Source: Archaeoglobaceae archaeon
GTDB lineage: Archaea > Halobacteriota > Archaeoglobi > Archaeoglobales > Archaeoglobaceae
DNA: 52,530 bases
Direction of reading: 5' to 3'
Assembly: GCA_026988525.1 (NCBI GenBank)
Contig: JALSLC010000020.1
Span: 1 to 52,530, forward strand
Shown here: positions 1-52,530 of the stretch, piece by piece
Position numbering within the stretch: the first letter of the stretch is position 1
Layout of the letters: every line of letters starts with the position of its first letter
Position numbers and translations under genes: made by a program
The notes under the pieces: generated by a model
What the model saw: only the letters and a program-made list of their open reading frames with translations
Told to the model about the DNA's origin: nothing
Databases searched by the model: none

Positions 1-418
1 CTTCTTCACTATCAAAAGTATCTGAGGCTATGATGAATTTCAATGGAATCGGGTCTTCATTGTAGGGAGGATATTCGAATTCAAAGCTTTCTGGCTTATC
101 CCATTTTTCTTTTCTACCCCAATTCTTAGGGTGATGACCTAAAATAAAATCGTATAGGTTAATAGAATTATTTTTATCTAAATTTATCTTAACATTTTTG
201 AGTATCTTTTTAACATCATTTGAGTATTTAACTCCTCTATGCACATCGAGTTCAATAATTGCGGTATGGTGAATCCACTTTTTATCTGATTCTTCAATAC
301 ATTTTGATCTTACAAACTCCTCACTCAACTTCCCCAAATCATGAATCAATGCCCCGATCTCTGCCAATAATATCGCATCTCTATGTTTTCTTAAAATTTC
401 TAATTTGTCAGTAGTCAT
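1..418 (-). CDS. cas10: Cas10/Cmr2, N-terminal HD domain (partial, runs off left edge)
   Basis: Only the first 139 codons are present. Translating from the ATG at 418 gives an HD-type nuclease domain: a His-Asp pair at residues 26-27 inside ALIHDLGK, and a second histidine-rich stretch near residues 108-112 (LGHHPKNW). This matches the N-terminal HD domain of Cas10/Cmr2, the large subunit of type III CRISPR effector complexes, which normally cuts single-stranded DNA; the GGDD cyclase domain would lie beyond the window. The ATG overlaps the stop of the upstream RAMP gene as ATGA, and GGAGAGGATGGCG just before it can act as ribosome site. Order and coupling with cmr1 and the RAMP gene support the Cas10 call over a generic HD phosphohydrolase. 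Confidence 0.85.
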   Translation of the reverse strand, partial: MTTDKLEILRKHRDAILLAEIGALIHDLGKLSEEFVRSKCIEESDKKWIHHTAIIELDVHRGVKYSNDVKKILKNVKINLDKNNSINLYDFILGHHPKNWGRKEKWDKPESFEFEYPPYNEDPIPLKFIIASDTFDSEE

Positions 419-1734
419 CGCCATCCTCTCCTAAATAGTTTGTTAAAAAAACTTTTTATATTATATTCGTAGTCTTTAAGTTTAGCGCCACACACTACAT
501 TTACATCGACAATTTCAGCCACACCGAAACCGCTCGTTTTCTTTGCGGAAAAGCCTATATCACACAACATCTTTCGTATAGCTTTCGCCAAGAACTCCAT
601 ATCATCTTTAAGTTCATTTTTGACTTTTCCAAACTCTCCTCTTGCAATCAAGTCGAACGGATAGTATGACAATCTGAAAATTCCTTCTGTATTTTCAGGA
701 ACAATCTCAAAGTAGATTGGTCCTCTTACTGGAGTTTTTGTCTCCCTGCTTAAGGGAGTAATAACGTCGAGTGAAATTGTGTCAAAGAAAGTCGGATAGA
801 AGAACAACCTTCCAGACCTTGAAGGAATTTCTTTTGAAATTATCTCGTTCTTCACAAGCCACTTCTCGAATTCTTTGTTGACATCATCAATTTTCTTTTT
901 CAACTCGTTTCCTGTTGGAAGTTTTCCTTCTATCGCCAATAAACATAGCTTCCCCAAATACTCTTCCTGGGAATCTTTTTCATTTCCAAACAATATTACA
1001 ATTCTTGCTCTTTTCTTGAACACTGTCTCCTTATCGAGTTTTGATTCGGTTAGTTTTTCGTAAATCCAATCTTCAAAAACCTTTATCGCTGCAAATCTTA
1101 GAGCTCCTTTCCATGTTGTAGATTTAACCATTGGAAGTTTGAAGACCTTGTCTTTTACGATCGGATTGTCTATGATATAGAATTCATCGTCATCCTTGCT
1201 CAGGTAGGGTTTTTTGAGAGTGAATTTGATTTGAAGGTAGGTTGAATATTGTGGCAAATTTTCTGGATTGTCGAATTCTTTTGTGATTTTGAATAGTTTT
1301 AGTATGTCCTCTGAGATACCAAAATCACTTAAATCTGCATTGAGATTTATTTTGTTGTTTTGCTGTAAAAACAAATCTAAATATATCTCTTTTGCTAAAT
1401 TTTCGGGTATTATAGGGTAGTAACCCTTCCCACCCGCTTCTCTCATCAAAGTTTTAGCAAAATCAGACAGGTTTGCGATATTACAATCTAATATTTTTGA
1501 TATTACGAAAATCTGATAATATGTAATTTGCTTATCTTCATCCAAGTTAATTAATTTATGTGTTTTCAGTATATGTGGGAGAATCTCTTCATCGAATGTT
1601 CTCTTAAATTCTGATTGTTTTCTTTTTAATTTTATCTTTCTGTTGTCCCAGATTTCATTCCATCTATCTTCAACTAAACTCGCTATTTCTTTTATTTGCT
1701 TACTAAGCTCAGCGTAAAAATCGTACCTACTCAT
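415..1734 (-). CDS. RAMP-superfamily Cas protein (Cas7 group), large variant
   Basis: This 439-aa protein lies between cmr1 and cas10. RAMP features are visible in the second half: LPMVKSTTWKGALRFAA near residues 203-219, the usual strand-plus-helix following a (P/S)xSxxKG-like motif, and KKTSGFGVAEI near 403-413, the glycine-rich C-terminal loop. Residues 1-160 look helical and have no motif I recognise. It is larger than the usual Cmr4 or Cmr6 (about 280-340 aa), so it may be a RAMP with an N-terminal extension or one standing in for more than one subunit. It overlaps the 3' end of cmr1 by 8 bases and has GGTGATGAAAA before its ATG. Role inferred: backbone or crRNA-binding subunit of the Cmr-like complex. 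Exact subfamily unresolved. Confidence 0.8.
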   Translation of the reverse strand: MSRYDFYAELSKQIKEIASLVEDRWNEIWDNRKIKLKRKQSEFKRTFDEEILPHILKTHKLINLDEDKQITYYQIFVISKILDCNIANLSDFAKTLMREAGGKGYYPIIPENLAKEIYLDLFLQQNNKINLNADLSDFGISEDILKLFKITKEFDNPENLPQYSTYLQIKFTLKKPYLSKDDDEFYIIDNPIVKDKVFKLPMVKSTTWKGALRFAAIKVFEDWIYEKLTESKLDKETVFKKRARIVILFGNEKDSQEEYLGKLCLLAIEGKLPTGNELKKKIDDVNKEFEKWLVKNEIISKEIPSRSGRLFFYPTFFDTISLDVITPLSRETKTPVRGPIYFEIVPENTEGIFRLSYYPFDLIARGEFGKVKNELKDDMEFLAKAIRKMLCDIGFSAKKTSGFGVAEIVDVNVVCGAKLKDYEYNIKSFFNKLFRRGWR

Positions 1735-2815
1735 TTTTCATCACCAACTTTTTGAACAGGTTTATATCCAAGTATTCGTCTTCCTCAAAATTAAGAAGAG
1801 TTCTTGATACCACATCAGCATCTAAACACTCTTTAATGCCTTCTTCTATTGTATCTACGATATCTTCTCTTTTTCTGGAGCCTAAAATTGAAGGGGGCAG
1901 CATTCCATACACTCTAAAAAAGAACTCTCCTCCCTCCTCCCAGCAATTACTAACAAATACCTTTCCACTGAATTTATTAGGCCTATCTTTTTTTGAGCCA
2001 AATAATTGCTCTGCAAAGCCTTTGTCATATTCATTTTTAAACTTATTTCGCAACGCATATTTCAAAACGAAACCGATGTTTTTATTATGCAATTCGTCAT
2101 CGTCAAGCAGTCTAAAATCAATTTTGAACACATGTTTTAAATTCGGCATTTTTGAAAGTTTTGATCTTGTTTCTTCATCGCACCTCCACTCTTCACAGTA
2201 TTGTTCAATAAAAACTAAAGCTTTGTCAATATTAACATTGGATGGTTCTAAAACCTTTACAACACCAAATCCATAGCTGTTATGTGATCCCAATGCACCA
2301 AACTCCTGAATCGTTTTGAGGGTTAGGTAGAGTATATCCACAATAATGGAATCACTTGTAGTTACATTCAGTAATATCCCTCCATTTGTTTTCTCTTTAA
2401 TTACTACTGGGCTAAGTCCCCCTAATGTTTGATCTAACCACCATCTGACGTTCTTAGGAAGTGGAGAATGGTTACATCCTAAACCGTCAATTGCTAGACT
2501 TAAAGTTACACTTTGATATGAATTTTTATCAACTTCAAACCTAAACCTTCTACTCCACCCTGTAGTTCCAAAAACATAACAAACAGGACAAATAAGTTCT
2601 TCAGGTCTCTTGCCTTTTTTGTATTTGTCTACGTCAAATTTACATTTCTCTACAACCTCTCCAACAGAATCACAAGCATATCCCCCAAATCCTCTCACAA
2701 TAGCTTCAAACCACCATCTCAAAGAACCTAAAATCGAAGTTTCCCTTAACTTCGTGCATTCTCTGTTAATACCTCTAGTCCATAAAGGTGTGAGTGTCTT
2801 TATTCTAAAACCCAT
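1727..2815 (-). CDS. cmr1: CRISPR type III-B RAMP protein Cmr1
   Basis: This 362-aa protein starts with the Cmr1 hallmark: KTLTPLWTRG near residues 6-15 and LRETSILGSLRWWFEAIVRG near 23-42, followed by a cysteine-rich ICPVCYVFGTTGWSRRFRF segment near 75-93. Cmr1 sits at the crRNA 3' end of the Cmr complex and helps target RNA capture. The start is ATG at 2815 with GGGGGTTAAT directly upstream. It is the first gene of the cas run seen here; no promoter-proximal gene lies between it and the tRNA. Length is normal for the family (about 330-450 aa). Confidence 0.9.
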   Translation of the reverse strand: MGFRIKTLTPLWTRGINRECTKLRETSILGSLRWWFEAIVRGFGGYACDSVGEVVEKCKFDVDKYKKGKRPEELICPVCYVFGTTGWSRRFRFEVDKNSYQSVTLSLAIDGLGCNHSPLPKNVRWWLDQTLGGLSPVVIKEKTNGGILLNVTTSDSIIVDILYLTLKTIQEFGALGSHNSYGFGVVKVLEPSNVNIDKALVFIEQYCEEWRCDEETRSKLSKMPNLKHVFKIDFRLLDDDELHNKNIGFVLKYALRNKFKNEYDKGFAEQLFGSKKDRPNKFSGKVFVSNCWEEGGEFFFRVYGMLPPSILGSRKREDIVDTIEEGIKECLDADVVSRTLLNFEEDEYLDINLFKKLVMKNE

Positions 2816-3181
2816 ATTAACCCCCGTTAAATCTTTATTGATAATTGCTACACATGATCATAAATAAACTTTTTTATATCAGAAAATGAATGAAGTTAGA
2901 ATGACAAATTGCAGAATTTAATTTAGGTATATATCAGCATAAAAACAGTATAATTGCAAAAAACAAGAATTTTAGTAAGATTGGATATTCATTAAAATAT
3001 ACTTTATATTTTATAAGAATCTAAAAATAAATAATACAATATTAATACAATAATTTTATATAATATATGAAAAATATCCGCTATAGTGTACCAAAACAAA
3101 ACCAGTAATCTAAGCAGAGTAGTTAAACGGATTGTGCAAAGTAAAAAGATCGGAAGTGATTTACGGAATAAATAATAGAAG
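2816..3181. other. AT-rich intergenic region between cas operon and tRNA-Thr
   Basis: About 365 bases with no open reading frame that looks real. I looked for CRISPR repeats and found none; there is no repeated unit of 20 bases or more. The left part must hold the promoter of the cas operon (minus strand); runs such as tttatatcag near 2871-2880 and several A/T-only stretches near 3000-3065 could serve, but none stands out. The stretch next to the tRNA (3070-3181) is less AT-rich. No repeat of the tRNA 3' end is visible inside this stretch. Confidence 0.6.
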
Positions 3182-3254
3182 AGCCACGGCCGGGATTTGA
3201 ACCCGGGACCTCGTGCTTACCAAGCACGCGCTCCACCAGCTGAGCTACCGTGGC
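3182..3254 (-). tRNA. tRNA-Thr (GGT anticodon)
   Basis: The minus strand folds as a full cloverleaf: 7-bp acceptor GCCACGG/CCGTGGC, D arm GCTC..GAGC, anticodon stem CGTGC/GCACG with loop TTGGTAA (anticodon GGT, reading ACC), and T arm CCGGG TTCAAAT CCCGG. The discriminator base at 3182 is T (U in RNA), as expected for archaeal tRNA-Thr. CCA is not encoded and there is no intron. The 3' end points towards the cas genes. Confidence 0.97.
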
Positions 3255-3280
3255 AACTCTAACATTTCTCAAAATATTGG

Positions 3281-3294
3281 ATTAAAAAGCTTTG
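3281..3294 (-). promoter_or_regulatory. Core promoter (BRE + TATA) of tRNA-Thr
   Basis: On the minus strand CAAAGCTTTTTAAT reads as a BRE-like CAAAG followed by TATA-like CTTTTTAA, centred about 32 bases before the mature tRNA 5' end. Spacing and sequence fit a strong archaeal promoter with a short leader trimmed by RNase P. Confidence 0.65.
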
Positions 3295-3350
3295 TGCTTA
3301 TGAGCTAATACTTCGTAGGATAAAATTCTAAATACACATTAAACAAAGTA

Positions 3351-4247
3351 ATGATTATGGTAAAAAAAATAAATAAAAAATTACTTAGTGACCTTAAAGG
3401 TTATAGAATAGTTGGAAATCATTCCGCTGTAAAACTGTGTTTGTGGCTAAAAAAATCACTCAGAGACAGGGGAGTGTGCTACAAACAGAAGTTTTATGGA
3501 ATTAAATCTCATCGCTGTCTTCAAATGACTCCCGCATTAATATGTAATCAGAACTGTATATACTGCTGGAGACCTCTAAGCTTATTACCAGAAATTAGTG
3601 GATGGAATAGTGCAGAATTTATTGCAGAAGAAAGTATAAAAGCTCAAAAAGTGCTTTTAAGCGGATTTGGTGGGTTAAGTGATGTAAATACAAAAAAGCT
3701 TGAAGAAGCAAAAAACCCTAATCAAGTTGCTATAAGTTTAATAGGGGAGCCAACACTTTATCCATACTTGGATGAATTAGTAGATATCTACAATTCCAAA
3801 AAAATGACTACTTTCGTTGTAACCAATGGTACTAATCCTGAAATGGTGGAAAAAATAGAGCCTTATCAACTTTACATAAGTTTAACGGCTTACAGTGAAG
3901 AGAGTCATCTAATTATAAATAGACCTAAGAAAAATTTCTGGAGTGAAATACTTAAATCTCTTAAAATCATGTCAAACAAAGATTGTAGAACTGTTTTAAG
4001 AATAACTTTAATAAAAGGGCTAAACTTTATACCAGGAAACTTTGTAGAATTAATAGATAGAGCTACTCCTGACTTCATAGAAGTTAAAGCGTACATGCAT
4101 CTTGGCTATTCCCGTTTAAGATTGGAAAGGACTGCAATGCCCGAACACGAGGAAGTCAAAAAATTTGTAGAAGAAATTGAAAAATTAACTGAATACAGAA
4201 TAGAAGATGAATCAAAAATAAGTAGAGTAGTGTTACTTTCAAGGTAA
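3351..4247 (+). CDS. taw1: 4-demethylwyosine synthase, TYW1/Taw1 radical SAM enzyme
   Basis: This 298-aa radical SAM enzyme condenses pyruvate carbons onto m1G37 of tRNA-Phe to make the tricyclic base imG-14, the first step of wyosine formation. The radical SAM cluster motif is CNQNCIYCW (C65, C69, C72), the CxxxCxxC form with the W-R-P tail typical of TYW1. Three more cysteines, C30, C43 and C56, spaced 13 apart, match the ligands of the second iron-sulfur cluster of archaeal Taw1. The flavodoxin domain of eukaryotic TYW1 is absent, as expected in archaea. ATG at 3351 is used; an in-frame ATG at 3357 is also possible. Expressed as a single gene, just after the tRNA on the other strand. Confidence 0.93.
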   Translation: MIMVKKINKKLLSDLKGYRIVGNHSAVKLCLWLKKSLRDRGVCYKQKFYGIKSHRCLQMTPALICNQNCIYCWRPLSLLPEISGWNSAEFIAEESIKAQKVLLSGFGGLSDVNTKKLEEAKNPNQVAISLIGEPTLYPYLDELVDIYNSKKMTTFVVTNGTNPEMVEKIEPYQLYISLTAYSEESHLIINRPKKNFWSEILKSLKIMSNKDCRTVLRITLIKGLNFIPGNFVELIDRATPDFIEVKAYMHLGYSRLRLERTAMPEHEEVKKFVEEIEKLTEYRIEDESKISRVVLLSR

Positions 4248-4292
4248 ATAATCGAAAATATTTTGTATTTATCTATGTTTAATTATAGAGTT

Positions 4293-6002
4293 ATGACAAT
4301 TGAAGTAACTAAAAAACTTGTTGATGTTGCAGCCGGAAGAGTGGAACCAGATCTTGTAATTACAGGTGAAGTTTTTTCAGTTTTTACTGGAGAATGTTTT
4401 GAAGCGGACGTAGCAATTTGCTCTGGATACATAGCTGGTATTGGAGAATACTCAGCTCCAGAAGTTTATGAAGCAGAGATAATTCTTCCGGGGTTTATAG
4501 ATGCACATGTACACATAGAAAGCACCTTACTCCATCCCGCGGAATTCGCTAAGGCCATTTTAAAACATGGAACAACTGCAGTCATATCAGATCCACATGA
4601 GATAGCTAACGTTTGCGGTAAGTACGGTGTAAAGTTTATGATAGATTCCACAAAAAACCTACCTGTCGATTTTTACTTTACAGCCCCTTCTTGCGTTCCT
4701 GCAATAGAGGGGTTGGAAACTTTTGCGTTTAGACTTGAGAGTGGAGATATAAAAGAAATACTTGGATATGAGAGAATAGTAGGTCTTGCAGAAGTCATGA
4801 ACTACTTCGGCGTTATAGAGGGTGATATGTCTATTTTATCGAAAATTAATCTTGCAAAAGAAAAAAACAAAATTATTGATGGTCACTGTCCCGGAATCTT
4901 GGGAAATATTTTGAATGCATATATTGTTGCTGGAATATCATCAGATCATGAAAGTACGAGGATAGATGAAGTCATGGATAAACTCAGAAAAGGTATGAAA
5001 ATAATGCTTAGAGAGGGTAGTGTTGCAAAGAACTTAAAAGATTTAGCAAAGGTTGTTACGCCTTATACGGTATCTAATTTGATGATTGTGAGTGATGATT
5101 TACTGCCTGATGATTTACTTCATGGTCACATGGATGAAAGGTTGAGAAGAGCTATAAATTATGGTATAAAAGCTGAAGATGCAGTTAGAATGGTTACAAT
5201 TAACCCCGCTCTGCATTATTCTCTCAACTGTGGTGCTATAGCTCCGGGTTACAAGGCAGACTTAGTTATAGTTGATAGTTTTGAAAGTTTTAAAGTGGAA
5301 ATGGTTTTTAAGGATGGCAATCTTGTATGGGATGGAAAATATCACTGCGATTTTCCAAAAGTAAGTAAAATGCATAGGATAGTTGAAAAGAGTTTCAAAA
5401 TGACTGAAATTAATGTTGAAGATCTAAAAATAAAAGCGGAAGGTAAAGTTTGCAGATTGATTAAACCCGTAAAAGACCAGATTCTGACAGAGAAGGGGGA
5501 ATTTGAACCTATAATTAAAGACAATTTTGCATATCCAGACACAGAACTTGGGGTTTCAAAAGTAATTGTAATTGATAGGCATGGTGCTGGTAAGTTCATA
5601 GGTAAAGCTTTTGTAGAATTTAAAATGAATGGAGGTGCGATGGCAAGTAGTGTTTCCCACGACTCACATAATTGTATTTGTGTCGGCATTGATGATAGGG
5701 ATATGATAAGAGCGATAAACGCAGTCAAAGAGATGGGGGGAGGTTTAGCTGTATCTTTTGAAGGTGAGTTAAGAACGCTTCCATTACCTATAGCTGGTCT
5801 AATGTCCAACTTAAGTTTTGAAGAAGTTGTTAAGAGAATTGAATCGATGAATAAGCTTTTGAAAAAGATGGGTGTACAGGAGGAATATCCTTTTATAAAA
5901 ATTAGCTTTTTTACCTTGCCTGTAATTCCCAAAATTAGAATAACCGATTACGGTCTCGTCGATGTAGAAAAAATGAGTCTCATTGATTTGTGGATTGATT
6001 GA
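4293..6002 (+). CDS. ade: Adenine deaminase
   Basis: 569 aa from the ATG at 4293; in-frame alternatives lie upstream (ATG 4275, TTG 4263), but family members begin only about ten residues before the conserved DVAAGR segment. It deaminates adenine to hypoxanthine. Amidohydrolase metal sites are intact: PGFIDAHVHIEST, SDPHEIANVCG, DGHCPG, SDHEST and SDDLLPDDLLHGHMDE, followed by the C-terminal adenine-deaminase domain with AMASSVSHDSHN. The next gene, 20 bases on, is a hypoxanthine phosphoribosyltransferase, so the pair would turn adenine into IMP. Confidence 0.93.
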   Translation: MTIEVTKKLVDVAAGRVEPDLVITGEVFSVFTGECFEADVAICSGYIAGIGEYSAPEVYEAEIILPGFIDAHVHIESTLLHPAEFAKAILKHGTTAVISDPHEIANVCGKYGVKFMIDSTKNLPVDFYFTAPSCVPAIEGLETFAFRLESGDIKEILGYERIVGLAEVMNYFGVIEGDMSILSKINLAKEKNKIIDGHCPGILGNILNAYIVAGISSDHESTRIDEVMDKLRKGMKIMLREGSVAKNLKDLAKVVTPYTVSNLMIVSDDLLPDDLLHGHMDERLRRAINYGIKAEDAVRMVTINPALHYSLNCGAIAPGYKADLVIVDSFESFKVEMVFKDGNLVWDGKYHCDFPKVSKMHRIVEKSFKMTEINVEDLKIKAEGKVCRLIKPVKDQILTEKGEFEPIIKDNFAYPDTELGVSKVIVIDRHGAGKFIGKAFVEFKMNGGAMASSVSHDSHNCICVGIDDRDMIRAINAVKEMGGGLAVSFEGELRTLPLPIAGLMSNLSFEEVVKRIESMNKLLKKMGVQEEYPFIKISFFTLPVIPKIRITDYGLVDVEKMSLIDLWID

Positions 6003-6022
6003 ACAACGTGGGCGGTGAATTT

Positions 6023-6550
6023 ATGGAGATTGAGAACTTGAGGCTTGAAGTTCTTATAGATAGAGAAAAAATAGCTAAGAGAGTAAAAGAGCTTGCTGAA
6101 GAAATTAGCAAAGATTTCGAAAACGAGGATCCACTAATGATTGGAATACTCAATGGAGCATTTATTTTCATGGCTGACTTAGTTAGAGAAATGAAAGTGC
6201 CTGTGGAGGTGGAATTTATAAGAGTTAAGAGCTATTGCGGGACTAACACAACAGGTTGTGTAGAAGTTCTATTAGATGTACCCGAGTGTGTTAAAGGAAA
6301 GAACGTAGTTATAGTTGAAGATATAGTTGATACTGGTATAACTATGAACTACCTATTAAATAGAGTAAAAAATAAAGGTGCAAAAAGTGTTAAGGTGTGT
6401 GCTTTATTGGATAAACCTTCGAGAAGAATTGTAGATATCAAACCAGATTACGTAGGATTTGAGATACCAGACTACTTCGTAGTAGGATATGGCTTAGACT
6501 ACAATGGCAAATACAGAGAACTGCCGGATATATGTGTAGTCAAAAACTAA
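6023..6550 (+). CDS. hpt: Hypoxanthine phosphoribosyltransferase (bacterial type)
   Basis: 175 aa. The PRPP-binding signature VVIVEDIVDTGITM is near residues 94-107, preceded by GILNGAFIFMADLVRE (flexible PPi loop region) and VEFIRVKSYCG. It transfers phosphoribose to hypoxanthine (or guanine), giving IMP/GMP. The ATG at 6023 follows GGCGGTGA with good spacing, which decides it over a TTG at 5999 that would overlap ade. It resembles bacterial Hpt rather than the shorter archaeal PyrE-like HPRT, so lateral origin is possible. The 3' end overlaps the convergent PRC-barrel gene by 11 bases. Confidence 0.9.
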   Translation: MEIENLRLEVLIDREKIAKRVKELAEEISKDFENEDPLMIGILNGAFIFMADLVREMKVPVEVEFIRVKSYCGTNTTGCVEVLLDVPECVKGKNVVIVEDIVDTGITMNYLLNRVKNKGAKSVKVCALLDKPSRRIVDIKPDYVGFEIPDYFVVGYGLDYNGKYRELPDICVVKN

Positions 6551-6815
6551 TTTTAGCTCTTTTTTCTTCTTCCTTTTCCTTCTTTTTCTTGAATACGTCT
6601 TTAACTATAACAATATCTCCAACGGATTTTACTAATCTATATGGGATAATTACTCCAGATTTTTTATCTATTAACGTTCTATTGTACTCTATCATCGCTA
6701 TCCCAGTTATTATCTTTTTTTCCATATCAATAACAAGATCTTCCACCTTACCCACGTACCTACCTTCATCTGTGTAAACTCTAAGGCCAATTATAGATGA
6801 GATTTCACTTATCAT
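6540..6815 (-). CDS. Single-domain PRC-barrel protein (CdpB-like?)
   Basis: 91 aa from the ATG at 6815, which sits behind AGGTGGTACG; a longer reading from 6923 has no such site. Residues 1-75 form one PRC-barrel: EISSIIGLRVYTDEGRYVGKVEDLVIDMEKK..., then PYRLVKSVGDIVIVKD, followed by a very charged tail (KKKKEKEEEKR). Stand-alone PRC-barrel proteins of this size occur widely in archaea; some (CdpB1/CdpB2) act in cell division with SepF and FtsZ. Whether this copy does so cannot be told from sequence alone. Divergent from the TraB gene, convergent with hpt. Confidence 0.8.
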   Translation of the reverse strand: MISEISSIIGLRVYTDEGRYVGKVEDLVIDMEKKIITGIAMIEYNRTLIDKKSGVIIPYRLVKSVGDIVIVKDVFKKKKEKEEEKRAKISF

Positions 6816-6897
6816 CGTACCACCTAAATGTTTTTCCCTTAGAATATTTTTAACATTTTCCCAAAGTTTTTGACTCGTGAGGTTTGTATTATTAAGG

Positions 6898-8073
6898 ATG
6901 TCTGAAGTATTGGTAATTGGCACAGCACATGTCTCTCCTAAGAGTATAGAAGAAGTTACAAAGACAATTGAAGAAATAAAACCTGATGCTGTAGCTGTAG
7001 AATTGGACTACAAGAGACTAAGAGCATTGCAAGGTGAAATACCTGACATACCCATAGTTGATGTAATCAAGAAGGGCGAAGCTCATTTACTTCTATTCCA
7101 AATTTTACTCAGCTACTTTCAAAGAAAAATTGGAGAAGAGTACGGTGTTAAGCCGGGTGACGAAATGTTGGCTGCGATAGAAAAAGCAAAAGAAATAGGT
7201 GCTGACGTACTACTTATTGATAGAGACGTTTCTATAACATTTAAGAGATTTTGGAGCAATCTCTCTATAAAAGAAAAACTCAAAATATTTTATAGCTTAA
7301 TTAAAAGTCTTTTTGGTGATGAGGAAGTTGATGTTAATGAGATGCTCAAAGAAGATGTTTTGGATGCTCTTGTTAAGGAATTTAGGAGTATAGCACCCTC
7401 AGCAGCTAAAACTCTAATAGACGAAAGAGATGCATATATGGCCGCAAACTTAGTTGAAGCATCTAAAAAATACGATAAAATAGTAGCTGTAGTTGGAGCA
7501 GGTCATAAAAAAGGAATAGAATTCTACTTAAAAAATCCATATAAATTACCTTCAATTGATTCACTATTAGAAGTAAAATCAGGTAGAAACTATGGAAAAA
7601 TCTTGGGGTACTCTATCTTTTTCGTAATTTTATTCTTATTTGCTTTTATACTATTAACATTTAACACAGAAATTTTGTTAAAAGCTTTTATTTACTGGTT
7701 TTTAATCAACGGCATTCTATCTGCCTTAGGTGCAGCAATTGCTGGAGCAAGCATACCATCCATTTTAACGGCATTTTTTGTAGCTTGGTTAACATCTATC
7801 AATCCAACTATTGCTGCCGGGTGGTTTTCAGGAGTAGTTGAGGCATGGGTAAGAAAACCAACTTCAAAAGATCTAATGGAACTCGTTAAGGTCAAAACTG
7901 TAAGAGATTTGTTGAAAAATAAAGTTTTTAGAGTACTTTTGGTAGCCTCTCTAACTAACGTAGGGAGCATGATTGGGACTTTTATTGGAATATGGTACAT
8001 ATATAAGATTACAGGGGTGAAAATAGTAAGTTTGCTAAAAAATTCAATTGCTAAAGTGTTTGGATTTTTATGA
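6898..8073 (+). CDS. TraB/PrgY-family membrane protein
   Basis: 391 aa from the ATG at 6898. The N-terminal domain has the TraB signature VIGTAHVSPKS (residues 6-16), VAVELDYKRL near 39-48, and the second conserved site VVGAGHKKGIEFYL near 202-215. Residues about 235-385 hold four or five hydrophobic segments, so the protein is anchored in the membrane by its C-terminal half. TraB/PrgY proteins in bacteria limit peptide pheromone activity and have been proposed to be metalloproteases because of paired GxxH motifs; the archaeal role is unknown. A ferredoxin gene starts 34 bases downstream. Confidence 0.87.
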   Translation: MSEVLVIGTAHVSPKSIEEVTKTIEEIKPDAVAVELDYKRLRALQGEIPDIPIVDVIKKGEAHLLLFQILLSYFQRKIGEEYGVKPGDEMLAAIEKAKEIGADVLLIDRDVSITFKRFWSNLSIKEKLKIFYSLIKSLFGDEEVDVNEMLKEDVLDALVKEFRSIAPSAAKTLIDERDAYMAANLVEASKKYDKIVAVVGAGHKKGIEFYLKNPYKLPSIDSLLEVKSGRNYGKILGYSIFFVILFLFAFILLTFNTEILLKAFIYWFLINGILSALGAAIAGASIPSILTAFFVAWLTSINPTIAAGWFSGVVEAWVRKPTSKDLMELVKVKTVRDLLKNKVFRVLLVASLTNVGSMIGTFIGIWYIYKITGVKIVSLLKNSIAKVFGFL

Positions 8074-8107
8074 TAACTGTTATATTTGTGAAAATACACT
8101 CTCAAAC

Positions 8108-8278
8108 ATGCCAGCAATCATTGACACCGAAAAGTGTGATGGATGTGGAACTTGCGTTGATGAATGTCCAGTTGGAGCTATAGAATTGAATGATAAAGCC
8201 CATGTAGATGCAGACTTATGCACTGAATGTGGTAGTTGCGTAGATGTTTGTCCAAATCAAGCAATAATTTTAGAGTAG
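8108..8278 (+). CDS. 2[4Fe-4S] ferredoxin
   Basis: 56 aa from the ATG at 8108 (MPAIIDTEKC). Two classical cluster motifs are present, CDGCGTCVDECP and CTECGSCVDVCP, each CxxCxxCxxxCP, giving two [4Fe-4S] clusters in a soluble low-potential electron carrier. Possible partners in the window include the aldehyde ferredoxin oxidoreductase at 16-18 kb and radical SAM Taw1, but this is inference. It sits between the TraB gene and the GTPase gene on the same strand. Confidence 0.93.
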   Translation: MPAIIDTEKCDGCGTCVDECPVGAIELNDKAHVDADLCTECGSCVDVCPNQAIILE

Positions 8279-8290
8279 TGAGGGATTAGT

Positions 8291-8926
8291 ATGGGGATAA
8301 TTGTAAAAATAAAAAAGAAATTCAAATTTTTATTTAAATTATTTTCCAGAAAAGACAGAATGAAAATTGGTATCTACGGCCCACCTAACGCTGGAAAAAC
8401 TACCTTGGCAAATAGAATACTGAGAGATTGGACGGGGGATGTTATGGGTTCTGTTAGTGATGTTCCTCATGAAACGAGAAGAGCCAGATTGAGAGAAGGA
8501 GTAAAAATAGAAGTTGATGGAAAGTCAGTTACAATAGATATTGTAGATACTCCCGGTTTAGCAACAAAGATAGACTTTCATGAGTTCCTAAAATTTGGAT
8601 TAAGTGAAGAAGAAGCAAAAAGAAGAGCAAAAGAGGCTACAGAAGGTGTAATAGAAGCAATTAAATGGTTGGATGATCTTGATGGTGTTTTAATGGTACT
8701 TGATGCTACTGAAGATCCATATACTCAAGTCAATGTTACAATTGTAGGAAACATTGAGGCAAGAGGCTTACCACTCTTAATAGTAGCAAACAAAATAGAT
8801 CTACCTAACGCCTCTCCAGCAAGAATAAAAGCAGCTTTTCCCCAGCATCCTGTAGTACCAATTTCTGCTTTAAAAGGATTGAATATAGACACACTTTATA
8901 GAGAAATTGCTGAAAGGTTTGGCTAA
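8291..8926 (+). CDS. arvA: Small Era/Obg-like GTPase, ArvA (OapA) family
   Basis: 211 aa. GTPase motifs: G1 GPPNAGKTT at residues 30-38, G3 DTPG near 92-95, G4 NKID near 172-175, G5-like ISA near 196-198. The first 22 residues are basic and partly hydrophobic (FKFLFKLFSRK), suited to membrane contact. This GTPase, DUF2073 and a zinc-ribbon protein form a conserved archaeal trio; in haloarchaea they are named ArvA, ArvB and ArvC (also OapA-C), and ArvA is needed for extracellular vesicle formation. The order here is the same. Assignment rests on motifs plus neighbours; the vesicle role in this organism is inferred. Confidence 0.85.
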   Translation: MGIIVKIKKKFKFLFKLFSRKDRMKIGIYGPPNAGKTTLANRILRDWTGDVMGSVSDVPHETRRARLREGVKIEVDGKSVTIDIVDTPGLATKIDFHEFLKFGLSEEEAKRRAKEATEGVIEAIKWLDDLDGVLMVLDATEDPYTQVNVTIVGNIEARGLPLLIVANKIDLPNASPARIKAAFPQHPVVPISALKGLNIDTLYREIAERFG

Positions 8927-8939
8927 TGGGGGTGTAATT

Positions 8940-9293
8940 GTGGAAGGAGTGCAACTCAACCTTATATCAAAAGATAGGTTAGATAAGATGGGATCTATGG
9001 AAAAAATAAGAATGATTCTTGATGAAGTAAAGAGAGGAAAAATAATAGTTTTAGAATCTGGTTTGACGCCTGAGGAGGAGGCTAAGTTAATAGAACTTAC
9101 AATGCTCGAAATAGACCATGAAAAATTCGTTGGAATTGAAGTAGAATCGTATCCCCAGAAAACGAAAGGTTTTTTCAGCAAAATATTTGGTGGAAGTGGT
9201 GGAAGATTAACTGTAATCGGTCCTGCAAATAGACTTAAAACTATACAGAAAAGTGATGAATTTATAGAGGCTCTTGTAAGCCTCGAAAAGTAG
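8940..9293 (+). CDS. arvB: DUF2073 protein, ArvB (OapB) family
   Basis: 117 aa from a GTG at 8940 with GGGGGTG five bases upstream; the ribosome site decides this start. The sequence has ISKDRLDKMGSMEKIRMILDEVKRGKIIVLESGLTPEEEAKLIELTM, the conserved core of DUF2073, and later GSGGRLTVIGPANRL. It has no transmembrane segment. In haloarchaea the equivalent protein (ArvB) is encoded with the vesicle GTPase. It lies 13 bases after the GTPase gene and 11 bases before the zinc-ribbon gene, so the three are very likely co-transcribed. Confidence 0.83.
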   Translation: MEGVQLNLISKDRLDKMGSMEKIRMILDEVKRGKIIVLESGLTPEEEAKLIELTMLEIDHEKFVGIEVESYPQKTKGFFSKIFGGSGGRLTVIGPANRLKTIQKSDEFIEALVSLEK

Positions 9294-9304
9294 GGTGTTA
9301 TTTT

Positions 9305-9637
9305 ATGCCCCACAAATGTACAAAGTGTGGGAAAATATATCCGGACGGAGATCCAAAAATCCTTAAAGGTTGTGAGTGTGGTAATACTAGATTTGTATAT
9401 GTTCCTAAGAAAAAGAGAGAAACGAAAAAAGAAGAGTTTAGTGGAGTGGAAACCGTCAAAATAATAAGTCCAGGTATGTATGAAATAAACTTAGAGAAAA
9501 TTTTTTCGAGAGATGAAATTGTTATAGCTATTCAAGAGGAAGGAAGATATGCTATACATTTACCTTCCTTAATTGGGAAGATAGGAAAAAGAGATAAAAA
9601 ATTAAGAGATAAGAAAAAAAGTACCAAAAAAGATTAA
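9305..9637 (+). CDS. arvC: Zinc-ribbon protein, ArvC (OapC) family
   Basis: 110 aa. The N-terminal zinc ribbon is CTKCGKIYPDG...KGCECGNTRF (CxxC at residues 5-8, CxC at 24-26), the form seen in the archaeal OapC/ArvC family. The middle (KIISPGMYEINLEKIFSRDEIVIAIQEEGRYAIHLPSL) is conserved in the family; the last 20 residues are highly basic. It completes the trio with the two genes before it. Its biochemical role is not known; nucleic-acid or protein binding through the ribbon is possible. Confidence 0.85.
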   Translation: MPHKCTKCGKIYPDGDPKILKGCECGNTRFVYVPKKKRETKKEEFSGVETVKIISPGMYEINLEKIFSRDEIVIAIQEEGRYAIHLPSLIGKIGKRDKKLRDKKKSTKKD

Positions 9638-9663
9638 TACTATTTTCGAGAACGAAACTGGAG

Positions 9664-10470
9664 ATGAGAATAGCTTTAAAACTTGCTTATTTCGGTGTAA
9701 ATTTTGCGGGATTTCAGTATCAACCTGATCAGAGAACTGTAGAAGGTGAATTGTTTAAAGCTTTTGAGAAACTTGGAATAAATCCGAAAAAATCTGGCTA
9801 TAAGTGTGCTGGTAGAACAGATGCGGGAGTTCATGCCTTAGGGCAGGTAATTGCGATTAATGTGGAAAATCCAAAGAGAGTTCTACCAAGAATTATTAAC
9901 TCTTATTTACCTGACGACATAATAGTCTGGGCATGGGCAAAAGTTGATGAGAATTTCAATCCAAGATATGCATCATGTAGAAAATACTTGTACGTTATGT
10001 ATCTTTCAGAAAATTACGAAGTATCTGTTATGAGAAAGGCCGCAAAGCTTTTACTTGGAACTCATGATTTTTCAAATTTTACTAAAAAATTTGGAGAAGG
10101 ACAAAACTGTGTTAGAACTGTATACAACATAGAATTGAGAATAGATGGAAACTTTCTAATTTTTGAAATTGAAGGAAACGCATTTACTTGGAACATGATT
10201 AGATGTATAGTTTCCGCATTAATGGCTGTTGGCAGTAAGCATAGAGATTTAGAATGGTTCGAAAAAATGCTCAATCCTGAAAAGTATAAAGAAAGATTGG
10301 AACCAGCACCACCCTATGGCTTGATTTTAAAGGATGTAAAATATAGCAATGTTGAGTTTGAAGTTGATGATTATGCGTGGAAAACTCTTAAAACAAAAAT
10401 TGAAAAACTAATAGAATATTATGGAACGATTTACAAGTTATTTTCCCTTGTAAAACAAGATAACATTTAA
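9664..10470 (+). CDS. truA: tRNA pseudouridine synthase A
   Basis: 268 aa TruA-family enzyme that makes pseudouridine in the anticodon stem-loop (positions 38-40) of tRNAs. The catalytic motif CAGRTDAGVHALGQV is near residues 49-63 with the nucleophile Asp inside GRTDAGVHA; NSYLPDDI, FNPRYAS and the C-terminal GNAFTWNMIRCIV segment follow the family pattern. It begins 26 bases after the zinc-ribbon gene with GAG just before the ATG and may belong to the same transcript. Confidence 0.94.
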   Translation: MRIALKLAYFGVNFAGFQYQPDQRTVEGELFKAFEKLGINPKKSGYKCAGRTDAGVHALGQVIAINVENPKRVLPRIINSYLPDDIIVWAWAKVDENFNPRYASCRKYLYVMYLSENYEVSVMRKAAKLLLGTHDFSNFTKKFGEGQNCVRTVYNIELRIDGNFLIFEIEGNAFTWNMIRCIVSALMAVGSKHRDLEWFEKMLNPEKYKERLEPAPPYGLILKDVKYSNVEFEVDDYAWKTLKTKIEKLIEYYGTIYKLFSLVKQDNI

Positions 10471-10571
10471 ACTATTTAGATTTCCACAAATAATTGAATC
10501 AAAAAATTTATATGTTTATCAATATAAATGTAATTAGAATAAATAATTGTAAATATTTAGAGGGGATTACA

Positions 10572-10943
10572 ATGTTGGATGAATTATCTGAAAAAGAAGA
10601 GCGTATAGCGTTGCTTTTAACTGAGACAGGATTAAGTAGAAGTATAGCAAAGATAATTGTGTTTTTATCAAGGGCCGGTGAAGCCGTTTCAAGAGATATT
10701 GAAAGAGCTGCAAACCTAAGACAACCTGAAGTTAGCTTAGCAATGAAAGATTTAAAGGAGTGGGGTTGGATTAAAGAGAAAGAGTTGAGAAGAAAAGGTA
10801 AAGGTAGGCCTATGAAAAGTTACAAGCTAACTCTTGATTTAAAAGAAATAGTTTCCGAGCTCATAGATAAAAAACGTAGAGAAATCGAAAAGATATCCAA
10901 AGATTTAGATGAACTCGAAAAATTAGTTGGTCTTAATAGGTGA
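10572..10943 (+). CDS. Winged-helix transcriptional regulator
   Basis: 123 aa from the ATG at 10572, preceded by GAGGGGAT. A winged-helix fold spans residues about 15-85 (SRSIAKIIVFLSRAGEAVSRDIERAANLRQPEVSLAMKDLKEWGW as helix-turn-helix, then a basic wing RRKGKGRPMKSYKLT), followed by a C-terminal coiled coil (ELIDKKRREIEKISKDLDELEKL) that would make it a dimer. The family is common in archaea and usually annotated as a predicted transcriptional regulator. It is first in an operon with a prenyltransferase-like repeat protein and a zinc-ribbon/HEAT protein; it may control that operon, but no operator is obvious in the 100 AT-rich bases upstream. Confidence 0.82.
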   Translation: MLDELSEKEERIALLLTETGLSRSIAKIIVFLSRAGEAVSRDIERAANLRQPEVSLAMKDLKEWGWIKEKELRRKGKGRPMKSYKLTLDLKEIVSELIDKKRREIEKISKDLDELEKLVGLNR

Positions 10944-10948
10944 AATAT

Positions 10949-11779
10949 GTGAAGTTGGATAGTTTTATAGATGTAGATGCTCTTAAATCATACGTACTAT
11001 CTAAGAGAGCAAACGATGGTGGTTTTAGCTTTTGTAAACCGCTCCCATCTTCTTTACCTGAAACTTACTATGCAGTATTTATTTTAAAGATTTTAAACGA
11101 ATACATAGATAATAAAGAAAAACTTGTAAGCTACCTTCATTCATCTCTAAGGTATAATCCTCATTCAGTTTACTTTGTTCTAAACACATTGAACTTACTG
11201 AATGAAAAACTACCTGATGTAAGCGAATTTGCTATAAACAGGCTGAGGAAAGCTATGACGAGAGTTATAAATGTAGATGCTATTCACAAAACTGAATCCG
11301 GTATAACTGCTACTTATTCCTTTGATATGCCAAACGTGCTTAGAGAAGTCTATCTTTTAACATCTGTTTTAAGACTGCTAAAAGTTGAATGCGAAGAAAT
11401 TGAGCAAGCAAAAAAATTTGTAGAGATGTTTCGCAAAGATGGAGGTTACGGTGTAAAATTACCCAACTTAGAAGATAGTTTTTACTGTGTTTATGTAAAA
11501 GGCGGTGATAAAAATATAGTACACTTTGTAATGAAGAGAGAATGGAAAGATGGTGGCTTTTGTAAAGTACCCAATAGTTATCCCCCTTATATAGAAGATA
11601 CATACTATGCAATAGAAATTTTACACTGTGTAGGTTACAATTACAACAATATTAAAACGTTAAAATACATAGCAAAACTTCAAAATGCTGATGGTGGATT
11701 TCGAAGGAGCATTTATCTTGGAACGTCCAGTTTGGAATTTTCGTATTATGCAGTTTCTTCGATGCTCAGAATGTTATGA
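10949..11779 (+). CDS. Prenyltransferase/squalene-oxidase-like repeat protein
   Basis: 276 aa. Start chosen as the GTG at 10949 because AGGTGA lies five bases upstream; the GTG at 10940 overlaps that site. Repeats of the alpha/alpha-toroid type are clear: NDGGFSFCK...PETYYAVFILKIL, DGGYGVK...LEDSFYCVYV, DGGFCKVP...IEDTYYAIEILH and DGGFRRS...LEFSYYAVSSML. They resemble protein prenyltransferase beta subunits, but the expected zinc ligands are not in place (DSFYC rather than DxCY, and no final catalytic His), so I doubt it prenylates proteins. It sits between a regulator and a zinc-ribbon/HEAT protein, tightly coupled to both. Confidence 0.75.
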   Translation: MKLDSFIDVDALKSYVLSKRANDGGFSFCKPLPSSLPETYYAVFILKILNEYIDNKEKLVSYLHSSLRYNPHSVYFVLNTLNLLNEKLPDVSEFAINRLRKAMTRVINVDAIHKTESGITATYSFDMPNVLREVYLLTSVLRLLKVECEEIEQAKKFVEMFRKDGGYGVKLPNLEDSFYCVYVKGGDKNIVHFVMKREWKDGGFCKVPNSYPPYIEDTYYAIEILHCVGYNYNNIKTLKYIAKLQNADGGFRRSIYLGTSSLEFSYYAVSSMLRML

Positions 11780-12165
11780 AATTTTTTTGTCCTAAGTGCT
11801 GGAAAGAAATTGAAGAAGAATGCAAAACTTGTCCACATTGTGGTTATGAAATTAGTAAGTATGGGCTCTTAAGTTACGAAGACAAACTAATTCATTCTTT
11901 AAACCATCCCATAGATGAATTTAAAATAAATGCAATTAGAATTCTTGGAAATATTGGAGGAGAGAAAGCTATATCAGCTTTCGAAAAATTAATTGATATA
12001 GAAAGTAGCGTTCCAATCTTATTGGAGGTAATAGAATCTCTAAGGAAGTTATCTTTTAACTTTGAAAGTGCTTATAGTGTTCTAAAAAAACTAACAAAAC
12101 ATAAAGCAAAGGTTGTTAGAGAATCAGCTATATCAGCTATAAGAGAGATTGAAGTACATAATTAA
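11776..12165 (+). CDS. Zinc-ribbon plus HEAT-repeat protein
   Basis: 129 aa. An N-terminal zinc ribbon CPKCWKEIEEECKTCPHCG (CxxC at residues 5-8 and 18-21) is followed by HEAT-like helices: DEFKINAIRILGNIGGEKAISAFEKL, VPILLEVIESLRKLS, and KAKVVRESAISAIREIEV. This suggests a small protein-binding scaffold. The ATG overlaps the stop of the prenyltransferase-like gene as ATGA, which argues for translational coupling. The 3' end overlaps the convergent ABC ATPase gene by 29 bases. No function known. Confidence 0.78.
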   Translation: MKFFCPKCWKEIEEECKTCPHCGYEISKYGLLSYEDKLIHSLNHPIDEFKINAIRILGNIGGEKAISAFEKLIDIESSVPILLEVIESLRKLSFNFESAYSVLKKLTKHKAKVVRESAISAIREIEVHN

Positions 12166-13312
12166 GTTCTTTTATGTTTTTAACAAAGAATACATTTTCT
12201 CTTCTATCTGATATTTTCTTGAATTCTTCTTTTTCTCTAAAAGTTATTAAATATCTTGATATATCAAAAAGAATTGTGTTTTTTTTATTTATAGTGCCAA
12301 TTGGAAATCCAGTATCTATAACAACATCCTTAGCCAGCTCTACTGTTTTTTGGAGATTTTTATCATTTATTTCCTCAAAAGCTCTCTCTTTTATACAAAT
12401 CTCTGCAGATGTTTCAGCAATACAGCAATCAATGTCTCCAGAATGAAGTACTCCTGCTGTGAATGGAATTTCTTTTTTTACAAGGAACCTCATTACTTTT
12501 GCACCACTCCCACCGCCACATACAACATGAACGTTTAACTTAGTTTCGTTGTTTTTACAAGATGTAAATTCAAAAGTTCCAGTTCTACAATCAAACTTTG
12601 AATTTTTTATGTTGTAAACTTTTTTTACGGTTGTATCATTTAAAACTTCTTCCGGTATACCATAATTTAAAATTCTACCATTTAAAATCAAAATTACTTT
12701 ATCACAAATTCTTAAAGCTAATTCAACATCGTGAGTTGTGAAAAATATCGCCACTCCTTTTTTAGCAATTTTTCTAAGTAGTAACATTATCTCTACTCTG
12801 TGTTTAACATCAAGATAGCTTGTGGGTTCATCTAATAAAAGTAACTTTGGTTCCTGAGCTAATGCCCTCGCTATCATAATTTTTTGTTTTTCACCATCAC
12901 TCATTTCTGAAAAAGTTTTATTAGCTAAATACGACGCATTTACGAGATTTAAGCAATCTTCAACTATTTTTTTATCTTTTTCGTTTAATTTACCCATAAC
13001 ATCAGTATATGGGTATCTACCAAGAGCAACCACCTCAAATCCAGTCATAAAACCAGCATCTATTTTTTCAGTTGTAGTAATTGACAGCTTTTTTGCCAGC
13101 TCTTTTTGAGATAGCTTTGTTACATCTTTTCCATCTATGTAAACAATTCCATCTATTGGCTTGATTATTGTCGCTATTGTTTTAAGTAGTGTAGTTTTAC
13201 CACTTCCATTTGGTCCGAGAATTGCAGTTATTTCACCTGATTTAACATGTAAGCTTACATTTTTGATTATAACATTTTTGTAACCTGCTGAGAGATTTGA
13301 ACATTTTAACAT
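12137..13312 (-). CDS. ABC transporter ATP-binding protein (iron/cobalamin type) with C-terminal domain
   Basis: 391 aa from the ATG at 13312; a longer ATG reading from 13366 adds 18 residues but would overlap the divergent promoter. The ATPase core has Walker A GPNGSGKTT (residues 33-41), a signature MSDGEKQ, Walker B LLLLDEPTS and a TTHD switch, closest to FecE/BtuD-type subunits for siderophore, haem or cobalamin import. From about residue 250 there is a second domain with VVCGGGSGAKVMRFLVKKEIPFTAGVLHSGDID, also known on some archaeal cobalamin/iron ABC ATPases. No permease or binding protein lies beside it. The signature loop has D for G at one position, which is tolerated in many family members. 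Confidence 0.88.
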   Translation of the reverse strand: MLKCSNLSAGYKNVIIKNVSLHVKSGEITAILGPNGSGKTTLLKTIATIIKPIDGIVYIDGKDVTKLSQKELAKKLSITTTEKIDAGFMTGFEVVALGRYPYTDVMGKLNEKDKKIVEDCLNLVNASYLANKTFSEMSDGEKQKIMIARALAQEPKLLLLDEPTSYLDVKHRVEIMLLLRKIAKKGVAIFFTTHDVELALRICDKVILILNGRILNYGIPEEVLNDTTVKKVYNIKNSKFDCRTGTFEFTSCKNNETKLNVHVVCGGGSGAKVMRFLVKKEIPFTAGVLHSGDIDCCIAETSAEICIKERAFEEINDKNLQKTVELAKDVVIDTGFPIGTINKKNTILFDISRYLITFREKEEFKKISDRRENVFFVKNIKELNYVLQSLL

Positions 13313-13377
13313 AATTTTCAGAACGTTAATCGTTAAACTTATTTTTTGTGAAAGTTTTGTAAGCAAGAGGTGAAGTT

Positions 13378-13947
13378 ATGAAATTCAAAATAAAGGTAAA
13401 CAATAGATACTATGACGTTGAGATAATAGATGCAAATCCACCACTATTTGAAGTTTCAGTTAATGGGAAAAAGACAATAATAAATCTTTTGGAAAAAAAA
13501 GAAGAAATATCATCCAAAAATATTCTTGCAGCTGAAATGTTAGGAACTGTTGTAAAAATAATGGTGGAGGAAGGAGAAGAAGTAAAAGCTGGTCAACCAA
13601 TATTAATTTTAGAAGCTATGAAAATGGAAAATGAAGTAGTTTCACCTATTGATGGAAAAATAGCTAAAATATACGTTAAAGAGGGTGAAAAAGTTAATCA
13701 GGGGGATCCGCTGGTTGAGTTTGGCTACAAAGGTGTTGAAGTGAAAATCTCAATATCAGGCATAGTAACGAAAATATTAAAAAAAGAAGGAGAAGAAGTA
13801 AAAGCTGGTCAACCAATATTAATTTTAGAAGCTATGAAAATGGAAAATGAAGTAGTTTCACCTATTGATGGAAAAATAGCTAAAATATACGTTAAAGAGG
13901 GTGAAAAAGTTAATCAGGGGGATGTTGTTGCTATAGTGGAGGAATAG
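13378..13947 (+). CDS. Tandem biotin/lipoyl carrier protein (two biotinylation sites)
   Basis: 189 aa: an N-terminal stretch of about 50 residues, then two biotinyl domains, roughly residues 51-116 and 122-189. Both carry EAMKME with the lysine for biotin at K82 and K154. Residues encoded by 13570-13707 and 13786-13923 are identical at DNA level (138 bp, offset 216). Single-domain homologues are carriers of acyl-CoA carboxylases, pyruvate carboxylase or methylmalonyl-CoA decarboxylase; two full attachment sites in one short protein is unusual. No carboxylase subunit is adjacent; the next gene, 3 bases on, is an iron alcohol dehydrogenase. The start ATG follows GAGGTGAAGTT. Confidence 0.92.
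   Translation: MKFKIKVNNRYYDVEIIDANPPLFEVSVNGKKTIINLLEKKEEISSKNILAAEMLGTVVKIMVEEGEEVKAGQPILILEAMKMENEVVSPIDGKIAKIYVKEGEKVNQGDPLVEFGYKGVEVKISISGIVTKILKKEGEEVKAGQPILILEAMKMENEVVSPIDGKIAKIYVKEGEKVNQGDVVAIVEE
13570..13707 (+). repeat. Perfect 138-bp direct repeat, copy 1
   Basis: Compared base by base with 13786-13923; the two copies are identical. They encode 46 residues around the biotin lysine. Sequence diverges immediately on both sides (13569 g against 13785 a; ccg against gtt at the right end). The repeat lies inside one open frame, offset 216 bases (72 codons). Confidence 0.96.
13786..13923 (+). repeat. Perfect 138-bp direct repeat, copy 2
   Basis: Second copy of the repeat at 13570-13707. 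The rest of the two biotinyl domains (for instance AEMLGTVVKIMVE against VKISISGIVTKILKK) has diverged, so identity over only this core suggests recent gene conversion or a recent unequal duplication rather than an old domain doubling. Confidence 0.96.
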
Positions 13948-13950
13948 CTT

Positions 13951-15033
13951 ATGTTCAAATTTAGAGCATCCAAGATTGTATTGGGGAAAGGGGAAAGGAA
14001 AATCTGTGGAAAGATACTTAAAGAAATTAATGCGAAAAAAGTTTTAGTTGTTACCGGTAAAAAAACTGGAAAAACTAACTATTTTTTGGATGTTTTAAGG
14101 AGTATTGAAGAAGAGAATATAGATGTAACTGTATGGAATGAAGTTCAAACCGAACCCGATGAAGAAACTATAAACTCAGGTGTAGAATTTACAGTTTCTA
14201 AGGATGCAATTGTTGCCTTTGGAGGAGGAAGTGTTATAGATACCGCTAAGATTTTAAATATATGTGAGGGTAAAAAATTTAGTGAGTTAAAAATACCTAA
14301 AAAATTAAAACCACTTATAGCTATTCCAACAACGTTTGGTACGGGAAGTGAAACAACTTGTGCAGCTGTAGTTAAAGTTGGTGGAATAAAAAAAGGAATA
14401 CTGCACGAATCTCTTTTACCTGATTTCGCAATAGTAGATTGGGGGATAAAAGCACCAAAGAATGTTTCAGCTTCTGCGGGAATGGATGCAATAATGCATG
14501 CTTTTGAAGCTTACACATGCATTGAATCAGATTGCGTTCAATCAAACTTTTATTCTGGCTCAAATGAAATTACTGATTCACTTTCATTAAGAGCTTTAGA
14601 TTTACTAAAAAATTTACCAGAATACGTCAATTCCGGTGAGTTTGCAAGAAAAATCGCTGTAGGCAGTAATATCGCCGGAATGGCTTTTGGTAATGCTGGA
14701 GTACACTTTGGACATGCTGCAGCATACGCTATAGCAAGTTTATGCGACGCTCCTCACGGTGTTTGCGTTTCTTCTATAGGGCAAGCACTAATGGATTGGT
14801 TAAGAAAATTAGATAGCGTAAAAGACAAGATTTCTATAGTAGATAAAATTATGAACATCGATGAAATAAGAAAGAAAGTAGGATTGCCTTCTCTCTCTGA
14901 ATTGGGTATAGGTTACGATGATATACCTGAGTTAGTTAGGATATCTATGGGTATTGATAGGTTGATTTCAATGAGGCCTGAAATAGATGAAAATGCTGCT
15001 AAAGAAATATTTGAAGTTGCACTAAGTTATTAA
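13951..15033 (+). CDS. Iron-containing alcohol dehydrogenase
   Basis: 360 aa, family III metal-dependent alcohol dehydrogenase. NAD(P) site: AFGGGSVIDTAKI near residues 90-102. Iron ligands correspond to D179 and H183 in GMDAIMHAFEAYT, H255 in the HFGHAAAYAIAS segment and H269 in APHGVC, with the 14-residue spacing between the last two seen in FucO. It interconverts an alcohol and aldehyde or ketone; substrate unknown. It starts 3 bases after the double biotin carrier and is probably co-translated with it. A tungsten aldehyde oxidoreductase lies about 1 kb downstream on the other strand and could share aldehyde substrates. Confidence 0.92.
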   Translation: MFKFRASKIVLGKGERKICGKILKEINAKKVLVVTGKKTGKTNYFLDVLRSIEEENIDVTVWNEVQTEPDEETINSGVEFTVSKDAIVAFGGGSVIDTAKILNICEGKKFSELKIPKKLKPLIAIPTTFGTGSETTCAAVVKVGGIKKGILHESLLPDFAIVDWGIKAPKNVSASAGMDAIMHAFEAYTCIESDCVQSNFYSGSNEITDSLSLRALDLLKNLPEYVNSGEFARKIAVGSNIAGMAFGNAGVHFGHAAAYAIASLCDAPHGVCVSSIGQALMDWLRKLDSVKDKISIVDKIMNIDEIRKKVGLPSLSELGIGYDDIPELVRISMGIDRLISMRPEIDENAAKEIFEVALSY

Positions 15034-15070
15034 ATTCTAAGCTACTAATTAACAAGCAAATCAATCAGCA

Positions 15071-15088
15071 AATCTTATATTTAAATAA
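15071..15088 (+). promoter_or_regulatory. Probable BRE/TATA of the HTH regulator gene
   Basis: AATCTTATATTTAAATAA contains a TATA-like TTATATTTA about 25 bases before the ATG at 15102, suggesting a leaderless transcript. The preceding gene stops at 15033, so the regulator likely has its own promoter. Confidence 0.5.
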
Positions 15089-15101
15089 TACAAATTTTAA
15101 T

Positions 15102-16043
15102 ATGATGTTTACAGCTATCGTCGAATCAGCTTTAAAAATACTTAGCAAGGCTGGATTTAAAGTTACAGATTTAGTTGAAACAAAACCAAGATGTTTTGAT
15201 ATTATAGCGAGGAAAGATGATATAGTCCTGCTTATTAAAGTACTCTACAATGTCGATTCTCTTAAGCAAGAAATGGCATCAGATATGAAGTTAGTCGCAA
15301 AAATACTTAATGCTTCACCCATCGTCGTAGGAGAAAAATTCAAAACAGATTACTTGGAAAGAGGTGTTGTTTACAATAGGTATGGTTTACCAGTGATAAA
15401 TACCGCAACATTCTATGATTTTGTAGTAGAAGGTATATTACCTATGGTTTACTCCGCACCCGGCGGTTATTATGTCAAACTCGATAGAAAAAAAGTTAAA
15501 GAGGCAAGAGAAAAGAGAGGGTTAACCATAGGGACCTTAGCCAGAATGTTAGGTGTTTCGAGAAGAATAATTAAAAAGTACGAGGAAGGGGGAGATACTT
15601 CCTTAGAAAATGCAGTAAAACTTGAAGAAGTGCTTGGAGAGTATGTTGTAAAGGAAATAGACCTTCTAAACTTTGTTGAATTTGATGAGGTAAAAGAGAA
15701 AAAGAGTATTGAAAATTTGGAAAAAGGAGAAGCAGAAATAGTTGAACAGTTAAGAGAAATAGGATTGAACGTACATACAGTAAAACATGCACCTTTTGAT
15801 ATAGTTTCAGAAGTTGATAAAGATCCAATTTTAACAGGTATAAAACAAGTTAGAGAAATTGAAAAAAGAGCGGCAATGATTGGAAAAGTTTCTGAGGTTA
15901 TATCAGCTAAAGCAACATACATCGTAGAAAAAAAGGTTAAAAAAGATGTAAACTCTGTTGTTTTCTTAATGAAAGATGAACTTTTGTGTATTTCATCCCC
16001 AAAAGATTTAGTTAGTTTAATAAAAGAAAAATATGAAAATTAA
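15102..16043 (+). CDS. Archaeal HTH-type regulator with N-terminal nuclease-like domain
   Basis: 313 aa of the archaeal 'putative HTH-type transcriptional regulatory protein' family. Residues 1-120 look like a restriction-endonuclease-like fold (FDIIARKDDIVLLIKVLYNVDS resembles the D...(D/E)xK pattern), residues about 125-165 form a Cro/XRE-type HTH (REKRGLTIGTLARMLGVSRRIIKKYEEG), and the C-terminal 120 residues repeat a second similar fold (LREIGLNVHTVKHAPFDIVSEV). Targets are unknown. ATG at 15102 or 15105. Its stop shares TTAA with the stop of the convergent aldehyde oxidoreductase gene. Confidence 0.87.
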   Translation: MMFTAIVESALKILSKAGFKVTDLVETKPRCFDIIARKDDIVLLIKVLYNVDSLKQEMASDMKLVAKILNASPIVVGEKFKTDYLERGVVYNRYGLPVINTATFYDFVVEGILPMVYSAPGGYYVKLDRKKVKEAREKRGLTIGTLARMLGVSRRIIKKYEEGGDTSLENAVKLEEVLGEYVVKEIDLLNFVEFDEVKEKKSIENLEKGEAEIVEQLREIGLNVHTVKHAPFDIVSEVDKDPILTGIKQVREIEKRAAMIGKVSEVISAKATYIVEKKVKKDVNSVVFLMKDELLCISSPKDLVSLIKEKYEN

Positions 16044-17872
16044 ATTATCTCAAGTTCTTTAAGTTTTTCTTTGGTTGGTACTCCGTTTTCCCAACCTCTA
16101 AGTTTGTAGTATTCTTCTTTTAATCTGTTTAGGTCAACAACTTCTCCCTTGGCTGGACCCTCGGGCATAGGTTCACTTAACAATCTTTTTGGTAGCACGT
16201 CATCTTTTCCATCAAACCCATACATGTTCATAATTAATCTCTCTAAGTTGTATATTCTTTCACCGATCTTCATTATTTCTTCGCTATTTAGTTCTCTTCC
16301 AATTACTGCTGAAAGTAAAACTGCGTAATCCTCTGCTCCAAGAGCGAAAGTTGTAAATAAACAGTTTACAGTTGAGTTAACAACGCAAGTCAAATCTTGG
16401 AATGCCTTTACCCACATAGCCTTTCCTTCGTAACTTAGAGGATCTATTTTTTCAGGGCAACCAAGTATTTCTGGTGAAATCGTATAGCCAGTAACGTGAC
16501 AACCACCTCTGTTTGCTGTTGCATAATTCAAACCTATACCTTTGGCACCTCTTGGATCGTAAGCTGGTAGCTCCAATCCTTTAACACTCATCGATAACTC
16601 TGGGCAACCAAACATCTCGGAAAGTCTTTTACTACCAAGAGCTAAGTACTTTCCAAAACCGCTTTTATATGCTGTTCTCCATACCATTTCAACAACTGCA
16701 GAAGCGTTACCAAATCTAAGGTCTATTCCCTCCAACAGATCTTCAGGAATACAACCTCTTTCAAATAGTTCCATTGCACATGCTATAGTTGAACCCATTG
16801 ATATTGTATCCAAGCCAAGTTCATCACATAGGTGATTTGCTTTTATTATTGCGTCAAGCTCTTTTATTCCCGTTGAACTGCCAAGAGACCAAATTGACTC
16901 ATATTCTGGCCCCTCAGAATATTTTATCTGGTAAGGTCCAACTTCTACTTTTGTTACTCTTGCACAACCGATTTGGCAACCCCAACAAGCTCCATTCCTA
17001 ATCAAATATTTTTCTGCCAAAGTTTCTCCACTTATTTTATCAGCATCCGGATTTACACCAGTTTGCCAGTTTCTTGTTGGAAATATTCCTGCATTATTAA
17101 TTATATTAACTAAAACTGCAGTTCCATACTTTGGTAGCCCTTCACTGGTAACGGGGTGATTTTTTATTTTTTCTATTGCTTTTTTAGATACTTCTTTATA
17201 TTTTTCCGGATCTGCAGGTTCTGGTCTTTCATTACCACCCACTACTATTGCCTTAAGACCTTTACTACCCATTATAGCCCCAACACCAGTTCTGCCAGCA
17301 GCTCTATGGTTGTCATTCATTATAGCTGAAAAGAGGACTCCGTTTTCGCCAGCAGGCCCTATGCATGCAATACTACACTTTCCATATTTTTCGGACAGTA
17401 TTTTTGTTGTGTCAAAAGTTGTTCTACCCCATAAGTTTGATGCAGACTTTATTTCAGCACCACCATCTATAATTTCTAAATAAACTGGTTCTGGAGAGAC
17501 TCCTCTTATTATTATAGCGTCAAAACCTGCAAACTTTAAGTATGGTCCCCACTTACCTCCCGAATTTGCACTGGCAATCGATCCAGTTAGTGGAGATTTC
17601 AATGCCATAACATGGTATCTGCCTGCAGAGGGAAATCTTGGAATTCCAGTTGCAGGACCAGTTGCAAATATAAGAACGTTTTCTTCTCCTAAAGCATTTA
17701 TATCTTTGGGAGAAATTCCTTCTTTCATGTATTCTTTTATGATGTTATACAACACTGCAGTAGCGTAACCTTTTCCACCAATGTATTTTTCAGCTATATT
17801 CATATCAGTTTTTTCTACTTTTATACTACCCTCACTTAAATTTACATCTAAAACATATCCCATATATCCCAT
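16040..17872 (-). CDS. aor: Tungsten-containing aldehyde ferredoxin oxidoreductase
   Basis: 610 aa. It oxidises aldehydes to carboxylates with ferredoxin as acceptor, using a bis-pterin tungsten centre and a [4Fe-4S] cluster. N-terminus GYMGYVLDVNLSEG... and YIGGKGYATAVLYN are typical; RFPSAGRYHVMALKSPLTGSIASANSGG contacts the pterin; CWGCQIGC near residues 294-301 gives three cluster cysteines, and a fourth lies in the C-terminal CVVNSTVNCLF. Length matches AOR (605 aa in Pyrococcus). A TATA-like ATTTTTATATTTTG lies 20-35 bases before the ATG, so it may be transcribed apart from ksgA. The exact aldehyde substrate is unknown. Confidence 0.93.
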   Translation of the reverse strand: MGYMGYVLDVNLSEGSIKVEKTDMNIAEKYIGGKGYATAVLYNIIKEYMKEGISPKDINALGEENVLIFATGPATGIPRFPSAGRYHVMALKSPLTGSIASANSGGKWGPYLKFAGFDAIIIRGVSPEPVYLEIIDGGAEIKSASNLWGRTTFDTTKILSEKYGKCSIACIGPAGENGVLFSAIMNDNHRAAGRTGVGAIMGSKGLKAIVVGGNERPEPADPEKYKEVSKKAIEKIKNHPVTSEGLPKYGTAVLVNIINNAGIFPTRNWQTGVNPDADKISGETLAEKYLIRNGACWGCQIGCARVTKVEVGPYQIKYSEGPEYESIWSLGSSTGIKELDAIIKANHLCDELGLDTISMGSTIACAMELFERGCIPEDLLEGIDLRFGNASAVVEMVWRTAYKSGFGKYLALGSKRLSEMFGCPELSMSVKGLELPAYDPRGAKGIGLNYATANRGGCHVTGYTISPEILGCPEKIDPLSYEGKAMWVKAFQDLTCVVNSTVNCLFTTFALGAEDYAVLLSAVIGRELNSEEIMKIGERIYNLERLIMNMYGFDGKDDVLPKRLLSEPMPEGPAKGEVVDLNRLKEEYYKLRGWENGVPTKEKLKELEII

Positions 17873-17910
17873 AACTAAATATCTTTTATCAAAATATAAA
17901 AATTTGGTTA

Positions 17911-18639
17911 TTATTGCCCATACAGAACGTTGAATATTTTTGCATATTCCTCTGGAGTTATTTCTTCAGCTCTTTTATCACCATACTTCTTCAAAATATT
18001 TTCTGGTACATTCATCAATTTTAGTATTTTAGCCAATTTTTTCCTCCTCATGCTAAAACATTTAGTAATAAAATTTCTAAATAAATTTAAATCTTTTACA
18101 CAAATTTCTGGTTCCGAATCAAAAACAACTATTGCTGAATCTACATCTGGTTGAGGGGAGAAATTTTTTCTACTTACAATCTGCACAATTTTTGGTGTTG
18201 CATAAGCCCTAACCATTACACTCAACTTACCGTATTTTTTACCTTTGGTAGCCACAATTCTTTCTGCAAACTCTTTTTGGTACATAATTACTGCTTTTTT
18301 TCTATACTGCAGTACTTTAAAAGTAATCGGCGTAGAAATAGAGTAGGGTATATTTGAAACGAACTTATCAAAAAAAGGAAATTCAACTTTTAAGGCATCT
18401 CCATGTATTATTTCCAATTTTTCTCCAAACTTTTTGCTTAAATATTCTACAAACCTCTTATCGATTTCAATACCAATTACTTTTTTAGCTTTTCTAATTA
18501 AGTATTCAGTAAGGACCCCAGTCCCACACCCTACCTCCAAAATACAATCTGAATCACTAATCTCAGCATATTCAACCATTTTTTCAGCAATTTTTTTATT
18601 CTTTAAAATATACTGATCTCTTGATTTATATAATCTCAT
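17911..18639 (-). CDS. ksgA: 16S rRNA dimethyladenosine transferase (KsgA/RsmA/Dim1)
   Basis: 242 aa; dimethylates two adjacent adenines in helix 45 of 16S rRNA. S-adenosylmethionine site LEVGCGTGVLTE near residues 34-45 and catalytic SNIPYSIS near 93-100 are intact. The family is usually 255-275 aa, so this copy is short; the missing residues seem to be at the N-terminus, which begins directly at RLYKSRDQYIL. The ATG at 18639 overlaps the stop of the DUF655 gene by 4 bases, a conserved archaeal pairing. Confidence 0.93.
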   Translation of the reverse strand: MRLYKSRDQYILKNKKIAEKMVEYAEISDSDCILEVGCGTGVLTEYLIRKAKKVIGIEIDKRFVEYLSKKFGEKLEIIHGDALKVEFPFFDKFVSNIPYSISTPITFKVLQYRKKAVIMYQKEFAERIVATKGKKYGKLSVMVRAYATPKIVQIVSRKNFSPQPDVDSAIVVFDSEPEICVKDLNLFRNFITKCFSMRRKKLAKILKLMNVPENILKKYGDKRAEEITPEEYAKIFNVLYGQ

Positions 18640-19244
18640 GTGAATAATCTGTATTTTACTCTTGGTGTTTTTAACTCATAAATTATTCTATTTACTATCA
18701 ATTTTTCAGGATGAGCTATCCTAACTCTATTGGATATATCTTCAAAACTCTTAAAAGGTTCTTTTCTTCTTTCCTCAATTATTGCCCACATTGTTTTCTT
18801 ACCTATGCCCGGCAAAAGTTCAAGTTGATGCAACCTTGTTGTAATTGAGTCTGCTTTATTAAAAAATTCTACAAATCTACTTTCATTCTGCTTTACTATA
18901 TGCTCCAGTACATACGGCAACTCAGATTTAGCTGCAGGAGTTAGATCATCGTATGTAAGCCTTCTTTTTATTTTATTTACGATATCTCTCTCACCCTTAC
19001 CAATATACAATCTATCCATTATAAGGGGAGATTCTCCTTTTTTTATGCTTACTTCAAGAAGGGTAAAATTGTTTTCACCCACCACTTGGGCTAGTGGTTC
19101 TCTTTTGTGTATGGGTCTTTTGTCTTCTGGATGTCCGTAAGGTAGGAAATCTAAAACGTATGCATAATCCTCAAGTTTTTTTTCAACTTTTTTATGAATC
19201 TTTCCTGCATCTCTGATTTTTTCGAACTTCCTTGCACCATTCAT
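18636..19244 (-). CDS. DUF655 helix-hairpin-helix RNA-binding protein
   Basis: 202 aa. An OB-like middle (YAYVLDFLPYGHPEDKRPIHKREPLAQVVGENNFTLLEVSIKKG) is followed by two helix-hairpin-helix motifs: LELLPGIGKKTMWAIIEERRKEPFKSFEDISNRV near 147-180. It is the family that in archaea lies just before ksgA, often after rpl21e and rpoF; those two are not in front of it here. Likely an RNA-binding factor in ribosome maturation, inferred from context. Confidence 0.88.
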   Translation of the reverse strand: MNGARKFEKIRDAGKIHKKVEKKLEDYAYVLDFLPYGHPEDKRPIHKREPLAQVVGENNFTLLEVSIKKGESPLIMDRLYIGKGERDIVNKIKRRLTYDDLTPAAKSELPYVLEHIVKQNESRFVEFFNKADSITTRLHQLELLPGIGKKTMWAIIEERRKEPFKSFEDISNRVRIAHPEKLIVNRIIYELKTPRVKYRLFT

Positions 19245-19302
19245 TGTTATCCCTCTCTAATGCGAATGCACTAACTATATATAACATCATCGTTCAGCCA
19301 AC

Positions 19303-19340
19303 TGCTTTTAAATAACTTTAAATAACTTTATAAACTTAAT
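19303..19340 (+). promoter_or_regulatory. ppcA promoter with repeated AAATAACTTTA
   Basis: Upstream of ppcA the sequence TTTAAATAACTTTA is repeated in tandem (about 19307-19330), ending in CTTTATAAAC at 19326-19335, a good TATA box 23-32 bases before the ATG at 19358. This points to a leaderless mRNA. The tandem copies give overlapping TATA-like elements. Confidence 0.55.
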
Positions 19341-19357
19341 GTTAACCAAATTTTAGT

Positions 19358-20806
19358 ATGGTTAACAGAAAGGTGCCGAGAATTATGAGTACTCAACATC
19401 CAGATAATGTAACCATACCGTTCTTCTCTGAATCACCAATCTTAAGAGGTGATGACGAAGTAAAAGAAGCATACTATGTTTTTTCTCATCTCGGCTGCGA
19501 TGAACAGATGTGGGATTACGAAGGCAAGGATGCCGATGCATACGTTGTAAGAAAGCTATTATATAGGTATCCACAATTTTTTAGAGACAATATTCTTGGA
19601 AAAGATGTTTTCCTCACTTTTAGGGTTCCAAATCCATCCATAGAAAAAAATGAAGCAAAAATTACACTTGAAGTTCTTGAAAGTATTCCTAGGAACTATG
19701 ATTACATTAAATTCTTTTACTCAAGTGATCCTTCATCAGTATTTGAAGTTATCTTGCCCATGGTTTCAAATTCACAGGAGCTTGAGATGTTACATCAATA
19801 CTACTCAGAATTTGTGGTTGGTAAATCCAAGAAAAAAGTAGGAGATACCATAATTGAGAATTGGGTTGGTGAGTTTAAACCTGAAAAAATAAATGTTATA
19901 CCTCTTTTCGAGGATAAAAAGTACTTAATTAACTGCGATAAAATTTTAAAAGAGTTTGTTGAAAACAAGGATTTTGAATATCTAAGAGTCTTTCTTGCAA
20001 AATCTGATTTATCCATGAACTATGGAGGATTCTCATCTGATGTTTATCTTAGAATTGCTCTCTACAATCTAAGATGTATGGAGGAAGAAACAGGAATTAA
20101 AATATACCCTATAGTAGGTTTTGGTTCACCCCCATTTAGGGGAAATTTAAGACCTGAAAATGCTGAACTCATTGCAAAAAAATGGAGAAGTGTTTTTACT
20201 TTTACAATACAATCTGCCTTTAAGTATGACAATCCTGAGAAAAATGTTATGAAAGCAATTAAAAAAATTAAATATGTAAAACCATCTATAAATAAAATAA
20301 TAGATGAAGAAGACAACAAGAGTCTCGCAGAGTTAGCATCTCAAGCATATAGAAAAAGTGTTGTAATGCTTTCTAAAATAGTAAACGCTTTATCAGTTTA
20401 TGTTCCAAGGAGAAGAGAAAGAAAACTACATATTGGTTTGTTCGGATATTCAAGAGAAGTAAATGGGGTTTACTTACCCAGAGCAATACCATTTTGTTGT
20501 GCATTATATTCTCTTGGAATACCTCCAGAATTAGCAGGTCTTGGATTGCTCGAAGACAAAGTTTTGTGTGAAATTGTAAACTTGTATAAAGATGAAATAG
20601 AATTTGCACTTAAATTTTTTAATAAAAATGTATGCAAAAAATTGGGTTTTGAAAAAATATACCCGCTAAAATTAGAACAGTATGGCTTCGAAGTAAGTAA
20701 CTTTAAATTGGCTGAGGAAATCTACGATGCTTTTAGAAAAAATAGATTAAACATACTTTCTGAAAAAATACTGGAAAGTGCAAGATTTAGGAGATTTCTC
20801 GGATAA
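19358..20806 (+). CDS. ppcA: Archaeal-type phosphoenolpyruvate carboxylase
   Basis: 482 aa, the short archaeal PEPC (about 500 aa; bacterial/plant enzymes are about 900). It carboxylates PEP to oxaloacetate, feeding aspartate and citrate synthesis. Hallmarks: PRIMSTQHPDNV near the start, DEQMWDYEGKDAD near 48-60, GFGSPPFRGNL near 251-261, QSAFKYD, and GLFGYSREVNG with a C-terminal IPFCCALYSLGIPPELAG. It works with the citrate synthase encoded at 44.4-45.5 kb. The 3' end overlaps the convergent hydantoinase-like gene by 20 bases. Confidence 0.94.
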   Translation: MVNRKVPRIMSTQHPDNVTIPFFSESPILRGDDEVKEAYYVFSHLGCDEQMWDYEGKDADAYVVRKLLYRYPQFFRDNILGKDVFLTFRVPNPSIEKNEAKITLEVLESIPRNYDYIKFFYSSDPSSVFEVILPMVSNSQELEMLHQYYSEFVVGKSKKKVGDTIIENWVGEFKPEKINVIPLFEDKKYLINCDKILKEFVENKDFEYLRVFLAKSDLSMNYGGFSSDVYLRIALYNLRCMEEETGIKIYPIVGFGSPPFRGNLRPENAELIAKKWRSVFTFTIQSAFKYDNPEKNVMKAIKKIKYVKPSINKIIDEEDNKSLAELASQAYRKSVVMLSKIVNALSVYVPRRRERKLHIGLFGYSREVNGVYLPRAIPFCCALYSLGIPPELAGLGLLEDKVLCEIVNLYKDEIEFALKFFNKNVCKKLGFEKIYPLKLEQYGFEVSNFKLAEEIYDAFRKNRLNILSEKILESARFRRFLG

Positions 20807-22283
20807 ACTTAGGTCTAATCCCCGGTTCAATTTGAACTATAATGTCTGCTATCTTTCCCTTTATTACTCCACCTCTAACAACATTGTAAGAATTATAGTA
20901 AACAACATTTACATCTTTAACTTCATCTTCAGAAGCTCCATTTTTTAAAGCTAACTCCCTTACCTTGTTTACTGCTATATTAAGCAATTCCTCATCATCG
21001 TCTCTGCCATCGTACTCTTCTACTATTCCATTAAACACAACTCTATTCTTTGCTGTATCAAATCTGGCATATAAAGATAAACTCATTTTTGATACAGCAA
21101 CTCCTATTGCATTAACAGCCTCACAGTACTCTGGAATTATACACTTTTTACCTATTGCCTCCTCAAGATAGGGTGCTAAGTACTTAGCAAGATAGCCTGT
21201 TACCACTATATTTTCTACATGCCTCTCATAGTGGTTTAAAGCCTCCGCAACTACTGAAGCATAATCTTCTATAGCTTTTTTAGCAATTTCTTTTGATTTA
21301 CACGCTATTTTTGATTTATTATAATCTCCTATCTCACAACCAAAACAATTAAGAGAGTCAGTGAGTGTAAAAAATTTACCACCAAACGCAATTGGGACAT
21401 CAGCTCTTTTAGGTTTTATAAAGTTATCAACTATTGAATCCCCTCCAAATGGGATAGAAAATGAATCAACACATTTTACTAAGGTTTTCTTTCCTGCAAT
21501 TATCATGTTCTCTACAAGTGCTGGTTTTCCATCCTCTATTAGCACAAAGTCAGTTGTTGTCCCTCCTATATCAATTACTACCCCATTTTTAACGTTTGTT
21601 AGATATATGGCTCCCATTGCAACAGCTGCTGGACTTGAATTATAAAGTAAAGAAGGGTTTTGAATTGCAAAATCTATAGGAATAACACCGCCATCACCTT
21701 TATAAAAGAAGAAATTCTCTACATAGTTTTTCAGTATTTCTTTAAGATTTACAACACTATTTTTTATTTTTGCATTTAGTATTGTTGTGTTTATTCTTAA
21801 AGGATAATTTAGATACAAACAATGATAGCTGAGGCTGATTTTACTTTCATCCAATTTATTTTTAATAATTTCTTTTACTTTTTCCTCTAAGATTGAATTT
21901 CTAACTGAAAACTTACCGGCGATAGCCACATTTTGGTATTTTGAAAATTGAATTTTTTTTAGCTCACTTTCATCTATATCCTCTACTAAGTCTCCTCTAT
22001 GGTTTACATATCCTTTAAGGCATACTCCTTCATTATACGCCATCCCCGGCCCAGGAATAAGCAGAACTAATGTGGATATTTCGTGAAACTTACTTATTAC
22101 TTCGTTTAAAGGAAGGGACGTGCTAACAATTACTTTTTCTCTTTTAAAATCAATCTTAGAAGTTAATTTACTAAGAATACTATCAATACTCAATTCATTT
22201 GGAAATTTAAAAATTTGAATGCCATTATCTTCAATTATTGCTATATCTGTGTTAGTTCCTCCTACATCAATTCCTACGGACAT
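20787..22283 (-). CDS. Hydantoinase/oxoprolinase-family protein (HyuA-like)
   Basis: 498 aa from the ATG at 22283; the TTG at 22301 adds six residues without a better ribosome site. N-terminal VGIDVGGTNTDIAII is the hydantoinase/oxoprolinase phosphate-binding start, repeated in the ATPase fold by VVIDIGGTTTDFVLIEDG near residue 240. Cys-rich CFGCEIGDYNKSK near 317-329. True hydantoinases are about 680 aa with a partner HyuB; neither length nor partner fits here, so the substrate is unknown. Archaeal members of this length occur without HyuB. Orphan gene in tail-to-tail overlap with ppcA. Confidence 0.82.
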   Translation of the reverse strand: MSVGIDVGGTNTDIAIIEDNGIQIFKFPNELSIDSILSKLTSKIDFKREKVIVSTSLPLNEVISKFHEISTLVLLIPGPGMAYNEGVCLKGYVNHRGDLVEDIDESELKKIQFSKYQNVAIAGKFSVRNSILEEKVKEIIKNKLDESKISLSYHCLYLNYPLRINTTILNAKIKNSVVNLKEILKNYVENFFFYKGDGGVIPIDFAIQNPSLLYNSSPAAVAMGAIYLTNVKNGVVIDIGGTTTDFVLIEDGKPALVENMIIAGKKTLVKCVDSFSIPFGGDSIVDNFIKPKRADVPIAFGGKFFTLTDSLNCFGCEIGDYNKSKIACKSKEIAKKAIEDYASVVAEALNHYERHVENIVVTGYLAKYLAPYLEEAIGKKCIIPEYCEAVNAIGVAVSKMSLSLYARFDTAKNRVVFNGIVEEYDGRDDDEELLNIAVNKVRELALKNGASEDEVKDVNVVYYNSYNVVRGGVIKGKIADIIVQIEPGIRPKFIREIS

Positions 22284-22333
22284 TACACTGTAATAACTCA
22301 AACTTATATAAATTAGTGTTGATTGTTTAAATC

Positions 22334-22930
22334 GTGAGTGTCAAAAGAAGTCTTGAAATTGAGTTAGAAAAATTGGAAGGATTTAGAAATCCCAAATTAT
22401 GGTTAGAACAATACATGACACCCCCGTCCTTAGCAGCTGAATTGGCAATTAATGCATCTCTAATAGATAATAAATGCAATGTAATTGACCTTGGTAGTGG
22501 CACTGGTATGTTATCTATAGCTTTTGAGTTGGTTGGATTTAGATGTATTGGCGTTGAAATCGATCCAAATGCAATAAGTATAGCAAGATTAAACGCCAAA
22601 AGAGTTGGTGTAAATCCAAATTTCGTTTTGTGTGATGTAAAAATGCTTAACGTTAAAAGAAAATGTATGGTTGTTATGAATCCTCCTTTTGGTATTCAGA
22701 GAAGACATGCTGATCGAATATTCTTAAATAAAGCATTTGAGGTTGGAAATGTTATTTACTCAATACACTCTGCAGGTAGTGAAGAATTTATAGAAAAACT
22801 ATGTGAAAAAAAAGACTTCAAAATTACACACTTGTGGAAATATTTGATACCACTCAAAAGAACTTACAAGTTTCACGAAAAAGAATTTAAACGTATAGCT
22901 GTAGAAGTGTATAGGATGGAGAGGAGATAG
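22334..22930 (+). CDS. METTL5-like RNA/DNA N6-adenine methyltransferase
   Basis: 198 aa from a GTG at 22334. Class I methyltransferase with SAM site NVIDLGSGTGMLSIAFELVG near 53-72, GVEIDPNAI near 78-86, and catalytic VMNPPFGIQRRHADR near 114-128; the NPPF motif means N6-adenine (or similar amino) methylation. Closest to METTL5, whose eukaryotic form makes m6A in 18S rRNA; the archaeal substrate is presumably rRNA. An N-terminal segment (LEQYMTPPSLAAELA) contacts target or cofactor. Two bases separate it from csl4, so it is in an RNA-related operon with csl4 and probably rpoL. Confidence 0.88.
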   Translation: MSVKRSLEIELEKLEGFRNPKLWLEQYMTPPSLAAELAINASLIDNKCNVIDLGSGTGMLSIAFELVGFRCIGVEIDPNAISIARLNAKRVGVNPNFVLCDVKMLNVKRKCMVVMNPPFGIQRRHADRIFLNKAFEVGNVIYSIHSAGSEEFIEKLCEKKDFKITHLWKYLIPLKRTYKFHEKEFKRIAVEVYRMERR

Positions 22931-22932
22931 GA

Positions 22933-23478
22933 ATGAACAAATTTGTAATGCCGGGAGATAAACTAAGTTATGCTGAGGAGTATATAACTGGAGAAGGTGT
23001 TTATGAAGAGAATGGAGTGCTTTTTGCTGCTGTTGCTGGGAAAGTGGTTATAGAGGAGAAAATAATTAAGATAGTTCCAGTAAAAGAGATCCCCAAAATT
23101 TCAAAAGGAGATGTTGTTCTTGGCAAAATTGTGGATGTTAGAAATTCAATAGCTCTTGTAGAAATAGTTAGAAAGAAAGGTTTTGACAGAGATTTGGCAC
23201 ATACCGGATTAGCTGCATTACATATTTCAAACGTTCAAAATGATTATATTAAAGATCTAAGTACTGCTGTCAGATATATGGATATAATAAAAGCAAGAGT
23301 TATAGATGAAAACAAACTAACACTCTCGACAAAAGAAGCTGATATGGGTGTTTTAAAATCAATATGCAGTGTTTGTAAAAGTCCAATGATTAGAGAAGGT
23401 GATTTGCTAAAATGTCCAAATTGTGGAAATGTAGAAACAAGAAAAATTTCTAAGGACTATGGTACTGGTAAGTGGTAA
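22933..23478 (+). CDS. csl4: Exosome cap subunit Csl4
   Basis: 181 aa. Three domains: an N-terminal beta domain (VMPGDKLSYAEEYITGEGVYEENG), a central S1 domain (KGDVVLGKIVDVRNSIALVEIVRKKG...) and a C-terminal zinc ribbon CSVCKSPMIREGDLLKCPNCG. This is the RNA-binding cap of the archaeal exosome that feeds RNA to Rrp41/Rrp42. It follows the METTL5-like gene by 2 bases, a common archaeal arrangement together with rpoL. Confidence 0.94.
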   Translation: MNKFVMPGDKLSYAEEYITGEGVYEENGVLFAAVAGKVVIEEKIIKIVPVKEIPKISKGDVVLGKIVDVRNSIALVEIVRKKGFDRDLAHTGLAALHISNVQNDYIKDLSTAVRYMDIIKARVIDENKLTLSTKEADMGVLKSICSVCKSPMIREGDLLKCPNCGNVETRKISKDYGTGKW

Positions 23479-23509
23479 GTTTTTTAATCTTTAAAACTAC
23501 GATTGAGAT

Positions 23510-23770
23510 ATGGACGTAAAAGTAGTTGAAATTGGTAATGATTACGTAAAACTCATAGTTAAAGGTGAGGACCACACTTTTCTAAACTTGCTCCAACACT
23601 ATCTACTGGAGGAGGAAGGAGTAATTATTGCAAAGTACAACATACCTCATCCTCTCGTTGGAGAGCCAGAACTATACGTAAAAACGGATGGAACAGACCC
23701 AATTGAAGCAATCAAAAGGGCAAATGAAAAAATAGTAAAAGTTTGTGATGAGCTACTAAGTAAAATTTAA
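23510..23770 (+). CDS. rpoL: DNA-directed RNA polymerase subunit L
   Basis: 86 aa. LIVKGEDHTFLNLLQHYLLEEEGV near residues 16-39 and HPLVGEPELYVKTDG near 47-61 are diagnostic of RpoL (Rpb11/AC19 family), which pairs with RpoD in the polymerase assembly platform. It begins 31 bases after csl4. Its stop codon and that of the convergent aglB share TTAA. Confidence 0.95.
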   Translation: MDVKVVEIGNDYVKLIVKGEDHTFLNLLQHYLLEEEGVIIAKYNIPHPLVGEPELYVKTDGTDPIEAIKRANEKIVKVCDELLSKI

Positions 23771-26430
23771 GTTAGATTTAAAATTATAGTATTTCCTTGC
23801 TCTACATCTTTATCACTTATACTTATGCTTTCTTCCTTGTTTCCTGCTTTAATTATATAAGGTGATGGTTTTACTGGCCATTTAGTTTTCTGAGCGTAAG
23901 GAACTATGAACATGTAATGCCCATTCTTTACCTTGCACTTTTGTTCGTAGATGAAAGTCCTTCCTTGGTTTGTTTTAACTTTACATTCTAATGTTACGTA
24001 CTTAACTCCAGTAACATTTCCTTCTATCTTAGCCCCCTTTACAAACTCAAAAATCTTAACAAAGCCGGTAGTTGTTATGTTTACTTTTGGCAATCCAAGT
24101 TTTGAAGCATATAGTTTATCAAATAAACTTCTATATATTAGTTCTTCAAGACCCATCATTGAATTACTACTAACTGGCTTGCTTTCGTATATCATTCTGT
24201 AGTGTTTTAATCCACAACCATCCAGTATGTGGAATTTAGCTTCCATAGTTCTAAAGTAGTTCTCTCCGGGCAATTGAAGTGTAGAAAACACTCTTGCTCC
24301 AGAAGGTACCTGATCGGGACTCAAAGCCAACCCAACTCTGCCATTATATTGGTAGAGATAACCCACTCCCGAATAGTATGTCATACTAGCTTTTGCAAGG
24401 CTACCCTCAGCCCAAACAGCCATAGCATAGAATTTTCCTGTAGCCATCTCTACATCGCTTATCACATACTTAACATTCAGTTTCTTAGCAATTGAGTCTG
24501 CATAACTCTCATTAAATGCAGTAAAGAATGGAGCCGCTCCCGGCTGATTATTGTACTTGTTACCTATACCCTGCTGAAATGGATTTGCTATCGGCATTCT
24601 ATGAGCTATCGCAGTTATCCAATGTCCATAATCCCACCAGCTCATTATACCATACGTTGGATGGGGATATGGATATGGCTTAGGATGTTTTACGTAATCT
24701 GGTTTATATATTTCATAGAAAAACTTGTCATAAAATGCCTTGTACGGTGTATTGTTTCTCATCCAAGTTAAAGCGTGATACCACTGATAATTTATACCTC
24801 CAGCATATTGGCTTTGTACGTAAGATTCTCCAAAAGTTGGTGCTATTAGAAAGAGTGAAGAAGCTATTAATGCCACTATGGTAATTAAAGCAAACGTCTG
24901 TTTCTTAGAGTTAACACCGGAAATAACTTCAGATAACTGTAAATTCGCTTCTCTATTTACATTTAACATGGCATCTATAGCTGCTGGAAAGGCTATTGCA
25001 AGAGAGTATGGGAAGTAATTTACATTTAGTCTTAATATTACTAAAGCTAAAACCCATAAAGCAGTAACAAAATACAATCTTGTCGTTTTTCCTTCTTTAT
25101 AGTAGTTTACGTATGTTTTTAGCAGGAAAATTAAGAACGAAGCTGAGAGTATTGCAGTTACACTACCAAAGTAGTATGCAAATCTATTTTGACCACAAAG
25201 TGCTATAAACATTATAGTTGACCATACAAGCATTAAAAGCTGAGTATTTTTTCTTTCCTTGTATATCCAATATATTAGACAGATGTATGCTGGTATTGAA
25301 AAGAAAAACGTCATTCCAAAGTTTAACCATGCTGGAATTAAGCTAAATTCGCCGTACATTGTAAAGAACGGTTGAACTTCAGCTATTGTCAGAGCTCCAC
25401 CTCTTGGATGAATGACACCTACTACACTAAGTAAATCATGCATAAAGTGTGGATTGAAAACAAAAGCAATTCCTGTAATCAATAAAAACAGAGAAATTAT
25501 TGCCACTGGAGTTAAATACTCAGGTAAGTTTTTAGTTTGGATCACTTTATCTATTGTGTAGAAAAGAATTAACATAACTGCAAATCCAAGTACTACTATT
25601 AGCTGGAAAGGTGAGTAGTACACAGTACTGAATCCCGGATATTCGAAGGCAAAAGGTAAGTACATAAAAGCAGCAGTAATGAACATTAAAGCACCAATTA
25701 TTGCTGAATTATCTTTCTCTTTAAACAGTTTTCCTCCCAAGTAAAGTATAAATACGTAGAGCGTAATCATTGGAGCAAGTATAAATCCGGGAGCCCAAGT
25801 ATCTAAATAACTACCAAAAGCTATTCCCGCAAATATTGGTGCTAAAATTTTTTTACTTTTTATGTTTTCAATAGCTGTTTTTCCTTTCCACAGGTTAATT
25901 GAATACGCATACAATGCTAAGGAGAAAGTCATCCAAAACGTTTCCCAAACATGGTGATCGTTGAAACCGAGTATGCTCCTTGCTAATAATTGTCCGGGAA
26001 TAATTACTATAAGAAATGCTGCTATTGCTCCTGTTTTTTTGTCAAAAACTTCCTTAGCTAAGATGTATGCTGGTACAGCTAATAAAGTCCCACCAATTGT
26101 GGGTATAAAAGCTATAACTGATCTCACTTGGTCTGGTGTATGTGCTCCTGCAATGATAGAGGCTATAGCACTCGTGTAAACTAAAAACGGTCCGAAATGA
26201 ACATAAGTGCCATAGGGATAGTAAGTAAAAGCATCAAACCACAACCTATGTGGAAAGTTGTGTATGCAGTTGATTATTAATCTGTAGTAATACCATGGGT
26301 CATTACCACCGAGAAGTGTTGTCCATCTAAAAACGGACTTCCACGGTCTTAAAACTCTAAGATATATGCTAACAATGAATGCTACTGCTATAAATACTAA
26401 ATGCCAGTATTTTTCAACTTTACTCTTCAT
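23767..26430 (-). CDS. aglB: Dolichyl-phosphooligosaccharide-protein glycotransferase AglB (STT3)
   Basis: 887 aa from the ATG at 26430; a TTG at 26442 adds four residues. About thirteen transmembrane segments occupy residues 1-520, starting with a short cytoplasmic tail (KSKVEKYWHLV). The first external loop has GGNDPWYYYR and later GFNDHHVWE for catalysis and metal binding; the C-terminal globular domain contains WWDYG near residue 597, the acceptor sequon-binding motif. It transfers the lipid-linked glycan to Asn in N-X-S/T of surface proteins. A signal peptidase gene lies just upstream on the same strand, and a PGF-CTERM protein is encoded at the far right of the window. Confidence 0.95.
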   Translation of the reverse strand: MKSKVEKYWHLVFIAVAFIVSIYLRVLRPWKSVFRWTTLLGGNDPWYYYRLIINCIHNFPHRLWFDAFTYYPYGTYVHFGPFLVYTSAIASIIAGAHTPDQVRSVIAFIPTIGGTLLAVPAYILAKEVFDKKTGAIAAFLIVIIPGQLLARSILGFNDHHVWETFWMTFSLALYAYSINLWKGKTAIENIKSKKILAPIFAGIAFGSYLDTWAPGFILAPMITLYVFILYLGGKLFKEKDNSAIIGALMFITAAFMYLPFAFEYPGFSTVYYSPFQLIVVLGFAVMLILFYTIDKVIQTKNLPEYLTPVAIISLFLLITGIAFVFNPHFMHDLLSVVGVIHPRGGALTIAEVQPFFTMYGEFSLIPAWLNFGMTFFFSIPAYICLIYWIYKERKNTQLLMLVWSTIMFIALCGQNRFAYYFGSVTAILSASFLIFLLKTYVNYYKEGKTTRLYFVTALWVLALVILRLNVNYFPYSLAIAFPAAIDAMLNVNREANLQLSEVISGVNSKKQTFALITIVALIASSLFLIAPTFGESYVQSQYAGGINYQWYHALTWMRNNTPYKAFYDKFFYEIYKPDYVKHPKPYPYPHPTYGIMSWWDYGHWITAIAHRMPIANPFQQGIGNKYNNQPGAAPFFTAFNESYADSIAKKLNVKYVISDVEMATGKFYAMAVWAEGSLAKASMTYYSGVGYLYQYNGRVGLALSPDQVPSGARVFSTLQLPGENYFRTMEAKFHILDGCGLKHYRMIYESKPVSSNSMMGLEELIYRSLFDKLYASKLGLPKVNITTTGFVKIFEFVKGAKIEGNVTGVKYVTLECKVKTNQGRTFIYEQKCKVKNGHYMFIVPYAQKTKWPVKPSPYIIKAGNKEESISISDKDVEQGNTIILNLT

Positions 26431-26487
26431 TGATGATTTCAATTCTCAGAGTTAATTTAAATTTTTCTTGCTGGAATCGAACATCAT

Positions 26488-27075
26488 TTAGATCAACTTT
26501 TGAAGAATTAGTCTCAAGTATCCCACGTAGGGTATTTTGTAAACGGCTACTCCAAGAATCCAACTTGGTTTTACGGGTTTTGTTAACTCTGGCTCATCAG
26601 GTATTGGATTGTGATCTCCTTGCGTTATATATCCAGAGCTACTAGCCACTATAACTTTGCCTATCGACTTATTAGTTAGAATTAACATGCCATGATAGTA
26701 TCTCAATTCTTCCAATTTTCCACTACTCCTATTTATTCCAACTATTGGCTGACCTTTATTAACCCATGTTATAATCCTATGTATTATAGGGGTTCTGCCT
26801 CTATTACCGTTAGGATAGTAAACTATGACATCTCCATAATCTCCAAAAGATTTGTAGTCTATATTTTTTCCTTCAACCCAAGTTACAGGATGTTTTTTTG
26901 CCGTGCTAACAAGTATTACTACATCTCCTATGTTTAAATGCGGAACCATGCTTCCTGATTCTACAGCCACCATAAACGGCCAAACTCCTGTTAACATATA
27001 TCCTACTCCAAGTATGACCGCAACTATAATTAGTGCCGAAATAACATCTTTGACAATTCCGGGAACTTGATCCAT
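26488..27075 (-). CDS. Signal peptidase I, archaeal/ER (Sec11) type
   Basis: 195 aa. An N-terminal membrane anchor (residues 8-30) is followed by the catalytic VESGSMVPHLNIGD with Ser42, then IIHRI with His99 in place of the bacterial Lys, and GDHNPIPDEP with Asp154 and Asp160, the Ser-His-Asp set of Sec11-like enzymes. A second hydrophobic stretch near the C-terminus is weak. It cleaves secretory signal peptides on the outer face of the membrane. Divergent from polB, 17 bases apart; 57 bases upstream of aglB, with which it may be co-transcribed. Confidence 0.93.
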   Translation of the reverse strand: MDQVPGIVKDVISALIIVAVILGVGYMLTGVWPFMVAVESGSMVPHLNIGDVVILVSTAKKHPVTWVEGKNIDYKSFGDYGDVIVYYPNGNRGRTPIIHRIITWVNKGQPIVGINRSSGKLEELRYYHGMLILTNKSIGKVIVASSSGYITQGDHNPIPDEPELTKPVKPSWILGVAVYKIPYVGYLRLILQKLI

Positions 27076-27092
27076 AAAGGGGGGAATAGTGT

Positions 27093-28553
27093 ATGGTAAT
27101 TAAAGATGTCGATAACAGTAAGTTAATCATAAAAAAATTTGCCCTCGAAGGTTTCAATGTTCATCCATCTGCAGTAGAATTACTTAAAACAGTTAAACCA
27201 AGTGAGTTAGATTCAATTATAAACAGTATTTGTAAAACCTGCTCAAGCTCATTTATAATTACAGTAAATGACGTTAAGAAAGTGCTAAATTCAATACAAA
27301 AAAAATCTGAGAAAGAAAATAAAAATATGAACAAACCAAAGTTAAAGGTTGGAAATAAGAAAGATGGGATACAATTAATAAAAGACATCAGTGGTAAATC
27401 CTGCTGTCAAGGTAAAGTAGAAGATTTTGTAGCTTACTTTAATTCTCGTTATGAAAAGTTAGCATATATTCTGAAAAGAAGGATAAATCCAACCCCCATA
27501 TCCGCTTTAAGGAAAATAAAATCACAGAAAGTCGATGTTATTGGAATGGTAAACGATGTTAGAGAAACAAATAATGGTAATGTTATTATAGAGTTAGAAG
27601 ATAAAACTGGACTTGTTTGTGCTATAGCTGGGGATAAGTTGAAAGACTGTGCAATGGAACTGCTTGGTGATGAAGTCATATCTGTTAGTGGTTTTTGGAA
27701 CGGTAGATATATTATAGCTGATAGAATTACTTTTCCAGAAGTACCAATAAACGGGAATAGAGTAAATTGGGGATTTAGTATTGCATTTATCTCAGATACT
27801 CACTTTGGTAGTAATACATTTATGGAAGATGTTTGGCAGAAGTTTGTTAGTTTTATGAATTGCGAAACTAAGAATGAAAGACTCGTAGAGCTTGCTAATA
27901 GCATAAAGTACATAATTTTGGCAGGTGATGTAGTTGATGGAGTAGGCATATATCCCGGACAGGAAAATGAATTATCTATAACAGATATATACGAGCAGTA
28001 CGAATTTGCCGCTGAACAAATAGAAAAGTTGCCACCACACGTAAAAGTAATATTAGCACCGGGGAACCACGACGCAGTTAGACAAGCAGAGCCACAACCA
28101 AAGTTACCAAATGAGTTTTCATCCCTTTTCCCAAAGAATGTTATTCACGTAGGTAATCCAGCTTTAGTAATGCTTGATGGAGTTAAAGTCCAGATATACC
28201 ATGGAAGAAGCATAGATGATTTAATGTCTGAAATACCGAGACTTAGTTACGATAAACCTGAAGAAGCTATGGTAGAACTACTAAAAAGAAGACATCTTGC
28301 TCCTCAATATGGAAAGAGGTGCCCTATTGCTCCAGAAAAAGAAGATTATTTAGTGATTGAAGAGATACCAGATGTACTGCATTCTGGGCATGTACACACT
28401 TTTGGAGCTACAGTCTATAGGGGTGTTTTCGTTGTTAACTCTAGTACGTGGCAATCTCAAACGGAATTTCAGAAAAAGATGAATTTAAATCCGATGCCGG
28501 GAATAGTTGCTATTTACGATGGTATTAATATGACAAAATTAAAATTTACTTAA
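27093..28553 (+). CDS. polB: DNA polymerase D small subunit DP1
   Basis: 486 aa. The N-terminal 100 residues are helical and carry a SANT/UvrD-like pol-small-subunit start, then an OB fold (KVDVIGMVNDVRETNNGNVIIELEDKTG, 145-172), then a calcineurin-like phosphodiesterase domain: ISDTHFGSN, LAGDVVDGVG, APGNHDAVR and HSGHVHTFG. All metal ligands are intact, so this subunit should be an active 3'-5' exonuclease, unlike eukaryotic B-subunits. The large subunit DP2 is not in the window. It heads an operon with the next two genes. Confidence 0.95.
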   Translation: MVIKDVDNSKLIIKKFALEGFNVHPSAVELLKTVKPSELDSIINSICKTCSSSFIITVNDVKKVLNSIQKKSEKENKNMNKPKLKVGNKKDGIQLIKDISGKSCCQGKVEDFVAYFNSRYEKLAYILKRRINPTPISALRKIKSQKVDVIGMVNDVRETNNGNVIIELEDKTGLVCAIAGDKLKDCAMELLGDEVISVSGFWNGRYIIADRITFPEVPINGNRVNWGFSIAFISDTHFGSNTFMEDVWQKFVSFMNCETKNERLVELANSIKYIILAGDVVDGVGIYPGQENELSITDIYEQYEFAAEQIEKLPPHVKVILAPGNHDAVRQAEPQPKLPNEFSSLFPKNVIHVGNPALVMLDGVKVQIYHGRSIDDLMSEIPRLSYDKPEEAMVELLKRRHLAPQYGKRCPIAPEKEDYLVIEEIPDVLHSGHVHTFGATVYRGVFVVNSSTWQSQTEFQKKMNLNPMPGIVAIYDGINMTKLKFT

Positions 28554-28566
28554 TTAGGTGATTTAA

Positions 28567-28977
28567 TTGAAATTTGAATTAAGAGAACTTTACTGGGAAG
28601 GTGATATAATAGAAGGAGAATTGATTTTATCAAAAAAACCAATTTCTTTCTTAGGAGATGTAGACACTAATGGATTTGTTGTAGCTGAAGATAGTGATAT
28701 AAAAGGAGAAAAAATATCTGGTAGAATATTTGCTTTTCCATTTGGGAGAGGTTCAACTGTTGGCACTTACATAATGTTACAGTTGGCAAAAAAGAATTTA
28801 GCACCCATTGCTTTAATAAACAAAAAAACTGAAAGTATAATTGCAACTGGAGCTGTAATATCTAACATTCCACTGTTTGATTCACCTAACCCAGACCTAT
28901 TCGACATCAAACCGGGTATTTATAAAGCTACAATTAAAAAGCTTGGAGAACACGTTATATTAAACTTGAAGAGATAG
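28567..28977 (+). CDS. Aconitase X small subunit; phosphomevalonate dehydratase small subunit
   Basis: 136 aa DUF126 swivelling domain. The conserved FPFGRGSTVGTYIMLQL near residues 58-74 carries the catalytic Ser. In archaea this subunit with the AcnX large subunit dehydrates mevalonate 5-phosphate to trans-anhydromevalonate phosphate in isoprenoid lipid synthesis; the large subunit is not in the window. The start is a TTG at 28567 with GGTGA ending six bases before it and no better in-frame choice. Lies 13 bases after polB. Confidence 0.87.
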   Translation: MKFELRELYWEGDIIEGELILSKKPISFLGDVDTNGFVVAEDSDIKGEKISGRIFAFPFGRGSTVGTYIMLQLAKKNLAPIALINKKTESIIATGAVISNIPLFDSPNPDLFDIKPGIYKATIKKLGEHVILNLKR

Positions 28978-28978
28978 T

Positions 28979-30034
28979 ATGAGCGGGATAAATGAATATA
29001 ATTTAAGCGAAGATGTAAAAAACTTAATAGAATATATAAATAGCAAATTTAAAGTTTACCAAATTGATGTAGTCGGAGACAGTGTTAGAGTCTATATTTT
29101 AAATCCCGATTACAAAATAATAGACGATCTAATTTTCAAATACGATAATTGGGATATTTCTCTTAAGGAAGAGTTTGGAGAAACTTACGTAGAGATATCC
29201 CCAAAAAAACCAGAAAAGAACGGAAAACTTCTGAATATAGTTTTGTTAATTTTAACTTTTATTTCTACAACATACGTAGGTATGAGCTTCTATCCCCCAA
29301 ACCAAAGATTGTTAGGTGGTGTAACTTTTTCATTGGCAATTTTATTCGTTCTTGGCAGTCATGAAATGGGTCACTACTTCGTTGCTAAGAAGTGGGGTGT
29401 AAAAACAAGTTTACCCTATTTTATACCTGCCCCAACAATCTTAGGTACTTTTGGAGCAGTCATAAAACAAAAAAGCAACTGCCCAAACAGAAAAGCTCTA
29501 TTCGACATAGGTGTTTCTGGACCAATGATTGGAATAATTGCTTCAGTACTAATTAGCTATATAGGTTTAAAAATGAATTATCATACTATCAAAAGTAGTT
29601 ATGGTATTGAAATAGGAATACCTCCTCTATTTAGAGCTGTAGAGATACTTGCTCATTTTAATGGCAATACTATAAGTCCAGTAGCTTTTGCTGGATGGGT
29701 AGGTATGTTCGTAACATTCCTTAACATGATACCAGCCGGTCAGCTCGATGGGGGTCACGTTCTCAGAGCAATGATTGGAAAATTTAGTGATAAAGTTTCA
29801 AGACTAATGCCTTTTTTAATTCTTGCAATAGGGTACTATGCAGACGTTTACTATAAAGCAGGTGAAATATGGATAATTTGGTCTTTTATAGTATTGTTAG
29901 TTTCTTTCGTACCACATCCACCGCCCACAGATGATGAAACGAAAATAGATAAAAAAAGATACTTTCTTGGAATTTTAGCATTTATCATAGCTATCAGCTG
30001 TTTCACACCTGTACCTTTTAGATTTTATAAGTAA
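28979..30034 (+). CDS. Site-2-protease family (M50) membrane metalloprotease
   Basis: 351 aa. A 75-residue soluble N-terminus is followed by about six membrane segments. The zinc site is complete: HEMGHYFVAKKWG (HExxH) near residues 123-135 and NMIPAGQLDGGHVL near 247-260, the second ligand motif (NxxPxxxLDGG). FIPAPTILGTFGAVIK is also conserved in archaeal members. It would cut membrane-embedded regulatory proteins; the substrate is unknown. It begins 1 base after the previous stop, so it is translated with polB and the dehydratase subunit. Confidence 0.92.
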   Translation: MSGINEYNLSEDVKNLIEYINSKFKVYQIDVVGDSVRVYILNPDYKIIDDLIFKYDNWDISLKEEFGETYVEISPKKPEKNGKLLNIVLLILTFISTTYVGMSFYPPNQRLLGGVTFSLAILFVLGSHEMGHYFVAKKWGVKTSLPYFIPAPTILGTFGAVIKQKSNCPNRKALFDIGVSGPMIGIIASVLISYIGLKMNYHTIKSSYGIEIGIPPLFRAVEILAHFNGNTISPVAFAGWVGMFVTFLNMIPAGQLDGGHVLRAMIGKFSDKVSRLMPFLILAIGYYADVYYKAGEIWIIWSFIVLLVSFVPHPPPTDDETKIDKKRYFLGILAFIIAISCFTPVPFRFYK

Positions 30035-30036
30035 TT

Positions 30037-30291
30037 CTAACATTTTTTTTCAATCCACCAAAGCCACAAACCTCTCGCAACTTTTGCTCTCCTACCCTTA
30101 ATTTTTCCCTCTATTGCAAGTTTTTGCAAAGCTCTTAATGTAACTCTTCTATTCATCCCAATTATTTTTGCTATTTCTGATGTTGCGAGAGGACCTTCCG
30201 CAGATTTTAAAATATCTATAATCTTTCTTCTAACTTCCTCTTCAGATAAATATAATTCTTCCATTTCGTCACCCTCCTCATGTTCTTTCAT
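30037..30291 (-). CDS. Small winged-helix DNA-binding protein
   Basis: 84 aa if the ATG at 30291 is used (GAGGTGAAATCAAA upstream); an in-frame ATG at 30264 has an even stronger site, GGAGGGTGACGAA, and would give 75 aa. The body is a compact winged helix: EEEVRRKIIDILKSAEGPLATSEIAKIIGMNRRVTLRALQKLAIEGKIKGRRAKVARGLWLWW. No sensing domain. It follows the unknown 244-aa gene on the same strand and ends 2 bases short of the M50 gene. It could be a regulator of the TSUP region, but that is a guess from position. Confidence 0.78.
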   Translation of the reverse strand: MKEHEEGDEMEELYLSEEEVRRKIIDILKSAEGPLATSEIAKIIGMNRRVTLRALQKLAIEGKIKGRRAKVARGLWLWWIEKKC

Positions 30292-30351
30292 TTTGATTTC
30301 ACCTCATTGCATCATTAGAATAAAAAAATAAAAAATTTAATAAATAAAAAA

Positions 30352-31086
30352 TTAATTTACAATACTTTTTGCTTCTATTCTATTTTTTATTTTTGGAAAT
30401 ATATTCAATTTAATTTTATATTTAGTTCTGAACCCCCTCTTTAATATCAAGTACGTTTCACTTAAGGCAAAAGTTGCATCTGATAAAATCCTTATTTTCC
30501 CTCTCTTTATCGTACATCTCTTTATCTCCTCTGGAATTCCTACAACGTCTTTCTTAAAACTTATAAGTCCTTTTTCGGCTATAACTGGTTTCCATTCCAC
30601 ATCATTTTTACCAATTTCCTCAGTTACATCTACTCCAGCATCCAATATACATCTTCTTACTTTTACTGTATATTCTCCTGAAACCGATACTTCTTCACCA
30701 TAGTTTACCGATGAACATCCATCATTTTCCGCTTCAACAAGTAGTTGCAAGTTTGTTATAGGTACTACAAATGAATCTCCTATCTTTACACATCTAAAGA
30801 ATACTATGCCCTCCTCACTCTCATCAAGCATGTATCCCCCATACAAAGGCGATAGCTCTATGGATGAACCCTTAAATTTTCCCTCACTCTTAAAGTAATT
30901 GAGGTATCTTGCTTGATCTCCTACGTAAATTGTATAAAGGGCCAACATTGGATGTTTTCTTATCATTGTATAATCTCTCAACCTCTTTCCAGCGTAGTAT
31001 ATTCCAACTTCCCCCTCTACTTCCTCGGAAAAATTTAAATATCCTCTATTCCAAGATACTTTTACCCCCTCAACACGTGTTTGCAT
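30352..31086 (-). CDS. Unknown 244-aa soluble protein
   Basis: I do not recognise this protein. It is rich in beta-strand-type stretches (EGEVGIYYAGKRL, GIVFFRCVKIGDSFVVPI, VSGEYTVKVRRCILD), has no signal peptide or membrane segment, and no metal motif; the four cysteines are scattered. The ATG at 31086 is well placed behind GGGGGGATTTGCT. A small inverted repeat, CGAAAT/ATTTCG, lies 20-38 bases upstream. It is the gene after the TSUP1/DUF1634 operon on the same strand and is followed by the small winged-helix gene. Confidence 0.7.
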   Translation of the reverse strand: MQTRVEGVKVSWNRGYLNFSEEVEGEVGIYYAGKRLRDYTMIRKHPMLALYTIYVGDQARYLNYFKSEGKFKGSSIELSPLYGGYMLDESEEGIVFFRCVKIGDSFVVPITNLQLLVEAENDGCSSVNYGEEVSVSGEYTVKVRRCILDAGVDVTEEIGKNDVEWKPVIAEKGLISFKKDVVGIPEEIKRCTIKRGKIRILSDATFALSETYLILKRGFRTKYKIKLNIFPKIKNRIEAKSIVN

Positions 31087-31105
31087 AGCAAATCCCCCCT
31101 TAGAG

Positions 31106-31124
31106 CGAAATTTATTTTATTTCG
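31106..31124 (-). promoter_or_regulatory. Inverted repeat in leader of the unknown 244-aa gene
   Basis: CGAAAT (31106-31111) and ATTTCG (31119-31124) pair across a 7-base AT loop, just upstream of the GGGGGG ribosome site. It may be a weak hairpin or protein-binding dyad; arms are short. Confidence 0.35.
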
Positions 31125-31169
31125 AATTTTTATTTTTTAAAAATTTAAAATATAAATTAAATCTAGGCA

Positions 31170-31619
31170 TCAATGGCCCATAAGTATAGGTCTGAATATT
31201 GCAAATAGAAATTCTAATATTAAGATACCAATCAGTATTTTGTACTTTTTATCCGCCTTTATTTCTGCTCCAAACAAGCTAATCAGTGGAGTTATTGCCA
31301 ATATGCAAACTCCAATTATACTAAGACAATCAGTAGCGCTGAGATGGTTTAGGAACCAGCTGTAACCAAAGACTTTAACTCCCATAACTTTTTCCCAAAA
31401 TGCACTTGCTTTCAAATCCCAATATTTAACTACAACATCTCTGCTTAGGTAACCCTTACCAGTTATTATGTAGATTATTCCCGGTACAAACATTGCGATA
31501 AGCCCGATTATTGTTAATATTTCCATTATTCTGCCAAATATGTAGTTCATCGGTTCTACAAGTACCTCTTTTAGTTCGGTACCGACAGCTTCTTTTTCTT
31601 TTTCAACAACAACTGCCAT
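31170..31619 (-). CDS. DUF1634 membrane protein, copy 1
   Basis: 149 aa from the ATG at 31619, directly behind AGGAGGTGTTAAAA; this ribosome site decides the start over a longer reading to 31676. Three hydrophobic segments near residues 33-55, 93-115 and 124-145. Conserved block MGVKVFGYSWFLNHLSATDCLSIIGVCILAITPL is shared with copy 2 at 32715-33170 (GRKVTGYSWIFDHLDKTDCLSMIGVLILMITPL). DUF1634 proteins are encoded beside TSUP transporters in archaea and bacteria and are presumed to be partner subunits. It lies 14 bases after TSUP1. Confidence 0.85.
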   Translation of the reverse strand: MAVVVEKEKEAVGTELKEVLVEPMNYIFGRIMEILTIIGLIAMFVPGIIYIITGKGYLSRDVVVKYWDLKASAFWEKVMGVKVFGYSWFLNHLSATDCLSIIGVCILAITPLISLFGAEIKADKKYKILIGILILEFLFAIFRPILMGH

Positions 31620-31633
31620 TTTTAACACCTCCT

Positions 31634-32512
31634 TTAAATTGGGGGAGCCAAACCAAGACCGTGCAGACCCTTCCATATATCCATTACTGCTGCAAAGAGC
31701 ATTATTGCCATAACAAGGTATTTTATGGACTTTGGTCTTGATTTTACTGCAATTCTAGCTCCAATTCTAGCACCAATAGTTATTCCAAGTACCGATGGCA
31801 CAATTATCATGGCAAGCATAGCTCCCCTTGCCATGTAAACCCAGCAAGCCGCAGCATCGTTTATCGTAATTATCATCATGCTCGTAGAAGTTGCTACTTT
31901 AAGTGGTGCACCCATTACAAGGTTCAAAACTGGTACGTTAGCCCATCCAGCACCAAGACCAAACATTCCTGCAATAAACCCTACACCGGCAAATGCAGGT
32001 AAAGCGTAGAGTAAATTTGTTGTTTTGTATTCTACGACCTTACCTAAGCTCGGTTCATACCACATACCGTGTATGTCAAGTTTCTCGGAAATCGGATCAA
32101 TGTGTCTTATTTCAGGGAACTCTACTCTTTTTGAGAATAGATATACAAGGAATACGACGAACAGTATCAATCCCAAACCTATTTTTATGTAGCTTTTGCC
32201 TTGCGGAAATGCATTTGTAACCCAGAGACCTATAATACCTCCCAGTATGGAGAAAATTATAGATACTACTACAACTGGCGCAAGAATTCTCAGATTTGCA
32301 AGACCTTTTTTAGCGAAGTGAGGAGCAGAAGACAAAGCTGAAGTCATAGCCATTACTAATCCAGCTCCTCTTATGAAGTCTGTACTAAATGGATAGAAGG
32401 CCATTGTAAGTGGTGTAAATAGTACGCCTCCTCCAACTCCAGCTATTGGTGCTACTATCCCTATTCCAAGTGTCATAAAAAACAAAGCCAATACCCACAT
32501 CCACCAAATCAA
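31634..32512 (-). CDS. TSUP (TauE/SafE) family transporter, copy 1
   Basis: 292 aa. Start is a TTG at 32512: AGGAGGTG ends six bases before it, while the next ATG (32500) is too far away. Internal repeat typical of TSUP: PIAGVGGGVLFTPL near residues 22-35 and FGLGAGWANVPVL near 184-196; about eight membrane segments with a cytoplasmic loop (KRVEFPEIRHIDPISEKLDIHGMWYEP) between halves. The family exports or imports small sulfur-containing or organic anions (sulfite, thiosulfate, sulfoacetate and others); substrate unknown here. Closely similar to copy 2 at 33174-34067. Confidence 0.88.
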   Translation of the reverse strand: MIWWMWVLALFFMTLGIGIVAPIAGVGGGVLFTPLTMAFYPFSTDFIRGAGLVMAMTSALSSAPHFAKKGLANLRILAPVVVVSIIFSILGGIIGLWVTNAFPQGKSYIKIGLGLILFVVFLVYLFSKRVEFPEIRHIDPISEKLDIHGMWYEPSLGKVVEYKTTNLLYALPAFAGVGFIAGMFGLGAGWANVPVLNLVMGAPLKVATSTSMMIITINDAAACWVYMARGAMLAMIIVPSVLGITIGARIGARIAVKSRPKSIKYLVMAIMLFAAVMDIWKGLHGLGLAPPI

Positions 32513-32556
32513 GAACTACACCTCCTTTGTTCTTTACACCGTAATCTACACCTAAC

Positions 32557-32603
32557 TATATACCGTTGTATATACCGTTATTAACGGCAACATATATAAA
32601 GTT
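32557..32603 (-). promoter_or_regulatory. TSUP1 promoter with tandem and inverted CCGTT operator
   Basis: TATA-like CTTTATATATG (minus strand; plus 32591-32601) lies ahead of two tandem 11-bp copies of TATATACCGTT (plus 32557-32567 and 32569-32579, period 12) and of the inverted repeat CCGTTA-T-TAACGG (32575-32587). The expected start site, about 25 bases beyond the TATA box, falls near 32570, inside the repeats. That is the usual place for a repressor operator in archaea. A weaker related element, ACACCGTAA, is at 32536-32544. Confidence 0.6.
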
Positions 32604-32714
32604 TTCTAAATTTTTAGAAACTTCTCTAAAAACCACATTTAAATTGAAGTTAAAAATTTATTAACTAAGTTATAAAATATTTTTACTAAAATAATTAAAA
32701 ATAGTAGTAAAAAA

Positions 32715-33170
32715 TTATTTCTTTACAACTTTCTTAGCACCGCTCGTAACTGCTACGAGCGATTTAACAAGTATGGATGCTATAAATTCCAACGCTGCTA
32801 TTAACAGCAGTATTCTATAAGTTCTATTTTCAGCTTTAACAACTCCTGCAAGTATTGAAAGCAATGGTGTAATCATCAGTATTAGCACACCAATCATACT
32901 CAAGCAATCTGTTTTGTCTAAGTGATCGAAAATCCAAGAATAGCCGGTAACTTTTCTACCAGTAACGTTGAGCCAGAAATCGTTTGCACTCAATCTCCAG
33001 TACTTGTGTGCCTCTGTTAAAGGTACGTATGGATTTATTCCCATGAAGTAAGCTATTGCAGGTAGTACCATTAGAACTATACCGACTATAGTAAAAATTG
33101 TCATAATTTTAGCAAATGCAAGACCCATCTCATCTACTCTTATTTCTCTTTCCGGACCTTTCTTTTCCAT
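32715..33170 (-). CDS. DUF1634 membrane protein, copy 2
   Basis: 151 aa with three membrane segments (about 21-44, 92-114, 122-143). It matches copy 1 over the central block around GYSW..DHL..TDCLSMIGV, but the N-terminus differs (EKKGPEREIRVDEMG). The start ATG at 33170 is 3 bases after TSUP2's stop. Presumed partner of the TSUP2 transporter. Confidence 0.85.
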   Translation of the reverse strand: MEKKGPEREIRVDEMGLAFAKIMTIFTIVGIVLMVLPAIAYFMGINPYVPLTEAHKYWRLSANDFWLNVTGRKVTGYSWIFDHLDKTDCLSMIGVLILMITPLLSILAGVVKAENRTYRILLLIAALEFIASILVKSLVAVTSGAKKVVKK

Positions 33171-33173
33171 AAA

Positions 33174-34067
33174 CTACACCCCCGGAAGTATAGGTGGTAT
33201 AATTTGCATACCCTGCAAGCCTTTAATTATATTCAAAACACCAGCTATGAATAGTATTGCCAAAACGAGCCATCTCACGAACTTTGGTTTTATAATTTCT
33301 GCAACCTTAGCACCTATTCTAGCACCAATAGTTATTCCAAGTATTGATGGCACAACTATAAAGGGTAAGATTGCACCTTTTGTTAAGTAAATGCCTATTG
33401 CAGGGGCGTTTGCAGTTATAATTAACATGCTCGTAGCGGTAGCTACTTTTATAGGAACGCCCATTAGCATGTTCAAAACTGGTACGTTAGCCCATCCAGC
33501 ACCAAGACCAAACATTCCCGCTACAAAACCTATGATTGCAAAAGTTACTATTGCTACAGGAGTATTCTTTGTCGTATATTCTATTATTGCATCAAGGTCT
33601 GGTTCGTAGTACTCTCCCCATATATTCAGTTTCTTAGACAAAGAATCTCTATCTTCTTCTTTGACTTCAGGAAATTCTATTCTCTTTGAAGACACCATTA
33701 TAAAGAACACCAGTAATATTATTGCACCAAGTAGGACTTTTATTACATATTTGCCATCCGGATAAGCATTTGTAACCCATAAACCTATCCAACCACCAAC
33801 TACAGACGTTATTACCATCACAGGTGCAACTATTGCGAATATCCTTATGTTTGCAAGACCTTTTCTTATTAGATATGGTGCAGATGATAGAGCTGATGTA
33901 ACAGCCATTACTAATCCAGCTCCTCTTATGAAGTCTATGTTGAATGGTGTTATTATTGTAGATAGAGGTACGAAGAGTACACCACCTCCAACACCAGATA
34001 CTGGAGATATTATGCCTATCAACAGTGTAAACACAAACATAAACAACGGCCAGAACCACCAAGCCAT
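33174..34067 (-). CDS. TSUP (TauE/SafE) family transporter, copy 2
   Basis: 297 aa from the ATG at 34067, behind GGAGGTGATTGG; the longer reading to 34121 would run through the palindromic leader. Same layout as TSUP1: PVSGVGGGVLFVPL, DFIRGAGLVMAVTSALSSAPYL, FGLGAGWANVPVL and the SILGITIGARIGAKVAE block are near-identical in both, so the two transporters are recent paralogues. Eight or so membrane segments. Substrate unknown; the linked DUF1634 gene is also duplicated, so the whole two-gene operon was copied. Confidence 0.88.
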   Translation of the reverse strand: MAWWFWPLFMFVFTLLIGIISPVSGVGGGVLFVPLSTIITPFNIDFIRGAGLVMAVTSALSSAPYLIRKGLANIRIFAIVAPVMVITSVVGGWIGLWVTNAYPDGKYVIKVLLGAIILLVFFIMVSSKRIEFPEVKEEDRDSLSKKLNIWGEYYEPDLDAIIEYTTKNTPVAIVTFAIIGFVAGMFGLGAGWANVPVLNMLMGVPIKVATATSMLIITANAPAIGIYLTKGAILPFIVVPSILGITIGARIGAKVAEIIKPKFVRWLVLAILFIAGVLNIIKGLQGMQIIPPILPGV

Positions 34068-34084
34068 CCAATCACCTCCACCTT

Positions 34085-34104
34085 TCACGTTTTTAAAAAC
34101 GTGA
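34085..34104 (-). promoter_or_regulatory. 20-bp perfect palindrome in TSUP2 leader
   Basis: TCACGTTTTT joined to AAAAACGTGA, a perfect 10+10 dyad, starts only a few bases before the GGTGGAGGTG ribosome site of TSUP2. It can bind a dimeric protein as DNA. As RNA it can form a hairpin that would sit against the ribosome site. Confidence 0.65.
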
Positions 34105-34138
34105 TAGAAACCGGCATACACGTAGGCAACTAAAACAA

Positions 34139-34150
34139 CATATAAACTTT
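34139..34150 (-). promoter_or_regulatory. TATA box of TSUP2 operon
   Basis: On the minus strand AAGTTTATATGTTG resembles the TSUP1 element AACTTTATATATGTTG, so the core promoters are related although the downstream operator-like sequences differ. Predicted start near 34118, leaving a leader of about 50 bases that contains the palindrome. Confidence 0.5.
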
Positions 34151-34290
34151 TCTATTTTTTTAGCATTCTATAAAATTTAATTTCGAAAATATTAAAATTA
34201 ATTCGATTTTGATGAAATTTATGCACATTAGATTGCAAATCAGTTGAAAGTATTACTATTTAAATAGCTCATAGTTATCTTCACTTCTCT

Positions 34291-34346
34291 CATCATGATG
34301 AAATTTGTAAACAAATTTAACAAATAATCTATAAGTAATAGATTAT
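34291..34346. promoter_or_regulatory. Run of three adjacent dyads upstream of HARP gene
   Basis: Three inverted repeats follow each other: CATCATGATG (34291-34300), AAATTTGT-AA-ACAAATTT (34301-34318), and ATAATCTAT-AAGTA-ATAGATTAT (34324-34346). They lie 60-115 bases before the HARP start, upstream of its probable TATA box (GCTATATCTC, 34376-34385), and about 140 bases upstream of the TSUP2 TATA box. Likely a binding region for one or more dimeric regulators. The 11-mer TGATGAAATTT at 34296-34306 also occurs at 34210-34220. Confidence 0.5.
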
Positions 34347-34406
34347 AAACTATAATTACGAAAAATAACAAAACTGCTATATCTCTCTAACACTTCAATC
34401 AGTTTA

Positions 34407-35081
34407 ATGAAGCAAAGATTTGTGCTTGACACAACAGCTATAACTGATACTGGTTTGAGAATTAAGGAAGGATACGGAAGTATATGTGAATCTGCTCAAG
34501 AAATACTTGATCTAATAGCCGTAGCTAGGTTAAAGTTTAATATTAGTTGTTATATACCCTATCCCACTGTATATGGTGAACTTGTAAGCTTCCTTAGAAG
34601 ACACGAATGCAAAGAAGATATTTTTATTAAGCTTGATACTTGGTTAGTAAAAAAAACACCCAACAGATATGAAGTAAAAATACCAGCCGCGATTTTTTAC
34701 GAGTATGTATTAACTATGAGACAAAAAATAAATAGAGGTAGAAAACTTGCTGAAGAGTTTATTTGGGAGAGTTCTGCTATAACATCAACAATAGTAGCTG
34801 GAAATAACGAAAATAAAAAAGAAACAATTGAAAAAGAAATTGGTGCTTTAATTGGTAAATTTAGGGATAAGTATAAAACTACGTTAAGACAAGGAATACT
34901 CGATAGCTCCCCTGATCTCGATGTATTGCTATTGGCAAAAGAGCTTGAAGCTGGAGTTGTAAGCAGTGACGCTGGAATAAGAAAGTGGAGTGAAAGAATG
35001 GGTTTGAGATTTGTTGAAGCTTCAAAATTTCCAAGAATGTTGAAAGAATATTTAGCATTAGTTGATAAGTTTAAGGGATGA
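34407..35081 (+). CDS. Protein-only RNase P of HARP type (RNA ligase partner / PIN protein)
   Basis: 224 aa PIN-domain protein of the family first named 'RNA ligase partner' and later shown to be Homologs of Aquifex RNase P (HARP), which cut the 5' leader from pre-tRNA without an RNA subunit. PIN acidic residues: FVLDTTAITD with Asp8, and SSPDLDVLLLAKELEAGVVSSDAGIRKW near 170-197. The middle helices (ICESAQEILDLIAVARLKF..., KLAEEFIWES) fit the HARP spike-helix insertion. HARP occurs in some archaea beside the RNA-based enzyme, where it may be dispensable. It is followed 4 bases later by the tRNA thiolation gene ttuA, which supports a tRNA role. Confidence 0.88.
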   Translation: MKQRFVLDTTAITDTGLRIKEGYGSICESAQEILDLIAVARLKFNISCYIPYPTVYGELVSFLRRHECKEDIFIKLDTWLVKKTPNRYEVKIPAAIFYEYVLTMRQKINRGRKLAEEFIWESSAITSTIVAGNNENKKETIEKEIGALIGKFRDKYKTTLRQGILDSSPDLDVLLLAKELEAGVVSSDAGIRKWSERMGLRFVEASKFPRMLKEYLALVDKFKG

Positions 35082-35085
35082 AAAT

Positions 35086-35955
35086 ATGAAATGTAGCTTA
35101 TGCAGAAAAAAAGCAGTAGAGAGATTGAGACAATACAAACTAAGTTTATGTAAAGAGTGTTTTGTTAAATTTTATGAAAAACAGGTGGAAAGAACTGTAA
35201 AAAAGTATAAAGTTTTCAAAAGTGGAGAGAGAGTTCTTGTCTGCATTTCTGGTGGAAAAGATAGTGCTGCTATGCTTTCAGCGTTAACAACTATTTCAAA
35301 AGAAATTGAAATAGAAGCTTTTTATATAAATTTAGAAATTGAAAATTATTCAGATGTTTCTTTAAAGAACGTAAAAAAACTGTGTAACGAATTAAATGTA
35401 AAATTAAATGTTGTTAATCTTTCTGAGTATGGAATATATTTAAGTAAAGCAGGAAAAAAGAAATGTTCTGTATGTGGTACTGCAAAAAGATACATAATGA
35501 ATAAATTTGCAAGAGAAAATGGGTTTGATTGTGTTGCAACAGGCCACTGCTTGGATGATATAATTGTTTTCTTCTTTAAAAACTGGCTTTCAGGAAATTT
35601 TGAATGGAGTACGAAATTTTTACCGCGAATGGAGGGATTCGATAAGATAGTTACAAGAGTGAAGCCCCTATATTTAATGAGTGAAAGAGAGAACGCAATA
35701 TATTGCTTATGTAAAGAATTACCATTTACAAAAGACAATTGTCCCTATGCACCAAAAGATGATTGGAAAGAAATAATATATGATATTGAAAAAAAGAAAC
35801 CGGGGTTCAAGAGAAATTTTGTAGCCAATTTGCCTAAATATTTAAACAGAAAAACTAACTTAGAGTTTAAACATTGTACTATCTGTGGGGAAGTAACAAC
35901 TGCAGAAGTGTGTGCATTCTGCAAGTTAAGAAAATGGATGGAAGAAAGGAGATAG
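35086..35955 (+). CDS. ttuA: tRNA 2-thiolation enzyme, TtuA/Ncs6 family
   Basis: 289 aa from the ATG at 35086. N-terminal zinc finger C3xxC6...C22xxC25; PP-loop SGGKDS at residues 55-60 for ATP activation; cluster cysteines C127, C130 (KKCSVCG) and C219 (NCPYAP) corresponding to the [4Fe-4S] ligands of TtuA; C-terminal zinc finger CTIC...CAFC. It puts sulfur on uridine of tRNA, either U54 in the T loop (TtuA) or U34 (Ncs6); the residue pattern fits TtuA slightly better. Coupled to the HARP gene. Its last 30 bases overlap the convergent TSUP3 gene. Confidence 0.9.
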   Translation: MKCSLCRKKAVERLRQYKLSLCKECFVKFYEKQVERTVKKYKVFKSGERVLVCISGGKDSAAMLSALTTISKEIEIEAFYINLEIENYSDVSLKNVKKLCNELNVKLNVVNLSEYGIYLSKAGKKKCSVCGTAKRYIMNKFARENGFDCVATGHCLDDIIVFFFKNWLSGNFEWSTKFLPRMEGFDKIVTRVKPLYLMSERENAIYCLCKELPFTKDNCPYAPKDDWKEIIYDIEKKKPGFKRNFVANLPKYLNRKTNLEFKHCTICGEVTTAEVCAFCKLRKWMEERR

Positions 35956-36738
35956 TATGTATTTAATTGCGATAAACAAGACTATCAATGCAAGAGAGGT
36001 TCTTATAAACTTTTCTGGAAAACGAATCTGTAATTTGGAACCGGTGTACATACCTAAGATGCCTCCCAGGCCAAACATTAAACCAACAATCAAGTTTGGA
36101 TAGTATCCAAAACTTGAGTAATAAAAACAACTTATTATCGATGTCACGAAAGTTGAAAGTAAAACAGCACCAGAAACATAGTAAACGGGAAACTGAAAGA
36201 TAGAGATCAACAATGGTGAAAGAAAAGCTCCTCCTCCAACTCCGTAGGCTCCAGCTACAACACCTATGATATAGGCAACAGGTACAAGTTTATAAATTTC
36301 TACTGAGTAGTATTCCTTCCCAAACTTAAACTTTAAACTTAGATTTGATTTCACTTCTTTCTTAGACTTTCTTTCTGTTTTATACAACAATCTAAAAGAC
36401 ATATACAACAAGACAAAACCCGCAAAAACTTTGAATTTTTCAGGACTTGGCAAGTATTTAACTCTCAAGTAAACCCCAGTTAACATACCGGGTATTGTCC
36501 CAGAAAGAATGGATGCTGCCAATTTAAGACATAATCTCTTTTCGCGCCAATACCCGTAAACACCACTTGGTGTTGAAATCACATTGTACAATAAATTAGT
36601 TGAGCTTGCTACTGGGGATACAATATTTAAAAAACTAATTTGAACCGGTAATAGTAAAAAAGCACCTGAAATTCCGGCTTGCGAAGTTACAAATGATACT
36701 GCAAAGGCTATTATTGGCAATAGCAAATATGAAAGCAT
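35926..36738 (-). CDS. TSUP family transporter, copy 3 (divergent)
   Basis: 270 aa, about eight membrane segments. TSUP repeats are SQAGISGAFLLLPVQ near residues 18-33 and GAYGVGGGAFLSPLLI near 164-179. It is only distantly related to TSUP1 and TSUP2 and has no DUF1634 partner. A cytoplasmic loop rich in lysine (KTERKSKKEVKSN) joins the two halves. Substrate unknown. Probably transcribed alone and leaderless. Confidence 0.85.
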   Translation of the reverse strand: MLSYLLLPIIAFAVSFVTSQAGISGAFLLLPVQISFLNIVSPVASSTNLLYNVISTPSGVYGYWREKRLCLKLAASILSGTIPGMLTGVYLRVKYLPSPEKFKVFAGFVLLYMSFRLLYKTERKSKKEVKSNLSLKFKFGKEYYSVEIYKLVPVAYIIGVVAGAYGVGGGAFLSPLLISIFQFPVYYVSGAVLLSTFVTSIISCFYYSSFGYYPNLIVGLMFGLGGILGMYTGSKLQIRFPEKFIRTSLALIVLFIAIKYILSPFFHPFS

Positions 36739-36744
36739 AAACTA

Positions 36745-36770
36745 TATTGATCAATAGTAGAAATATATTT
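36745..36770 (-). promoter_or_regulatory. TSUP3 promoter with 12-bp palindrome
   Basis: TATA-like AAATATATTT (36761-36770) is followed on the minus strand by the perfect palindrome TATTGATCAATA (36745-36756), ending seven bases before the ATG at 36738. A protein bound there would block transcription start. Confidence 0.5.
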
Positions 36771-36796
36771 TTCGAAATGAATTATAGTATATACCC

Positions 36797-37132
36797 CTAT
36801 CTATGTAACTCTTTTTCTTCTGCACCCATTACAGCCAACAATATGTTTGCTTTCAGAGTTTGTTCAAAGTAATTTTTATCAGGCTCAAGAACAGCAAACT
36901 TCTTTGGAATTGGTATTGCAAGTATCTTTCCACAAGAATAACTTCCATCCACCACAATGTTTACAGCATTTGGATTATCTCTTGGTACAACTACGAATAA
37001 CCTTTTGTCTTTGTATCCTTCGATTAATTTCATTAACTCCTCAACACTATGTTTTGAGGTCAAAATTTTGAATATTTCTTCTGCCAATTCTAATTTATCG
37101 TCCTCTACCTTTATGTCGCACTCCAGTACCAT
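36797..37132 (-). CDS. Unknown 111-aa archaeal protein
   Basis: I do not recognise this small soluble protein. Visible parts: an acidic N-terminal half with two helices (LELAEEIFKILTSKHSVEELMKLIEGYK), a strand KRLFVVVPRDNPNAVNIVVDG, then GKILAIPIPKKFAVLEPDKNYFEQTLKANILLAVMGAEEKE. No signal, membrane segment or metal motif. The coding pattern and start (ATG at 37132) look genuine, and the reverse frame has no sensible protein. It stands alone between TSUP3 and the divergent DUF2150 gene. Confidence 0.68.
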   Translation of the reverse strand: MVLECDIKVEDDKLELAEEIFKILTSKHSVEELMKLIEGYKDKRLFVVVPRDNPNAVNIVVDGSYSCGKILAIPIPKKFAVLEPDKNYFEQTLKANILLAVMGAEEKELHR

Positions 37133-37272
37133 CTCAAGTTAAATTTGCTATTGCGGGATATATACCTTATTATTTTTAGGAAAAGTTAAAATTAGAATAA
37201 TAGTTAGGTTGTTTTCAAACTGACAATTACCGGCAAAAACATTATATTCTATATTAAAATTTATGCTGATTG

Positions 37273-37833
37273 ATGAGTTACTACACTCCTGAAAGGTTTA
37301 ACAATTGGTTGGAAAGAATAAAAGAAACGAAAATTGACATTAACAATGCAGAATCACTTTCGGTATTCGATAGAATGGTCGATGATTTTGTTGTAGCTTG
37401 TTTGAATATACTTAGAGCTGTAAAAGAAAGAGAATTAAATAAGAAGGATGCTTTTAAAGAGCTTGAAGAAATGAAAAAACTTTTAACAGCTGATGTATCT
37501 TTTGATGATCCAATAAAAAACGAATTCTTTGATTTTGTTAGAGAAGGTATCAAACTGATAATTCATTCAGCTAAGTACTGTCTTGAAGGTAAAACGAGCA
37601 AAAAGAGTTTTCAGAATCTCTTAAAGGATGCACTTAAAAAAGAGCAAAAAGGAGATTTAGAGGGTGCTTTTGATATTATAGCTAGAATGGGTGCTAAGGT
37701 ATTTAAAGGTGAAAAACTACCAGAGGATTTGCAAATACCAGAAAATAGCCAAATACTTAACTGGCTTGATGGAGTAGATGCAATAAATACAGTTATAATT
37801 CTCACTGAAATAGACACTTCCGAAGAATTATGA
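37273..37833 (+). CDS. DUF2150 archaeal protein
   Basis: 186 aa. YYTPERFNNWLERIKE at the start and FDRMVDDFVVACLNILRAV define the archaeal DUF2150 family; the protein is mostly helical and acidic, without membrane segments. ATG at 37273 is preferred to the TTG one codon earlier. The next gene, a SWIM zinc-finger protein, overlaps its stop by 4 bases, a pairing that suggests joint action. Function unknown. Confidence 0.87.
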   Translation: MSYYTPERFNNWLERIKETKIDINNAESLSVFDRMVDDFVVACLNILRAVKERELNKKDAFKELEEMKKLLTADVSFDDPIKNEFFDFVREGIKLIIHSAKYCLEGKTSKKSFQNLLKDALKKEQKGDLEGAFDIIARMGAKVFKGEKLPEDLQIPENSQILNWLDGVDAINTVIILTEIDTSEEL

Positions 37834-38168
37834 GTTTTGCACTTAGCGATGAAGTAATAAATGCAGCAAAAAAAGGTCTTGGATACGAACTGTACAAAGC
37901 TCTTTTGCTTACTTACGGTAAGAGAGGGGAGAAAGCTTTCTTTTACTTAAAAGAGAGAAGAATTAAAAAGTACAAGGATTTCTTTGTTGTTGTAGGTAAC
38001 TATGAGTATATTGTGGACGGAAATTTTTGTACTTGTATGGACTTTCAATTCAACCTAAAAGCTAAGAAACCTTGTGCACACATAATTGCAGTTAAATTGG
38101 CGAGAATTATGAAAATATATGATAGCTATGACATTTTTTATTCAGATTTTATTGCACACAACACTTAA
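37830..38168 (+). CDS. SWIM zinc-finger protein
   Basis: 112 aa. The SWIM motif CTCMDFQFNLKAKKPCAHIIAV (CxC...CxH) is near residues 68-89 and would bind one zinc; SWIM domains bind DNA or proteins. The first 60 residues form two helices and a strand (KYKDFFVVVGNYEYIVDG). ATGA overlap with the DUF2150 gene implies translational coupling. Confidence 0.85.
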   Translation: MSFALSDEVINAAKKGLGYELYKALLLTYGKRGEKAFFYLKERRIKKYKDFFVVVGNYEYIVDGNFCTCMDFQFNLKAKKPCAHIIAVKLARIMKIYDSYDIFYSDFIAHNT

Positions 38169-38192
38169 ATTGAAATTTACAATTTAGATATC

Positions 38193-38687
38193 ATGCTATG
38201 TAAGGATGAGATAAGAAAGCTGATAATTGAACAAAATTTAATAGAAAACTATATTGACCTCGAAAAACAGCTACAACCGAATGGATTTGATTGTACTTTA
38301 AAGACAATTTATTCCTTAGAAGGAGAAGGAAGAATTGACTTTGACAACATAGAAAGAAAGTTACCGGAAGTCAAAGAACTTAAGTTTGAAGATGACTGGA
38401 TATATCTTGATAAAGGATATTATAGAGCAAGAATTAATGAAATTGTAAACCTTCCAAAAGATTTAGCAGCTTTGGCAAGACCAAGAAGTTCTCTTATTAG
38501 GTGTGGTGTAAATGTTTTAACAGCCGTATGGGATGCGGGGTATAGAGGTAGAAGTGAAGTAGGGCTTGCAGTATATAGAGGTATTTGGCTAAAAAAGAAT
38601 GCTAGAATTGTTCAACTCGTATTTTTTAGGTTGAGCGGTAAAAGTTCTGGATACTCTGGGATATACCAGAATGAGGGGATAATATGA
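38193..38687 (+). CDS. dut: dUTP diphosphatase / dCTP deaminase family (probably dUTPase)
   Basis: 164 aa. QPNGFDCTLKTIYSLEG near 28-44, ARPRSSLIRCGVNVLTAVWDAGYRGRSEVGLAVY near 91-124 are the conserved nucleotide-binding blocks of the Dcd/Dut family. VNVLTAVWDAGYRG rather than the ATAGWIDPGF of dCTP deaminase favours the archaeal dUTPase branch, which turns dUTP to dUMP and keeps uracil out of DNA. A bifunctional deaminase-diphosphatase cannot be ruled out. Next gene overlaps by 4 bases. Confidence 0.85.
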   Translation: MLCKDEIRKLIIEQNLIENYIDLEKQLQPNGFDCTLKTIYSLEGEGRIDFDNIERKLPEVKELKFEDDWIYLDKGYYRARINEIVNLPKDLAALARPRSSLIRCGVNVLTAVWDAGYRGRSEVGLAVYRGIWLKKNARIVQLVFFRLSGKSSGYSGIYQNEGII

Positions 38688-39505
38688 TTATAACTGACGA
38701 TCATATGCATATTTATAAGCACCTTAAACTTAAAGCTATAGAGGAATTCAAAAAAGCAGGAGGTACTCACGTTTTCTTAGTAAATTTGCTTACCAAAAAT
38801 TATAATATATTTCCAAAAAAGGGTGAGGATTTTAAAGAAATGTATGAGAAACACTTAAAAATTGTAAAGCAGGCAAACGAAATCGTTAAAGCTTATGCTG
38901 TGTTAGGTGTTCATCCAGCAGAAATAACCATTCTTGGCGAAAAAATTGGTTATAAAAAAGCTGCAGAAATTATGATTGATGCCCTTGATATTGCCGGAAA
39001 GTACGTTGAAGAGAATAAGGCTGTTGCAATAAAAAGTGGCAGACCTCACTATTCAGTTAGTGAAGAAGTTTGGAAGTTAAGTAACGAAGTTATGTTTCAT
39101 GCTTTTAAAGTTGCAAAAGATGTAGGTTGTGCTGTTCAACTACACACTGAGAGCTACAGTAAAGAAGGAATTGAGGAAATAGCAAAATTAGCCAAAAAAG
39201 CAGGTTTAAAGTTATATAAAGTTGTTAAACATTTTTCTCCACCAAAAGTTGATGAATTCGAAGAGATAGGTATTTTTCCATCTGTTATTGCAATGGGAAA
39301 TAATGTGTTAAGAGCTGCAACTATAAGTAGTAGATTTACCATTGAAACAGATTACATAGATGATCCCAACAGACCTGGGGCTGTGTTGGGCCCAAAAACA
39401 GTTCCAAAAAAAGTCAAAGAATTGCTAAAAATGGGTTTTGATGAAGATTTTGTTTTAAAAATATGTAAATACAACATTGAAAAAGTTTATGGAGTTGAAA
39501 TTTAA
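38684..39505 (+). CDS. TatD-like metal-dependent hydrolase (archaeal)
   Basis: 273 aa. TIM-barrel metal site DDHMHI near residues 5-10, LGVHPAE near 74-80, QLHTES near 152-157, KHFSPP near 183-188 and IETDYIDDP near 225-233, the standard set of histidines and aspartate in the TatD group. Family members elsewhere are DNases; this archaeal branch is uncharacterised. It starts with ATG in an overlap with dut, behind GAGGGGATAAT. Its stop shares TTAA with trmI. Confidence 0.87.
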   Translation: MIITDDHMHIYKHLKLKAIEEFKKAGGTHVFLVNLLTKNYNIFPKKGEDFKEMYEKHLKIVKQANEIVKAYAVLGVHPAEITILGEKIGYKKAAEIMIDALDIAGKYVEENKAVAIKSGRPHYSVSEEVWKLSNEVMFHAFKVAKDVGCAVQLHTESYSKEGIEEIAKLAKKAGLKLYKVVKHFSPPKVDEFEEIGIFPSVIAMGNNVLRAATISSRFTIETDYIDDPNRPGAVLGPKTVPKKVKELLKMGFDEDFVLKICKYNIEKVYGVEI

Positions 39506-40251
39506 TAAATTTTTCTACCAATTACAATAAAGCCAGTATGCCAAACCCTCGTCATTGGTCTAGTCCCAACCCTTTTAAACTCGTAGTTGTTCTTCAATAG
39601 TTCGAAACACTCCAATTCGGAAAAACCCTCTTTTTTCATTGTTTCATAAACTCTCTTTGATGGCTCTATGTAAGGATTGTAAACAGCTAAGTAGCATCCA
39701 ACTTTTAGCAGATTTTTTGCCTTAGGTATAAACAAAAAATCATCTTTCATATCTAGAACTATTAAATCAAATTCTTTCTTAAAACCTTCGGCTATATCGT
39801 TTACATCACCCACAATTTGATGTATGTTTTTTAACTTTGCTAATTTGAAGTTTTCTCTTGCTAACTTAGCAAATTCTTTTCTCTTTTCCACTGTAATAAC
39901 TTCCCCATACTTGTTAAAGTATGCTAAGTAAGCTGCAATCATTCCACTGCCTGTACCAGCATCGAGTATTAGTGAGTCTGGCTTTAAACCGCATATAGTT
40001 ATTATAACTCCGATATCCTTTGGCATTATTGGTGTAGCACATCTTTTAAAATGACGGAAAAAATCTGAAGATTTGAAAGGTAGTATTTTGAATGTATGAC
40101 CTTTGTGTGTTTTTATAACATCACCATAGCTTTTTTCTTTTAATTCCTCTAATTTTATTATACCTTTATGAGTGTGTAAAATACCTTCGAAATTTTTTAC
40201 AAGAAAACTATCTTTACCGTTTACTAAAATAAGAGGTAATTCAACTTTCAT
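39502..40251 (-). CDS. trmI: tRNA (adenine-57/58-N1) methyltransferase TrmI
   Basis: 249 aa. N-terminal beta domain with SYGDVIKTHKGHTFKILPFKSSDFFRHFKRCATPIMPKDIGVI, then a SAM site ILDAGTGSGMIAAYLA near 94-109 and LIVLDM for catalysis. Makes m1A at positions 57 and 58 in the T loop, important for tRNA stability at high temperature. The start overlaps the end of nac by 11 bases. Confidence 0.92.
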   Translation of the reverse strand: MKVELPLILVNGKDSFLVKNFEGILHTHKGIIKLEELKEKSYGDVIKTHKGHTFKILPFKSSDFFRHFKRCATPIMPKDIGVIITICGLKPDSLILDAGTGSGMIAAYLAYFNKYGEVITVEKRKEFAKLARENFKLAKLKNIHQIVGDVNDIAEGFKKEFDLIVLDMKDDFLFIPKAKNLLKVGCYLAVYNPYIEPSKRVYETMKKEGFSELECFELLKNNYEFKRVGTRPMTRVWHTGFIVIGRKIY

Positions 40252-40579
40252 GTTTATCTTGAATTCTCATTATTGCTTCAGCTAAATCACCTTTCGCTTC
40301 TTCCAAAGCTTTTCTTGCTTCTTCCATACTAACTCCTGTCTGTTCTACAATTAAAGCCACGTCTTCCTCATTTATCTCAACAAATTCTTTAACTTCGTAA
40401 CTTCCAGTTATCTGAAATGTTTCAATACCTCTCGCAACCATCTTTGTAACGCTTGGATTTTTAAAAATTAACTCTTCATTCTTAGTTCTGATTATAACTT
40501 CCACTGCAGGTAACTCCTCGATTTCAATTCCCATTTGTTTCATCATTTTCTTCAACTGAGCAGGATTTGTTGGGAACAT
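40241..40579 (-). CDS. nac: Nascent polypeptide-associated complex protein
   Basis: 112 aa. NAC domain (KKMMKQMGIEIEELPAVEVIIRTKNEELIFKNPSVTKM, residues 9-46) and a C-terminal UBA domain (EEDVALIVEQTGVSMEEARKALEEAKGDLAEAIMRI). The archaeal protein forms a homodimer at the ribosome exit tunnel. Located with trmI, as in many archaea. Confidence 0.95.
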   Translation of the reverse strand: MFPTNPAQLKKMMKQMGIEIEELPAVEVIIRTKNEELIFKNPSVTKMVARGIETFQITGSYEVKEFVEINEEDVALIVEQTGVSMEEARKALEEAKGDLAEAIMRIQDKHES

Positions 40580-40663
40580 ATCTTTGAAATGATTTTCCCA
40601 CTATAATAATATTACTGGCAAAATCTCAAAAACATTTTAATATTAAATGAGTTAATAAGTGGC

Positions 40664-40963
40664 ATGGTGATAAAAAAACTTAAGCAAGAAGCTGAAATAG
40701 CTTTAAGGCATATTGAAGTCCTAAAAACTGTTATGGAAAACCAGCCAATAGGGATATTTAAGCTTGCAGAACTGATGGATATGCCGAGACATAAAATAAG
40801 GTACTCTCTCAGAGTGCTTGAGCAATCAGGAATAATAGAACCTACGCAATATGGGGCAATTATAAAGGATGAAGCATACGGAAAAATAGAAGACTTGAAG
40901 AAAGATATCGATGAAGTAAAAAAACTCGTTGAAGAAATGAGCAAAATTCTTAACTCACTTTAA
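40664..40963 (+). CDS. Winged-helix regulator-like protein
   Basis: 99 aa. Winged helix EIALRHIEVLKTVMENQPIGIFKLAELMDMPRHKIRYSLRVLEQSGIIEPTQYGAII over residues 9-67, then a coiled coil KIEDLKKDIDEVKKLVEEMSKIL. Probably a dimeric DNA-binding protein; target unknown. Its stop shares TTAA with the stop of the lipoprotein gene on the other strand. Confidence 0.82.
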   Translation: MVIKKLKQEAEIALRHIEVLKTVMENQPIGIFKLAELMDMPRHKIRYSLRVLEQSGIIEPTQYGAIIKDEAYGKIEDLKKDIDEVKKLVEEMSKILNSL

Positions 40964-41310
40964 ATTAGGAAGTCAAAACTACCAGTAGCATTTTTAATGT
41001 ACAATCTTAAAATACAGATGCCTGTTTTTGGAATAGTGTAATTTATGTTTTTTGTTTTATTGATTTTTTCTAAGAATACACTTTTACCATTTATCATCAA
41101 GTTGACAGTCATCTCTCCTTTAACTATTTTTGCAACCATTTTTACAATCATTCCTTTTTTTATTGGATAAACTGTTTCTTTAATTGCAGTAGCTGAAGTA
41201 AAATTACAGTGCCATCCTTTTTCGTCTTTACTTGTAGTTACATTTACCTTAGCACATCCAAAAGTAATACTTGCTATAACCAATACTACCAAAGCCAATC
41301 TTAAATTCAC
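40960..41310 (-). CDS. Small secreted lipoprotein-like protein
   Basis: 116 aa from a GTG at 41310. N-terminal hydrophobic signal (residues 2-16) ends in ITFGC|A, a lipobox-like site, so it is probably anchored by a lipid at the cysteine. The mature part looks all-beta and basic (VNLMINGKSVFLEKINKTKNINYT), with NxT/NxS sites for AglB glycosylation. No family recognised. Confidence 0.7.
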   Translation of the reverse strand: MNLRLALVVLVIASITFGCAKVNVTTSKDEKGWHCNFTSATAIKETVYPIKKGMIVKMVAKIVKGEMTVNLMINGKSVFLEKINKTKNINYTIPKTGICILRLYIKNATGSFDFLI

Positions 41311-41381
41311 GATATAATCTCTCTCTTCAATTTTAAATTATTTGCGAAAATAAGATAATGCTTTCGTTAGTTTGTGTGTAC

Positions 41382-42791
41382 ATGAAACTGTACAACACGT
41401 TAACTAAAAGAAAAGAAGAAATTATACTTGATAAAACTGTTAGAATGTATGTGTGTGGGATTACTGCTTACGATTATTCACACCTCGGCCATGCAAGGTG
41501 TGCTGTAATTTTTGATACACTCAGACGTTATTTAGAATATAAAGGACATAATGTCAGATATGTTCAAAATTTTACGGATGTCGATGATAAAATTGTAAAA
41601 AGAGCTGTAAATGAAGGTAAATCCTACAAAGAAATATCAGATTACTTTATTTCTGCCTACAAAGAAGATATATGCAAGTTAAATGTAAAAGAAAGTATAA
41701 ATCCAAGAGTGTCAGATAACATAGATGAAATCATAAAAGCTATTTCAATTTTAATAGATAAAGGATACGCTTACTGTGTTAATGGTGATGTTTATTTTCA
41801 TGTCCCGTCTCTCAAAACTTATGGAAAGTTGTCTGGTATGAGTCTTGAAGATCTAAATAGGCATAGAATTGAACCTGATCCAAGAAAAAAAGATATAAAA
41901 GATTTTGCACTTTGGAAATCTGCTAAGAAAGAGGATTACTCAGCTAAAGCGGTTTTTGACTCCCCATGGGGTAAAGGTAGGCCGGGCTGGCACATAGAGT
42001 GTAGTGTAATGTCTTCAAAGTATCTTGGAATTCCATTCGATATACATGGTGGTGGTAGAGATTTGATATTCCCACATCATGAAAATGAGAGAGCCCAAAG
42101 CTTAGCACTTTATGGTATAGAGCCAGTAAAGTACTGGATTCATAACAATTTTGTTAGGATTAATGGGGAAAAGATGAGTAAAAGCCTGGGCAATATTGTT
42201 AGAATAAGAGATGTTTTGAAAAAATATGATGGAGAAATTTTGAGATACTTTCTTTTATCTGCACACTATGGATCCCCACTCGACTACAGCATAGACGCTA
42301 TGGAAAAATGTAAGAGAGCCTACGAATATTTGAGGAATACGATAGAAACTATAGATATGGAAATAGCAGCAATTCTAAGTGGATTATATTCTAATAACAA
42401 AAAAAGCAATTTGTCTGAACTTACAAGCGAACTAAAACAAAACTTTGTAAAAGCAATGGATGATGATTTAAATACACCCCTTGCCCTATCTGTTTTGCAT
42501 ACATTTGCCAATTCCGTAAATAAAATCATAAAAAGTGAAAACTTTAATTTAAGTGAGCTTGAAAGCTCTTTTTACGTTCTGAAAAAATTATGCAGTATTC
42601 TTGGGCTGTTTGAAAATTACAGAAGAGTTCCTATTTTAAATAGAGAGTTAATTGAACTTATAAAGGAAAGAGAGTTTTACAGAAAAGAAAAAGATTTCGA
42701 AAAAGCTGATAAAATAAGAAATTACTTAGCTGAAAAGGGATACAAACTTATAGATACACCAAGAGGTACAAGATGGAAAATTCTTAATTAA
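41382..42791 (+). CDS. cysS: Cysteinyl-tRNA synthetase
   Basis: 469 aa from the ATG at 41382 (MKLYNTLTKRK); an upstream ATG at 41358 adds a hydrophobic octapeptide not seen in the family. Class I motifs: YVCGITAYDYSHLGHAR near 22-38 (HIGH equivalent with zinc cysteine), GWHIECSVMS, HGGGRDLIFPHHENE for zinc binding, and KMSKSLGN near 264-271. Charges tRNA-Cys directly. Promoter region is short (about 70 bases). Confidence 0.96.
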   Translation: MKLYNTLTKRKEEIILDKTVRMYVCGITAYDYSHLGHARCAVIFDTLRRYLEYKGHNVRYVQNFTDVDDKIVKRAVNEGKSYKEISDYFISAYKEDICKLNVKESINPRVSDNIDEIIKAISILIDKGYAYCVNGDVYFHVPSLKTYGKLSGMSLEDLNRHRIEPDPRKKDIKDFALWKSAKKEDYSAKAVFDSPWGKGRPGWHIECSVMSSKYLGIPFDIHGGGRDLIFPHHENERAQSLALYGIEPVKYWIHNNFVRINGEKMSKSLGNIVRIRDVLKKYDGEILRYFLLSAHYGSPLDYSIDAMEKCKRAYEYLRNTIETIDMEIAAILSGLYSNNKKSNLSELTSELKQNFVKAMDDDLNTPLALSVLHTFANSVNKIIKSENFNLSELESSFYVLKKLCSILGLFENYRRVPILNRELIELIKEREFYRKEKDFEKADKIRNYLAEKGYKLIDTPRGTRWKILN

Positions 42792-42840
42792 TTCAGATGC
42801 GTAGGCAAATTTTTTAAAATGTTTTTATTTAGTTTTTGTC

Positions 42841-44358
42841 ATGAAATTTAAAGTTAAACTTATACCAGTTAAAATGGAACGTGCATCAGCTATATTAAGT
42901 CAAGAAGATGCACAAGAACTTGGATTACTTGTTGGAGATAGAATAAAACTAATTTTTGGAAAAAAGAACTTAGTCGCTGACGTACAGATTGCCATAGGTA
43001 TGATTGAGAAGGGAGAGATTGGAATTTCAAAAAACGTAGCAGACTTGTTGGGAATAGAAGAAGAAGGAGAAATAGAAGCCTATCCTGTATCCAAGCCACC
43101 AAGCGTGGAGTATATAAGAAAAAAGATGGATGGTAAAAAACTTAGAAAGGAAGAAATATACTCAATAATAAATGATATTGTAAATGATGCGTTAAATGAG
43201 ATAGAACTATCAGCTTTTGTATTATCCAACTACTTTCATGGAATGGATATGGATGAAATTGAGTGGATGACTAAGGCTATGATAGAGACAGGAGAAACTT
43301 TATCCTTTGAGAGGGGTACAATAGTTGATAAGCATAGTATAGGTGGTGTACCCGGAAATAAAATATCTCTAATTATAGTACCTATAGTTGCCGCAAGTGG
43401 ATTGTACATACCAAAAACAGCAAGCAGAGCAATTACTTCAGCAAGCGGTACAGCTGATACTATGGAAGTTTTAGCAAATGTTTGTTTGTCGGTAGAAGAA
43501 ATTAAGGAAATTACTGAAAAAGTTGGTGGAGTAATTGCATGGGGAGGAGCCACAAACATAGCCCCGGCAGATGATAAAATTATAAGAGTTGAATATCCTC
43601 TCTCCATAGATCCGCATTCCCAACTTTTAGCCAGTGTTATGGCCAAAAAAGGTGCTATAGGTGCTCAGTATTTAGTAATAGATATACCTGTAGGTAGTGG
43701 GGCTAAGGTTCCAAACATAGACAAAGGTAGAGAGCTGGCAAACGATTTTGTAACTCTTGGTAGAAGATTGGGTTTAAACGTTACTTGTGCAATAACATAC
43801 GGCTCTCAGCCAGTTGGTAAAGCAGTTGGACCTGCGTTGGAAGCTAAGGAAGCTTTAAAAGCACTTGAAGAGGGGAAAGCCCCAAAAAGTTTGATAGAAA
43901 AAGCTCTTGGAATTGCTGGAACATTACTTGAAATGGCAGGTATTGCAGCTGATGGAGTTGAATATGCTAAGAAAATACTTGAATCTGGAAAAGCACTTGA
44001 AAAATTCAGGGAAATAGTTGAAGCTCAAGGTGGAGAACCCAATATTAGCAGTGATAAAGTAGTTGTTGGAGACAAAACTTATGACTTCATATCTAACATA
44101 GATGGTGCTGTTTCAAGAGTTGATAATAAGAGAGTAGTTAAAGTAGCAAGAGCTGCAGGAGCACCCAAGGATAAGGGTGCTGGAATAGTAATACATAAAA
44201 AGGCAGGTCAACACGTTAAAAAGGGAGATAAGTTATTTACAATATATGCTGAAAAAGATTGGAAGTTAGATCAAGCTATAGAGCTTGCTATGAGAGAACC
44301 TCCAGTTAGAGTTTCTAGTATGATCCTCGAGAGATATCCTTCGTATAGGTATTATTAA
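42841..44358 (+). CDS. deoA: AMP phosphorylase
   Basis: 505 aa archaeal AMP phosphorylase of the thymidine-phosphorylase superfamily. An N-terminal extension of 85 residues (VKLIPVKMERASAILSQEDAQELG) is typical of archaeal DeoA. Phosphate and nucleobase sites: VDKHSIGGVPGNKISL near 160-175, TASRAITSASGTADTMEVL near 192-210, KKGAIGAQYLVID. It turns AMP to ribose-1,5-bisphosphate and adenine; in archaea with type III RuBisCO this feeds carbon to 3-phosphoglycerate, and adenine could be salvaged by ade-hpt. RuBisCO and the isomerase are not in the window. Confidence 0.94.
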   Translation: MKFKVKLIPVKMERASAILSQEDAQELGLLVGDRIKLIFGKKNLVADVQIAIGMIEKGEIGISKNVADLLGIEEEGEIEAYPVSKPPSVEYIRKKMDGKKLRKEEIYSIINDIVNDALNEIELSAFVLSNYFHGMDMDEIEWMTKAMIETGETLSFERGTIVDKHSIGGVPGNKISLIIVPIVAASGLYIPKTASRAITSASGTADTMEVLANVCLSVEEIKEITEKVGGVIAWGGATNIAPADDKIIRVEYPLSIDPHSQLLASVMAKKGAIGAQYLVIDIPVGSGAKVPNIDKGRELANDFVTLGRRLGLNVTCAITYGSQPVGKAVGPALEAKEALKALEEGKAPKSLIEKALGIAGTLLEMAGIAADGVEYAKKILESGKALEKFREIVEAQGGEPNISSDKVVVGDKTYDFISNIDGAVSRVDNKRVVKVARAAGAPKDKGAGIVIHKKAGQHVKKGDKLFTIYAEKDWKLDQAIELAMREPPVRVSSMILERYPSYRYY

Positions 44359-44373
44359 GGGGGTGTTGTAGTA

Positions 44374-45513
44374 TTGACAAAAAAAGAACAAAAAATTCAG
44401 GAAGGTTTAGAAAATGTTATAGCATGTAAAACAGAAATATCTCGAATAGCCGTTGAAGATGGAAAAGGAATTCTCGAATATAGGGGTTATCCAATAGAAG
44501 AGCTTGCAGAGAAATCTACTTTCGAAGAAGTAGCTTACTTGCTACTTTTCGGTGAATTACCTAAGAAATATGAACTTGAAGCATTTAGTGAAGAGTTGAA
44601 AGAGAAAAGAGAGTTACCACCACAAATAATTGGTTTGCTAACGCACCTATCACCTTTCTCTCATCCAATGGTGGTTTTAAGGACTGCTGTTAGTTATCTC
44701 GGTACTATGGATAAATACATACATTACAGAAATCACGACGTCAGCATAGAAAAAGCAAAAAGCCTTATAGCCAAATTCCCGACGATAGTGGCTTACTTCC
44801 ACAGAATAAGGTGTGGTCAAAAATTAGTCCATCCAAGAGAAGATTTGGGACACGCTGCAAATTTTTTATACATGCTTAGAGGAGAGGAACCTAATGAAAT
44901 TGAAGTAAAAGCTATGGATGTCGATTTAATACTACATGCTGATCACGAATTAAATGCATCAACTTTTGCAGCAAGAATTGCAGCTTCAACCTTAGCAGAT
45001 ATCTATGCTTGTATTGTTGCAGCTACTGGAACTTTAATGGGCCCATTGCATGGAGGTGCATCACAAAGAGTAATAGAGATGCTTAGAGAAATTGCAGTGC
45101 CATGGAGAGCTGAAGAATACATTAAAAGAAAGCTTAATAAAGGTGAAAGGATAATGGGCTTTGGGCATAGAGTATATAGAACTGTTATAGACCCAAGAAC
45201 ATTAATTTTAAAGAGGTTGGCTGAGAAACTCGCAAGAGAAAAAGAGCCGAAGTGGTATCAAATAAGTATTGCAGTAGAAGATGCCGTTTACAAACACAAA
45301 AAACTGTACCCTAATGTAGATTTTTATTCTGCCAGTGTTTATGCAAATTTAGATATACCGGACGATTTATTCATAACCGTTTTTGCTATAAGCAGAATTA
45401 CTGGTTGGACTGCTCATGTAATTGAGCAGTATGAAAACAATAGATTGATAAGGCCGAGAGCTCATTACGTTGGAGAAATTAGAAAAAAGTACATACCTAT
45501 AGATGAGAGGTGA
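44374..45513 (+). CDS. gltA: Citrate synthase
   Basis: 379 aa. Start is a TTG at 44374 behind GGGGGTG with eight bases between. Catalytic residues: LHADHELNAST (first His) near 189-199, GPLHGGASQRV near 224-234, GFGHRVYRTVIDPR near 265-278 and DFYSASVY (Asp). Condenses oxaloacetate with acetyl-CoA. Oxaloacetate may come from PpcA. Last bases overlap the ribosome site of dapL. Confidence 0.93.
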   Translation: MTKKEQKIQEGLENVIACKTEISRIAVEDGKGILEYRGYPIEELAEKSTFEEVAYLLLFGELPKKYELEAFSEELKEKRELPPQIIGLLTHLSPFSHPMVVLRTAVSYLGTMDKYIHYRNHDVSIEKAKSLIAKFPTIVAYFHRIRCGQKLVHPREDLGHAANFLYMLRGEEPNEIEVKAMDVDLILHADHELNASTFAARIAASTLADIYACIVAATGTLMGPLHGGASQRVIEMLREIAVPWRAEEYIKRKLNKGERIMGFGHRVYRTVIDPRTLILKRLAEKLAREKEPKWYQISIAVEDAVYKHKKLYPNVDFYSASVYANLDIPDDLFITVFAISRITGWTAHVIEQYENNRLIRPRAHYVGEIRKKYIPIDER

Positions 45514-45518
45514 AGTGT

Positions 45519-46667
45519 GTGAAGCCAGAAATTGCTGAAAGACTAAATAAACTACCTCCATATTTATTTGCTGAACTTGACAAGATGAAAAATAAAAAAC
45601 TCGAAGAGGGTGTTGAAGTCATAGACTTTGGAGTGGGTGATCCAGATTTACCAACACCTCCACCCATAGTTGAAGCCATGAAAAATGCAGTTGAAAAAGT
45701 AGAAAATCAGAAGTATCCAAGTTATGAGGGTATGCTAAAATTTAGAGAAGCTGCATCCAACTTTTATAAAAGAAGAAAAGGTGTTAAAATTTCTCCAGAC
45801 GAAATAATAGCTTTGATAGGCTCAAAGGAGGGGATAGCACATTTACCCTTAGCTTATGTTGACAAGGGAGATGTTGTTTTATGTCCTGATCCGGGTTACC
45901 CAGTATATCCATCTTGCACAATTCTTGCTGGGGGTACTCCATACTATATGCCCTTAAAGGAGGAGAATGGATTTTTACCCAACTTTGAAGAAATTCCAAA
46001 TGATGTTGTAAAAAAGGCAAAGATAATGTTTTTAAACTATCCAAACAATCCTACTTCAGCCGTAGTTGATAAAAATTTTATAAAGACTGCAGTTGATTTT
46101 TGTATCGACAATGGGATAATTCTGGCACATGATGCAGCTTATAGTGAAATTACTTTTGGAGTTAAAGCAGAGAGTTTTTTGTCCTATGGCTATGAGAATA
46201 TAATTGAGTTCAACTCCCTATCTAAGACATACAATATGACTGGATGGAGAATAGGCTATGCTGCGGGAGATATTGATGTAATAAAAGCACTTTTGAAAGT
46301 TAAAACTAACATAGACAGCGGTGTTTTTCAAGCAATTCAAGAAGCTGGAACATTTGCTATGAATGAGTGTGACGAATGGATAGATAAAAACAATGCAGTT
46401 TATAAAAATAGAGCTGAAAAACTCGTTAAAGGTTTAAAAAATATAGGGTTAAATGTAGAAATGCCTAAGGCCACGTTTTATGTGTGGTGTAGAGTGCCAG
46501 AAGGTTATACAAGCATGGAGTTTGCAAAAATGCTTTTAGATAAGACAGGAGTGTTAGTTACACCCGGTATTGGATTTGGGGAGTGTGGGGAGTACTATGT
46601 TAGATTTGCTTTAACAAGGGATGAAGAAGTTATAGAAAAAGCTATTGAAAAACTATCTGAACTGTAA
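45519..46667 (+). CDS. dapL: LL-diaminopimelate aminotransferase-type PLP enzyme
   Basis: 382 aa from the GTG at 45519, with GAGGTGA five bases upstream; the GTG at 45510 lies inside the ribosome site. Fold-type I aminotransferase: FGVGDPDLPTPP, YPSYEGMLKFREA, the cofactor lysine K236 in SLSKTYNMTGWRIGYAAGD. Best match to DapL (lysine synthesis without succinyl or acetyl intermediates); a general aspartate-family aminotransferase is the alternative. The 3' end overlaps the small membrane-protein gene by 15 bases. Confidence 0.87.
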   Translation: MKPEIAERLNKLPPYLFAELDKMKNKKLEEGVEVIDFGVGDPDLPTPPPIVEAMKNAVEKVENQKYPSYEGMLKFREAASNFYKRRKGVKISPDEIIALIGSKEGIAHLPLAYVDKGDVVLCPDPGYPVYPSCTILAGGTPYYMPLKEENGFLPNFEEIPNDVVKKAKIMFLNYPNNPTSAVVDKNFIKTAVDFCIDNGIILAHDAAYSEITFGVKAESFLSYGYENIIEFNSLSKTYNMTGWRIGYAAGDIDVIKALLKVKTNIDSGVFQAIQEAGTFAMNECDEWIDKNNAVYKNRAEKLVKGLKNIGLNVEMPKATFYVWCRVPEGYTSMEFAKMLLDKTGVLVTPGIGFGECGEYYVRFALTRDEEVIEKAIEKLSEL

Positions 46668-46838
46668 ATCTCCTTTTCCTTTTTTATATATTAAGTACAT
46701 GAGTGGTAAAAGTAGCATTGAAAAAACTAAAAATTCTACATTAACAAAGTAAGAAAGAAGTAAAAACAATGCAAACAAAAACACAGATATATGAAAAGCC
46801 AAATAACAAAGAAAAACTTCTACTCTTTCAGATAGCAT
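46653..46838 (-). CDS. Small two-helix membrane protein
   Basis: 61 aa: two hydrophobic helices (about residues 9-30 and 33-50) and a basic tail KKGKGDLQFR. No family recognised. It lies 17 bases after the prefoldin beta gene on the same strand, so it could be the last gene of that operon. Small size leaves some doubt whether it is real. Confidence 0.5.
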   Translation of the reverse strand: MLSERVEVFLCYLAFHISVFLFALFLLLSYFVNVEFLVFSMLLLPLMYLIYKKGKGDLQFR

Positions 46839-46855
46839 AGTAAAAAAATAAGAAA

Positions 46856-47206
46856 TTAACCAGCTTGTGGCGACAACATAGATTGCAGCTTCTTCTGTAT
46901 TTCAGTTAATCTTTCCTTCAATCTGTCTTCCTGTCTTTTTAATGTGTTTATTCTCACCTCGTAAGTCTCCTTTTTTTCCTCTAAATCTTTAACCACTTCA
47001 CTTTTACTTGCTTTCACGAGTATACTACCTACAACCTTATACAATGGAGTATCCTCACTTACTTTTTTCACTTCTTCAATAGCTTCGTTAACTTCTTTAA
47101 GTAAAGCTTCTACTTGCAATCTTTGAGATATTACTGCTTGTAGTTGCTGTTGAACCTGCTGCATTTGTGCCACCATATTCTGGACTTGCGGAGGTAATTC
47201 ACCCAT
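46856..47206 (-). CDS. pfdB: Prefoldin beta subunit
   Basis: 116 aa from the ATG at 47206, behind GAGAGGTGATAGTA; the GTG at 47215 overlaps that site. Long N-terminal coiled coil (VQNMVAQMQQVQQQLQAVISQRLQVEALLKEVNEAIEEV), a beta hairpin PLYKVVGSILVKAS near 70-83, and a second coiled coil. Forms the hexameric archaeal prefoldin with an alpha subunit. Follows pcc1 as in many archaea. Confidence 0.95.
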   Translation of the reverse strand: MGELPPQVQNMVAQMQQVQQQLQAVISQRLQVEALLKEVNEAIEEVKKVSEDTPLYKVVGSILVKASKSEVVKDLEEKKETYEVRINTLKRQEDRLKERLTEIQKKLQSMLSPQAG

Positions 47207-47211
47207 TACTA

Positions 47212-47433
47212 TCACCTCTCAACTTCGAGCAAATCTACACATACTTTTATCATTCTGAGCCACGAGTTTACGCTGGCTCTCAGGGATGAGAGCCCTAAAC
47301 TCTGAAGCATTAGCGAAAGCTTATTACCATCTAAATAAATTTTTGCATCATTGTCCAAACGTAATGCGTTATACACTATTTCAGCATCTTCAACATTATC
47401 GAATTTTAACGTTACTTTGAATCCACCTCTCAC
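47212..47433 (-). CDS. pcc1: KEOPS complex subunit Pcc1
   Basis: 73 aa from a GTG at 47433. FKVTLKFDNVEDAEIVYNALRLDNDAK...GNKLSLMLQSLGLSSLRASVNSWLRMIKV is the Pcc1 fold; it dimerises and carries Kae1 in the KEOPS complex that makes t6A37 in tRNA. The 5' 38 bases overlap the end of the Brix gene in another frame. No start codon lies further in at a better distance from the GAGGTGG site, so the GTG is kept. Confidence 0.88.
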   Translation of the reverse strand: MRGGFKVTLKFDNVEDAEIVYNALRLDNDAKIYLDGNKLSLMLQSLGLSSLRASVNSWLRMIKVCVDLLEVER

Positions 47434-47878
47434 GAGTTATCAACCTCACTACATCTATTTTGTTGTATTTTAGTTCAAATATGATTTTTTTATTTTCTCT
47501 TTTAACAAAAACATTTTTTGGTGAATCCAAGGATTGAGCTACTTTTCTTGAAAACTTTTCATCAGAGCTTAGGCTGTTAAAGTACTTGAGTAATGCTATA
47601 TTGAAAGGTAGTCTTCCATGAAAAATAGGAACTTCTGAACCCATTTTTACTTTGTTAATTTCTCCAACATTAAAAAAAATTGATAGAACTTCTAAACCAT
47701 CGTATATTTTGAGTATAGATGGATTACCTTTAACTTCCTGAATTATGATAAATTTACCTCCAAAATCATCAATTGATTTTTTGCCTCTTTGAACGTAACG
47801 CCAATTGAAAAACCTCGATAATACTTTTGCCAATCTCCTCGTTTTTCTTCCCGGTTTCCTAGATGTTGTTAGAATCAT
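47396..47878 (-). CDS. Brix-domain ribosome biogenesis protein (Imp4-like)
   Basis: 160 aa. Starts MILTTSRKPGRKTRRLAKVLSRFF, the Brix/Imp4 signature, then FIIIQEVKGNPSILKIYDG and VPIFHGRLPF. Likely an rRNA-binding assembly factor. The neighbours pcc1 and prefoldin beta are the usual archaeal ones, but the rpl37ae and rpoP genes often found upstream are replaced here by a universal stress protein gene. Confidence 0.9.
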   Translation of the reverse strand: MILTTSRKPGRKTRRLAKVLSRFFNWRYVQRGKKSIDDFGGKFIIIQEVKGNPSILKIYDGLEVLSIFFNVGEINKVKMGSEVPIFHGRLPFNIALLKYFNSLSSDEKFSRKVAQSLDSPKNVFVKRENKKIIFELKYNKIDVVRLITRERWIQSNVKIR

Positions 47879-47880
47879 AG

Positions 47881-48708
47881 TTATTTGTGAACAAGAACTG
47901 GTATTTTTGACCTTCTTGTTACAACATCAGTTGTACTACCTAAAATAAGTCCCTCAACAAAGCCCAATCCCCTCGAAGCCATAGCAATCATAGTAGCGTT
48001 TTCTTTTTCAGCTACTTTCAATATAACTTTGTGAGGTGTACCTTCTTCAATTAAAATTTTTACGTTTATTCCAGCCTTTTTTAATTCATTCTTAGCTTCT
48101 TCAAGGGGACTTAAATCTTCTTCATTCTCTTTCACATGTAATATTATGACTTCTCTGCCACCCACAATTGCCGCAGCTTTTACGTATTCAACTACTTTTG
48201 CAGAGTGATCTGATAAGTCATGAGCATAAACTATCTTTTTAAAAATTGTTTCTGGATCTTTCTTACTCCAATCTTTCCTTCTTAGAAGTAAAACTGGTCT
48301 ATCTGCATTTCTTATTATTCCTTCACTAACACTTCCAAGCAAAATTTCTTTTAATTTACTTCTTCCTCTCGAAGCAACCATTATCAAAGATACGTTTTCC
48401 TTTTTTGCATGTTCTACTATCTCATATACAGGATCACCCACTGGTATTGGATGTACAAATTTTGCTTTAACACCTTTCTTCTCAATTTCTTTAACAAGTT
48501 TTTCAAGCTTTTTTTTGGATTCTTCCTCCTCTACCTCAATCCAAGCTTCAATATCGAAACCACCAATATAACTAAATCTTGCAGTATTTATAACTCTAAT
48601 TAATACTATTTCTTCACACCCAGCTTTTTCCAGATCTTCAATATAATCAAACATAGCCATAGAATACTCAGAAAAATCAACAGCCATCATTATTTTTTTA
48701 AAGCACAT
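47881..48708 (-). CDS. Tandem universal stress protein (two Usp domains)
   Basis: 275 aa, two Usp domains (about 1-142 and 155-275). The ATP-loop pattern GxxGx9G(S/T) is complete in the second (GLGFVEGLILGST) but lacks the second Gly in the first (GRSKLKEILLGS), so ATP binding may differ. CFKKIMMAVDFSEYS and FKKIVYAHDLSDHS open the domains. A TATA-like CATTATATAG lies about 25-33 bases before the ATG. Followed 2 bases later by the Brix gene. Confidence 0.92.
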   Translation of the reverse strand: MCFKKIMMAVDFSEYSMAMFDYIEDLEKAGCEEIVLIRVINTARFSYIGGFDIEAWIEVEEEESKKKLEKLVKEIEKKGVKAKFVHPIPVGDPVYEIVEHAKKENVSLIMVASRGRSKLKEILLGSVSEGIIRNADRPVLLLRRKDWSKKDPETIFKKIVYAHDLSDHSAKVVEYVKAAAIVGGREVIILHVKENEEDLSPLEEAKNELKKAGINVKILIEEGTPHKVILKVAEKENATMIAMASRGLGFVEGLILGSTTDVVTRRSKIPVLVHK

Positions 48709-48769
48709 GGATTTACTTAGTTGATTAACTATATAATGCTTACTGAAGTTTGTTAGTGTTGCAATATTT

Positions 48770-48804
48770 TAACATTATTAATAAATAACAATCGTTTAAT
48801 GTTA
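48770..48804. promoter_or_regulatory. Inverted repeat between usp and hypF
   Basis: TAACATTA (48770-48777) and TAATGTTA (48797-48804) form an 8+8 dyad with a 19-base spacer, midway between the divergent usp and hypF genes and outside both probable TATA boxes. Possible shared regulator site; evidence is only symmetry, and the region is AT-rich. Confidence 0.35.
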
Positions 48805-48823
48805 TTAGACAGGAGCAAAAAAT

Positions 48824-48833
48824 AGTATATACT
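48824..48833 (+). promoter_or_regulatory. hypF TATA box
   Basis: AGTATATACT is centred about 26 bases before the GTG start of hypF at 48855, fitting a leaderless mRNA. An ATG at 48853 overlaps the GTG but opens a frame that stops after four codons. Confidence 0.5.
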
Positions 48834-48854
48834 TCTAACACTTTAAAGCTTAAT

Positions 48855-51152
48855 GTGTATAAAATAACGGTAAGAGGAATAGTTCAAGGTGTAGGCTTTC
48901 GCCCGTTTGTTTACAGATTAGCTAAATCCATGGGACTAAGAGGTTACGTTAAAAACACTGGAACTGGATGTGTTGAGATAGTTATTGATAAAAATGTGGA
49001 TGAGTTCATAAAGAGACTAAAAAATGAGTTGCCTCCAATAGCAGAAATAAGTGAGGTTGTAGTTGAACCTTTCAATGAACAATTTAAAGATGAGGATTTC
49101 TACATCCTAAGAAGTGGAGGTAAAAGGGGGAAGTTATCTTTACCACCACCAGATATAGCTGTTTGTGATGAATGCTTAAAAGAAGTTTTTGACTATAAAA
49201 ATAGAAGGTATTTATACCCCTTTACATCGTGTACAAATTGTGGTCCCAGATTTTCTGTAGCTTTAAAGCTACCATATGATAGGGAAAATACAAGCTTTTG
49301 TGAATTTCCAATGTGTGAAGATTGTTTAAAAGAATATAAAAGCGTTGAAGATAGAAGATACTATGCCCAAACTGTGGCATGTCCAAAATGTGGGCCAAAT
49401 TACAAGTTAGTTAAAGATAAAATTATTGCAGAAAAATTAGATGCGATAAAACTTGCAGCAAAATTTATTGATAAAGGAAAAATCGTTGCCATAAAAGGTA
49501 TTGGCGGTTATCATATTGCATGTAAGGCTGAAGATGAGAATGTTGTTTTAAATCTTAGAGAGAGATTATCAAGACCCCAACAACCTTTTGCGGTAATGGT
49601 TAAAGATTTGAACGTTTTAGAAAGAATTGCATATTTGAACGTAGAAGAAAAAAAAGCTCTTGAAAGTTATATAAGGCCAATATTAGTTTTAAAATCTAAA
49701 AATAAGCTTGTACCCGCTTTAGCACCAATGCTAAACACTGTTGGGGTAATGTTGCCATACACTCCTTTACATAATATACTATTTTCATTTTTAGATTCTG
49801 ATGTCTTAGTCATGACTTCCGCAAATTTACCCGGAGAACCTATGTTTATAGATGAAAATATTTTTGATAGCAATCTTGCAGATTACTATCTTACACACAA
49901 TTTGAAAATAGCAAATAGGATTGATGATTCAGTAATAAAATTTGTTGGAAAAAGAAGAATGATCATTCGAAAGTCAAGGGGACTTGTGCCGGATAAGATA
50001 AAAATAGATACTAATATTGAAGCGGTATCAGTAGGTGCCGAACTCTACAATTCTCTATCGATTTTAAAAGACGGATGTATAATTCAATCACAGTACATTG
50101 GAAATACTTCTAACTTTAAAACTTACAAAGACTTCTTTTCAAAGGCTTTTAGATTTTGGTTGGAATTTACTAAGTTAAAACCAAATGTCGTTTTTTGCGA
50201 TTTACATCCACTATACAACACAACTAAGTTTGCTGAAAACTATTGTAAAGAAAATGAAATAAAATTGGTCAAAGTACAACATCATTTTTCTCACGCAATG
50301 TCAGTTATGGCTGAAAAAAATTTGAATAGAGCTGTAGCAATAGCTGTGGATGGAGCTGGCTATGGTTTTGATGGTAATATTTGGGGCTGTGAAATTTTAT
50401 ATCTCGATTTTGATGAAAAAGTTTTTGAGCGAATTGGTAGAATGGAATATTTACCATTGCCAGGAGGAGACAACGCTACAAACAATCCCGGCAGGATTCT
50501 TTATGCAATTTTACACGAGAAAAACGAATTAAACGTTAAATTTGATTGGGAAAAAATGAATATTAAACCTGAATTAATATCCTTCCAGCTTGAAAAAAAT
50601 TTAAACATTGCAAGAGCTTCTTCGGCTGGAAGATACTTAGATGTTTGTTCAGTATTGCTTGGTATATACTCTAAGAGAACTTATGAGGGCGAAGGAGCTA
50701 TGAAATTAGAGGCATTTGCTGTAAATGGTAATTTAAACGAGGCTGAGAAATGGTTAAAAGATTACCCAGTAAATATCACAAGCAATATTGAAGTAGCAAG
50801 ATATACTTCTCCTTTCGATGATTTTAAAGGTAAGAAAAAGAAAGTTAAAATAATTAACATTGGAGATGTACTTGTGGGTGCAATTAAAGAGAACAATTTA
50901 GATAAAAAAGATTTAGCATTAGCTTTAACGTTGTATCTTTCGAAATCTATATCGGAATTAGCAATTGAAGAAGCTATAAAAAAGGACGCGTGCATTATAA
51001 TGAGTGGAGGTGTAGCCTACAATACAATAATAACCCCTTACATCGAGAATTCAGCTAAAAAAGAAAATATAAAATTCTATGTAAATGAAATAACAGCAGC
51101 TGGCGATAATGGAATTAGTGTTGGGCAACTTTATTCATCTTTACTGCTGTAG
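48855..51152 (+). CDS. hypF: Carbamoyltransferase HypF
   Basis: 765 aa; makes the thiocarboxamide on HypE that becomes cyanide ligands of [NiFe]-hydrogenase. Domains in order: acylphosphatase (VQGVGFRPFVYRLA, residues 10-23), two zinc fingers (CDECLKEVFDY...CTNCG, CEDCLKEY...CPKCG, 109-181), YrdC-like (AIKGIGGYHIACKA, RPQQPFAVMVKD) and a Kae1/TobZ-like C-terminal domain (HHFSHAMSVMAE, AVDGAGYG, IMSGGVAYN). Start is a GTG. No other hyp or hydrogenase gene is in the window, but its presence implies a NiFe hydrogenase in the organism. Confidence 0.95.
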   Translation: MYKITVRGIVQGVGFRPFVYRLAKSMGLRGYVKNTGTGCVEIVIDKNVDEFIKRLKNELPPIAEISEVVVEPFNEQFKDEDFYILRSGGKRGKLSLPPPDIAVCDECLKEVFDYKNRRYLYPFTSCTNCGPRFSVALKLPYDRENTSFCEFPMCEDCLKEYKSVEDRRYYAQTVACPKCGPNYKLVKDKIIAEKLDAIKLAAKFIDKGKIVAIKGIGGYHIACKAEDENVVLNLRERLSRPQQPFAVMVKDLNVLERIAYLNVEEKKALESYIRPILVLKSKNKLVPALAPMLNTVGVMLPYTPLHNILFSFLDSDVLVMTSANLPGEPMFIDENIFDSNLADYYLTHNLKIANRIDDSVIKFVGKRRMIIRKSRGLVPDKIKIDTNIEAVSVGAELYNSLSILKDGCIIQSQYIGNTSNFKTYKDFFSKAFRFWLEFTKLKPNVVFCDLHPLYNTTKFAENYCKENEIKLVKVQHHFSHAMSVMAEKNLNRAVAIAVDGAGYGFDGNIWGCEILYLDFDEKVFERIGRMEYLPLPGGDNATNNPGRILYAILHEKNELNVKFDWEKMNIKPELISFQLEKNLNIARASSAGRYLDVCSVLLGIYSKRTYEGEGAMKLEAFAVNGNLNEAEKWLKDYPVNITSNIEVARYTSPFDDFKGKKKKVKIINIGDVLVGAIKENNLDKKDLALALTLYLSKSISELAIEEAIKKDACIIMSGGVAYNTIITPYIENSAKKENIKFYVNEITAAGDNGISVGQLYSSLLL

Positions 51153-51163
51153 GAGGTAATAAG

Positions 51164-51706
51164 TTGGAGATATATGTTCTTAGACTTGGGCACAGGCCAA
51201 AAAGAGATAAGAGAATATCTACTCATGTAGCTCTAACTGCAAGAGCTTTTGGAGCTTGTGGCATATATTTCGATGTAAATGATGAAAAGCTATTTGAAAG
51301 TATAAACGATGTTTGTAAAAGATGGGGAAAAAACAATGGTAGATGTGAATTTTTTATTAAAACATGCAATTGGAGAAATATGCTAAAAAATTTTGATGGT
51401 TTAAAGATACACCTAACTATGTATGGAATGCCTCTAAATGAGAAATTATACGAAGTAAAAAAGCATAAAAAAATTCTCGTTATAGTTGGTGCAGAAAAAG
51501 TCCCCTCAGAAGTTTATCAACTCTCAGATTTAAATATATCAATAGGTAATCAACCCCATAGTGAGGTTGCAGCTCTCGCCATATTCTTAGATAGAGTTTT
51601 AGATGAAGAAGAATTTAAAATAAATTTTTTAGATGCAAAAATCCAAGTTAAACCCACTGAGAAAGGTAAAAAATTAATTAAACTTCAAAACTCTCCCCAG
51701 GATTAA
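51164..51706 (+). CDS. trm56: tRNA (cytidine-56-2'-O)-methyltransferase
   Basis: 180 aa SPOUT methyltransferase specific to archaea. Begins EIYVLRLGHRPKRDKRISTHVALTARAFGA; knot region KILVIVGAEKVPSEVYQLSDLNISIGNQPHSEVAALAIFLDR holds the SAM site. Makes Cm56 in the tRNA T loop. Start is TTG at 51164 with GGAGGTAATAAG upstream, 11 bases after hypF, so the two are probably co-transcribed. Its 3' end overlaps the UPF0173 gene by 29 bases. Confidence 0.93.
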   Translation: MEIYVLRLGHRPKRDKRISTHVALTARAFGACGIYFDVNDEKLFESINDVCKRWGKNNGRCEFFIKTCNWRNMLKNFDGLKIHLTMYGMPLNEKLYEVKKHKKILVIVGAEKVPSEVYQLSDLNISIGNQPHSEVAALAIFLDRVLDEEEFKINFLDAKIQVKPTEKGKKLIKLQNSPQD

Positions 51707-52355
51707 GTATAACAACTTTAACACCGGGGCACTTATCTTCAACAAGTTCTTTAAATTCTTCTGGTGAGCCAGATATTACTGGAAATGTCCCATAATGCAT
51801 TGGAACTACTATTTTTGGTTTTATCAATTCAACTGCTTTAGCTGCCTCTTTTGGACCCATTGTATACCAACCTCCTATGGGTATTAAAGCAACGTCCGGT
51901 TCATATAATTCACCGATTAATTTCATATCGTAAAATACTCCAGTGTCTCCAGCGTGATAAACTCTAATTCCATCCATTTCAATTACAAATCCTGCAGCAC
52001 ATCCAGCACTTACAATTTTTCCATCTATTTCAACATCCGCTGAGTGTAAGGCGGGAGTCATAGTAAACAACACACCCTCAACTTCTGCAGTTCCGCCAAT
52101 GTTCATGCCAACAGCGTTTTTACCTATGATTCTCGAAAGCTCATAAATGCAAACTATAGGACAGTTATTCGCCTTAGATATCTCAATAGCATCCCCTAAG
52201 TGATCCCCATGCCCGTGTGTTACTGCAATAACGTCTGCTTTTAAATCTGTAGCTTTTAAAGGAGCCTTAGGATTGCCAGATATGAAGGGATCTATTAAAA
52301 CAGTTTTACTACCTTCTAAAATAAATGCTGCATGACCTAACCAGGTTATTCTCAC
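51678..52355 (-). CDS. UPF0173 metal-dependent hydrolase
   Basis: 225 aa, metallo-beta-lactamase fold. Metal motif THGHGDHLGDA near residues 46-56, HAGDTGVFYD near 134-143, and VPMHYGTFP near 185-193. Start is a GTG at 52355 with GGAGGTG five bases upstream. The family is widespread in archaea and bacteria; substrate unknown. Confidence 0.92.
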   Translation of the reverse strand: MRITWLGHAAFILEGSKTVLIDPFISGNPKAPLKATDLKADVIAVTHGHGDHLGDAIEISKANNCPIVCIYELSRIIGKNAVGMNIGGTAEVEGVLFTMTPALHSADVEIDGKIVSAGCAAGFVIEMDGIRVYHAGDTGVFYDMKLIGELYEPDVALIPIGGWYTMGPKEAAKAVELIKPKIVVPMHYGTFPVISGSPEEFKELVEDKCPGVKVVILNPGESFEV

Positions 52356-52440
52356 AACATCACCTCCAGTAATATTTGCTTCTTAAAAAGGTAAAAATTT
52401 TACTCAGTAAATAAAAAAACAAAAAATAAAAATTTAAAGA

Positions 52441-52530
52441 TTACTCTCTTCTTCTCAGTAGATAGGCAGCAGCTACTAAGCCAGCAATTGCAAACACTGC
52501 TTCAAAGCCTGGAGTCTTCTTCTTTGGAGT
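52441..52530 (-). CDS. C-terminal end of PGF-CTERM surface protein (partial)
   Basis: The last 29 codons of a minus-strand gene that enters from the right edge. They read TPKKKTPGFEAVFAIAGLVAAAYLLRRRE and stop at 52441-52443. PGF, a hydrophobic helix and a final arginine cluster define the PGF-CTERM signal, processed by archaeosortase with lipid attachment. The identity of the rest of the protein is out of view. The 85 bases between it and the UPF0173 gene are AT-rich with poly-A stretches and contain no gene. Confidence 0.88.
   Translation of the reverse strand, partial: TPKKKTPGFEAVFAIAGLVAAAYLLRRRE

Follow-up and report, generated by a model that had tools for sequence, protein, structure and literature searches.

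A two-domain biotin carrier in the Archaeoglobales with identical biotin-bearing cores, probably homogenised by gene conversion

How do two domains of one small protein come to share, base for base, the same 138-bp core when the sequence flanking each core has diverged? The question is raised by a biotin carboxyl carrier gene that we examined within a window of 52,530 nt (the whole stretch of DNA that was analysed), which belongs to a draft genome of genus g1 of the Archaeoglobales (hereafter G000; 1.43 Mb, 39 contigs, 99.8% complete). The reading that we favor, with a probability of roughly 0.8, is that this is an old two-headed carrier in which gene conversion, or an equivalent unequal exchange, maintains the identity of the cores, and which most likely serves a split pyruvate carboxylase.

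The carrier gene and its identical cores

The gene, its parts and its neighbor are laid out as follows.

13367-13373: ribosome-binding-like GAGGTGA just upstream of the carrier ATG
13378..13947, + strand: two-domain biotin carboxyl carrier protein gene (189 aa, ATG start, TAG stop included), from the open reading frame list, with two Biotin_lipoyl stretches
13378..13521, + strand: N-terminal segment rich in beta structure (residues 1-48), similar to carriers that adjoin acyl-CoA carboxyltransferases
13522..13725, + strand: biotinyl domain a (residues 49-116), Pfam PF00364, AlphaFold2 pLDDT 91-98 by blocks of ten
13570..13707, + strand: homogenised core of domain a, 46 codons, identical to 13786-13923
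13621..13623, + strand: predicted biotin-acceptor lysine K82 of domain a, in EAMKMEN, from sequence and invariant across 44 aligned carriers
13735..13941, + strand: biotinyl domain b (residues 120-188), Pfam PF00364, AlphaFold2 pLDDT 95-98 by blocks of ten
13786..13923, + strand: homogenised core of domain b, 46 codons, identical to 13570-13707
13837..13839, + strand: predicted biotin-acceptor lysine K154 of domain b, in EAMKMEN, from sequence
13951..15033, + strand: iron-type alcohol dehydrogenase-like gene of uncertain substrate, 3 nt downstream of the carrier gene

The two Biotin_lipoyl matches total 132.5 bits, and each domain clears the PF00364 gathering score of 22.1 (76.6 and 68.3 bits), so that the protein has two biotinyl domains rather than the one of a single-domain MmdC-type carrier. 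K82 and K154 each occupy the MKM hairpin of a biotinyl domain, with flanking strands in an AlphaFold2 model (mean pLDDT 89.9) built from an alignment of 44 carriers; in the same alignment conservation peaked around the biotin lysine in every biotinyl domain. The N-terminal segment scored 38.7 bits against an HMM of the carboxyltransferase-adjacent set and 33.5 against one of the pyruvate-type set. The alcohol dehydrogenase-like gene, which scored far under every curated cut-off, is kept beside the carrier in G001, G002 and G030, and has no known functional link to it. At the edge of the window lie two RAMP-like CRISPR type III (Cmr-like) genes (415-2815), judged by sequence only.

The original prediction had described a perfect repeat bounded by diverged flanks, and both parts of this description held: 13570-13707 and 13786-13923 match at 138/138 positions, both biotinyl domains of the 189-aa protein are complete, and in the flanks only 21/54 nt on the 5' side and 5/18 nt on the 3' side are alike. 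The first base beyond the repeat is mismatched at either end (G/A before the repeat and C/G after it), and the repeat begins and ends at codon boundaries, giving 46 codons that encode EGEEVKAGQPILILEAMKMENEVVSPIDGKIAKIYVKEGEKVNQGD. In the AlphaFold2 model the tract corresponds to residues 65-110 and 137-182, the biotin-bearing middle of each domain; outside it lie the domain-specific first strands (49-51 and 56-61 in a, 120-123 and 128-133 in b) and last strand (111-116 in a, 183-188 in b). Chance was rejected as the cause, since a 138-nt run was reached in none of 20,000 shuffles of the a/b alignment columns, the longest being 52.

Just one other exact direct repeat of at least 40 nt was found in the window, a 48-nt repeat (31922-31969 and 33471-33518) between two tandem TSUP/TauE-like permease genes whose family was assigned from their sequences only.

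31634-32512, - strand: TSUP/TauE-like permease gene
33174-34121, - strand: TSUP/TauE-like permease gene

This pair is identical overall at 573/873 nt, and the 48-nt run was reached in 0/5,000 shuffles; it is likely a second conversion tract in the same window.

Spread and age of the two-domain form

A two-domain carrier was found in 11 of the 55 genomes of the Archaeoglobales family: G000, G001 and G002 in genus g1, G010, G021 and G030 in g6, and G006, G018, G034, G067 and G069 in g2, the last five with longer linkers. Orthologs of the G000 gene itself are present in G001, G002, G010, G021 and G030. The remark in the original prediction that two arms are uncommon is therefore right only in part, as tandem biotinyl domains also occur in Spirochaetales, Geobacter-type and Oscillospiraceae proteins. 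Single-domain carriers were found in G005 (g1) and G027 (g2). That of G005 has a domain-a-like start and a domain-b-like end, and for this reason we read it as having collapsed from two domains to one, as expected of a loss. In a domain tree, a group with support of 99/97 unites the b domains of both genera with single carriers from other genera and leaves out the a domains; the tree rests on 68 columns, and its many open forks do not fix where domain a belongs among the other carriers. On this evidence, and on that of the flanks described next, the two-domain form is old.

Separate homogenisation in two species

Relatives were also compared for independent homogenisation, with a positive result in the sister species G001, where the cores are identical over a 142-nt run at the same place in the gene. 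Between G000 and G001 the cores are alike at 111/138 sites and differ at 27/138 (19.6%), the differences comprising 14 synonymous codons and 8 codons with an amino-acid change. Because the cores are identical within each genome and differ at 27 sites between the two, homogenisation occurred separately in each species after they parted. The a/b divergence of the cores in G000 is below 2.2% (95% bound from 0/138 differences) as against the 19.6% between species, which makes the last homogenisation in each lineage recent; if rates were equal, the last event per lineage would date to roughly the final tenth of the period after G000 and G001 split. Neighboring genes of these two genomes are 69-79% identical. 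The 5' flanks follow the domains rather than the genome, orthologous flanks being alike at 37/54 (a) and 36/54 (b) between species, compared with 21/54 (G000) and 25/54 (G001) for a versus b within a gene.

Copies within a genome are thus closer than orthologs, synonymous sites included and over a bounded tract, as gene conversion would leave them. Gene conversion is an established cause of concerted evolution in prokaryotes (PMC8223754); non-reciprocal transfer and unequal crossover would both leave the pattern seen in the carrier cores. Homogenisation is less extensive elsewhere: G002 (g1) keeps diverged cores (103/138) whose longest run, 20 nt, was reached by 68/20,000 shuffles, and in the g2 genomes G006 and G034 the runs are short, 26 and 30 nt, though seldom reached in shuffles. 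As for direction, the G000 core matches domain a of G002 at 37/46 and domain b at 33/46, a weak hint at copying of a onto b, but strict diagnostic sites split 3 to 2, which does not decide the donor.

Partner enzymes in the genome

The two carrier domains are the only PF00364 matches in G000. The genome has one PYC_OADA gene, of 479 aa, which matched the PycB equivalog at 813 bits and consists of HMGL-like and PYC_OADA domains without a biotin domain; one biotin carboxylase of 492 aa (PRK08654, 791 bits), that is, a separate subunit of about 500 aa as in a two-subunit pyruvate carboxylase; and one BirA biotin ligase with a regulatory domain. The acyl-CoA carboxyltransferase family PF01039 was matched in none of the six g1 genomes (G000 and five congeners), by which an acyl-CoA carboxylase or methylmalonyl-CoA decarboxylase was rejected as present partner, and the sodium-pump membrane beta subunit PF03977 had no match in G000 or any genus member, by which a sodium-pumping oxaloacetate decarboxylase was likewise rejected. 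Carrier residues 3-114 align to positions 467-588 of the 591-position NCBIfam PRK09282 PycB model, and PycB of G000 ends at position 482 of the PycB model; this is what would be expected if the carrier, by its N-terminus and domain a, were the detached C-terminal part of PycB. Since the carrier gene adjoins neither the PycB nor the biotin carboxylase gene, its partnership with PycA and PycB is argued by exclusion from the gene inventory of G000, which points to a split pyruvate carboxylase as the enzyme served.

An archaeal-type PEP carboxylase is encoded at 19358-20806 (551 bits), 5.4 kb from the carrier gene, and G000 appears to have two routes to oxaloacetate, of which this is one.

Why two domains

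HMMs were built from single-domain carriers adjoining acyl-CoA carboxyltransferases and from pyruvate-type single carriers. Over the whole domain, a was closer to the pyruvate-type model in 9/9 two-domain proteins tested, and b was closer to the acyl-CoA-type model in 8/9, the exception being the converted G000. With the core only, the pyruvate minus acyl-CoA difference was +10.4 bits for the converted b of G000 and +5.8 for that of G001, compared with -5.0 to +0.3 for the unconverted b of g1 and g6; these score differences are small and the lineages few. Genus g6 has both enzymes and, as its single carrier, the two-domain one, and genus g1 has lost the acyl-CoA enzyme. We hypothesize that losing the second enzyme allowed the cores to homogenise or the carrier to shrink.

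These observations would suit an explanation in which domain b is a relic, that is, in which the carrier once served pyruvate carboxylase through a and acyl-CoA carboxylase through b, and b is now dispensable and drifts to conversion or deletion. The opposite preferences of a and b, the shift of the G000 and G001 b cores to pyruvate-like scores, the enzymes of g6 set beside a g1 in which no genome has PF01039, and the reduction of G005 to one domain all agree with it. Against it, the two-domain carrier of g2 adjoins an acyl-CoA carboxyltransferase despite a separate second carrier, and the small score differences from few lineages argue for caution; we think a relic domain b possible, while leaning against it. 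A related suggestion, which we hold only tentatively and consider somewhat unlikely, is that the two-domain carrier is a hub for two carboxylases with one dedicated arm each, conversion erasing the distinction after enzyme loss. Given the separate second carrier in g2, two domains need not mean two enzymes, and homogenisation after enzyme loss is not inevitable, as G002 keeps diverged cores with no acyl-CoA carboxyltransferase detected in its 89% complete genome.

Other explanations for the identity

Apart from conversion or unequal exchange between the domains of an old carrier, the identity could be an artefact, the cores differing in the organism and being made identical by assembly or polishing. 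The genome is a draft in 39 contigs and a 138-bp repeat is near short-read length; however, the same pattern was found in two different genomes with different sequences, both loci lie mid-contig, and the two-domain relatives include single-contig genomes (G010, G018 and G006). Moreover, cross-mapping may erase a few differences but would not make identical two copies that are about 75% alike, as those of G002 are. We therefore consider an artefact very improbable.

Slightly less credible still is a recent tandem duplication of a single-domain gene followed by fast divergence of the flanks, even though single-domain carriers are known in the genus (G005) and family. The original prediction had offered "recent gene conversion or duplication", and of these two the conversion restricted to the core stood up, whereas a recent duplication is not supported because each domain, together with its particular flanks, has orthologs in other species and genera: the domain-specific flanks recur in G001, in G002 and in genus g6, the b domains of different species cluster at the 99/97 given above, and the composite carrier of G005 fits a loss. 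Strong selection on the protein alone, which might be proposed because the surroundings of the biotin lysine are so conserved, is ruled out by codon identity at all 46 positions, which under independent codon choice for the same protein has a probability of ~10^-14.7 (window's codon usage), whereas 14 codons differ synonymously between G000 and G001.

Comparison with known systems

The closest solved relative of the G000 carrier by sequence is the Pyrococcus BCCP (PDB 2d5d, 2ejg), which like other stand-alone MmdC, OadC and BCCP carriers has an N-terminal beta segment followed by an EAMKMEN biotinyl domain; those proteins have one such domain, whereas the G000 carrier has two, a few residues apart and with identical cores. 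In comparison to the archaeal two-subunit pyruvate carboxylase (PycA and PycB), G000 has both subunits of the expected types. Published archaeal beta subunits are ~570 residues long with the carrier domain fused (PMC5059739; see also PMC3199775), whereas the 479-aa PycB of G000 lacks a C-terminal fused carrier and the carrier is a separate two-domain gene.

Carboxyltransferase chains of Geobacter and Spirochaetales also contain two tandem EAMKMEN domains, as do carriers of Oscillospiraceae. In Geobacter and Spirochaetales, unlike in G000, the domains belong to the PYC_OADA chain itself, as fusions with long linkers, and homogenised tracts are shorter. One Spirochaetales protein end (L064, 1-519) contains two biotinyl domains that are identical over a 98-nt run and is another case of homogenised biotin domains. 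Escherichia coli AceF (dihydrolipoyl acetyltransferase) has a related fold and tandem swinging arms whose cores are most alike around the lysine, but these arms are lipoyl domains fused to a catalytic core and their longest identical run is 32 nt. A literature search on tandem biotinyl domains and on gene conversion of lipoyl domains turned up no relevant paper, and the literature searched held no account of a stand-alone biotin carrier with two heads or of concerted evolution in such a carrier.

Proposed mechanism and implications

We propose that the biotin-bearing cores stay identical because sequence passes from one tandem domain to the other, whether by gene conversion or by unequal exchange to the same effect. 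BirA would load biotin onto both K82 and K154, the separate biotin carboxylase would add carboxylate to each biotin, and each arm would hand its carboxylate to the separate PycB, itself without a biotin domain, for conversion of pyruvate to oxaloacetate. The sequences themselves show that the cores are identical, that the two-domain form is old, that two species homogenised separately, and which partner genes are present; we infer that both lysines are biotinylated, that the carrier pairs with PycA and PycB, and that the identity has a functional consequence, namely two equivalent arms.

The G000 locus and its counterparts show intragenic homogenisation in archaea, on a tract of ~138 bp and in no fewer than two lineages; the losses that left a single domain are the corresponding deletion products. 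The two-headed carrier would also offer a simple system in which to ask if a second swinging arm makes a carboxylase faster and if a biotin domain is specific to the enzyme that it partners. If the carrier were indeed a hub for two carboxylases, the family would amount to a natural experiment on the matching of a biotinyl domain to its carboxyltransferase.
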